IMG/VR virus record: IMGVR_UViG_3300034122_000835
Span: 1 to 34,825 of that record
DNA length: 34,825 bases
DNA from: a virus
Strand: one strand, 5' to 3'
Both the position numbers and the translations under genes were made by a program. The notes beneath the pieces are model-generated. The model was not told where the DNA came from. It did no database searches and worked only from the letters and a program-made list of their open reading frames with translations. Shown in pieces: positions 1-34,825 of the stretch; position 1 is the first letter of the stretch, and the number at the start of each line of letters is the position of its first letter.

Positions 1-21
1 TCTGGCTTTAGATTTATAATC

Positions 22-270
22 TCATCCATTTAGCTTACGCCTTTCACTAGGTGTTGTTGCTGCCCAAATTCCTTCAAGATTAGGTATGCTCAACGCATAC
101 TTCAAACAATCTGCTTGCATCCAACAGTCTCTACAAACAGCCTTTGCTTTCTCTACAACCTTTACGTCTCTGTAATCTTCAGGAAAGAAAAGATCTGGAT
201 CTTCTCCTGTACAAAGCTGTGTGCCGTTGAATGGATTAAATTGGCTGACCAAAAGATCCAAATTCTTCAA
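22..270 (-). CDS. whiB: WhiB-family Fe-S transcription regulator
   Basis: A small regulator that in this family binds a [4Fe-4S] cluster and the host RNA polymerase sigma subunit. From the start chosen here (82 aa) the four cluster cysteines are C20, C46, C49 and C55, giving the family pattern C-Xn-C-X2-C-X5-C, followed by the GIWAA beta-turn (67-71) and a basic tail (ERRKLNG). I chose the TTG at 270 because GGGAGGG lies 8 nt upstream and the length then equals normal WhiB proteins. The frame stays open to an ATG at 387, but that extension only reads the helicase gene out of frame and yields a spurious membrane-like segment. It overlaps the 3' end of the helicase gene by 35 nt and is last in the replication operon. 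Phage WhiB proteins can act as dominant regulators of host WhiB function; the target here is unknown. Confidence 0.88.
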   Translation of the reverse strand: MKNLDLLVSQFNPFNGTQLCTGEDPDLFFPEDYRDVKVVEKAKAVCRDCWMQADCLKYALSIPNLEGIWAATTPSERRKLNG

Positions 271-1471
271 AGCGACCACCCTCCCAATCCCATAGTAAGT
301 CGCTAGTAGCTGGACCGCAGTTACGGCTAGCAACAATGCGAAGTTCACGAGAAGTATCGTCTTCTTCATCTTGTTTTTGTAGTCCAAGGATTACATCTGA
401 GTCCTGGAAGAACGATGATGAATACCCAATAGCATCCGCAGATACTTGACGCTTCTTCATCTTCCACAAAAGAACCTGTGTTGACACTACAATAGGGATG
501 TTCTGTTTCTGAGCTAGTCTCTTTAAGTTACGTGTAATACTTGTTAGAGCCTGTGGAGTATTTGATTCACCGCTAGCCTCATCAACCATAAGGTATACAC
601 CGTCTACAAAAACAATGTCTGGCTTAGTCTTTTCAATCTTTGCGGCAAGCCCAGTTACAGTCATAGCGGAAGTTGAATCAGTAAGATAAAACTTGTGCAT
701 TGTTTCCATACGGTCTAGGGCAGCCTTATAGCGGCGTTCTTCATCTAAAGTTAGATTACCACGAACAAGCCTAGAGTGAGCAATTTTGGCACGCATAGCG
801 TCGTGTCGGTGTTGCTGCTCAATGTTGCTCATCTCAAACGATTGGAACATTGGAACAAAACCATCTTCATGTACGTTTACCGCAATTTGCATAGCAAGCA
901 CAGACTTACCAGTTTTAGGTGGAGCAATAATAGTAATTAGCTGACCTGGCTGTAAACCAGCAGTAGCTTCGTCGATAGTTCTAAACCCAGTACGAAAACC
1001 TAGCAAACCGCCGTCACGTGTTTTTATAGCAAGGTACTCTTCAAAACGAGCATTGGGATCTCTAGTAAGATCTACGTCATTGCTTTGACCTGCACCCTCG
1101 TCATAGATAGTAGCAACGCCGTGACTCATCTCAGCAATAGCTGCGTCATGGTTTCCTGAAGCAATAAACTCTGCTGCGTTTTGTACTACCTCAATTGCCT
1201 TTTGACGTTTGCGGTATTCTACAAGTTGATCTACTAAGTACTCTAACGAATCTTCTACAGCAAGTAATCGGTAAGTTGGGAAGTTATCTTTAACAGTAAC
1301 GGCACTTGGTACCTCTTGATACTTTGACCAATGTGTGCGTACAAATTTCCACACAGCCCTGTTCTCATCTACAAAAAACCAGCTGTCTTCTAACCCGGCT
1401 TCTAGGGCTGGAACAATTTCTCGTGTCCTAACAATCCGAGAGATTAATCTCTCTTCGTTATCTGCCGCCAT
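236..1471 (-). CDS. dnaB: DnaB-like replicative DNA helicase
   Basis: Hexameric ATP-driven helicase that unwinds DNA at the fork. The 411-aa protein has an all-helical N-terminal region (about 1-125), a linker, then a RecA-type ATPase core. Walker A is PPKTGKS (184-190), Walker B is the hydrophobic strand ending IVFVDG (286-291), and the VVSTQ strand near 328-332 fits the DnaB H3/H4 region. The C-terminal SRNCG segment (382-386) corresponds to the arginine-finger area of DnaB, with R383 as the candidate finger. It is slightly shorter than cellular DnaB (about 450-470 aa), as usual in phages. It overlaps the preceding gene by 14 nt and shares an operon with the loader at 2173-2853. A RadA- or gp41-type helicase is a less likely alternative. 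Confidence 0.9.
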   Translation of the reverse strand: MAADNEERLISRIVRTREIVPALEAGLEDSWFFVDENRAVWKFVRTHWSKYQEVPSAVTVKDNFPTYRLLAVEDSLEYLVDQLVEYRKRQKAIEVVQNAAEFIASGNHDAAIAEMSHGVATIYDEGAGQSNDVDLTRDPNARFEEYLAIKTRDGGLLGFRTGFRTIDEATAGLQPGQLITIIAPPKTGKSVLAMQIAVNVHEDGFVPMFQSFEMSNIEQQHRHDAMRAKIAHSRLVRGNLTLDEERRYKAALDRMETMHKFYLTDSTSAMTVTGLAAKIEKTKPDIVFVDGVYLMVDEASGESNTPQALTSITRNLKRLAQKQNIPIVVSTQVLLWKMKKRQVSADAIGYSSSFFQDSDVILGLQKQDEEDDTSRELRIVASRNCGPATSDLLWDWEGGRFEEFGSFGQPI

Positions 1472-1877
1472 TTATTAACGCCCCCAAATCCAAGTACCAA
1501 TGACCATAACGTAACCCACGCTCTGGTATGTCAATTACATTTTTTACTTCTGGACGATAGGGCAACTCCGCTACCAGGTCTGCAACAACGTTATACGCTT
1601 TTGCATAGTTAAACGGATTTGTACCTAGATTATCTAAATCCTCTAAAATTTCATCCATGTCTTTTTGAGAATAGTCGAACCCTACTAATTCTAGTCGGTA
1701 TTCGTACTTCTCAGCAAATCGCCAAAATTGGGATAGAGCTTGCCTATTGTACGTAACTTCTTCCGAAGTGATCGGTATACCAAGTACTCTACTAATTTTG
1801 GGCCTGCGATCCAAGATACAATCAAGAGTGACAACAACACGTAAAGGAGTATCATTAGAAATATCGCCCCCCTTCAT
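1458..1877 (-). CDS. Conserved-looking protein of unknown function, replication operon
   Basis: Not recognised. The 139-aa acidic protein has no signal peptide or membrane segment. Its N-terminal strand VVVTLDCILD superficially resembles HAD motif I (DxDx), but the second aspartate is not in place and no other HAD motif is evident, so I do not assign that family. It begins 2 nt after the SWIM-protein stop, with AGAGG 11 nt upstream, and overlaps the helicase gene by 14 nt. This indicates translational coupling in the replication operon. A role as a replisome or nucleotide-metabolism accessory would be guesswork. Confidence 0.75.
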   Translation of the reverse strand: MKGGDISNDTPLRVVVTLDCILDRRPKISRVLGIPITSEEVTYNRQALSQFWRFAEKYEYRLELVGFDYSQKDMDEILEDLDNLGTNPFNYAKAYNVVADLVAELPYRPEVKNVIDIPERGLRYGHWYLDLGALINGGR

Positions 1878-1879
1878 TT

Positions 1880-2176
1880 TTAAATAACCTCTATTTTGCC
1901 ATACTTAAAGAGAAAAGCTCTAAACAGTTCTGGATCTAAACTTGCCATAGAACTTTCAGCTTGACTCGCACGTGAAGACACCTCAACAGGGTAGATACCG
2001 TCGTTCTCTTCAATACGTGTTTTTACATAGCGCATATGCTTGCACACGCTGCGTGAGCCGTAACCGGCGCAATCACAACGAAGTTTTTTACTGTCGGTGT
2101 TGATCTGTACTTCGTGCACCCCTGTTTCAGAAAGAAAAATTTGAGCAATTTGCCATGACATGATAGCCTCTTTCAT
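1880..2176 (-). CDS. Small SWIM-type zinc-finger protein
   Basis: A 98-aa protein with a central SWIM signature, CxCx(n)CxH: LRCDC near residues 33-37 followed by VCKHM nine residues on. SWIM fingers bind zinc and mediate DNA or protein contacts. No enzymatic domain is attached, so it is probably a small adaptor of the replication or transcription machinery. The first ATG overlaps the loader stop as ATGA with GGAG upstream. A second in-frame ATG at 2161 (MSWQI) has AAAGAGG upstream and could be the true start. It lies between loader and helicase genes, suggesting a replication-linked role (inference). Confidence 0.8.
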   Translation of the reverse strand: MKEAIMSWQIAQIFLSETGVHEVQINTDSKKLRCDCAGYGSRSVCKHMRYVKTRIEENDGIYPVEVSSRASQAESSMASLDPELFRAFLFKYGKIEVI

Positions 2177-2853
2177 TTTCTACGATCTCCCCTCGCTGCT
2201 TTAACTTTTACTGGAACAAATGCTTCTAGAGCAAAGCTTCCCATAGGTTCTCCATAAACTCCGCCCCAATTCTCTAACTCAACGTTTGTAGTTACGATAG
2301 TTGGTAGCCCTGCATTAAATCTTGAACGCAATAAAGCGTCAAAGGTATTCTCAGCCCACTTAGAAGCTGTTCGGTATTCTTTACCAATATCGTCTAGAAC
2401 AAAAACTCTTACGTTATTCATTCTATCCGAATCACCATATAGCCCGTCAAGTAACAGCTGTGCGCCCTCATCAGGCTCATCCCATTGAGCTTTTTGCAAA
2501 CGTAAAAGCTTTGGATAGTCCATAAAAGCCCCTATACGATTTGGGAGCGTTCCTGGGGTGGCTAAGACTTCCCCTGAGATACCCCTAATAAGGCTCTGGA
2601 GAGCCGTAGAGGCGAGAGTAGTCTTTCCGTGACCTGGATTACCCACCAGGATAATTCCAAGCCCGCAGGATGGCGACCCTGCCTTTTGTATGATCTCGCC
2701 ATTGAGCACTCGCCCTACCCATTGTTGAACTTTTTCTACCGCAGGACTTTGCTCAAGATCAGAAAACTCCCACCCAATAGTTTTCATTGGGAAGCCTGCC
2801 TGTAAAATCTGTCTGCGCACACTTGGTGCGAGAGCCGATAGATCGTACATCAT
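2173..2853 (-). CDS. dnaC: DnaC-like AAA+ helicase loader
   Basis: AAA+ ATPase of the DnaC/IstB type, expected to deliver the DnaB-like helicase onto origin DNA. The 226-aa protein has Walker A GNPGHGKTT (71-79), Walker B VFVLDDIG (150-157) and a sensor-1 strand ending TTN (188-190). The N-terminal about 60 residues would contact the helicase. It overlaps the upstream HTH protein by 4 nt and the SWIM gene by 4 nt. The loader-before-helicase order is typical of phage replication modules. IstB of a transposon is excluded because no transposase gene is nearby and the neighbours are replication genes. Confidence 0.88.
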   Translation of the reverse strand: MMYDLSALAPSVRRQILQAGFPMKTIGWEFSDLEQSPAVEKVQQWVGRVLNGEIIQKAGSPSCGLGIILVGNPGHGKTTLASTALQSLIRGISGEVLATPGTLPNRIGAFMDYPKLLRLQKAQWDEPDEGAQLLLDGLYGDSDRMNNVRVFVLDDIGKEYRTASKWAENTFDALLRSRFNAGLPTIVTTNVELENWGGVYGEPMGSFALEAFVPVKVKAARGDRRK

Positions 2854-3749
2854 TCACCTCCGAGTAGTCTCAACATCTTTTCTTCATGTGCTGCGTAATC
2901 AACTGCTTCTTCGTCTGAGCTTGGTCGTGAAACAATTCCGTGAATTGTTGGGTAGTATGCAAAAAATCTTTGCCACAGTGGCTTTCCAATCCCAGCATCG
3001 TGTAGTGAACGAGGATCAGCAAAGAACATGCGCATTGCTTTAAGCAAAGCTACTCGCTGAGTACCTTCTGCAACCTGCTTGTTAATCCATGCTGCAACAT
3101 ACTTGCCGTTTACCTGAGAAGGTACGCCTGGAGCCGCTTTCTGAACTAGATCATAGAACTCTGCAACAAGATCATTAGTTGACCACAGTTCTTCTGGCGT
3201 GTTGAGTCTGTCTCGGCCGTCTCGTTGAGCCTTAACTGGCTTCTTGTACTTAGCATTAAGACGAGCCTGACGATCCTCAAGCTTGCCCACGGCGCCAGGA
3301 GTTGCCTCTGACTCCATAAACTTTTTCTTTACTGGTTCTTCTCCATCAAGATTCCAAGCCATCTCTTCCTCCTTAAGGGGCGCAGCCCCTATAGTTAAAG
3401 ATACGTTAGTATCTTTAACTATACTAGTACTAGTAGTTACACTACTAGCTGTATAGTTGTCTATATACAGGTGCCCTGAAAACCCGTTGTCGGGAGAAAT
3501 CATCTTTAAAGCGGCATCTGTAAACTTTAACTTAGAAATCCATTGCCCGTTATTTCTTATCCGAACAGACTGGACGTACTTAAGATCCTTAAGCTCATTT
3601 ATGGCAGCCTGAATAGCATCCCTACCTTCAGGGATTTCTTTAGTATCTTTTAGTTCGTCCGCCGAAATTACTCGGCCCTTTTCTACATAGTAGTAGAATA
3701 AGGATCTTGCTCTTAGTGATAGTTTTGGGTTTAAAATTGGTTTTAACAT
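2850..3749 (-). CDS. HTH replication-initiator-like protein with internal inverted-repeat region
   Basis: Probable origin-binding initiator or replisome organiser. The 299-aa product has an N-terminal winged-helix-like domain (about 1-85, with SLRARSLFYYYV and EGRDAIQAAINELKDLKYV reading as helix-turn-helix elements). A Ser/Thr/Val-rich linker follows (about 94-125), then a basic region and a C-terminal helical domain (about 185-299) that could bind the loader. The start ATG has a perfect AAGGAGG upstream. The DNA coding for the linker holds four consecutive inverted repeats and, just after them, a second perfect AAGGAGG placed before an in-frame ATG at 3362. That start would give a 170-aa C-terminal form. 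Initiator, loader, helicase is the order of lambda O, P plus DnaB. The family itself I infer from layout and HTH-like sequence. Confidence 0.75.
   Translation of the reverse strand: MLKPILNPKLSLRARSLFYYYVEKGRVISADELKDTKEIPEGRDAIQAAINELKDLKYVQSVRIRNNGQWISKLKFTDAALKMISPDNGFSGHLYIDNYTASSVTTSTSIVKDTNVSLTIGAAPLKEEEMAWNLDGEEPVKKKFMESEATPGAVGKLEDRQARLNAKYKKPVKAQRDGRDRLNTPEELWSTNDLVAEFYDLVQKAAPGVPSQVNGKYVAAWINKQVAEGTQRVALLKAMRMFFADPRSLHDAGIGKPLWQRFFAYYPTIHGIVSRPSSDEEAVDYAAHEEKMLRLLGGE
3376..3470. repeat. Four consecutive inverted repeats inside the initiator gene (candidate origin)
   Basis: Read on the plus strand: A, AGGGGC/GCCCCT at 3376-3381 and 3385-3390. B, a 15-bp perfect arm pair at 3390-3404 and 3409-3423 with a 4-nt loop. 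C, CTAGTAGT/ACTACTAG at 3430-3437 and 3441-3448. D, CTGTATA/TATACAG at 3449-3455 and 3464-3470. A direct double ACTAGT lies at 3423-3434. All four fall in the low-complexity linker of the HTH protein. The stems differ in sequence, so these are not classical iterons. Their density and position resemble an origin or a regulatory RNA region. Confidence 0.7.
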
Positions 3750-3770
3750 GTAACCCTCCTTATTACTATA

Positions 3771-4046
3771 TTAGCGTTTATCAATCCTATTTGGCAAACC
3801 ACGAAGTTCTCGTTGGTTTATTCCAACAAAGCTTTGCTCAACAAGCAAAGATAGTGATAGTCCTAGGAAAGTAGCAGCAAGGGTGTACACCCCTAGTAGC
3901 TTAAATTCCGCACCTTGGTTTAGGCAAACAAGAGCCCCTAATACAAGCCCCAATAAGCCACGCAATTTTCCTAATGGTCTGAATAGCCCTTCAATAGCTG
4001 TAAGAATACAGGCTATAGCAAGCGCTGAGATTATAATTATGTCCAT
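3771..4046 (-). CDS. Small membrane protein, probably leaderless
   Basis: The 91-aa protein has three hydrophobic segments: MDIIIISALAIACILTAIEG at the N terminus, LRGLLGLVLGALVCL in the middle and LLGVYTLAATFLGLSLSLLV later, followed by a charged tail ending NRIDKR. This size and three-segment layout is compatible with a class I holin, but no endolysin gene is adjacent and function is unassigned. An upstream TTG at 4082 is in frame, but it coincides with a consensus -35 hexamer. The predicted transcription start falls on or beside the ATG at 4046, so I place the start there. It is first in the replication operon. Confidence 0.7.
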   Translation of the reverse strand: MDIIIISALAIACILTAIEGLFRPLGKLRGLLGLVLGALVCLNQGAEFKLLGVYTLAATFLGLSLSLLVEQSFVGINQRELRGLPNRIDKR

Positions 4047-4053
4047 AGATATA

Positions 4054-4082
4054 ATTCTACTGCCTAAAGACAACCCTGTCAA
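4054..4082 (-). promoter_or_regulatory. Sigma-70/SigA-type promoter of the replication operon
   Basis: On the minus strand TTGACA (4082-4077) is followed by a 17-nt spacer and TAGAAT (4059-4054). That is a perfect -35 and a 5/6 match to -10. The tail-fibre stop codon TAG (4059-4057) is the first half of the -10 box. Seven bases downstream lies the ATG of the membrane protein, which predicts a leaderless transcript. Confidence 0.75.
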
Positions 4083-7000
4083 TATCGAAGCCTTGACCTT
4101 CGGTATATGTTGCTGGACTAAAGGTTACTGTAACAACGGCGTAGTAAGCACCGATGATTGTACTAACGCTGTACGTATCTGCTATGTAAGCCCAACGAGT
4201 AAGGTCAGTAATAGTTTTTGTTGTGGCTCTATTAGCATCAGTTACAACAACTGTATTTGCTGCCCCACTAGAATCATTTGGCTTTGATGTTGGGTCACCA
4301 GTAATATTATCTGTGTACACAGGAATAAGTGTTCCGTCAACAGTGTAAAAATCTGTACGTAACGTATAGCTTCCTGTAGAGTTTGAGTTTAGTGGTCTAA
4401 TAGCAACAGAGGTATAGTAGCTAGCATTTGCATCAATATAAATGTTAGGGCTAGAAATTTTAAACACTTTATTACCAGAAGATCCAGCGGTAACTACTCT
4501 TGCATAGGCTTGCCCATGGGTTACGTTATCGGAAAATAAAGATCCTAAAGCAATCCTACGTGTAAAGGTAGAATTAGTTACAGACCAATTACCTAAGCTT
4601 TCTTCAAAAGATGCATTAGGAATTAAAGATTCAGACAGATCTTCATATACTCCAGATGGGGTGCTTAAAGAAATTGAAAAACTACTTCCATTAGGTAATA
4701 CAAGTGGAAGAGTTTCATTTAAGCGAGAAAGCTTTGTACCATAGTTATAATACCAAAGGCTTTTACCACCAAAATCACTAGAATCTCTTACTCCATAAAT
4801 TGTTTTAGCGGCATTAACAGGCTTTAGGGGAATAGATGTTGCTAGTGTTGGATTAATAAACGGAGTAGCAATACGTCCGTACTCTGTTTGAACGCTACTT
4901 ACGTGAAAATATGTAGAGGTAGACCCAGAACTGTTTTCAACAGATAAGGTCCAAGAAAGTGATGTTGCACTTGCCTCTAAAGAATAAACACTTGAAATTC
5001 TTGTCCAATAAGATTCTTGTCCGCTAGGTACCGTCGTTGTAGTTCCATTTAGTGTGTAAGACGCAACGGCACCACGAACATACATAGATACTATAACTGA
5101 TTCCCCACCTAAAGCTGCCCAAGGTAGGTAAGCTGTACCACTAAGTGTTGTTGAGGTTGTATAGGCTATCTTTCCAAAATGAGAGTGGTATGCATCAAAA
5201 GGCCCCATGCTATTGTCTGTAGAGACCCTAGTAAGAGTTCCTGTAGAACTATAGTCAGTTGTATTTGTTGCAAAAATAGAGTTTGAAGAATAGTTATATC
5301 GGGTTCTCTTTTCCCACAAACAATCGTTAATTGAATAGAATTGTTCGGTTGTTGGGTCTACTGGGATTGGCGCACCACTACCAGAAAAGTAACTGCTTGC
5401 CTCGTTAGCCCCCTCTAAAATAGTGCCATCTAACCAGTATCTATCTCCCGCTATATTGTTTGTAAAATAAACGCTAATTTTTGCTACAGGATTTCCTGAA
5501 TCAATCGCGTAGGAAGGTGCAAGTGCCGCAACTTGTATTTTTGTTGGAGCAGTTGTTGATAAAGTAATAGGGGTAGAATCAACGTAATTTACAGAAGTTG
5601 GGTAATATTGACCGTCTACGTCTGAAAGAACAGTAGGCTGATCGCTAGTAGATGTAGGAGTTGAAAACTCAATTCTAGCTACCGCTGTTCTAGCAGCGCT
5701 GCCTTCAACGTAACCGCTAAATGTTATATATCGTCCTTGATCTACAGGAATCCAATCACTAACAAAAGCTGCATTACCTGAAGCAGTAGATGTAAGTCTG
5801 CAAGCTTTTGTTTCGTAAATAACGGCAGAAGTATTGGACGCGTCTGCGTACAGAGTTCCATTATATGCGGCCCAACTACCAACTCCATTTTCAAAACCAG
5901 GATTAGTAATGTAATTCTCTTTTTCTCCGTGCAGAGCAATAGTTACTTGTTTTGCGTCTTGGTATTCAAAACTTTTTTCTGCTGGGGCAAATTGAAGCAT
6001 ATCTAACGCATAACTGCTTGCTGCAGAAGATGCTGGTGTAATAGTAAGGGTAATTTTAGCCCGTGCTGCTGTAATTGGAGATACAGTGCCATTTCTTCCT
6101 GACGAGGATACAGTAGTAAATTCTTTCCAATCAGTTGTTGTAGTTACTGATGTTCCTGCAGAAGTTGTGCTTAATAGATTTCCGTATTTATCATACCAAC
6201 TAATTACGCCAGTAATAGTAGCGGCAGCAGAAGAATCGTAGTGTTTAATCCATCCGCTAAACACGTATCGTTTATTTGGCTCAACAACAATACCTGAAGT
6301 AATTATGTTGTTTGCTGAGCTAGGTAGAGAAAGAGTAACAGCTGTAGTTGCAGCGGTGTTTAGCCTTCCAAATTTTACTTTTCTAGGTTGAAACAGTGGG
6401 TCGTAAATTACTGACGAAGGAGCTACAAATGAAGTTGTAGAGTAGTCTACGGCAGTAAAGGTTCCGCTACTTGTGCCCCATCTTCCTGTAGATTCTTCAA
6501 AAGAAGAGTCGTTATAGTCAAGCATAAGATTGTGCCCTAATAAAACTTCATTTGACCAATGTGTAAGGGCAGTTGTGTATACAGATACCCCTAGAGAAGT
6601 ACCTTTAGCAGCGTTAACACGAGACCCTGTTGAGTATAAAGTTCTATGATAATGATCACCTAAAGATGCTTCGTATTCAAAACCTAACTCGTTAATTTTA
6701 TACTTTAGTAGATCAGAAGGAGTATAGATTGTGTTTGAACTAAAATTTAAAAGGGCAGCTTCGGTACGCAGTTTATCATAATAAAAACCAACAACATTTA
6801 AAGTTGTTAAAAAATCATCTTGGTTATTTTCACCAACTGCTTCTCCAACATACTCTACTGGGTTAAGCCAAGCTTTTGGCAACCAACGTGAAATTTGTTC
6901 TCCTGTTTCAGCATAAGGAACTGAAACTTCGTAATCTTCTCCGCAATTAATCCAGCGTGTTCCGTTAAATACCCAAAGAGAATACCAAACTTCATATCCA

Positions 7001-7290
7001 GTTTCAGCATAGTTTACATCAGTGTATCCGCTTGTAATTGTTGCGTAAGTACCGCCAGTTAACATAATTGCGTCATCTGGGTTGTCTAAGCTTCCTACAT
7101 AACTTTTTACAAGCTTCCAATGCGTAGGACTAGCCTCGTCAGGGTCTGGAGTAATAGTTCCCCAACTAATAACATTAGTACCATAGTCATATGCCCAAAC
7201 AGTCAGTCCAGAAGAATAATACGCACTAGTTGAAGCTAATTCTCCGTATTTAAAACCAGAACCATATTTATTATATCCATACTTTGCCAT
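4057..7290 (-). CDS. Tail fibre with gpI-like N-terminal region and carbohydrate-binding-like modules
   Basis: A 1077-aa distal tail protein, probably for receptor binding. The N-terminal 110 residues are Tyr/Trp-rich. Residues about 130-235 (SRWLPKAWLNPV onward, rich in helices with LLKYKINELGFEYE) resemble the gpI-type baseplate-to-fibre connector, which matches its place right after the gpJ-like gene. The remainder is beta-rich Ser/Thr sequence with jelly-roll-like modules. Three carry the signature N-x-x-F-E-x-x-x-G-x-W near residues 263, 467 and 893, and a weaker fourth lies near 673. These look like CBM4/9-type sugar-binding folds. It starts 12 nt after the previous stop, and its stop codon overlaps a promoter. 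No chaperone gene follows it. Confidence 0.8.
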   Translation of the reverse strand: MAKYGYNKYGSGFKYGELASTSAYYSSGLTVWAYDYGTNVISWGTITPDPDEASPTHWKLVKSYVGSLDNPDDAIMLTGGTYATITSGYTDVNYAETGYEVWYSLWVFNGTRWINCGEDYEVSVPYAETGEQISRWLPKAWLNPVEYVGEAVGENNQDDFLTTLNVVGFYYDKLRTEAALLNFSSNTIYTPSDLLKYKINELGFEYEASLGDHYHRTLYSTGSRVNAAKGTSLGVSVYTTALTHWSNEVLLGHNLMLDYNDSSFEESTGRWGTSSGTFTAVDYSTTSFVAPSSVIYDPLFQPRKVKFGRLNTAATTAVTLSLPSSANNIITSGIVVEPNKRYVFSGWIKHYDSSAAATITGVISWYDKYGNLLSTTSAGTSVTTTTDWKEFTTVSSSGRNGTVSPITAARAKITLTITPASSAASSYALDMLQFAPAEKSFEYQDAKQVTIALHGEKENYITNPGFENGVGSWAAYNGTLYADASNTSAVIYETKACRLTSTASGNAAFVSDWIPVDQGRYITFSGYVEGSAARTAVARIEFSTPTSTSDQPTVLSDVDGQYYPTSVNYVDSTPITLSTTAPTKIQVAALAPSYAIDSGNPVAKISVYFTNNIAGDRYWLDGTILEGANEASSYFSGSGAPIPVDPTTEQFYSINDCLWEKRTRYNYSSNSIFATNTTDYSSTGTLTRVSTDNSMGPFDAYHSHFGKIAYTTSTTLSGTAYLPWAALGGESVIVSMYVRGAVASYTLNGTTTTVPSGQESYWTRISSVYSLEASATSLSWTLSVENSSGSTSTYFHVSSVQTEYGRIATPFINPTLATSIPLKPVNAAKTIYGVRDSSDFGGKSLWYYNYGTKLSRLNETLPLVLPNGSSFSISLSTPSGVYEDLSESLIPNASFEESLGNWSVTNSTFTRRIALGSLFSDNVTHGQAYARVVTAGSSGNKVFKISSPNIYIDANASYYTSVAIRPLNSNSTGSYTLRTDFYTVDGTLIPVYTDNITGDPTSKPNDSSGAANTVVVTDANRATTKTITDLTRWAYIADTYSVSTIIGAYYAVVTVTFSPATYTEGQGFDIDRVVFRQ

Positions 7291-7302
7291 TTACGCCCCC
7301 AA

Positions 7303-9051
7303 TTAAATTCCGCCGGTAACAGTAATAATTAAATTAGTTGCTGTTAAAAATGGAATTTCATTATTAGACAGAGTAATGCTTGCTGCACTAGCCCCACCAG
7401 TTGTATTAAACATAGTTATGTCGGTTGAAACAACACCAGGAACACCTTGAAGTTCTGCAATTACACTAGACAGTGGAATAACAGCACCGAAGGTATTCTT
7501 TGTGTAGTTAAAGAGTCCATCTGAACCTAATAACTTTTTGTAAACAGCAAGTTTTACATCACTATTCTTATATTGAGGTAGTGCAGAAAGAGCTACAGTT
7601 AGGTAAATAGGGACATATGTAGGTGGCAAAACAGTAACTGTTGCGCCTACAGGTTTTTTATCTGACAAGTACTTTTCTACGTCTGCTGCAACAGCGTTCC
7701 AAGTAGCTGTTGGTACTAGGTTAATTGCTGTACCTGGTGCAGTAGATGTTGCAGAAACTGTTGAAGCTACTGTAAAAGTAGTAGTAGTAGGAACAGAAGC
7801 AATAGTTGCGTTTGATACGTTTAGTGTTATAGGAAGTACACCAGAAATATTAACTAAAGTTCCTGAACTAAATCCGTGCTCTTCCGCAGTCGTGTAAGTT
7901 ATTGCACTTCCATTACCAGTTGCGCCAAAAACCTGCTTTGAAGGGTAGCCAGGTGAGGCAGAGTTATCGTTTTGTGTTTGTAGATACACAACAACTGACG
8001 AGTATACGTCTGCAGCAGCATTTGTTTTTCCTACTTGTGGAACTAAAGCTGCTAAATCAGCGTAGTCTTTTAAAGTTACTGCGCGTGATCTAGATTTAAT
8101 TGCAGATTTAATTTTTGATCGCAATTGATCTGTTTTATCCGCATCAGCACCACCAGATGCTGGAAGACTGTTTCCAACTTCAAAATAAGATAGTACTTCT
8201 GGGTCTATGTTGCCAGGAACAAATGTAATTTCTGAAATTTGTGATGCGTTAATATTTCCAATACTTCCTACACTACTTTTGTACACGGAACTAATAAGTT
8301 GTCCAGATGATGGTATGGCTCCATTTGTACCATCTCCAAATATAACTGTAACCGTTCCATCAGAGTTTCGCTCTGTAGTAAATACACTGTCATTTGGTCC
8401 GGATTCAAGTAGGCTTTCTACATAAAACCATGGAGCAAATGCGGCTGCTTGACCTACGTATACTGTAATTGAGCTATCAATTACTCCTACGTCTGTAATA
8501 GTAAATCTTTGGTCTGCAGAACCATCGGAACTTCCAAGATTTGCCGGCAAAGCTTTATTGTAAGTTGCGTCAATTAAGTCCGCACGATCCGTATTTACAG
8601 TTTTTCCCTCTTTACATAAAATGCTAATAGGCACATTTGGTGCTAAAGCTGTTACGTTTTGAGTTGTTTCAAAGTATACTTGAGTAAACGGGCCATAGCT
8701 GAGTGCTGCCATTACTTGAGTTCCTATAGGAATATCTATAGGAGCATCGCTAGTATTAGTAAAATTTACGTACAAAGAGGCTGGGGTTGGGCCAGACGGT
8801 TTGTAGTCGTATAGCCTAGCAAATGCCAAAAGAGTATCTGTTTTAATTGCAGTATCAATAGCAGTTTCATTTGCAACTCGGTCTAAATAGTGTGACATAA
8901 TGTCACCCATATATGCAAATGTCTCTACAAGCACATTACCTAGATCAGAATAGTCTGTTGGGTCCCACTTAGTATTAGTGCGTGTCCTAATAAGGTTAAT
9001 TAAATCTGCTTTTAAAGCAGTAAAGTCTCTAGAAGTATAGTCAATTTGCAT
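7303..9051 (-). CDS. Baseplate wedge protein, gpJ/T4 gp6-like, with an inserted beta module
   Basis: Structural component of the baseplate wedge. The N terminus (IDYTSRDFTALKADLINLI, then DLGNVLVETFAYMGDIMSHYLDR) is characteristic of the baseplate J family. Central VYKSSVGSIGNI and the later STDITMFNTTGG region fit the same fold. Residues about 379-453 form an insertion with a small beta module (EHGFSSGTLVNISG, then TTTTFTVAST) not required in the family; a similar module lies inside the sheath protein. At 582 aa it is longer than P2 gpJ (about 300 aa) and close to T4 gp6 size. It starts 3 nt after the gp25-like gene. Confidence 0.88.
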   Translation of the reverse strand: MQIDYTSRDFTALKADLINLIRTRTNTKWDPTDYSDLGNVLVETFAYMGDIMSHYLDRVANETAIDTAIKTDTLLAFARLYDYKPSGPTPASLYVNFTNTSDAPIDIPIGTQVMAALSYGPFTQVYFETTQNVTALAPNVPISILCKEGKTVNTDRADLIDATYNKALPANLGSSDGSADQRFTITDVGVIDSSITVYVGQAAAFAPWFYVESLLESGPNDSVFTTERNSDGTVTVIFGDGTNGAIPSSGQLISSVYKSSVGSIGNINASQISEITFVPGNIDPEVLSYFEVGNSLPASGGADADKTDQLRSKIKSAIKSRSRAVTLKDYADLAALVPQVGKTNAAADVYSSVVVYLQTQNDNSASPGYPSKQVFGATGNGSAITYTTAEEHGFSSGTLVNISGVLPITLNVSNATIASVPTTTTFTVASTVSATSTAPGTAINLVPTATWNAVAADVEKYLSDKKPVGATVTVLPPTYVPIYLTVALSALPQYKNSDVKLAVYKKLLGSDGLFNYTKNTFGAVIPLSSVIAELQGVPGVVSTDITMFNTTGGASAASITLSNNEIPFLTATNLIITVTGGI

Positions 9052-9053
9052 AA

Positions 9054-9446
9054 TTACCTCGTTATAGTCCCGTCTAAGAAGAAGTTAGCTGTAGATATTG
9101 TTAAATTTGATACGCTGTTGTTTGGTAAAACTAGGGTTAAAAAAACTTTAACAACTCCATCGTTACCGTTAGACTCTAACCTAATGTCTTGAATTTGTAT
9201 ATTTGGAAGCCACCTATCCATTGCAGCACCAATAGCTTCAGGAATAGCTAGCATAGCGTCTTGGTCGTTTTCAAACAGAGAAGTTGACCAATCAACACCA
9301 TATTCTAATAACATTGGTCTTTGCCCAACATTAGTAGATAGTAGAGTTAACACCTGGTCTAAATACATTTTTGTTGCAGATCGGTTATTTTCTAAAACAC
9401 CTTGTGGATCAAATGTGTATGGAAAGTTAATGCTGTACAGGCTCAT
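9054..9446 (-). CDS. Baseplate wedge protein, gp25/gpW-like
   Basis: A 130-aa gp25-family protein that nucleates sheath polymerisation at the baseplate. Visible family features are the early NFPYTFDPQG segment, the central RPMLLEYGVDWSTSLFEN with its conserved turn, the IPEAIGAAMDRWLPNIQI helix and strand, and the C-terminal beta region. The start is set at the ATG at 9446, which overlaps the upstream stop as ATGA and has AGGAG about 8 nt before it. The frame continues six codons upstream to another ATG that lacks a suitable ribosome-binding site. The family is essentially universal in contractile systems. Confidence 0.9.
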   Translation of the reverse strand: MSLYSINFPYTFDPQGVLENNRSATKMYLDQVLTLLSTNVGQRPMLLEYGVDWSTSLFENDQDAMLAIPEAIGAAMDRWLPNIQIQDIRLESNGNDGVVKVFLTLVLPNNSVSNLTISTANFFLDGTITR

Positions 9447-9982
9447 GACTGCACTCCTATCCATACAGGGTATTCAGGATCTCCCGCAACAAACATTACC
9501 CAAATTTGCTGACCTACATTAGGTACAGTTCTATGGGACGTATGCTCCTTAGCATCTGTTGCGTCATTGAATACTGTACCATAAGACCCATTCCACTTAT
9601 TGGCTGTACTTACATCTTGTTTGTGTTGGTGTTTAAGTGTTCCAGCCCCAGCTTTAGGAACTACTGTAAGAGCTGGTATGTCAGTACTTCCATAAGCATC
9701 TGCCGTAGAGGTTGGCACTGTAGTTAACAAGTTTGCAATCTCTTGAGCCGTGTGTTCTTTATGGTCAGGGTGATTTGCGTTATATGTAATAGGCAGGCAA
9801 GGAATAGCCCAACCTGTAACTTCAGTACCAGTAGTTTGGTTTACTTTTACCTTTATTCGACTTCGTTTTAGTGGGTCTTTAATGTCAACAACGGTAGCTG
9901 CATAAATACCATAAAAACGAGCACGACCCATTGGGTCTAGGCCATATTGATTTTCATCAGGCAAATACTTATCGTTAATCAC
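9443..9982 (-). CDS. Baseplate spike/hub protein with gp5-type OB fold
   Basis: A 179-aa protein matching the gp5/VgrG OB-fold spike base. The early segment with GIYAATVVDIKDPLKRSRIKV is the family's first strand pair, and the C-terminal VPNVGQQIWVMFVAGDPEYP with VWIGV is its closing motif. A His-rich middle (NHPDHKEH, LKHQHKQD) could bind metal. No lysozyme domain is fused, unlike T4 gp5. The GTG start overlaps the preceding stop as GTGA. It sits between the hub proteins and gp25, the expected order. Confidence 0.85.
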   Translation of the reverse strand: MINDKYLPDENQYGLDPMGRARFYGIYAATVVDIKDPLKRSRIKVKVNQTTGTEVTGWAIPCLPITYNANHPDHKEHTAQEIANLLTTVPTSTADAYGSTDIPALTVVPKAGAGTLKHQHKQDVSTANKWNGSYGTVFNDATDAKEHTSHRTVPNVGQQIWVMFVAGDPEYPVWIGVQS

Positions 9983-10593
9983 ATTACAACCTTTCCACTA
10001 CTCTTAGCTGTCCATTGTACAGGATTTTTTATAGTTCCTAGATTTGGTGGGCTATCAGCATATGGGGTTGCCCCCTCTACGTTTGGTATTGCAGTAGGCG
10101 AAGAGGCTACTGCAGAAGTGGCCACTGGTCCATACGGAGTAGGCTGTAGACTATTAGCGTTTATAGGCTCTGAGTAGATTGTAAGTCCTGTATCTGAAGG
10201 TGTTAAGGACTGCCCAGAAAGGTCAGCTAGAATATTTCTATTATTTGAGCGGTATTCTGCTTCGTCATCTAGTTCTCCTATTGTATCCGTGCCAACCTCT
10301 AGCTCAAGGATATACCTAGAAACTTTGCCTCCAAATACATGCTTAACACTTAATACTACCCAATAGCCAGACATTCCATTAGGCAAACCATCTAAATAAA
10401 TTGGGTCGTATGGACGAATACTTGAAGTTCCAGCAACAACTACTTTTGCCCTATGTTGATACTTATGAGTTTCAGAGTATGTTGACGCAATAGATTTAGC
10501 GTCTGTTAAATTAGAGGCAACTTCGTACACATGAAATTTTTTAAAAGTAGCTTGTGTATTTTTGTTAACAGAGTCATTTGAAAAATTAGACAT
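9979..10593 (-). CDS. Hub-associated protein, probably second half of a split gp27/gpD
   Basis: A 204-aa protein whose first about 105 residues (DAKSIASTYSETHKYQHRAKVVVAG, then RPYDPIYLDGLP and GYWVVLSVKHVF) read like the last beta domain of gpD/gp27 hub proteins, which ends in a VxxVxHxF-type strand. The rest is Pro/Ser-rich and low in complexity. It starts 3 nt after the 285-aa hub gene and overlaps the spike gene by 4 nt. I infer that the two neighbouring genes together make one hub unit. An independent baseplate protein is the alternative. Confidence 0.7.
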   Translation of the reverse strand: MSNFSNDSVNKNTQATFKKFHVYEVASNLTDAKSIASTYSETHKYQHRAKVVVAGTSSIRPYDPIYLDGLPNGMSGYWVVLSVKHVFGGKVSRYILELEVGTDTIGELDDEAEYRSNNRNILADLSGQSLTPSDTGLTIYSEPINANSLQPTPYGPVATSAVASSPTAIPNVEGATPYADSPPNLGTIKNPVQWTAKSSGKVVM

Positions 10594-10595
10594 TG

Positions 10596-11453
10596 CTACA
10601 CCTCATCAAAAAATCCTTCTCCAGGGATAACAACACCCACATTTGGAGAAGTATTTGGAGTAGGTACAGGATGCGTAACTTTAATAATATTGCCGTTGGC
10701 GTAGTTTACCCCAGTTATGACACGGTCAACTCTTACGCCAGATTCTGGAGATGCGTCTGAAACACGTGGTTCAAAGGCTAAAACCGTTCCTGCAAGTCTG
10801 TTAGAAGGAGTGATTACTCCGTTATCATCAATTGTTATATATTTAAAATATGGCGCATTAATTTTTTTGGTAAGTGTCATTTTACTTTTAGATACAAAAA
10901 ATATTGTTGTGTTTTCTGCTTTTAATGCAAAGCCAGTTTGATTTGCTAAACGACGTAAAAGACTCCAATAACTTTGTCCGGCTTGTACAGTAGAGGGCCT
11001 TACTTTTGGGTGTCTTTGAGTTATTGCTTCCATACCAAATTGTTTAGCAATTTGTGCAACTACTTGGTCTGCAGTCTTGTTTTTATAGATATTTTGATCT
11101 GAATTCTTTAACAAATATGATGCAGAGACACATATAACCTCTGTATTTCCACTAAGGCCTCCACTTGGTTGCTCTATAGTGTGTATGTATCCTACAAATT
11201 TTGATTCAATTTCCCCAGATTTAAACGTAAATTCTACAGGATCTCCAGATACAATTGCTTGATCTTCAGCTGTTGGAGAACCTTTAAAGTGCAGCACTAA
11301 ACGATCATGTTGGTTAATGTCTTGGTACAGTTCAGCACTAATTAGAAGTAGTGGAAAGTCTAAAGCTTTTGGAAAAGAAACTGAAAACTCGCTATTCCAA
11401 GCGTCAGAATTCCATCTAAAGTCTTTTTGTGGGGCTGTGTCACTGTAAGCCAT
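10596..11453 (-). CDS. Baseplate hub protein, gpD/gp27-like
   Basis: A 285-aa protein of the late-control gpD/gp27 type that forms the trimeric collar between tube and spike. Typical features are the early FPLLLISAELYQDINQHDRLVL strand pair, the FVGYIHTIEQPSGGLS segment, and KTADQVVAQIAKQFGM with SYWSLLRRLANQTGFALKAE, the hallmark of the family's central helix region. It lacks the usual C-terminal domain, which seems to be supplied by the next gene. It overlaps the LysM gene by 14 nt with AAAGGTG upstream. Confidence 0.87.
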   Translation of the reverse strand: MAYSDTAPQKDFRWNSDAWNSEFSVSFPKALDFPLLLISAELYQDINQHDRLVLHFKGSPTAEDQAIVSGDPVEFTFKSGEIESKFVGYIHTIEQPSGGLSGNTEVICVSASYLLKNSDQNIYKNKTADQVVAQIAKQFGMEAITQRHPKVRPSTVQAGQSYWSLLRRLANQTGFALKAENTTIFFVSKSKMTLTKKINAPYFKYITIDDNGVITPSNRLAGTVLAFEPRVSDASPESGVRVDRVITGVNYANGNIIKVTHPVPTPNTSPNVGVVIPGEGFFDEV

Positions 11454-11730
11454 AAGGCACCTTTAAAATAGTTCCAGGATAAATTTTCATAGGGTCTTCA
11501 ATTTCAGGGTTAATTTCCATAATTTTCCACCAAAATTTAGGGCTCATGTATACACTATCTGCTAAAGCAGTTAATGTATCTCCATCTTTCCAAGTGTACA
11601 AGACATATGTAACTTCTTGGTTTTTAGGAAAATCTCTAAAAACAGAAATATTAAATGACTCTGTGTACTTATCTTTAGTTTGTGCTAAAGGACCAGTGTA
11701 ATAACGAGATGCTCTTTCTATACTCATCAT
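11440..11730 (-). CDS. LysM-domain tail/baseplate adaptor, gp53/gpX-like
   Basis: A 96-aa protein with a LysM domain over its C-terminal half: YTWKDGDTLTALADSVYMSP, then WWKIMEINPEIEDPMKIYPG and TILKVPY. In contractile systems such LysM proteins (T4 gp53, P2 gpX, Afp7 C terminus) join tube to hub. It begins on an ATGATG that overlaps the preceding stop. It follows the 680-aa protein whose C terminus resembles the tube-like part of Afp7, so the two may be a split version of that fused protein. Confidence 0.87.
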   Translation of the reverse strand: MMSIERASRYYTGPLAQTKDKYTESFNISVFRDFPKNQEVTYVLYTWKDGDTLTALADSVYMSPKFWWKIMEINPEIEDPMKIYPGTILKVPYGLQ

Positions 11731-13769
11731 TCACTCTTCGTATCTAAGGCGATGCCTTGTTGTTTTTCACGTATCTTCTTAGGCTCTGCACCTTGATCTG
11801 CTGCTGGGTAACGGGCAAATGTTATGGTAACAACAGAAAGCATAGGAACCATACGCAAGTCAAACATTACATGGTTTACTTGAATACTGGCTACAGATCC
11901 ATAATAACGCATGTTTTCATTTAAATAAAGCCAACAAGGTACAGCCGTAGTATATCCAAGATCTGCAGTTACTCCGCCAAGGTTTCTATAATGTGGTGAT
12001 AAAAGAAGGTTTTTCTTTTCAGGGTCTCCTGTTACAACTCTATATAAAAATTCTAGATCATACTCTGTGCCTCTATAGTAAATTCCATTAGCTTCTTCAG
12101 GCTCTAATTTTCTTGGGTACGACTTAGACGTTTGACTTAAATCAACTCCGGCACGGAAATTTAACTCAGACATGTCCGCAATTCTATTTAAATACAGATC
12201 AAAAGACACCGTTTGATTTCCTGCTAGCAAAATAGCAGGGTCTTTTGCTCCCAAAGTCCAATCAACATCTGTGTTAGCTGCTGTTGAGTAGCTAAAGGTA
12301 GTTGGGTTATAGGTTGCTCTAAAACCCCACAGGTTATTATTGCCTGTTGTGCCGCTTACTTGTTTTGCAGTTTTTTTGTACGCTCTATTTAACGATTTTG
12401 CACCAAAATTATCTTGAAAAATTCTTAATTTTTCAAATTTATAATATCTTCCTCTTGCAGCGGCTTCTGCCATTGCAACAAACTCGGGGGTAAAATTATA
12501 CCTTTCTTGGGTATTTAAATTAGCCCCGTTAGAAGCTGACTCATATAAAGTAGACATGCGTGTACCAAAAGGCTCTGTTGATGTAACGCGGTGTGGGGGC
12601 GGATTCCAACGAAGTTTGTCGGTAGGTAGCTGAGTCTCAACTGGTGGTTTCATAGTTGTTGAATCATCATCATCTTGTTCAGTAATAGCTTTGGTAGTAC
12701 AGTTACCTATAATTGCATTATATTGAATTTTTCTCCAAGCGTCAACTGTTTTACCTGGTCTCATACCCCAAACTACAGGTCCCGTTTTTTGCATAGGTTC
12801 TGTAGTTGGTTTAACAACTATATTAAGGGCTGTATCTGTAGTGGTACCACAAGTAGCTATTGTGTAAAGATATTCGTTCTTAGGATTTGGCTGTTGTATA
12901 TTTTGTGTTTTAATGCCAATCCATCTAGGTTTTTTACCAGTACCATCTTCACCACATGCATCATACACAACTGTAGCATTAGAGGTGCCTGAAATACCCG
13001 GTTTTCCTTCAACAATAACGCCGGTCATTGACCAATTTTTAATTGAGTCAGGCATATCTGTAGGTAATTTTGCTGCAGTTACCCTAACTGCTGGGTTTAC
13101 TCCAGCACACTTAGTAATTGTAACCGTAGTCACACTAGTATTTCTAACTGCACCAGCATAATCATAATCTTCTGGTTTAATTTTTGCTGACATTGTAAAA
13201 GGTGGTGCAAAATCTTTACCCGCCCCAGCTTTAAGAAATGTTGTGCGAATTCTATATGTTGTTCCACCCTGCTGGTTTACTTTAACACCTGGGTATCTAC
13301 TTGGTGCACCGCTTGTTTCTGGAGCACCGGTAGTAGCATTTGCTCGATTTGACTTTATGTGTACAAGTTTTCCAACGTCAATCATACTTTCTTTTCCCGC
13401 AGGTTTTACAAGTTTTACTTCTTTTAATACGTCGTTTGGCAACCAAAAAGTGTTTATAATATTTCCGTTTTCTTTTTCTTGCATGTAAAATCTAACATAG
13501 TTAATAAGATCTGCATTAACAGGCATTTTACTATACGTTCTATATATGCCTGTTTGAGCTACAGGTTTTGTATAAAAACCGTTAGTATCTTTTACTACTC
13601 CCGTACCACCTGCTCTATACTCATCATGTATCTTAAGCAGTGGTTTTGTTCCAGAGGTAAATTCATCAACAAGAACATCAAAACCTTCTTTATAGTTTAC
13701 ATCATCATATAAACCGTCAAGATCGTGATACACCTCAACAGTGTAAAAAAACTCCCATGTAGTGGCCAT
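11727..13769 (-). CDS. Large tail-tube/baseplate adaptor protein
   Basis: A 680-aa structural protein without clear domain names. The first about 160 residues look like a beta-rich structural domain, and the middle (about 185-400) is Thr/Pro/Lys-rich. The C-terminal 190 residues carry YNPTTFSY, VSFDLYLNRI, LLLSPHY and GSVASIQVNHVMFDLRMVP. This order recalls the tube-like domain of gp53/Afp7 adaptors, which also precedes a LysM unit; here LysM is the next gene. It lies directly after the tape measure with a TAATG junction. The gp53/Afp7 comparison is inference from pattern and position, and a minor tail protein is the generic alternative. Confidence 0.72.
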   Translation of the reverse strand: MATTWEFFYTVEVYHDLDGLYDDVNYKEGFDVLVDEFTSGTKPLLKIHDEYRAGGTGVVKDTNGFYTKPVAQTGIYRTYSKMPVNADLINYVRFYMQEKENGNIINTFWLPNDVLKEVKLVKPAGKESMIDVGKLVHIKSNRANATTGAPETSGAPSRYPGVKVNQQGGTTYRIRTTFLKAGAGKDFAPPFTMSAKIKPEDYDYAGAVRNTSVTTVTITKCAGVNPAVRVTAAKLPTDMPDSIKNWSMTGVIVEGKPGISGTSNATVVYDACGEDGTGKKPRWIGIKTQNIQQPNPKNEYLYTIATCGTTTDTALNIVVKPTTEPMQKTGPVVWGMRPGKTVDAWRKIQYNAIIGNCTTKAITEQDDDDSTTMKPPVETQLPTDKLRWNPPPHRVTSTEPFGTRMSTLYESASNGANLNTQERYNFTPEFVAMAEAAARGRYYKFEKLRIFQDNFGAKSLNRAYKKTAKQVSGTTGNNNLWGFRATYNPTTFSYSTAANTDVDWTLGAKDPAILLAGNQTVSFDLYLNRIADMSELNFRAGVDLSQTSKSYPRKLEPEEANGIYYRGTEYDLEFLYRVVTGDPEKKNLLLSPHYRNLGGVTADLGYTTAVPCWLYLNENMRYYGSVASIQVNHVMFDLRMVPMLSVVTITFARYPAADQGAEPKKIREKQQGIALDTKSE

Positions 13770-16678
13770 TAGAGTGAGCTTCCAATCTCTTTTAATTTAG
13801 CTGAAGTTTCTAGTTTTTGTGTAAATATCTTAATCATTTGTTCTGCAGAGGCTGCTGTAGCCCCTGATAGTTTAACATCCATATGTACTTGAATATTAAC
13901 ATTTCTGTTAGTAGTTACAGTAGCAGATCCACCAGACATGCTATGGCCGGCTGGGCTAGATGGTGCCCCTAGGTTCATAGCCTCACCCATAGGACCTCCA
14001 AGATGAGTCTCTTCGGCAATTTTATCAGCTTCTGGAAGATGTTTTAGGAAAGCAGTGTTGGTATATGCAGACCAAGGCTTCCAGTTTGATCCTTGATTAC
14101 TCTTCCGCCATGCCGCAGCTGCGTTAAAGTCTGGGTTAGGAAGTCTTTTAGCATCTCTGTACTCATCGTTGTACTTTTGCCAATCTTTTAAAGAACGAAT
14201 TTGGAATAATCCTATGCTTGGACCCCATTTATCATTCTGTAGGCTTACATCTCCAATAGCATTTGAACGGCCACCTGATTCTGCCATAGCAACTGCATAA
14301 GCTGTTTTTAATGATGCATTACTAAAACCTTGTCTAGCAATTGTGCGCATTAGTTGTTTTTTATTTGTAGTAACTGGACCACTATACGGATCTCTTACAG
14401 AATTAATAAGTGACTCTAATCCAGCACCGCCATATCGTTGCTGCAAAGTAGCAAAGTCAATTGGGCTACCAGTTTCTCCAAGAATAGTTGATAATTCTGG
14501 ACTAGAGTACGATTTTCCACTAGGATCAAAGGCATTATATCCGTTAGTTAAAAAGTTTTTAGTTCTAGTTGCGGTTTGTAACATACCGCTAAGGCTTGTG
14601 GCGTCAGCTCCAAGTAGCCAAGTTGCAGGATCTACCTTAACTCCGGCTTTGTTTAATATTTCAAAGTGTAGGTGAGCGCCCCCTGAATTTCCTTTTCCTG
14701 GGTCGTTCTTTCCACCACCAGATTTACCAATAAATTGTCCTGCAGCTACTTTTTGATCTTTAGCAACACCAATTTGCCTTAAGTGAGCATATCTAGTTTT
14801 GGTGCCGTCAGCATGTTTAATAGTAACGTAGTTACCGTAACCAGATGGTTGGTTTCCAGTTTCTGTAACAACACCTGAATCCATAGCAACAATTGAGGTG
14901 CCAGAAGGTACTTTATAGTCTATACCGTGGTGGTACGAACTTATCTTTCTTCCTTCTTTTGCGGCTCTTGCTGCTGCACCAGATCTAGGACCATAAGGTG
15001 AGCTAACTGTAGTTCCTTTAGGTACAGGTAAAATTTTATTTTTTGCAGGTGCGCTAGATTCTGCCCCACCCAAGTTCATCTGAACATTTTCGCCACCGTC
15101 AGGATCAGATTGACCAGTAACTAATTCGTCACCGTGCTTAATCAAACCCCAAATTGTTCCAAGAACAGCGCCAATTGCTGTACCAGGACCTGGAAGGATG
15201 CTTCCTATCGCTGCACCAGTCGCAGCGGATGTACCGATGCCTGCCGCAGCCTTACCACGGGTATGTAGTGACTCACTTCCGCCAACATTTCTGTCTAAAA
15301 AGCCTGCTGCGGAGTCTCCAGCCATAGCAACTACACCAAGACCAGTCATTCTACCAACTTTACCCATTGCCTTAAGATTGCCAAATCCACCACTCTTTGG
15401 TGTTCCGGCTAGGTTTGGTGTTTTTCCTTTACCAAATTTACCAAAAATTCCTCCTAGGCCGCCCCCGCCCCCGCCCCCGCCCAAGTCGGCCATTGTCATC
15501 ATGTTTGCACCAAAGCTGGCTGCAGTAGAAAACATACTTGCGATAGATCCGCCCATGTTTCCTGCTTGAGGAAGTGTTTGTAAAATTCCTTTTAGTGTCA
15601 TAAGGCCGTCGTTAATAGGGCCAAGTAAATCTGCCATTTTACTGTACGCGTCGTTAAGGGATGCGGTAGTTCTTAAACTTACATTATAGCCGCCAACCAA
15701 ACCTTGTTCAGTAGACTCAAGTTTTCTAGCTTCACTTGTTTGGAATCTAAAGTTAGCTCTTTGAGGGCTGCTTTCATCAACACCCATGCGATCAAGCATT
15801 TTATTTGGGTCTTTCATTTCCGCAGAGGTAATGGCACCGCCTTGCGCTCTAGCAATGATGCCCATTTGAAGAGTCTTCATCAAATTGGTGTCACCACCGG
15901 TAATCATTTGAAGAGTTTGATACCCCTTAGATCCAGGGTTTAATATTAATGCTGCCTGTTCTTTAGTAATCTTTTGGCCACGATAAAGAGCATTATAGGT
16001 TTCATTGATGATTTGATTCATTGGGCGCAAGTTGCCCTTGTCATCACGGATTCTAACTCCCATACGTAGGAACTTCATTCCGTTCATGCCTGCAACAGAT
16101 GCGGCCGCCTCTTCGTTAGAGGCACCCGTCATGGCGCTAAGTCCACCAAGTTGTTGCATAATGCTTTGTGAAGATTTAGATGAGGCTGTATAGCCACCAC
16201 CGTACATAGTAGCCATAGCAGCCATTGTAGGGCCCATGGCGCTGGTAGCTCCGCCACCAACCATTTTGTTTGCCCGAGTAATGGCTTGACGTGAGGACAT
16301 CCCACTGAGGCCTGCAAAACTATCAGCACCCAAACGTTGAGTAACAGCGTCCATAGTATCTGGAGACATGCCCATTAAACTCTTGGATATGCCCGCCCCA
16401 AGCAGCATGACGCCCATGGCCTTCTCGGAGCGAGTGAAGCTTCCTAGACCTAAAGATCCACCAGGCTTATCTTTATTTAATTGCTTGGTGGCATCTTTAG
16501 TGTCTTTAATAGACTTATCCCATTTTTTAAGGATACTGTCTACATACTTATCAACATCTTTAAAGAGTTTGAGCATCTCTTTTGGCATGTCTTCAAAAGC
16601 TGCGTCATTTGGGGATGCAGAGTAGCCGCTAGGGCCGTCTGTTGCAGGGGTTGTATTATTACCCGCTGTACCAGCCAT
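13769..16678 (-). CDS. Tape measure protein with M23 peptidase and lytic transglycosylase domains
   Basis: A 969-aa tape measure that sets tail length and can carry wall hydrolases. The N-terminal about 400 residues are helical and Met/Gly/Ala-rich, followed by a glycine run near 403 coded by (GCCCCC)3 at 15461-15482. A hydrophobic Gly/Ala segment follows (about 480-515). An M23 endopeptidase lies at about 565-685: YHHGIDY supplies HxxxD and AHLHFE supplies HxH, so the zinc ligands are intact. A lysozyme-like/SLT domain lies at about 785-875, with catalytic Glu in AVAMAESGG and the GLFQIRS motif. Having both enzymes implies that the tail tip cuts peptide and glycan bonds of the host wall on entry. 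It overlaps the next gene as TAATG. Confidence 0.9.
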   Translation of the reverse strand: MAGTAGNNTTPATDGPSGYSASPNDAAFEDMPKEMLKLFKDVDKYVDSILKKWDKSIKDTKDATKQLNKDKPGGSLGLGSFTRSEKAMGVMLLGAGISKSLMGMSPDTMDAVTQRLGADSFAGLSGMSSRQAITRANKMVGGGATSAMGPTMAAMATMYGGGYTASSKSSQSIMQQLGGLSAMTGASNEEAAASVAGMNGMKFLRMGVRIRDDKGNLRPMNQIINETYNALYRGQKITKEQAALILNPGSKGYQTLQMITGGDTNLMKTLQMGIIARAQGGAITSAEMKDPNKMLDRMGVDESSPQRANFRFQTSEARKLESTEQGLVGGYNVSLRTTASLNDAYSKMADLLGPINDGLMTLKGILQTLPQAGNMGGSIASMFSTAASFGANMMTMADLGGGGGGGGLGGIFGKFGKGKTPNLAGTPKSGGFGNLKAMGKVGRMTGLGVVAMAGDSAAGFLDRNVGGSESLHTRGKAAAGIGTSAATGAAIGSILPGPGTAIGAVLGTIWGLIKHGDELVTGQSDPDGGENVQMNLGGAESSAPAKNKILPVPKGTTVSSPYGPRSGAAARAAKEGRKISSYHHGIDYKVPSGTSIVAMDSGVVTETGNQPSGYGNYVTIKHADGTKTRYAHLRQIGVAKDQKVAAGQFIGKSGGGKNDPGKGNSGGAHLHFEILNKAGVKVDPATWLLGADATSLSGMLQTATRTKNFLTNGYNAFDPSGKSYSSPELSTILGETGSPIDFATLQQRYGGAGLESLINSVRDPYSGPVTTNKKQLMRTIARQGFSNASLKTAYAVAMAESGGRSNAIGDVSLQNDKWGPSIGLFQIRSLKDWQKYNDEYRDAKRLPNPDFNAAAAWRKSNQGSNWKPWSAYTNTAFLKHLPEADKIAEETHLGGPMGEAMNLGAPSSPAGHSMSGGSATVTTNRNVNIQVHMDVKLSGATAASAEQMIKIFTQKLETSAKLKEIGSSL

Positions 16679-16683
16679 TTACA

Positions 16684-16833
16684 TCACCGCCTTGCTCTAG
16701 TCGAAGCTTTCTTTAACCAATTAATTCGTTCCCTAAGTGTTAGGGAACGTAATTCTGTTAAGGACCACCCAGGATACTCTTGACTTAATAGTTCATAAGT
16801 ATCCATGAGTAGTTCATAACTAAACTCATTCTC
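16684..16833 (-). CDS. Frameshift extension of the tail assembly chaperone
   Basis: The space between the chaperone stop (16826) and the tape measure is coding in the +1 frame. Open from 16851 to the TGA at 16684, it encodes 49 residues after the proposed slip, including YELLSQEYPGW, LTELRSLTLRER and INWLKKAS. This matches the downstream piece of tail chaperones (W/E-rich, 'YPGW...tE...W'). An independent start would have to be the ATG at 16806 (40 aa), which has no ribosome-binding site. A slip on TTT (16837-16835) before CGA would fuse residue 273 of the 275-aa protein to this segment, giving 322 aa. This is the lambda G/GT and mycobacteriophage arrangement. Confidence 0.72.
   Translation of the reverse strand, partial: ENEFSYELLMDTYELLSQEYPGWSLTELRSLTLRERINWLKKASTRARR
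16727..16749. repeat. Perfect 10-bp hairpin in the frameshift extension
   Basis: CGTTCCCTAA (16727-16736) and TTAGGGAACG (16740-16749) pair perfectly with a 3-nt loop. It lies about 86 nt downstream of the proposed slip site, inside the coding region. It could pause ribosomes or limit transcription into the tape measure gene. No T-tract follows on either strand, so it is not a standard terminator. Confidence 0.6.
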
Positions 16834-17653
16834 GAAAGAGATCTGCCAGGGTTAGTGGCAACGGCACCTCCGAGCCGCAAAAACTACAAGTTGACTTAAG
16901 TAAGTTAAGCTGTGGTCCAGGGTTTCGCTTACCAATTTCTTCTAAAATTGTTCTGCGATCTTTCATACCAAGTGTCTTGGAAAAGTTAGGGTCAATAATA
17001 TCTTTGCCATTAACTTGAAGAACACAATGCTTTAACATAATAGAGTCTAATTCAGCAGATGTTTTAGTAGCGGAATTTATTAAGTCTTTTTGGGTATTGC
17101 CACTAGGGTATCTAACTAACACTTTGCCAATTTTACAATCAACAAAGAACTCTCTATCTCCTTCTAAAGCTTTAATTGGAACATCTTTATCTAAGTCAAT
17201 AGTAAAAATTTGATCTTCAGCACAAGATGGGCAAGGTCCAGGACCTAGTTTTACCTCTGCACCAAAAGTAACTTTTCTAATTGCAAGAAGCAACATTTCT
17301 CTGTCTCCAGATAAGAGAACGTCTACAATATCTTTAGAGCCATCTTCTTCCCCAATACTAACAACTGCTCTATCTAAGATAGCAAGCATTGCTTTACCAG
17401 GGTCTAAAATTCTAGAAATTGCTTCCTCATCTGCTCCGGTAAGTTCACGAACTTCCGCAGTTTTTGATATGTGACCTGTAATTGGATCCAATAAGCCAGC
17501 AGGTAATTCAACTTCTGTATCAGGAGGCAGATCCATCTTCACTTTTATAGAAGATTTAGCTGTCTCCTGATTAGCAGAACTCATTGCTTCAGCTGCTAGC
17601 TTATTGGCCAACTCAGGACTTTGTGCCGCATTTATAGTTGTATCAGTAGTCAT
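16826..17653 (-). CDS. Tail assembly chaperone (upstream frame), gp26-like
   Basis: A 275-aa protein placed between tube and tape measure, where tail chaperones lie. Residues 40-130 (VELPAGLLDPITG, EVRELTGADEEAIS, MLLLAIRKVTFG) follow the layout seen in T4 gp26-like and myophage chaperone proteins. Two CxxC pairs, C141/C144 (CPSC) and C256/C259 (CSFC), could bind a metal ion. The product ends LADLFRE-stop; four codons before the stop is TTT followed by CGA, the proposed +1 slip site. The start has AAAGGAAAA upstream. In lambda-like systems both short and fused forms coat the tape measure during tail assembly. Confidence 0.75.
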   Translation of the reverse strand: MTTDTTINAAQSPELANKLAAEAMSSANQETAKSSIKVKMDLPPDTEVELPAGLLDPITGHISKTAEVRELTGADEEAISRILDPGKAMLAILDRAVVSIGEEDGSKDIVDVLLSGDREMLLLAIRKVTFGAEVKLGPGPCPSCAEDQIFTIDLDKDVPIKALEGDREFFVDCKIGKVLVRYPSGNTQKDLINSATKTSAELDSIMLKHCVLQVNGKDIIDPNFSKTLGMKDRRTILEEIGKRNPGPQLNLLKSTCSFCGSEVPLPLTLADLFRE

Positions 17654-17677
17654 ATTATTTTCCTTTTATGTTAATTT

Positions 17678-18322
17678 TTACGCGGTAGCGTCGAATTTTG
17701 TCTTGTCGCTAGATGCTTTTGAATAATCAGCTGCATACTTAACGTCAAAACCTTCGTGCACAATCTGCATTTCTTCTACCATAAGGGTATTAGAACCTGC
17801 ATCTAAATTGCTGTAAGATAAAGAGCTAATCCATGCGTTGTAGACTCTAAAACGCAATGATGTGTGCTGATTTAACTTATCATCAACTGTTTTTGTCTGA
17901 CCTTCTTCAACACCGGCAAATGCGCCAGGGTTTGGATGGCTTAGTACTTGAATGTCCAAATTGCAACGGAAATCCATACCAACTCCTGCTGATGCAGAAG
18001 GTGTTAGTACTGAAAACAGACGCTTCATCCACAAGTGGTTGTCATTCTGACCTAACATAACACCCTTTGAGAGTGTGATAGGGGTGAAGTTTGACTGACC
18101 TGGGATTTGGTGAACGTTTGTATTGTATCCGCCTTCACGGTATGCAATAGGTTCTGTAGATACTGTGAGACCTGACAAAGAAACAAAACCTAATGTTCCA
18201 AATTTTGTTCCCCAGGTACCTGTCTTTTTACTATCAAGTGGTGAAAAGGTTACCAAGAACCGAAAATTACGAACTGGATCAGTCGCAAGGGTACTTAGTG
18301 GGTTTGTATATGGTGTGGCCAT
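17678..18322 (-). CDS. Tail tube protein, T4 gp19-like
   Basis: A 214-aa inner tube subunit. The N-terminal DPVRNFRFLVTF, GFVSLSGLTVSTEPIAYREGG with HQIPGQ and ITLSKGVMLG, and the C-terminal WISSLSYSNLDAGSNTLMVEEMQIVHEGFDV are the conserved features of the gp19-type family. It lies directly after the sheath gene (14-nt gap) with AAGGAGATAG upstream of ATG. Size is somewhat above T4 gp19 (163 aa). Confidence 0.92.
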   Translation of the reverse strand: MATPYTNPLSTLATDPVRNFRFLVTFSPLDSKKTGTWGTKFGTLGFVSLSGLTVSTEPIAYREGGYNTNVHQIPGQSNFTPITLSKGVMLGQNDNHLWMKRLFSVLTPSASAGVGMDFRCNLDIQVLSHPNPGAFAGVEEGQTKTVDDKLNQHTSLRFRVYNAWISSLSYSNLDAGSNTLMVEEMQIVHEGFDVKYAADYSKASSDKTKFDATA

Positions 18323-18336
18323 TTTATTCTATCTCC

Positions 18337-20142
18337 TTACGCTTGAGCGTTTCCGGTTAGTTGTCCTAGCTTAATGACAACAAACTCTGCTGGGTATTGA
18401 AGAGCAACGCCTACTTCAATGTTTACTCGGCCATTCTGGATGTCTGAGAAACTAGTAGTTGACGCGTCGCACTTTACGTAAAACGCTTGTGATGGGTCTG
18501 CTCCACGAAGACCGCCTTCATTCCAATAATTGCGTAAGAAGGTACCAAGGGCTGTACGAATATCAAGCCACAACTTTTCGTCATTGTTCTCAAACACTGC
18601 AAAGGAAGCACGGTCTGTAATTTCCTTCTTAATGTAGATTAGTGAACGACGGATATTGATGTAGCGGTTATTTGGTGTGTTTTCCAATGTGCGGCCACCC
18701 ATAATAACAATTCCAGCACCTGGAACATTACGGATAGCGTTGATTGGATCAACTGAAGTATTGATTGAATCAAGTTCAGCGTTTGTAAATTGCTTTTCAG
18801 TAGATACTGCAAGAGCAATCTTATTATTAAGACCAGCAGGTGTCTTAGCTGGACCGCGTACTGCATCTGTAGCCAAGTATTGACCTACAACTGCTGCACC
18901 AGGAGCCTGAAGACGTAGTGCTCCAGGAATCTTTGTTGCATCAGGGATATTAATCCATGGGTAGTACGCTGCTGCAATTCCTCCAGCTGTTGCGCCTGAG
19001 AAAACTGCAACTGTAGAAGTTACGCTTTCTTGTGCTGCTGTTGCTGATAGTCCAGAAGGCGTGTCAATAACAACAAACGCATCTTCACGGCTAGCTGCAT
19101 AAATAACAGCATCACCATGTAGTTGCTGTGTAAGACTTGAGCTTGCTGCATATGCTGCATCTGGGTTGTAGATAACAAGTGGGTTTTGGATTGGGTCAAA
19201 TGTTGACCAAGCACCTGTTACGGTTCCGCCTGAAGCATTGTAGTAGTCAGTGCGTGCTACTGCTGCACCATCAGAACCGCTAGCAAATAGAGTAGGTGTT
19301 GTTCCCGCTGTTCCTGGGAATACGCTATTTGTAATAGTTCCTGTAATACGAATCAGATTAGATGATGTATTTAGAACAGAAGCAAAGTAGTACTTATCTG
19401 TTGGGTCCATACTTAGATCTGTGTACTGTTCTAGAGGATTTGAGGTAAGAACTCCAGCTACAAGTGGTGGACCATAAACAACTAGTCCAAAACGTGTTGA
19501 TACACCAGCTGGAACAATAAGAACTCCATAGCTGCTTGACCATGCGCCTTCAGTAAGAGCTGAGATAGTAAATGAAGTTGCAGGTACGTTTGTATAGGTA
19601 ACTGTAGCTGTCGCTGTTGCTCCTGTAACTGCTGTTCCAGTTGCTGCGTTAGTTACGGTAAACTGTGTAGCAGAACGAGTAGCAATAGTTACTGATGTTA
19701 GGTTAAACGCACTTGTGGATAGGCCAGTAATAGATACTGTCTGTCCTACTGTAAATGTGTTATTAGCTGTGTAAGTTACTGTACCAGAAGTTGCTGATGC
19801 AGCTGTTACTGTTGCGGTAAGTGTTGTAGATCCTGTTGCACCATCGGTAACTGTAATAGTTCCCTTTGCTGCTCCTGATCCTACTACACGCTTTACGTAT
19901 AAATTGCGGCCGCCATTAGCATAAAAGTTGTAGGCAGCCCAAGTTGTTGGGTAGGAATCATTTAATCCGCCAAAGTTCTTCACAAAGTCAGACCAGTTAG
20001 TTGTTAGTACAGGTGCTGTTGTGTTACCGATTGGCAACGCACCAGCCATTGCACCTACTGCATTACCAGTATCTGCTAACTGAACGATCTGTGGAAGAGC
20101 CACTTCTTGGATAAAGACTCCCGGGCGACTGTATGTTGCCAT
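18337..20142 (-). CDS. Contractile tail sheath protein with an inserted beta module
   Basis: A 601-aa sheath subunit. The N terminus YSRPGVFIQEVAL and the C-terminal block (RYINIRRSLIYIKKEI, FRNYWNEGGLRG-like LRNYWNEGGLRGADPSQAFY, GRVNIEVGVALQYPAEFVVI) are diagnostic. Residues about 90-195 are a Thr/Val-rich insertion containing TVGQTVSITGLS and ATQFTVTNAATG, like the insertion in the gpJ-like protein. It has a good AGGAG about 9 nt before the ATG. The 46-nt gap upstream (20143-20188) holds a C7 run and no convincing promoter. Confidence 0.95.
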   Translation of the reverse strand: MATYSRPGVFIQEVALPQIVQLADTGNAVGAMAGALPIGNTTAPVLTTNWSDFVKNFGGLNDSYPTTWAAYNFYANGGRNLYVKRVVGSGAAKGTITVTDGATGSTTLTATVTAASATSGTVTYTANNTFTVGQTVSITGLSTSAFNLTSVTIATRSATQFTVTNAATGTAVTGATATATVTYTNVPATSFTISALTEGAWSSSYGVLIVPAGVSTRFGLVVYGPPLVAGVLTSNPLEQYTDLSMDPTDKYYFASVLNTSSNLIRITGTITNSVFPGTAGTTPTLFASGSDGAAVARTDYYNASGGTVTGAWSTFDPIQNPLVIYNPDAAYAASSSLTQQLHGDAVIYAASREDAFVVIDTPSGLSATAAQESVTSTVAVFSGATAGGIAAAYYPWINIPDATKIPGALRLQAPGAAVVGQYLATDAVRGPAKTPAGLNNKIALAVSTEKQFTNAELDSINTSVDPINAIRNVPGAGIVIMGGRTLENTPNNRYINIRRSLIYIKKEITDRASFAVFENNDEKLWLDIRTALGTFLRNYWNEGGLRGADPSQAFYVKCDASTTSFSDIQNGRVNIEVGVALQYPAEFVVIKLGQLTGNAQA

Positions 20143-20188
20143 TCCGGTTTACTCCTTAGGGTTAGGTTGTTTTCTTGGGGGGGCCAAA

Positions 20189-20782
20189 TTATGGTGTTAT
20201 TGTAAACGTGTCGAACTGCTGGGTATACGTAATTGTAGGCTCGTGTAGTACTTTGTACATCTGCATGAGTTGGCTCTGAAATATTTCAGCGCTTACTCGT
20301 ATATTGTAGACATTGCTAAAGAGGCGCTTGCCACCTTCAACAGTGTCTCTTTTTGAAAATCCCATCATATCTAAACGACGAATAGTATCGTCTTCAGTTA
20401 TGGGGAGGCTTCCAAATCTAAAAGGAAGTCTACCATACGAGAACAATGCAGCCATTAGTTGGCGATCATGTCTAGGTTGGCGACTCCATGTTGAGACCTG
20501 ATAGTACAGGTCTACAGGGATTGGATACTCTACAATTTTGTTTGTGTCGGTTACACCTTCAGGCGTATAAGTTAGCTTTATATTGCCACGGTGTGCACGG
20601 GAGGTATCCTCTGCAACATCAATTAAATCAATAGTAATGTAGGGATAGTTTTGGGAACGGATTTCTTTATCCGGTTGTCCGTAAAAAACACCTACCGGGC
20701 GGGTAGGGTTACCGCTATCAGACACGGTAATGCCGCTTAAAATATTTTTTAGGGCTTTATCTTCATTAATAATAAATGGCAT
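20189..20782 (-). CDS. Tail terminator / tail completion protein
   Basis: A 197-aa protein just upstream of the sheath, where tail terminators sit. SQNYPYITIDLIDVAED, PIPVDLYYQVSTWSRQPRHDRQLMAALF and LPFRFGSLPI give the mixed alpha/beta pattern of these proteins, which cap tube and sheath and join the neck. It overlaps the gp10-like gene by one base (TAATG). Assignment is from position and pattern, so another neck role is possible. Confidence 0.75.
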   Translation of the reverse strand: MPFIINEDKALKNILSGITVSDSGNPTRPVGVFYGQPDKEIRSQNYPYITIDLIDVAEDTSRAHRGNIKLTYTPEGVTDTNKIVEYPIPVDLYYQVSTWSRQPRHDRQLMAALFSYGRLPFRFGSLPITEDDTIRRLDMMGFSKRDTVEGGKRLFSNVYNIRVSAEIFQSQLMQMYKVLHEPTITYTQQFDTFTITP

Positions 20783-21057
20783 TATTTCCTCGTCTGATCA
20801 ATCATGAAGGTTCTAAGAACCGGTGATGGAGGAATAGAGTCCGTGCCGTACTCTAGGGTACGAATTTGATCAGCAAGCTCGTGAGGGAATGTGATGACAT
20901 GAGAATCGTCAACATGTGACATATTGAGGCGGCTAGTTAAACCGTCAGGCCAACCTGAAGCTGTTGCATACTTACGCAGGTAGTTGGTGTAATCTTTTGT
21001 TGCCTGCTTCTCTGCTCTTTTAATGAAGTTACTTAAAACCTTTTTTGCGCTAGCCAC
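20782..21057 (-). CDS. HK97 gp10-like neck/tail completion protein
   Basis: A 91-aa protein with a helical basic N-terminal half (KKVLSNFIKRAEKQATKDY) and the C-terminal LEYGTDSIPPSPVLRTFM motif, which is typical of HK97 gp10-type proteins ('hxxGT...PPxPFxR'). The GTG start overlaps the stop of the upstream 54-aa gene by 8 nt and has no clear ribosome-binding site. This suggests translational coupling. It is short for the family (usually about 120-150 aa). Confidence 0.75.
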   Translation of the reverse strand: MASAKKVLSNFIKRAEKQATKDYTNYLRKYATASGWPDGLTSRLNMSHVDDSHVITFPHELADQIRTLEYGTDSIPPSPVLRTFMIDQTRK

Positions 21058-21214
21058 GGTTCTTGAGCCAACTCGCTAGTAGATACCCGGTAATTAGGCC
21101 ACCGACGATTTTACGTTCTGCGTTGGCTTTATCTAAACCTACTACTCCACGAACAAACTCTTTCTTATCGGCATCCGTTTCAGCACGGAGCAGCCGTTGG
21201 GCTAAAAAGATCAT
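21050..21214 (-). CDS. 54-aa small protein, first gene after a terminator
   Basis: Not recognised. The product begins MIFLAQRLLRAETD, has a charged middle (DADKKEFVRG) and ends with a moderately hydrophobic stretch (IVGGLITGYLLASWLKNRG) that could be one membrane or amphipathic helix. A strong TTGGAGG lies 5-6 nt before the ATG, and the stop overlaps the next gene's GTG. Spacing and ribosome-binding site make it real. It opens the tail operon after the terminator at 21294. Confidence 0.7.
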   Translation of the reverse strand: MIFLAQRLLRAETDADKKEFVRGVVGLDKANAERKIVGGLITGYLLASWLKNRG

Positions 21215-21288
21215 AAATCCTCCAATAGAAGGCGCAAGGTGTTGCAGCAGGGTTCCAGATTACTCTGGCGTCATAATCTATAATAAAT

Positions 21289-21311
21289 GAAAAAGCCCCC
21301 TTGCGGGGGCT
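21289..21311 (-). terminator. Rho-independent terminator
   Basis: On the minus strand AGCCCCC GCAA GGGGGCT is followed by TTTT. The 7-bp GC stem has a 4-nt loop (plus coordinates 21294-21300 and 21305-21311). It separates the small-protein/fibre operon from the tail operon. Confidence 0.85.
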
Positions 21312-21317
21312 AAATCA

Positions 21318-21494
21318 TTACTTCTTTTTAATCTTCTTAATGATTTTTTTGTCCATCTTAGCGTCGTCCTCTTGAGACTTAGGCTTACGATGCTTTTCAT
21401 CTGCCTTTTTAAAAGCCGCCTTCTGCTTAGGAGTCATGCCCTTAGTATCCTTGGCGTCTTGCTTCTTATCAGACTTCTCTGTGTACTTAGACAT
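21318..21494 (-). CDS. 58-aa lysine-rich protein
   Basis: Not recognised. About a third of the residues are lysine (MSKYTEKSDKK, MTPKQKAAFKKADEKHRK, ending KKIIKKIKKK). No hydrophobic segment is present. Such highly basic small phage proteins often bind nucleic acid, but no function is assigned. The ATG overlaps the previous stop as TAATG and GAAGG lies upstream. The stop is just before a terminator. Confidence 0.72.
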   Translation of the reverse strand: MSKYTEKSDKKQDAKDTKGMTPKQKAAFKKADEKHRKPKSQEDDAKMDKKIIKKIKKK

Positions 21495-21637
21495 TACATG
21501 CCCTTCTTTCGTACTACGTTGGTCTTCTTAGCCTTACCTTTTGAGTCAGACTTTTTATCGTACTTCTTGTTGGCAGCGGCCAGGGTCTTCATGCCGTGCT
21601 TGTCTTTAGGCTTACCACAGCCACAGGTAGCGCACAT
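21494..21637 (-). CDS. 47-aa basic protein with N-terminal cysteine knuckle
   Basis: Not recognised. The N terminus MCATCGCGKPKDKHG has CxxCxC with a nearby histidine, a possible metal-binding knuckle. The rest is Lys-rich (KKYDKKSDSKGKAKK). AAAGGTAAG lies upstream of the ATG. It shares a TAATG junction with the 58-aa basic gene and the two have related composition, so they may act together (inference). Confidence 0.7.
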   Translation of the reverse strand: MCATCGCGKPKDKHGMKTLAAANKKYDKKSDSKGKAKKTNVVRKKGM

Positions 21638-21674
21638 TATTTCTTACCTTTCGTATTGTTGTTAGTTTTTTTCG

Positions 21675-22289
21675 TTAAATTCCACCTGGAAGGCCAAGAG
21701 TACCTTCGGCAGTATAGTATGTGCTTCTAGAGTTAAATGCGTTGTAACTTGCGTACTCAGCAAATTGAGGGTCATTGACCAGCTCTTCAGAGTTAACCTG
21801 AGTAAGATCCATACTAAAAAGGGTATAATCATTAGTTAAGATGCCTTTTGGCTGAACTTGTTTAATTTGGAAGACCTGCTTCCTAAATACAACTCGGTCA
21901 CGCATAAACGAATCTGGGTTTGTTGGCAAAAACCGTAGTTCAGGTACAGCTAGCTTTTCTCCACCAGCAAGGCCGCTTCCATCAATAATGTCCATATTCA
22001 TAATTATACGAAGTACGTCAGTGTTATAAAAACCACGTTGATCGTGCATGCTAGCACCATGAACTATAGAGGCATTAATTACTGGCAGCTTATATGGACC
22101 AGTCCATCTACGACCACCAGTGTTGGCTCCTACGTCATAGATTGGATCTACAACACTACTAGGCTGGTCATATAACCACCATTCAATAACGTTACCTACT
22201 GTACGAACTATTTCTTTAGTTGTGCCGGTGATGATAGAACCACGCTCATGGTCAATACTAAATCGCCCCTCACGTTGTTCTCCACGCAT
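21675..22289 (-). CDS. Probable neck / head-tail connector protein
   Basis: A 204-aa protein not assigned to a named family. Features are an early RFSIDHERGSIITGT strand, WWLYDQPSSVVDPIYDVG and GRRWTGPYKLPVINASI, a beta-rich middle and DRVVFRKQVFQIKQVQPKG. The 'YDxP..V.DPIYD' pattern and beta-barrel-like composition recall head-completion or stopper proteins of myophages. It has a TAATG junction with the 82-aa gene and lies upstream of the neck/tail operon. The connector role is inferred from composition and position. Confidence 0.6.
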   Translation of the reverse strand: MRGEQREGRFSIDHERGSIITGTTKEIVRTVGNVIEWWLYDQPSSVVDPIYDVGANTGGRRWTGPYKLPVINASIVHGASMHDQRGFYNTDVLRIIMNMDIIDGSGLAGGEKLAVPELRFLPTNPDSFMRDRVVFRKQVFQIKQVQPKGILTNDYTLFSMDLTQVNSEELVNDPQFAEYASYNAFNSRSTYYTAEGTLGLPGGI

Positions 22290-22537
22290 TATTCCTCCGT
22301 AGGTTGCACAATCTCTGGTTTACTAAATATACCGGATTCTGAGTTATATACGTCCCCAACCTGGATAATCTTTACGTTTCCATCATTATCTTTAAGGTTT
22401 GTTACGTCTACAATAGTAGGTTGACTTAAAAAGATAGCAGCTAAACGCTCATCGGTGTGTAAGATATCAATTACTTCACCATCAATAACAAATGCTACTT
22501 GAATAGGAGGTAGGGCTGGCTGTGGTTGGTTTGACAT
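22289..22537 (-). CDS. 82-aa protein with 'FVIDGEV' module
   Basis: Small acidic protein with one module: VAFVIDGEVIDILH, then ERLAAIFLSQPTIVDVTN. The same pattern occurs twice in the protein coded at 32784-33218, so the two genes belong to one small family in this phage. No function is known to me. Position beside the neck-type gene suggests a structural or assembly role. Confidence 0.7.
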   Translation of the reverse strand: MSNQPQPALPPIQVAFVIDGEVIDILHTDERLAAIFLSQPTIVDVTNLKDNDGNVKIIQVGDVYNSESGIFSKPEIVQPTEE

Positions 22538-22540
22538 ATT

Positions 22541-22786
22541 TTAGTTTTCCTCATCTTTGTATGAAACTCGAATTTGACCCCATTTATGCAGCGGGCACTC
22601 TGCGTTAGGAAGCTTTGTCTTCATAGACATAAAACATCCGCATTCACTGCAGTTTCCTGTAGGAAGAAGTTTAGGGCACTCCTTGCAGATTGCAAAACGT
22701 TCTTCAGCAATTACATCTTGTACACGGCCTAAGTTTTTATTCCATAAATCCCATGGGCGTGCAGGTCTATCAAATGGATCTTTCAT
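22541..22786 (-). CDS. Small zinc-ribbon-like protein
   Basis: An 81-aa protein with six cysteines, C34, C37, C46, C49, C51 and C64, in the pattern ICKEC..NCSECGCFM..ECPLHKW. This resembles a widespread small phage family (R.aiC..C...C..CGC...K....CP..KW) seen in T4-like genomes, likely one or two zinc sites. Its function is not established. AGAGGGA lies before the ATG, and an imperfect hairpin lies just upstream. Confidence 0.8.
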   Translation of the reverse strand: MKDPFDRPARPWDLWNKNLGRVQDVIAEERFAICKECPKLLPTGNCSECGCFMSMKTKLPNAECPLHKWGQIRVSYKDEEN

Positions 22787-22795
22787 GTTATCCCT

Positions 22796-22833
22796 CTCAG
22801 TGTATGACGAATCATATCATACAACAGACTGAG
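22796..22833. repeat. Imperfect inverted repeat between fibre and zinc-ribbon genes
   Basis: CTCAGTGTATGA (22796-22807) pairs with TCATAC (22817-22822) and ACTGAG (22828-22833), leaving a 9-nt loop and a 5-nt bulge. It fills most of the 55-nt gap between two genes. It ends just before the ribosome-binding site of the zinc-ribbon gene, so it could modulate translation or mRNA stability. No T-tract follows in the coding direction. Confidence 0.5.
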
Positions 22834-22841
22834 CTTTTAGT

Positions 22842-24500
22842 TTATGCCTGGTCTGAGCTAAAGTTGTCTGCAGTGCTTCCTTGAGCGTAATTTCCATAGG
22901 ATTTTACAATGCCTACGTTATTGCCCTTAGTTCCAGTATTAGTAGCGGTAAATGTTCCTAGTGAAGTTCCACCAGAGGTCCTAGGTACCACGGTAGCCGT
23001 ATTACCAGACGTTGTCACCCCAATAGTAGCTGGTTGGGCAGATAGCCCTGAAGAGGTGCTATACACGCTGTAGGAGGCCCCTGTAGACGTTGAGTAGATG
23101 ATTTGAAGGTAATAGTTGGTAACCACGCCCCCAGCTGTACAGGTCTGGCAAGTAGACCCGTAAGAGTCGCAGTTAGGGTATGTACCGCCGCTTATAAATG
23201 TTGTAGTGCTGCCGCAGTATTCACAGCTAGTACCAGAGTTATTACATGTTGCCGCAATTGTACAGGTTGTTCCGCTTAGAGTTCCACCACTAGGGCAAGA
23301 ATATGAAGTAACGTTTGTATAACACTGCGTTCCAGAGAGATAAGATCCAGGAAAAGCACTACAACTATATGAAGTTGAGGACGTCACACATCTTGACCCG
23401 CTAACTGTCTGACCTGAAGGACAAGTATAGCCAGTTAAAACGTTAGTAAAGCAATCGGTCCCATTCAAGGTTGAGCCTGGATAAGCAGCACAACTATAAC
23501 TATTGGTAACAGTTCCGCAGTAACAGGATCCCTGTGATCTACCGATACTGCTTCCAGGAACTGGACCTGTTTGCCCTGATCCACAACTTAATCCGTCACA
23601 GTTATAGCCAATTGATGCAATGTAGTATGTGCCTGAACAGGTTGGTGTGGCGCCACTTGGGTAGTTTCCATACTGGGGCTGCCAATAACACATGTTAACA
23701 TTAGAATTGTAGTACTGGTTAGCAGGACAACTATATGTTAGTGTGTAGCACTGAGTACTAAAGAAATTACCACTACAAGAGTACTGGCTTTCACCACCTG
23801 GACAGTACCTAAAGCTAGTAGAACCCCCCACATGAGAATAGGTTGTGCTTGATGTTACAGAGGCGGGCCCTTGATTTTGAGTTGAGTAGACAGGTGTTGC
23901 AGCACCTACATCTGTGGTAGTTGTTACAAGTGTTGCATTTCCTTGTAGAACTGCAGTAGTGCCGCCTGTAGCAGGGTATGTTGTTGGGCAGCTATATGTT
24001 CCAAAAGCAGGATTTGTGCAGGTGTTACAAGTAGTTTGATTATGCCCATTACATACGCAGTTACATGGATAAGTGTAAGTAGTATCTGTTTGATCGCTAG
24101 TAGTTACTGCGCCCCACCAAGAACCTGCCGCTGTTATCCAAAAAGCAGGTCCTGTACCTGTAGTTACCCCAACTGATGTAACTGCATCTGTTGTTCCAAT
24201 ATCTAGGTATGATAAGGCTCCAGCAGTTCCTGAAGACACAGCATTATTAGACTGAGCTTGCGATCCATTTGCAAACCAAGTTCCAAATAAAGAACTCCAA
24301 GAGAAAAAAGACTCAGATGTGCCTAAATTACCGGAAGTTGTTCTGGTAAAGGCATCTCTAAGAGGAATGCTATACCATTGTTTCCATTGACCAGCTACCT
24401 TTATAAACCCTTTTGTTACTGTGCCCCAACCAGTTGAGGTCTTAAGTCGTACAGATGTTACCGACCTAAAAGTAGAACTTACCTTTATTTTCCCTGGCAT
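22842..24500 (-). CDS. Cysteine-rich tail appendage protein (jelly-roll with Cys-rich insertion)
   Basis: A 552-aa protein. Residues 1-45 (SSTFRSVTSVRLKTSTGW, VAGQWKQWYS) are the usual tail-appendage leader. A LamG-like/jelly-roll domain begins at DAFTRTTSGNLG and contains WSSLFGTWFANGS and AFWITAAGSW. It is interrupted after about residue 140 by roughly 320 residues holding 30 cysteines, with repeated units such as YSCPSGGTLSGTTC, YTCPSGQTVSGSRC and YSCSAFPGSYLSGTQC. It then resumes with YYLQIIYSTSTGASYSVYST and closes with the matching DNFSSDQA. The start is set at the TAATG junction; an in-frame TTG 18 nt upstream is less likely. Likely a receptor-binding appendage; disulfide or metal use is unknown. 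Confidence 0.78.
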   Translation of the reverse strand: MPGKIKVSSTFRSVTSVRLKTSTGWGTVTKGFIKVAGQWKQWYSIPLRDAFTRTTSGNLGTSESFFSWSSLFGTWFANGSQAQSNNAVSSGTAGALSYLDIGTTDAVTSVGVTTGTGPAFWITAAGSWWGAVTTSDQTDTTYTYPCNCVCNGHNQTTCNTCTNPAFGTYSCPTTYPATGGTTAVLQGNATLVTTTTDVGAATPVYSTQNQGPASVTSSTTYSHVGGSTSFRYCPGGESQYSCSGNFFSTQCYTLTYSCPANQYYNSNVNMCYWQPQYGNYPSGATPTCSGTYYIASIGYNCDGLSCGSGQTGPVPGSSIGRSQGSCYCGTVTNSYSCAAYPGSTLNGTDCFTNVLTGYTCPSGQTVSGSRCVTSSTSYSCSAFPGSYLSGTQCYTNVTSYSCPSGGTLSGTTCTIAATCNNSGTSCEYCGSTTTFISGGTYPNCDSYGSTCQTCTAGGVVTNYYLQIIYSTSTGASYSVYSTSSGLSAQPATIGVTTSGNTATVVPRTSGGTSLGTFTATNTGTKGNNVGIVKSYGNYAQGSTADNFSSDQA

Positions 24501-25444
24501 TATGCGTATACAACCCAAATATCCCCATCAATAGATGTGGCGGGGGTTGCACCAGTAGTTGCGTGGATATTACGCACAACAGCAGAACTTACAGAGGCTG
24601 TAGTCACAGCACCGTTAGTTGTTGAAACAAACGCTGAAGAAGGAGTTGCCCAGGTGGTAGTTGTTCCGTTACTGGTTAGAACCTGCCCTGTAGTTCCTAT
24701 TGGAAGACGTGTTACTGACGATGCTCCTGTAGCAACAATGAGGTCTCCAGCAACTGATACTGTTGAAAGAGGAATCTTACTAGTATCGGTGGGTGTACCC
24801 CAAACTGCAGCTGTTCCGTTGCTAAGAAGAGCCTGTCCGTTAGTGCCAATTCCAAGACGACCTACTGTAGCGTTTCCAGTTCCTACAATAAGATCACCAG
24901 CAGTTGTTACGGTAGACAAAGCAATTTTTGTAGCCGCAGCTCCAGATGCAGTGCTAGTTGCAGAAACTAGGGTGTTGTAGTCTGTGCTTCCAACATACAG
25001 CACGTTTGCCGTACCTACCTTTGGGATACCTAGGTAGTCTACGTTAAAACCAAGAACATTTGAAGAAGTAAGTGTCTCAAGAAGAGCAAGGGTTCCGGAG
25101 CCTGTTTTAAGGGTAAGAGCTGTGTTTGAAGCTGTGGTTACAACGCTTCCACCATTTTTAGATACATAAGGTGCAGAGGTAACGCCGCTAACTAAACCAG
25201 CTTCAATATTTTTAAGTCTGTCTCCAAGCGTTGCCCACTTAGAGGTTGCGTTCATTGTAGTAGTAAATGTGCCTGAGAATCCAGAGTAAAGTGGGCTTTG
25301 AGCTGTGGTTGTATCCACACCTAGCGCAGTTGCAATTGCAGCTACTTCTTCTTGCAAGGCGTTTACGTGGTCAGCAATTACTACGTTTACAAGATCGATT
25401 TTTGCCTGGAAGGGTCTAACACTCTCGGGAAAATATGCTGCCAT
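24500..25444 (-). CDS. Tail fibre with repeated shaft motif
   Basis: A 314-aa fibre protein. The N-terminal FQAKIDLVNVVIADHVNALQ (helical, trimerisation-like) is followed by beta-rich shaft repeats. The unit GDLIVGTGNATVGRLGIG-TNGQALLSNG-WGTP occurs twice in a row (about 190-270), a repeat common in phage fibres. It ends with SIDGDIWVVYA. AAGGAG lies just before the ATG. It is followed at a TAATG junction by the Cys-rich appendage gene, its probable partner or tip. Confidence 0.82.
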   Translation of the reverse strand: MAAYFPESVRPFQAKIDLVNVVIADHVNALQEEVAAIATALGVDTTTAQSPLYSGFSGTFTTTMNATSKWATLGDRLKNIEAGLVSGVTSAPYVSKNGGSVVTTASNTALTLKTGSGTLALLETLTSSNVLGFNVDYLGIPKVGTANVLYVGSTDYNTLVSATSTASGAAATKIALSTVTTAGDLIVGTGNATVGRLGIGTNGQALLSNGTAAVWGTPTDTSKIPLSTVSVAGDLIVATGASSVTRLPIGTTGQVLTSNGTTTTWATPSSAFVSTTNGAVTTASVSSAVVRNIHATTGATPATSIDGDIWVVYA

Positions 25445-25458
25445 GATGCTCCTTAGTA

Positions 25459-25487
25459 ATTATATAGGCACAACGATACTAAAAAAG
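25459..25487 (-). promoter_or_regulatory. Possible promoter of the fibre operon
   Basis: TATAAT (25464-25459) stands upstream of the fibre ATG with its ribosome-binding site. The -35 position 17 nt away reads CTTTTT and overlaps the T-tract of the terminator, so the -35 is poor. It would work only with an activator or a phage sigma factor. Confidence 0.35.
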
Positions 25488-25519
25488 ACCCTCTTTGTAT
25501 AGCCTAACGGGAGGAGGGT
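25481..25519 (-). terminator. Terminator of the dioxygenase/SDR operon
   Basis: Immediately after the SDR stop, ACCCTC and GAGGGT (plus 25514-25519 and 25488-25493) pair across a 20-nt loop that has a short CCT/AGG inner stem. A CTTTTTT run follows. The loop is long, but the T-run and location support termination. Confidence 0.6.
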
Positions 25520-26184
25520 TAATACTTACTACTGTTAATATGGCAAATTTCAATCTCATTTATATTAACATGGCTTGGCAACGATCCCACCCAGTAAATA
25601 GCCTCTGCCAGATCCTCTGCAGTCAATGCCTGGTCTCGTTTTTGTTCCTGGGTATCGATAGTTGCTGGGCAGATCTCTGTAATTTTAATACCAAATTGAG
25701 GGAACTCAAGCCTCATAGTATCTATTAGGCCGCGCTCACCCCTCTTGGCGTTTGTATAGTTTCCTCCACCGCGATATGGCACCTTACCACCAAAAGAAGT
25801 AATAAAGACAATAGTTGGAGACTGTGATCTTTCCATACAAGGTACAAATAGCTGGGATAAGTACATGGGGCCAGTAACGTTTATATCATAGGCTCTTCTA
25901 AAGTTTTCTGGGGTCTCATGAATAATATTGGTGGGTGCTGATCCGCCACCAGCGTTATTAACTAAAAGGTCTAGGGTTATGTCTTTGTACTGGTCATAGA
26001 ATCTCTCTATTGCTTTAGAGTCTGTAACGTCTAGTTGATAAACCTCAACGGTATTAGATACAAGCTCAGATACCTTGGAAAGGTTTCTTGAAACAGCAAT
26101 AACCTTGTACCCATTTTCAGATAGGAGTTTGACTGTTGCTAAACCTACACCTTTGCTTGCCCCAGTAACAATAGCTGTTTTCAA
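25519..26184 (-). CDS. Short-chain dehydrogenase/reductase
   Basis: A 221-aa NAD(P)-dependent oxidoreductase of the classical SDR family. It has the TGASKGVG nucleotide loop (7-14), LDVTD (51-55), NNAG (76-79), N102, and the catalytic S130, Y143 and K147 (YTNAK). An SRN at the end of strand 2 suggests NADP(H). The substrate cannot be read from sequence. The TTG start is directly after the upstream TAA with AAGGTA 6 nt before it, so it is coupled to the dioxygenase gene. SDRs are rare in phage genomes. Here it closes an operon of oxidative enzymes and could act on hydroxylated products (speculative). Confidence 0.88.
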   Translation of the reverse strand: MKTAIVTGASKGVGLATVKLLSENGYKVIAVSRNLSKVSELVSNTVEVYQLDVTDSKAIERFYDQYKDITLDLLVNNAGGGSAPTNIIHETPENFRRAYDINVTGPMYLSQLFVPCMERSQSPTIVFITSFGGKVPYRGGGNYTNAKRGERGLIDTMRLEFPQFGIKITEICPATIDTQEQKRDQALTAEDLAEAIYWVGSLPSHVNINEIEICHINSSKY

Positions 26185-26940
26185 TTACATACCTTGATTC
26201 TTATTAAGCTCCATGTTGTTATGAATCCAGTGACCAGGAATCATGTATTTAAACCCAGACTTTACAGTGTGTGCTGTATGAAAATATGGTGGAAATGCTG
26301 GAAATATAACAACGCTATTTGCTTTTGGTTTCAATCCAAAATCAATTGCCTTATTTGCAACAGATACATCATAGTCTAGATCTACAGCTGGTGCTGAGCC
26401 TTTAGAAAAGCCATCAGCGCTAGTCCAGCCCCCATCATAATCTTTTAGCTGAAAAGAAATTTCTCCGCCTTCACAGTCATCGTTTAAATACATGACTAGT
26501 GAGTATCTTAGAGTTTTATCACCATCTAATTGATCAAAATGTGCGCCCATTCCCATACCAGTATTGTACTTCTTTATGTTAAAAGTTGGAAAAAGACGTG
26601 GCTCATCAAAATCGCCCAAAGAAGAGGCGTAATCTTTGCAAACGTTGTACATTGTGGTCATAATAGCGTTGTAAATATATTTACTTTTTTCAGCTACTTC
26701 GGCTGAATACGGAGAAAAGATTGGACTAAGCCGGTTTATTGCATTAATATCAAAAGTCTTTGTTTCTCCATAGATAAAAGAAGCATCGTTAGAAGAGGTC
26801 CAAGGGTTCCAAACATTTACCCCAGAATCCGGATATTGCTCAAGGTCATCTAACTCTTTCCAAACCTTTTTAAAAGTATCAAAGTCCTCAATAGCATCTG
26901 TATAGTAGTATGCTTTTGGATCTAAAATTTCTCTATTCAT
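26185..26940 (-). CDS. 2OG/Fe(II) dioxygenase, prolyl-4-hydroxylase-like (Lys type)
   Basis: A 251-aa dioxygenase that would use 2-oxoglutarate and O2 to hydroxylate a substrate. Iron ligands read as H134-F-D136 and H221 (H224 is also possible), and the 2OG-binding base is K231, 10 residues after H221 as in collagen P4H. The shared strand YLNDDCEGGE (151-160) is present, and the family strand VVIFPAF precedes H221. It differs from its paralogues by a 30-residue Gly/Ser/Asp insertion (about 165-200). It is coupled to the SDR gene. Substrate unknown; peptidyl proline is one candidate. Confidence 0.87.
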   Translation of the reverse strand: MNREILDPKAYYYTDAIEDFDTFKKVWKELDDLEQYPDSGVNVWNPWTSSNDASFIYGETKTFDINAINRLSPIFSPYSAEVAEKSKYIYNAIMTTMYNVCKDYASSLGDFDEPRLFPTFNIKKYNTGMGMGAHFDQLDGDKTLRYSLVMYLNDDCEGGEISFQLKDYDGGWTSADGFSKGSAPAVDLDYDVSVANKAIDFGLKPKANSVVIFPAFPPYFHTAHTVKSGFKYMIPGHWIHNNMELNKNQGM

Positions 26941-26951
26941 CTATATACCCC

Positions 26952-27614
26952 TTAGTATTTATTTTTTTCGTAGTGGTCTTTTTCTTTAATAAACCCAACT
27001 GTAACATACCTAATAGGGCCATCCCCTACAGTTCTTACTCCATGTTCATACTCTTCAGTGCCTGGAAAAATAAGTAAAGTTTTTGGTTTTGGTTTTATGT
27101 CTGATTGCTCTTTATTTTTAAAAAACAAAGTTCCATCTTTATAATCGTCATTAAGGTATAGTATGGCGGCATATCTTATAGATGGGTCTGTAGTTTGGTC
27201 TGTGTGAGCCTTTAGTTCAACACCACTTTGCATTCTTTGCAGCGTTCCAAATCCAGCAAGCTCTAAGGTAGGGTCTGCAAGTTGAACCAGGTTGTTAAGT
27301 CTGTCTTGAATAGTTCTGCTTATTGGCTCATTAACCATCCTTAAGTTTTTATCTTCCCAGCCCGCAGTTATTTCAAACTTTCCTTCAGCAACAAGGTTGT
27401 CTACGTCTTCCCTTCCAAATTTTTCCATACAAAATAGAGCAAGGTTTCTTGTATATTCTACTGACCACTCTTCATTAGGGGTGGCTTCAATTATTTTTAA
27501 TATTGTTTGCAGTTCTTCGTCGTCTAGAAAATTTTCTACTGACAGAACACCCTCGTGTAAAACTTCAACAGGATACCCACTATTTTTAAATTCTTTTTCT
27601 AAAAAGATGCTCAC
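26952..27614 (-). CDS. 2OG/Fe(II) dioxygenase, prolyl-4-hydroxylase-like (Arg type)
   Basis: A 220-aa dioxygenase. H137-T-D139 and H191 bind iron and R202 is the 2OG base. YLNDDYKDGTLFF (153-165) and LLIFPGTEEYEHGV are family strands. The distal His to base spacing is 11, one more than in the other five paralogues. The N-terminal region with VLSVENFLDDEELQTI is the usual P4H helical support. The GTG start follows the preceding TAA without a gap. Cytoplasmic, no signal peptide. Confidence 0.87.
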   Translation of the reverse strand: MSIFLEKEFKNSGYPVEVLHEGVLSVENFLDDEELQTILKIIEATPNEEWSVEYTRNLALFCMEKFGREDVDNLVAEGKFEITAGWEDKNLRMVNEPISRTIQDRLNNLVQLADPTLELAGFGTLQRMQSGVELKAHTDQTTDPSIRYAAILYLNDDYKDGTLFFKNKEQSDIKPKPKTLLIFPGTEEYEHGVRTVGDGPIRYVTVGFIKEKDHYEKNKY

Positions 27615-28361
27615 TTACAGATCCTCTACTTTATACTTATTTCCAGACGCGTCCAGCTTCCAACCCTGCTTAAGAAGCTCTTGCCACTCTGCTCGTTCAA
27701 TCTCTTGTTGTGCTCTAGTAGCCTTCATTTCTTCTGCCCAAGCATCTCGTACCTCTTGTGGGTAAGCTGACTCTTCTCGGTCATCCCAGAAAGACCCAAT
27801 AGTGTATCTTACTCCACCTGTAATAAGAGTCACTTCGTGCATGTTGTTAAATCCCCCATCAAATACAGCAAGCATTCCAACTTCTGGTTTAATTGAGATA
27901 GTTTGTGTTGGGAACTGTAGAAGACCACCTTCAAAATCATCATTAAGATATAGAAAACCTGCATAGCGGCTTCTTGTAAATGCACCCGAGTTTCCTTCAG
28001 CATCTGTGTTATCAGAATGAATTCTTGCGTATGCCCCTGGCTCCCACTTTTGTGTGTGGTACCCAATCTTACAAATTGTTTTTGGATCTAGATCGTGTAC
28101 TGAAGCGATTGCTTCCGGCATTGCTTTTTCAATGTCTGAAAATATGGTTGGAGAGAGACCAGCGTCAATAACTTCTTGATCATTATCCTGCGGCAAAACT
28201 GAAGAGTATGACTCATAAAACGAGATTGGCATCCAAGAGAGTGCACCATTCTCTGCCTGAGCATCTAGGGCTTGAATCATCTTTTTACAATCTTCTTTGC
28301 TTATAAAGTTTTTATAAACAACTATATCTTTTGTTATTCTCGTTTTGTTTTCCAAGTTCAT
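27615..28361 (-). CDS. 2OG/Fe(II) dioxygenase, prolyl-4-hydroxylase-like (Arg type) with helical tail
   Basis: A 248-aa dioxygenase with H115-S-D117, H175 and R185. FLYLNDDFEGGLLQFP and MLAVFDGGFNNMHEV are family strands. A C-terminal extension of about 55 residues (EVRDAWAEEMKATRAQQEIE and on) is strongly helical and charged, unlike the other five, and could bind a partner. GGAG lies upstream; an ATG 8 nt earlier is out of frame and was not used. It starts 16 nt after the peroxidase-like gene. Confidence 0.87.
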   Translation of the reverse strand: MNLENKTRITKDIVVYKNFISKEDCKKMIQALDAQAENGALSWMPISFYESYSSVLPQDNDQEVIDAGLSPTIFSDIEKAMPEAIASVHDLDPKTICKIGYHTQKWEPGAYARIHSDNTDAEGNSGAFTRSRYAGFLYLNDDFEGGLLQFPTQTISIKPEVGMLAVFDGGFNNMHEVTLITGGVRYTIGSFWDDREESAYPQEVRDAWAEEMKATRAQQEIERAEWQELLKQGWKLDASGNKYKVEDL

Positions 28362-28377
28362 TGTGCATTTACTCCGT

Positions 28378-29151
28378 CTAGTTATTTAAAAGGGATTTGT
28401 CTCCAGCAATTAGCTTTTCTATTTCTTGTTGAACAAGGGCGTACTCTTCTTCAAACACCTCTGGAGTTCTACCCTCTCCCAGACCAGCAGGGTTTCCCTC
28501 AGCAATTAGGGCTTCTTTTAGTGTTTTTTCAATATCGTAGTTTAATACTGTGCACTGAAACCAGTTAGCTACATACCCATCTTTATCAATAAGGTACTTT
28601 TCAAAATTTCCGCCTTGCATTGCACCATTAGAAACAGGTTGATTTAGCCAAGGAGACAAGTAGCCATCTCTATCTGGAATTCCAAGTTCTTTTTGTTTTG
28701 CAGCGTAAGCATGCATTTGATCTCTAATCTCACTGTATAGTTCATGTGTTTCTTTTCTTGGTTGTCCTAGACCGTTTACAGTGTTATCTCCCTTATAGGG
28801 ACTAAGCTCAGTAGCACTCTGATTTGGGTTTGACGACACCATCTCTGAGAACTTAAACGTGGTTCCGTAGACTTCTTGACCATATTCTTGTGAGTCTAAA
28901 CCGCAAGTAATACCTTCAGACCATTTACCCTTAGTTACTCCAGGGCCGCAGTAGTCGTTAGTAGGGATCGCAATAACTTGGAAATCATCTCCACCGTACT
29001 TATCTTGAAGCCATTGGAGAACTTCCATTTGATTAGCGTTGCCGCAGCCAACTGTAGTGTTTGTCAGCAGTGTAACCTTACCCTTAAATTGCTCTAAAAA
29101 GCCGGGGGTTCCATCAGCCGAGTTAAGTGGTATGTCATAGATAGATTTCAT
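28378..29151 (-). CDS. Glutathione-peroxidase-like (thioredoxin-fold) protein
   Basis: A 257-aa protein resembling glutathione/thioredoxin peroxidases. Its IYDIPLNSADG, FLEQFKGKVTLLTN and VGCGNANQMEVLQWLQDKY align with the GPx 'GKVLLIVNVASKCG' region. The peroxidatic Cys is C36. The second motif IPTNDYCGP replaces the usual FPCNQFG, so the catalytic Gln is Asp, and GNFEKYLIDKDG lacks the usual Trp before NF. The retained residues are Cys and Asn. C68 or C83 could be resolving. It may be a reduced-activity peroxidase, redox sensor or chaperone. It lies amid the dioxygenase genes. Confidence 0.75.
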   Translation of the reverse strand: MKSIYDIPLNSADGTPGFLEQFKGKVTLLTNTTVGCGNANQMEVLQWLQDKYGGDDFQVIAIPTNDYCGPGVTKGKWSEGITCGLDSQEYGQEVYGTTFKFSEMVSSNPNQSATELSPYKGDNTVNGLGQPRKETHELYSEIRDQMHAYAAKQKELGIPDRDGYLSPWLNQPVSNGAMQGGNFEKYLIDKDGYVANWFQCTVLNYDIEKTLKEALIAEGNPAGLGEGRTPEVFEEEYALVQQEIEKLIAGDKSLLNN

Positions 29152-29171
29152 AGTTATAGTATATCCTGTCG

Positions 29172-29858
29172 TTACGGTTGTTTAGACCCTGTATGTCGGG
29201 TAATTTCCCAAAAGAATGGGCATGTAAATCTTAAACCACTCTTGATTTCAGTAACCCCATGGATATAGTTCTTATCTCCTGGGAAGAAGTATGCAGCACC
29301 CTTTTTAGGCTTAAACTGTACCCCCTGTAGTGGAAAGTATAGCTCACCACCTTCATAATCATCGTTTAAATAAAATAAACTTGATAAGTCATAGTTTGGG
29401 AAGTCGTTAGGTGTTCCAGCATCTGGGCCTTCGTGAAGCTCTTTATCAGCATGTGGTTTTTGAAATTGACCCGGAAGCCACTTAACAATAGTTGTGCCCG
29501 TTGGGTGAACCTCTACCTTATAAAATTCCTCAATAATTGGCCTTAGTCTTTGAAATAGACCAGCAATTACTGGGGATATCTTTGGGTCATTTTTGTCTAA
29601 AGTTGGTTGAGTTGCAACCCGGTCTTTCCAATAATCTGAGTCGTAAGTAACGGTGCCATTTTCATTTGTATGGCTTTGCGTTACGTCCCAAATTGTTAGC
29701 GACTTGGCGGCTTTTTCTAAAAACTCTATCTCTTCTTGGGTCATGAAGTTCTCTAGCTCAACAATCATGTCTTTGCTATCCCCAAACCAGCCTGACGGAG
29801 TTATAGATGGAGTTCTTTTTACTACGGTATACGAGTCTTTATTTGATTCCATGCTCAT
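29172..29858 (-). CDS. 2OG/Fe(II) dioxygenase, prolyl-4-hydroxylase-like (Arg type)
   Basis: A 228-aa dioxygenase with H136-A-D138, H200 and R210. It shows KWLPGQFQKPHAD, LFYLNDDYEGGELYFP and YFFPGDKNYIHGV. Its start overlaps the upstream gene as ATGA, indicating translational coupling with the DUF6065-like gene. Relative to the Lys-type copies it has a longer loop between the HxD motif and the YLNDD strand (LHEGPDAGTPNDF). Substrate unknown. Confidence 0.87.
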   Translation of the reverse strand: MSMESNKDSYTVVKRTPSITPSGWFGDSKDMIVELENFMTQEEIEFLEKAAKSLTIWDVTQSHTNENGTVTYDSDYWKDRVATQPTLDKNDPKISPVIAGLFQRLRPIIEEFYKVEVHPTGTTIVKWLPGQFQKPHADKELHEGPDAGTPNDFPNYDLSSLFYLNDDYEGGELYFPLQGVQFKPKKGAAYFFPGDKNYIHGVTEIKSGLRFTCPFFWEITRHTGSKQP

Positions 29859-30571
29859 AGTATATCTCTTTTCGTCTTATCTATTACATTAAGTTTTAAA
29901 ACTCTTGCCTCATGATTACCTAAAGATTCTTGTTTTTCATTTACAGCATCTCTATACCAGTCTGTCCATTTTCCAGTAGTTATTAATGCCTGTGTGGCCT
30001 CCCCATAAGACCTATTTGCTTTATCCCTTAAACCATTTTCATCTTTATAGTCATAGATCTCTATGGTACTGTTATTTAGGTTAGTTAAAGATATAGGTAT
30101 AATTGTTGCTATCGGGGTTCCGGCCTTTATCACTACCTCTTCGTTTGCCTTTTTTGCCCTAATAGCTAGAGGAAGCGGGTTATCATAAAAAGACGTGCTT
30201 ATCATATTAGCCATTGTTTCAAAGTATTCACTAAAATAATTAACAGGGTTTATAGTAAGAAGGCTTGTATTTTCGTCTGTTCTAAATACTAAACCAGTAT
30301 TTAAACTAATAGACGACTGCCCTCTTCCAGAATAGGATCCTTCTGGACTAAAAATTTGAACGTGATCTGCCGTTGCATCTGTTACCCCATCCCAAATAAA
30401 TTTAATATCTTGAGAGCAAGAAAGGCTCCACCCTACGACATTTGCTTGTGTTACTGGAAAGCATCTGTATGCATGGTTTTCTGCTGTTGCGTCCATCCAG
30501 TCTCGCTTAATTGACATAGGTTGAATATCAAACAACGCCCCATGTGTCTTTTCAACTGAAATGTTAAACAT
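29855..30571 (-). CDS. DUF6065-like protein, copy 2
   Basis: A 238-aa beta-rich protein of unknown function. HAYRCFPVTQANVVGWSLSC, DIKFIWDG, GLVFRTDENTSLL-INPVNYF and VIKAGTPIATIIPI match, in order, the segments of the copy at 31238-32005. I recall a phage/bacterial family (DUF6065) with this layout, from memory and unverified. No catalytic residues are evident. The TAATG and ATGA junctions couple it to dioxygenase genes on both sides. It may present substrate or form a partner subunit (inference). Confidence 0.7.
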   Translation of the reverse strand: MFNISVEKTHGALFDIQPMSIKRDWMDATAENHAYRCFPVTQANVVGWSLSCSQDIKFIWDGVTDATADHVQIFSPEGSYSGRGQSSISLNTGLVFRTDENTSLLTINPVNYFSEYFETMANMISTSFYDNPLPLAIRAKKANEEVVIKAGTPIATIIPISLTNLNNSTIEIYDYKDENGLRDKANRSYGEATQALITTGKWTDWYRDAVNEKQESLGNHEARVLKLNVIDKTKRDIL

Positions 30572-31227
30572 TAGTCAGAATCTGCGCTATACATCTCTGG
30601 GGTATGGAACTTTTTGCTGTAGTCAAGCATTGTCACAATAGAGTACTTAGTTCCGGAAGTTACTGGCATCGCTTGATGTGGATACATAAAGTTTGATGGA
30701 AAAATAAACAGGTCCCCAGCCTCTGGCTTAACCTTTAAGTTCTGGAGTCTAAAGAATAGTTCTCCGCCCTCGTAATCGTCATTAACGTATCCAACCAAAG
30801 ACACAGTACAGTTATAAGAAAATCCATGGTCATGGTGTTCCATAAAGTGCTGTCCTGGACCATACTTAATGAAGTTGAATGCTTCCCAGTACTTTAGGTT
30901 GTTAATGTTATACGTTCTGCAGTAGTCTTGAACTGCAGGTGACTTAACATCGTATAGGTCTTGCCACAAAGCTTGAAGGTTTAAGCTAACCTGACTCTTG
31001 TCATTTTCTATATCAGTCTTCTTAAACTTAAAGTCGTTGCAGTCTCTGTACTCTGGCATAAGTTGTTTATACCCAACATACGCGGGTTGCCAAGCATACC
31101 CAGTCATATCTCCTTCTGGCTTTAGGTTAGCCTCAATTCTGTTTATAACATCAATCTCTTTCTTAATTACGCCCTTATAACGGAATATACCGCTGCCTAG
31201 GTCTTCTTTATCTGTCCATGTTTGCAT
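30571..31227 (-). CDS. 2OG/Fe(II) dioxygenase, prolyl-4-hydroxylase-like (Lys type)
   Basis: A 218-aa dioxygenase with H131-H-D133, H184 and K194. YVNDDYEGGELFF, GDLFIFPSNFMYPHQA and SGTKYSIV are the family segments. It is most similar to the copy at 32005-32712: both have HGxxYNCTVS after the HxD and SNxxYxH before K. The start is set at the ATG at 31227, with AGGGAGA 6 nt upstream. The frame extends to an ATG at 31287, but that would overlap the preceding gene by 50 nt. TAATG junction with the following DUF6065-like gene. Confidence 0.87.
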   Translation of the reverse strand: MQTWTDKEDLGSGIFRYKGVIKKEIDVINRIEANLKPEGDMTGYAWQPAYVGYKQLMPEYRDCNDFKFKKTDIENDKSQVSLNLQALWQDLYDVKSPAVQDYCRTYNINNLKYWEAFNFIKYGPGQHFMEHHDHGFSYNCTVSLVGYVNDDYEGGELFFRLQNLKVKPEAGDLFIFPSNFMYPHQAMPVTSGTKYSIVTMLDYSKKFHTPEMYSADSD

Positions 31228-31237
31228 TATATTCTCC

Positions 31238-32005
31238 CTATTTGTAGTTTCTTTTTGACCAAACTTTGTTTTGGTATACGCCTCCATCAGGCTGTCGGTA
31301 AAATTGCATGTTTTTAACTAATTTATCATACATTGTAGACTGGTCTAAAATTTCTACTTTGTGTTCCCAGTCCTCTCTTTTAAACGGAAGTACTTGAAGA
31401 TAAGGTGTTCCGGCGGGTATTGTACCCTCCCACCCCTCCGTAATAAAAAATGGAAAAGTTCCAAGAAGGTGGACATTGTCTGAATCAACGATCCCAGTAG
31501 TATTTAAAAATGGTAAGTCAAATCTGTTCATTGGTGTCATAAACAGTGCGCTATACCCTTCTGGAAGCTCTAATCCCCAAGGAGGACTCCAAGCAAAGTG
31601 ATATTGATAGTATCCCTTTGGGTGCTCAAACTGTGGCATAGGTGGTCGTTGAGTACAAAAATCCTTATTCTTAGGGTCATCAATTTTTACATCGATAATT
31701 CCCTGGTCATTTTTATAAAAAACTAAATCGCATGGTGTTTTAAAAATGTACCCAGTTGTAAAAGCGTCCATAATAGCAGGGCACGCTTTCCATGTAGGAA
31801 TCTTTCCATAGTCATCTGTTGTGCCTTCTTTAGGGAATGGGCAAACTTCTTTTGGCGCCTTATAGTATTCCCCGTTTGGCATTTTTGCAAATCTGTCTGC
31901 ATCTTTATACCAGTCTGGTATCTGTGTTTGTGTTGGTGCGGGGACAGAAATATGCTTTTTATCTATCCATGGTCTAAAAGATCTAAATATAGCTACTAAA
32001 GACAT
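31238..32005 (-). CDS. DUF6065-like protein, copy 1
   Basis: A 255-aa protein of unknown function. It has IPDWYKDADRFAK near the N terminus, then WKACPAIMDAFTTGYIFKTP-CDLVFY, WGLELPEGYSALFMTPMNRF, GIVDSDNV and TIPAGTPYLQVLPFKRE. These correspond to segments in the copy at 29855-30571, so the two are distant paralogues. A similar protein occurs in marine T4-like phage genomes as I remember, without assigned role. It begins at a TAATG junction with the first dioxygenase gene. Confidence 0.7.
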   Translation of the reverse strand: MSLVAIFRSFRPWIDKKHISVPAPTQTQIPDWYKDADRFAKMPNGEYYKAPKEVCPFPKEGTTDDYGKIPTWKACPAIMDAFTTGYIFKTPCDLVFYKNDQGIIDVKIDDPKNKDFCTQRPPMPQFEHPKGYYQYHFAWSPPWGLELPEGYSALFMTPMNRFDLPFLNTTGIVDSDNVHLLGTFPFFITEGWEGTIPAGTPYLQVLPFKREDWEHKVEILDQSTMYDKLVKNMQFYRQPDGGVYQNKVWSKRNYK

Positions 32006-32712
32006 TACTTGTGCCCCAATTCATTGATATCTGTCATAATAACAACGCAATATTTTGTCCCTGAAACCATTGGAAGGGACGCATGCTCATAAATATAGTT
32101 TGATGGGAAGACTGCAATGTCTCCCACCTTTGGCTTATAAACTAAATTATCAAGTCTTGGGAACTTTATTTCCCCGCCTTCATAATCATCGTTAATATAA
32201 ATAACAGCAGATACTGTACAGTTATACGCTGGACCGTGATCTGCATGAATATTAAAGTGGGTACCACTTCCCTCATACTTTACAAAGTTAAAGGCTTCAT
32301 AATACACTACGTTAATACCCCAGTATCTAGCATAGTCATCTATGCAGTACTTAAGCTTTTGATAGATTTCCTCATGCAGATCAATTAATTCTGAGTTAGT
32401 TTCACTTCTTGGCCCTAAATTTTCTTGCTTGTATTTAAAGTCTACAGCGTCTCTAGCTTTTTTAATTGGTGTTGTAGAGTTTGTTACCTGTGCTTCAGAC
32501 CACTTATACGTTCCATTTTGCCCTAGGTTTGACTCAAGGGTACTGATGTATCTGTTTGCATCATCTAAGGAAAATGTGTTGTGGTAGACGTGTAGCCCTA
32601 ACCCAAGATTTTCAGCGGTAATTCCCTGACCAACTTCTTTTACAGGAACCCTATTTGAAGCAGTTTCTGATCTGTCTTTTGTGAACCAGATATTTTCATT
32701 CTCGTTATGCAT
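32005..32712 (-). CDS. 2OG/Fe(II) dioxygenase, prolyl-4-hydroxylase-like (Lys type), first gene of operon
   Basis: A 235-aa dioxygenase with H156-A-D158, H210 and K220; the 10-residue His-to-Lys spacing is the same as in collagen P4H. Family strands are IYINDDYEGGEIKFP and IAVFPSNYIYEHA. The N-terminal region (KEVGQGITAENLGLGLHVYH) precedes helices that support the double-stranded beta helix. A promoter lies about 35 nt upstream, with GATAGGG before the ATG. It is followed by a DUF6065-like gene at TAATG. No signal peptide; substrate unknown. Confidence 0.88.
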   Translation of the reverse strand: MHNENENIWFTKDRSETASNRVPVKEVGQGITAENLGLGLHVYHNTFSLDDANRYISTLESNLGQNGTYKWSEAQVTNSTTPIKKARDAVDFKYKQENLGPRSETNSELIDLHEEIYQKLKYCIDDYARYWGINVVYYEAFNFVKYEGSGTHFNIHADHGPAYNCTVSAVIYINDDYEGGEIKFPRLDNLVYKPKVGDIAVFPSNYIYEHASLPMVSGTKYCVVIMTDINELGHK

Positions 32713-32746
32713 ATTAGCCCTATCTTTTTATTAGATACCTTATTAT

Positions 32747-32776
32747 ATTATAGCGTATATTTTAACTATTTAGCAA
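32747..32776 (-). promoter_or_regulatory. Promoter of the dioxygenase operon
   Basis: TTGCTA (32776-32771), an 18-nt AT-rich spacer, then TATAAT (32752-32747): perfect -10, 4/6 -35. It lies in the only gap of note (32713-32783) and would start transcription about 30 nt before the first dioxygenase gene. A second TATAAT-like overlap follows it (ATAATAAGG). Confidence 0.65.
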
Positions 32777-32783
32777 GTTGTCC

Positions 32784-33218
32784 CTATAAGTCAAAAAAAG
32801 TAGCGGATGTAAAAGGCGGTTCATATGGGTTGGGGTCTAATACATCCATATCTCTATCTGTAATAGTAAATTGTGTCCCATCAAAAGTTGCGTATGGTGA
32901 AACTACGTATGCTCCAAATGGATAATCAAAAAGACATAGAACTGAATGCGGAGTTAAAAGTATAGCTGCAAGAAAGTCTGATGCGTGCAACACTTCAAAA
33001 TTTTCTTCGTCCATGATAATTTTAACCGTTACCCCCTCATTATCTGGGTATTCGTCAGAAATATCAACAATGCCTTTGTTATTAAAAAATAGTTCTGAAC
33101 CATACTTAGTCGATGGAAAGTCATAGACACATTGCCCATCAATAACAAAAACTAGTGGCATCCCAACTACGCTTGTTGATATTCTTGGGTCATACGTTAA
33201 CTCTTCTATTGTTATCAT
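32784..33218 (-). CDS. Two-module 'FVIDG' protein
   Basis: A 144-aa acidic protein with two copies of the module seen once in the 82-aa protein at 22289-22537: LVFVIDGQCVYDF...GIVDIS, then KIIMDEENFEVLHASDFLAAILL...VLCLF. The start is set at the ATG at 33218 (MITIEELTYD). The frame extends to 33275, which would overlap the previous gene by 37 nt. The ribosome-binding site is weak. Function unknown; it stands between appendage genes and the dioxygenase operon. Confidence 0.7.
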   Translation of the reverse strand: MITIEELTYDPRISTSVVGMPLVFVIDGQCVYDFPSTKYGSELFFNNKGIVDISDEYPDNEGVTVKIIMDEENFEVLHASDFLAAILLTPHSVLCLFDYPFGAYVVSPYATFDGTQFTITDRDMDVLDPNPYEPPFTSATFFDL

Positions 33219-33238
33219 GTTGTAAAGTATATCATTCT

Positions 33239-34279
33239 TTAGCAGAATCCTCCGCTTGCAGAGAGACTGAGGCACTGGCTTGGGAAGCTACATCCAATTC
33301 CTCGTGACATATCGGCACTGGTGCACTGCCTTCTGCTAGTTGCAAAGTATGGGAAGAACGGGAAGTATGGACCAAATGTTGGTGGGAAGAATGGCGGGAA
33401 GAACGGGAAGAACGGGAAGAATGGCGGGAAGAATGGTGGGAAGAATGGTGGGAAGAATGGTGGAAAGAATGGGAAAAATGGTGGGAAAAAGGGAGGAAAG
33501 AATGGGAAGAACGGGAAGAATGGCGGGAAGAATGGTGGGAAGAAAGGAAAGAATGGTGGGAAGAAAGGCGGGAAGAAAGGAAAGAATGGGAAGAATGGAG
33601 GGAAGAATGGAGGAAAGAACGGAAAGAAGGGAGGGAAAAACGGTGGGAAGAAAGGAAAGAATGGTGCAATAGTAGTAACTGCGCTTGTTCCGGCTGCATC
33701 TGAAGTTCCATTAGCATTAGTTGCGGTAATAGTATAGCTCTGTGATCCTGGAGAAGCAGCACTAGGTGTGCTATCTGAGGCATCATAAGTCACTGCTGAG
33801 CCTGCAATACCTGTGTAACTTGTGCCGTCAGAGCCAGTAATTGTATAGGAGGTAAGTGCACTACCACCGGTGGCCCCAGCAGTCCAACTAATCCTGTTAA
33901 GGTTTGCAGAAACTGTAGCTGCGGAAACTGACTGTGGTGCTTGTGGGTTTGTTGTAATGGCGATTGCAGAAGAGGCAGTAGAGGCAGGGGAAGTTCCTGC
34001 AGCATTTGTTGCTGTTACTGTAAATGTTACAGATGCGCTAACAGGGATACCAGTAACTGTGATTGGAGATGATGCCCCAGATGCTGTCTGTCCGCTACTT
34101 GCCGTTACTGTAAAAGATGTGGCTGCTGGAGAAAGTGCTGGTAAAGAGAATGAAACAACTGCTGCGCCGTTATTGTACGCTCTGCCTGTTCCAACGTTTG
34201 AAGCAGATACGCTTGTTGGCGCTAATGGCTCTAGAAAGTCATTAGATGCAGCGGAACGTCTACCAGTCTTCTTAGCCAT
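33239..34279 (-). CDS. Fn3 protein with long Phe/Pro repeat tail
   Basis: A 346-aa appendage-type protein. Residues about 20-110 and 111-203 are two fibronectin type III-like domains (PQAPQSVSAATV, RISWTAGATGGSALTSYTI, SYTITATNANGTS). They are followed by about 107 residues made almost only of F and P in FFP and PFFP units (about 204-312). The tail has four cysteines (RRQC, GC, SQC, GFC). The repeat DNA at 33349-33663 is purine-biased on the plus strand. All repeat units are 9 or 12 nt, so expansion keeps the frame. Likely a virion surface or host-contact protein. No characterised counterpart of the FFP block is known to me. Confidence 0.8.
   Translation of the reverse strand: MAKKTGRRSAASNDFLEPLAPTSVSASNVGTGRAYNNGAAVVSFSLPALSPAATSFTVTASSGQTASGASSPITVTGIPVSASVTFTVTATNAAGTSPASTASSAIAITTNPQAPQSVSAATVSANLNRISWTAGATGGSALTSYTITGSDGTSYTGIAGSAVTYDASDSTPSAASPGSQSYTITATNANGTSDAAGTSAVTTIAPFFPFFPPFFPPFFPFFPPFFPPFFPFFPFFPPFFPPFFPFFPPFFPPFFPFFPFFPPFFPPFFPFFPPFFPPFFPPFFPPFFPFFPFFPPFFPPTFGPYFPFFPYFATSRRQCTSADMSRGIGCSFPSQCLSLSASGGFC
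33349..33663. repeat. 9/12-nt tandem repeat tract coding (FFP)n
   Basis: About 315 bases of imperfect GGGAAGAAT/GGGAAGAACGG units on the plus strand, nearly all G/A with G3 runs about every 9-12 nt. The minus strand codes FFP and PFFP. The G runs could form quadruplex or triplex structures, and the tract is prone to slippage in multiples of three. Long plus-strand reading frames here (GKNGGKN) are composition artefacts. Confidence 0.9.
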
Positions 34280-34292
34280 TTATCCCTCCCTA

Positions 34293-34825
34293 TTACGCTG
34301 TTAGATCGCCGTAAACTACCCAAGTATTTGTTGCCCTCTTGAATAGTGTGCATGATGACCATGTTGTTCTTAGTTTTAATCCTGGTGTTGCGTTTACTGT
34401 TACTCCAGCGTCTCCAGCAATTGTTACCTGTCCTGTAGAGGTTTGAAGAATATCAATTGATGTTCCTACTGGAAAGGCTACTGCTGAGTTTAGGGGTATT
34501 GTGAGTGTCATTGCTGACGCTGATCCCATCTCAATTAAGTCATCTCTCTCAGTTAGAGCAGAAAGTGTGTAAGAGGCTGTCTTTTGAATAATTGGAGTAC
34601 GTGATGGTACGCCTTCAAGGGCCTGTGTTCCATCTGAAAACACAATTCCTGCAGCAGGAAGAGTTACAGTGCCAGTAAATGTGGGAGAAGCAAGCGGGGC
34701 TTTTAATCCAAGATTAGTTGTTACTGTTGATGCAAAGTTTGCATCGTCACCAAGTGCTGCTGCAAGCTCGTCAAGTGTGTTTAAAGCTGCTGGTGCTCCT
34801 GCAAGCAATGCATTTACTTGTGATG
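34293..34825 (-). CDS. Tail fibre protein, C-terminal part (runs off the window)
   Basis: Partial: the frame is open to the right edge (SQVNALLAGAPAALNTLDEL continues across the first in-frame TTG at 34808), so the true start is outside. The visible 177 residues include the common fibre segment LNTLDELAAALGDDANFAST with PLASPTFTGTVTLP, a beta-rich region and the tip ending NTWVVYGDLTA. This LDELAAALGDD/SPTFTG pair is widespread in phage fibres and marks the shaft just before a tip domain. Its stop is 13 nt upstream of the Fn3/FFP gene. Confidence 0.82.
   Translation of the reverse strand, partial: SQVNALLAGAPAALNTLDELAAALGDDANFASTVTTNLGLKAPLASPTFTGTVTLPAAGIVFSDGTQALEGVPSRTPIIQKTASYTLSALTERDDLIEMGSASAMTLTIPLNSAVAFPVGTSIDILQTSTGQVTIAGDAGVTVNATPGLKLRTTWSSCTLFKRATNTWVVYGDLTA

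Follow-up and report, generated by a model that had tools for sequence, protein, structure and literature searches.

What does a run of about 105 residues, made almost wholly of Phe and Pro, do in a phage protein encoded next to tail-fibre genes? The question is raised by an IMG/VR virus record of 34,825 bases, which we analysed over its whole length and call the window. Here, an open reading frame on the minus strand (33239-34279) encodes a protein that we name PFFP after its repeat. The first-pass annotation had described the repeat as coding, as built of 9- and 12-nt units and as extraordinarily hydrophobic, and all of this holds, with the tract at 33350-33664, one base off the coordinates first given. 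Residues 206-300 (95 residues) consist of Phe (52) and Pro (43) only, a few Tyr, Thr and Gly interruptions lie between residues 300 and 310, and the units PFF (9 nt) and PPFF (12 nt) occur in a mixture of 3- and 4-residue spacing. In the window we count 7 occurrences of the coding pattern PFFPFFPPFFP, as against 0 expected from 100 dinucleotide shuffles, and TRF reports periods of 12, 21, 33, 54 and 75 nt. Open frames on the opposite strand over the tract (33321-33737 and 33340-33672) are a trivial effect of composition, because TTY and CCN codons give no stop in the other frames. We know of no structural precedent for a shaft as hydrophobic as this tract.

A scan of IMG/VR returned 249 relatives, of which 80 were kept, and further scans brought the total to 191 distinct genes; 144 of the 191 have a complete C-terminus together with the N-terminal part, and these form our complete set. 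They share one architecture: an N-terminal part (FN3-type in those relatives examined), a PFF/PPFF tract that ranges from 18 to 160 aa (median 76.5) and a C-terminal segment that measures 2-188 aa. All 144 are phage, and so many distinct complete relatives dispose of the worry that the tract is an assembly artefact. Their tracts are 53% Phe, 43% Pro and 2% Tyr, and substitutions apart from Tyr are almost absent. Across ~85,000 bacterial and archaeal genomes the PFFP pattern matched once only, in a 5.3-kb contig that is itself a piece of phage DNA and carries the neighbours seen in the other loci, and on these grounds we rejected a host or cellular origin of the repeat. This fragment (L163) had been binned into a Chitinophagaceae MAG, probably in error. 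A tblastn search of INPHARED (low-complexity filter on) found no isolated phage relative, and the open-access papers that we searched made no mention of phage repeats of the PFFP or FFPFFP type. Most relatives are probably from freshwater, as read from IMG dataset numbers and the literature, and for the window phage an actinobacterial host is plausible, since its tail sheath is closest to those of Streptomyces myophages (34% identity).

The protein has three parts (Table 1). In the N-terminal base, Pfam matches fn3 at the cut-off (PF00041, E 2.1e-5, 25 bits), AlphaFold predicts two confident beta-sandwich domains from an alignment with 20 relatives (pLDDT mostly above 90), and Foldseek aligns them with the tandem FN3 domains of neogenin, NCAM and integrin beta4 (E about 1e-9); profile and fold thus agree on FN3 membership. 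No other Pfam family, Peptidase_S74 included, matches the window protein (P0001), a search that is weak for excluding an effector domain in tips this short, and it has no PHROG match. Tract and tip are modelled as low-confidence coil (tract monomer pLDDT about 44-59), and the stalk, tips and partner appear to match no family that we searched. After the tract, a 36-aa Cys-containing C-terminus, YFATSRRQCTSADMSRGIGCSFPSQCLSLSASGGFC, closes the protein. Because the protein continues past the tract into this segment, which the first-pass annotation had overlooked, the tract is better read as a stalk than as a tip, and the membrane-inserting tip that had been thought conceivable at first pass is unlikely as worded, since beyond the tract comes a further C-terminal module that is distinct and exchangeable.

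Our preferred reading, to which we give a probability of about 0.62, is that the tract forms the stalk of an adhesin at the tail-fibre tip, with a conserved base, a replaceable receptor-binding tip and a cognate chaperone. Alternatively, the tract itself could be the working part, inserting into a membrane or envelope after the tip has bound or assembling into a hydrophobic bundle or fibre. Such an extreme Phe and Pro content across the 144 relatives, changed almost only to Tyr, is far above what a plain linker needs. Yet the tract sits between two modules, ranges over the lengths given above and mixes 3- and 4-residue spacing with no obvious amphipathic pattern, and we consider a working role of this kind unlikely.

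Table 1. Features of the PFFP locus in the window.
Feature	Position	Strand	Evidence
Upstream tail-fibre protein, C-terminal end, runs off the contig	34293..34823	-	PHROG tail fibre / minor tail protein, best 1e-16
PFFP-repeat protein, putative tail-fibre tip, 346 aa	33239..34279	-	ORF and relatives
Cys-free N-terminal base, residues 1-205, with two fibronectin type III domains	33665..34279	-	Pfam fn3, AlphaFold, Foldseek
PFF/PPFF repeat, predicted stalk, residues 206-310 (206-300 pure F/P)	33350..33664	-	Translation, relatives, AlphaFold
Exchangeable C-terminal tip module, residues 311-346, 4 Cys, YFATSRRQCTSADMSRGIGCSFPSQCLSLSASGGFC	33242..33349	-	Replaced in relatives
Putative cognate partner gene of Cys-rich tip, 144 aa, family 4	32784..33218	-	Association with tips of at least 4 Cys, co-swap, alignment, AlphaFold
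2OG-Fe(II) oxygenase, first of six in 26185-32712	32005..32712	-	PF13640, E 1.9e-10; HxD..H..K motif
Conserved 255-aa protein	31238..32005	-	Homologues near adhesin of haloviruses

The gene neighbourhood places PFFP among tail genes. A tail-fibre gene lies directly upstream of the PFFP gene in every locus with enough sequence, and tail-fibre genes adjoin PFFP in every relative, in line with the virion-appendage context suggested in the first-pass annotation; the protein is probably carried on the virion. Downstream of PFFP come mostly zero to two small genes, then a 2OG-Fe(II) oxygenase, the 255-aa protein, more oxygenases and a DUF6065-type protein, and the order tail fibre, PFFP, (partner), 2OG oxygenase, conserved genes is found in about 77 loci. 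Searching by the 255-aa protein recovered PFFP upstream in 45 of 45 testable loci. In the window, the six 2OG-Fe(II)-oxygenase-like genes lie among a DUF6065 gene and others on the minus strand, an unusual cluster just after the putative adhesin. The same cluster holds a glutathione-peroxidase/TlpA-like thiol protein (28378-29151, minus strand), which could bear on the disulphide chemistry of Cys-rich tips. Elsewhere in the window, neither Pfam nor PHROG matches the 558-aa product of 22842-24518 (minus strand), in which Cys, Tyr and Thr are very abundant and CxxC-type repeats occur.

The oxygenases raise the possibility, compatible with the adhesin reading, that Pro (or Tyr) residues of the tract are their substrates and that the stalk forms a rod carrying hydroxyl groups and possibly glycans. 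The family is present in 74 loci, downstream of PFFP in nearly all those with enough sequence, and five of the six window genes keep the HxD..H..R/K motif intact. However, 2OG oxygenases are common in cyanophages (PMC3037559), where we found no PFFP protein, and it seems to us improbable that the tract is their target. The 255-aa protein forms a link between bacterial and archaeal viruses: in haloarchaeal Hafunaviridae, homologues with about 30% identity are encoded near the adhesin, which sets host range in those viruses (PMC8651126). The two loci are alike in having the homologue close by, but the adhesin of Hafunaviridae is rich in glycine and lacks both FN3 and PFFP, and its surroundings contain no annotated 2OG gene.

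What follows the tract differs among phages. The kinds of tip are mutually unrelated and comprise Cys-rich modules, Hint-like domains, short tails (for example, RGY or GGNKFDPRAT) and Peptidase_S74 starts, the last in L219, L235 and L278, where the second half lies in the next ORF. We set tip classes by Cys count, partner family and domain, as automatic clustering collapsed via very short tips. Cys-rich tips usually have 4, 6, 8 or 10 Cys, and 117 of the 144 N-terminal parts have none; because Cys counts are mostly even at the C-terminus and Cys is almost absent elsewhere, the C-terminal module may be disulphide-linked in most members. We rejected the L019 tip as a known knottin, as it gave only weak LDL-receptor matches (E 0.3). 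Terminal Hint/intein-like domains follow the tract in L021, L036, L224, L077, L199 and others; several start with Cys and some end in HNK, and they look as if they cleave themselves at the stalk end. One locus, L067, has two tandem PFFP genes with different Cys-rich tips and, between them, a partner-4 gene and a small gene.

The Cys-rich tips are accompanied by a partner gene. A small gene lies immediately downstream of 68 of the 70 tips with at least 4 Cys, as opposed to 7 of 47 other tips, the seven being S74 pieces or unrelated ORFs; the Fisher value of 1.3e-21 is not a true p, since the rows are related by descent and the counts overstate independence, a point taken up by the tree and the pairwise comparisons given further on. 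Partner family varies with tip type: CxYCWxC and related tips go with family 1, the window type with family 4 and knottin-like tips with family 5. In a search by partner 1, PFFP was the gene immediately upstream in 38 of 38 testable loci, and no isolated relatives were found for partner family 1 or for the DUF6065 protein. The window partner, whose start we set at MITIEEL rather than at the GTG at 33275, has no Pfam match and weak PHROG hits. AlphaFold models it (pLDDT 76.6) as a duplicated beta-beta-alpha-beta unit, and for this family-4 fold Foldseek/VIA gave no convincing BFVD or PDB match, with none above Z 2.7. By HMM, families 1, 4 and 5 have no chaperone match. Families 1 and 4 both appear to be beta-beta-alpha-beta repeats ending in DGxxF; a single family for the two was rejected, as hhalign was not significant.

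A conserved N-terminus, a repeat and a variable C-terminus whose type goes with that of the gene downstream are also the layout of polymorphic toxins, and some members have Hint domains; the C-terminus would then be an effector, with Hint as the processing domain, and the downstream gene would confer immunity. We regard this as very improbable, because the tips are mostly Cys-rich or short peptides of 5-45 aa with no enzyme match, the Hint domains are terminal with nothing after them, the PFFP gene adjoins tail-fibre genes and the cellular genomes hold no relative except the one phage contig. The S74 tail-fibre chaperone halves that adjoin some tips count for the adhesin and chaperone reading.

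Tips and partners change together on a conserved base. A tree built from the FN3 part requires no fewer than 45 changes of tip class, the lowest number possible being 7, and many of these changes are forced by well-supported branches alone. Between L107 and L100, the FN3 part matches at 96% and the next oxygenase at 95%, as against 39% for the tip and 22% for the partner, and L101 and L031 show the same pattern. At the DNA level, both pairs retain 86-89% up to the tract, none over tip and partner and 87-89% after, with homology ending at or near the tract end and resuming after the partner. For L087 and L107, it is the tip (85%) and partner (84%) that match more closely than the FN3 part (63%), and DNA homology is lost in FN3 and regained inside the tract. 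We thus observe a variable tip exchanged on a conserved base, as in adhesin cassettes, and an adjacent partner co-exchanged with it, as for fibre chaperones; judging from this co-exchange, the window partner (32784-33218) is likely to be a chaperone or cap. Between phages with diverged FN3 parts, exact shared stretches have a median of 32 nt in the tract versus 11 nt in FN3. These long matches result from the protein repeat itself, because a tract recoded with ordinary codons still shares 29 nt.

The tract also changes length in frame, as the first-pass annotation had expected of its 9- and 12-nt units. Five allele pairs with 450 identical nt before the tract have tracts of 79/44, 143/120, 116/105, 142/97 and 104/89 aa, absolute lengths that are uncertain because they come from metagenome assemblies, in which reads shorter than the tract may collapse or expand repeats and many contigs end inside it. 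The window and its closest relative, L084, agree without mismatch over FN3 and tract, and L084 has exactly one extra 33-nt unit. Repeat number is therefore not invariant, and 6,196 neighbouring motif pairs include no out-of-frame step; in some other alleles, tract length is constant across samples. All nine other differences between the window gene and L084 fall in the tip and change seven codons, six synonymously and one non-synonymously, a pattern that fits recombination into the tip better than targeted mutagenesis. We rejected a DGR-diversified variable protein for this reason, as alleles that are nearly identical often differ in their tips by synonymous changes.

The tract has its own codon usage. 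TTC encodes 92% of its Phe residues, compared with about 15% in the N-terminal part and 14% downstream, and this switch is seen in 144 of 144 genes. Among Phe pairs in the tract, 2,486 are TTC-TTC and 19 are TTT-TTT; each of the two residues uses TTC at 92% regardless of the other, which excludes T-run avoidance as a simple cause. Codon bias for keeping DNA homology is not needed either, given the 29 versus 32 nt shared by recoded and natural tracts. The switch is real, and candidate causes are efficient decoding of Phe-rich sequence or concerted evolution from a founder unit. The G3 runs of the non-coding strand, for which quadruplex or triplex DNA had been suggested, are not selected, because TTC is equally frequent before Phe or Tyr (92.0%) and before Pro (91.7%). 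We found no G4 motif with loops up to 7, and there are 21 G3 runs versus 22.0 +/- 1.5 under synonymous shuffling. A purine occupies the third position in some 89% of the tract's Pro codons, as against 58% in the rest of the window, and breaks the polypyrimidine run that a triplex needs. A function of the tract as DNA, be it G-quadruplex, triplex or recombination signal, could draw on the TTC switch but is the least probable explanation of all, as reading frame and F/P identity are kept throughout, G4 motifs are not in excess, Pro third bases interrupt the polypyrimidine runs and the long exact matches, surviving recoding, follow from the protein repeat.

Under the adhesin reading, the two FN3 domains would attach the protein to the fibre or baseplate, and the Phe/Pro repeat, perhaps as a rod, would project the small C-terminal module that lies beyond it. 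This module would be the part that contacts the host and may bind its receptor. The downstream small gene, which is seen to be exchanged with the tip, may encode a dedicated folding or capping partner. Because the same simple repeat is present in all these phages, the stalk could act as a homologous boundary at which tip and partner are swapped between them, and unequal recombination or slippage could produce the in-frame length changes; the outcomes of both processes are what we observe in the alleles. Much more tentatively, and with more doubt than conviction, PFFP repeats might constitute a structurally new kind of viral shaft, in the form of an entirely hydrophobic Phe/Pro rod whose codon programme is its own; the rod would also serve as a universal splice point across which a large group of probably freshwater phages exchanges tip-plus-partner cassettes.

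Collagen-like phage fibres have shafts of low-complexity, proline-containing repeats that vary in length. The PFFP tract shares these features but has no Gly-X-Y, consisting of Phe and Pro with no Gly at each third residue. Fibres with a Peptidase_S74 intramolecular chaperone offer another comparison, since split S74 pieces follow the tract in the three relatives named above; the domain is absent from the window protein. In the T-even gp37/gp38 adhesins (T2, S16, PP01), a hypervariable receptor-contact part goes with a dedicated small protein (PMC12892980), and in Alteromonas phage V22 (gp26/gp27), a receptor-binding protein depends for its function on an adjoining chaperone gene (PMC7289586). 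gp38 is a glycine-rich polyglycine-II sandwich, whereas PFFP carries its tip, a short module that is Cys-rich or of another kind, at the end of a Phe/Pro stalk in the same chain; we found no gp38 homology, and the tips are Cys-rich, short or Hint rather than of a glycine-rich, PGII type. Unlike known tail-fibre/chaperone pairs, PFFP partners 1, 4 and 5 have no chaperone HMM match and family 4 has no chaperone match by fold. By analogy, the PFFP locus would work like the gp37/gp38 and fibre/chaperone cassettes without being a member of the gp38 family.

If the adhesin reading is correct, a widespread group of uncultured and probably freshwater phages would change their host-contact piece through a shared repeat joint, with each tip travelling alongside its helper gene, apparently an unrecognised way of changing what a virus grabs. 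The stalk poses a biophysical question, namely how a soluble virion would carry about 100 residues of pure Phe and Pro. The tips would amount to an extensive natural collection of small modules rich in disulphides, with partners to match, and the tract and its neighbours would provide a sequence tag with which to find this phage group and its adhesins in metagenomes.
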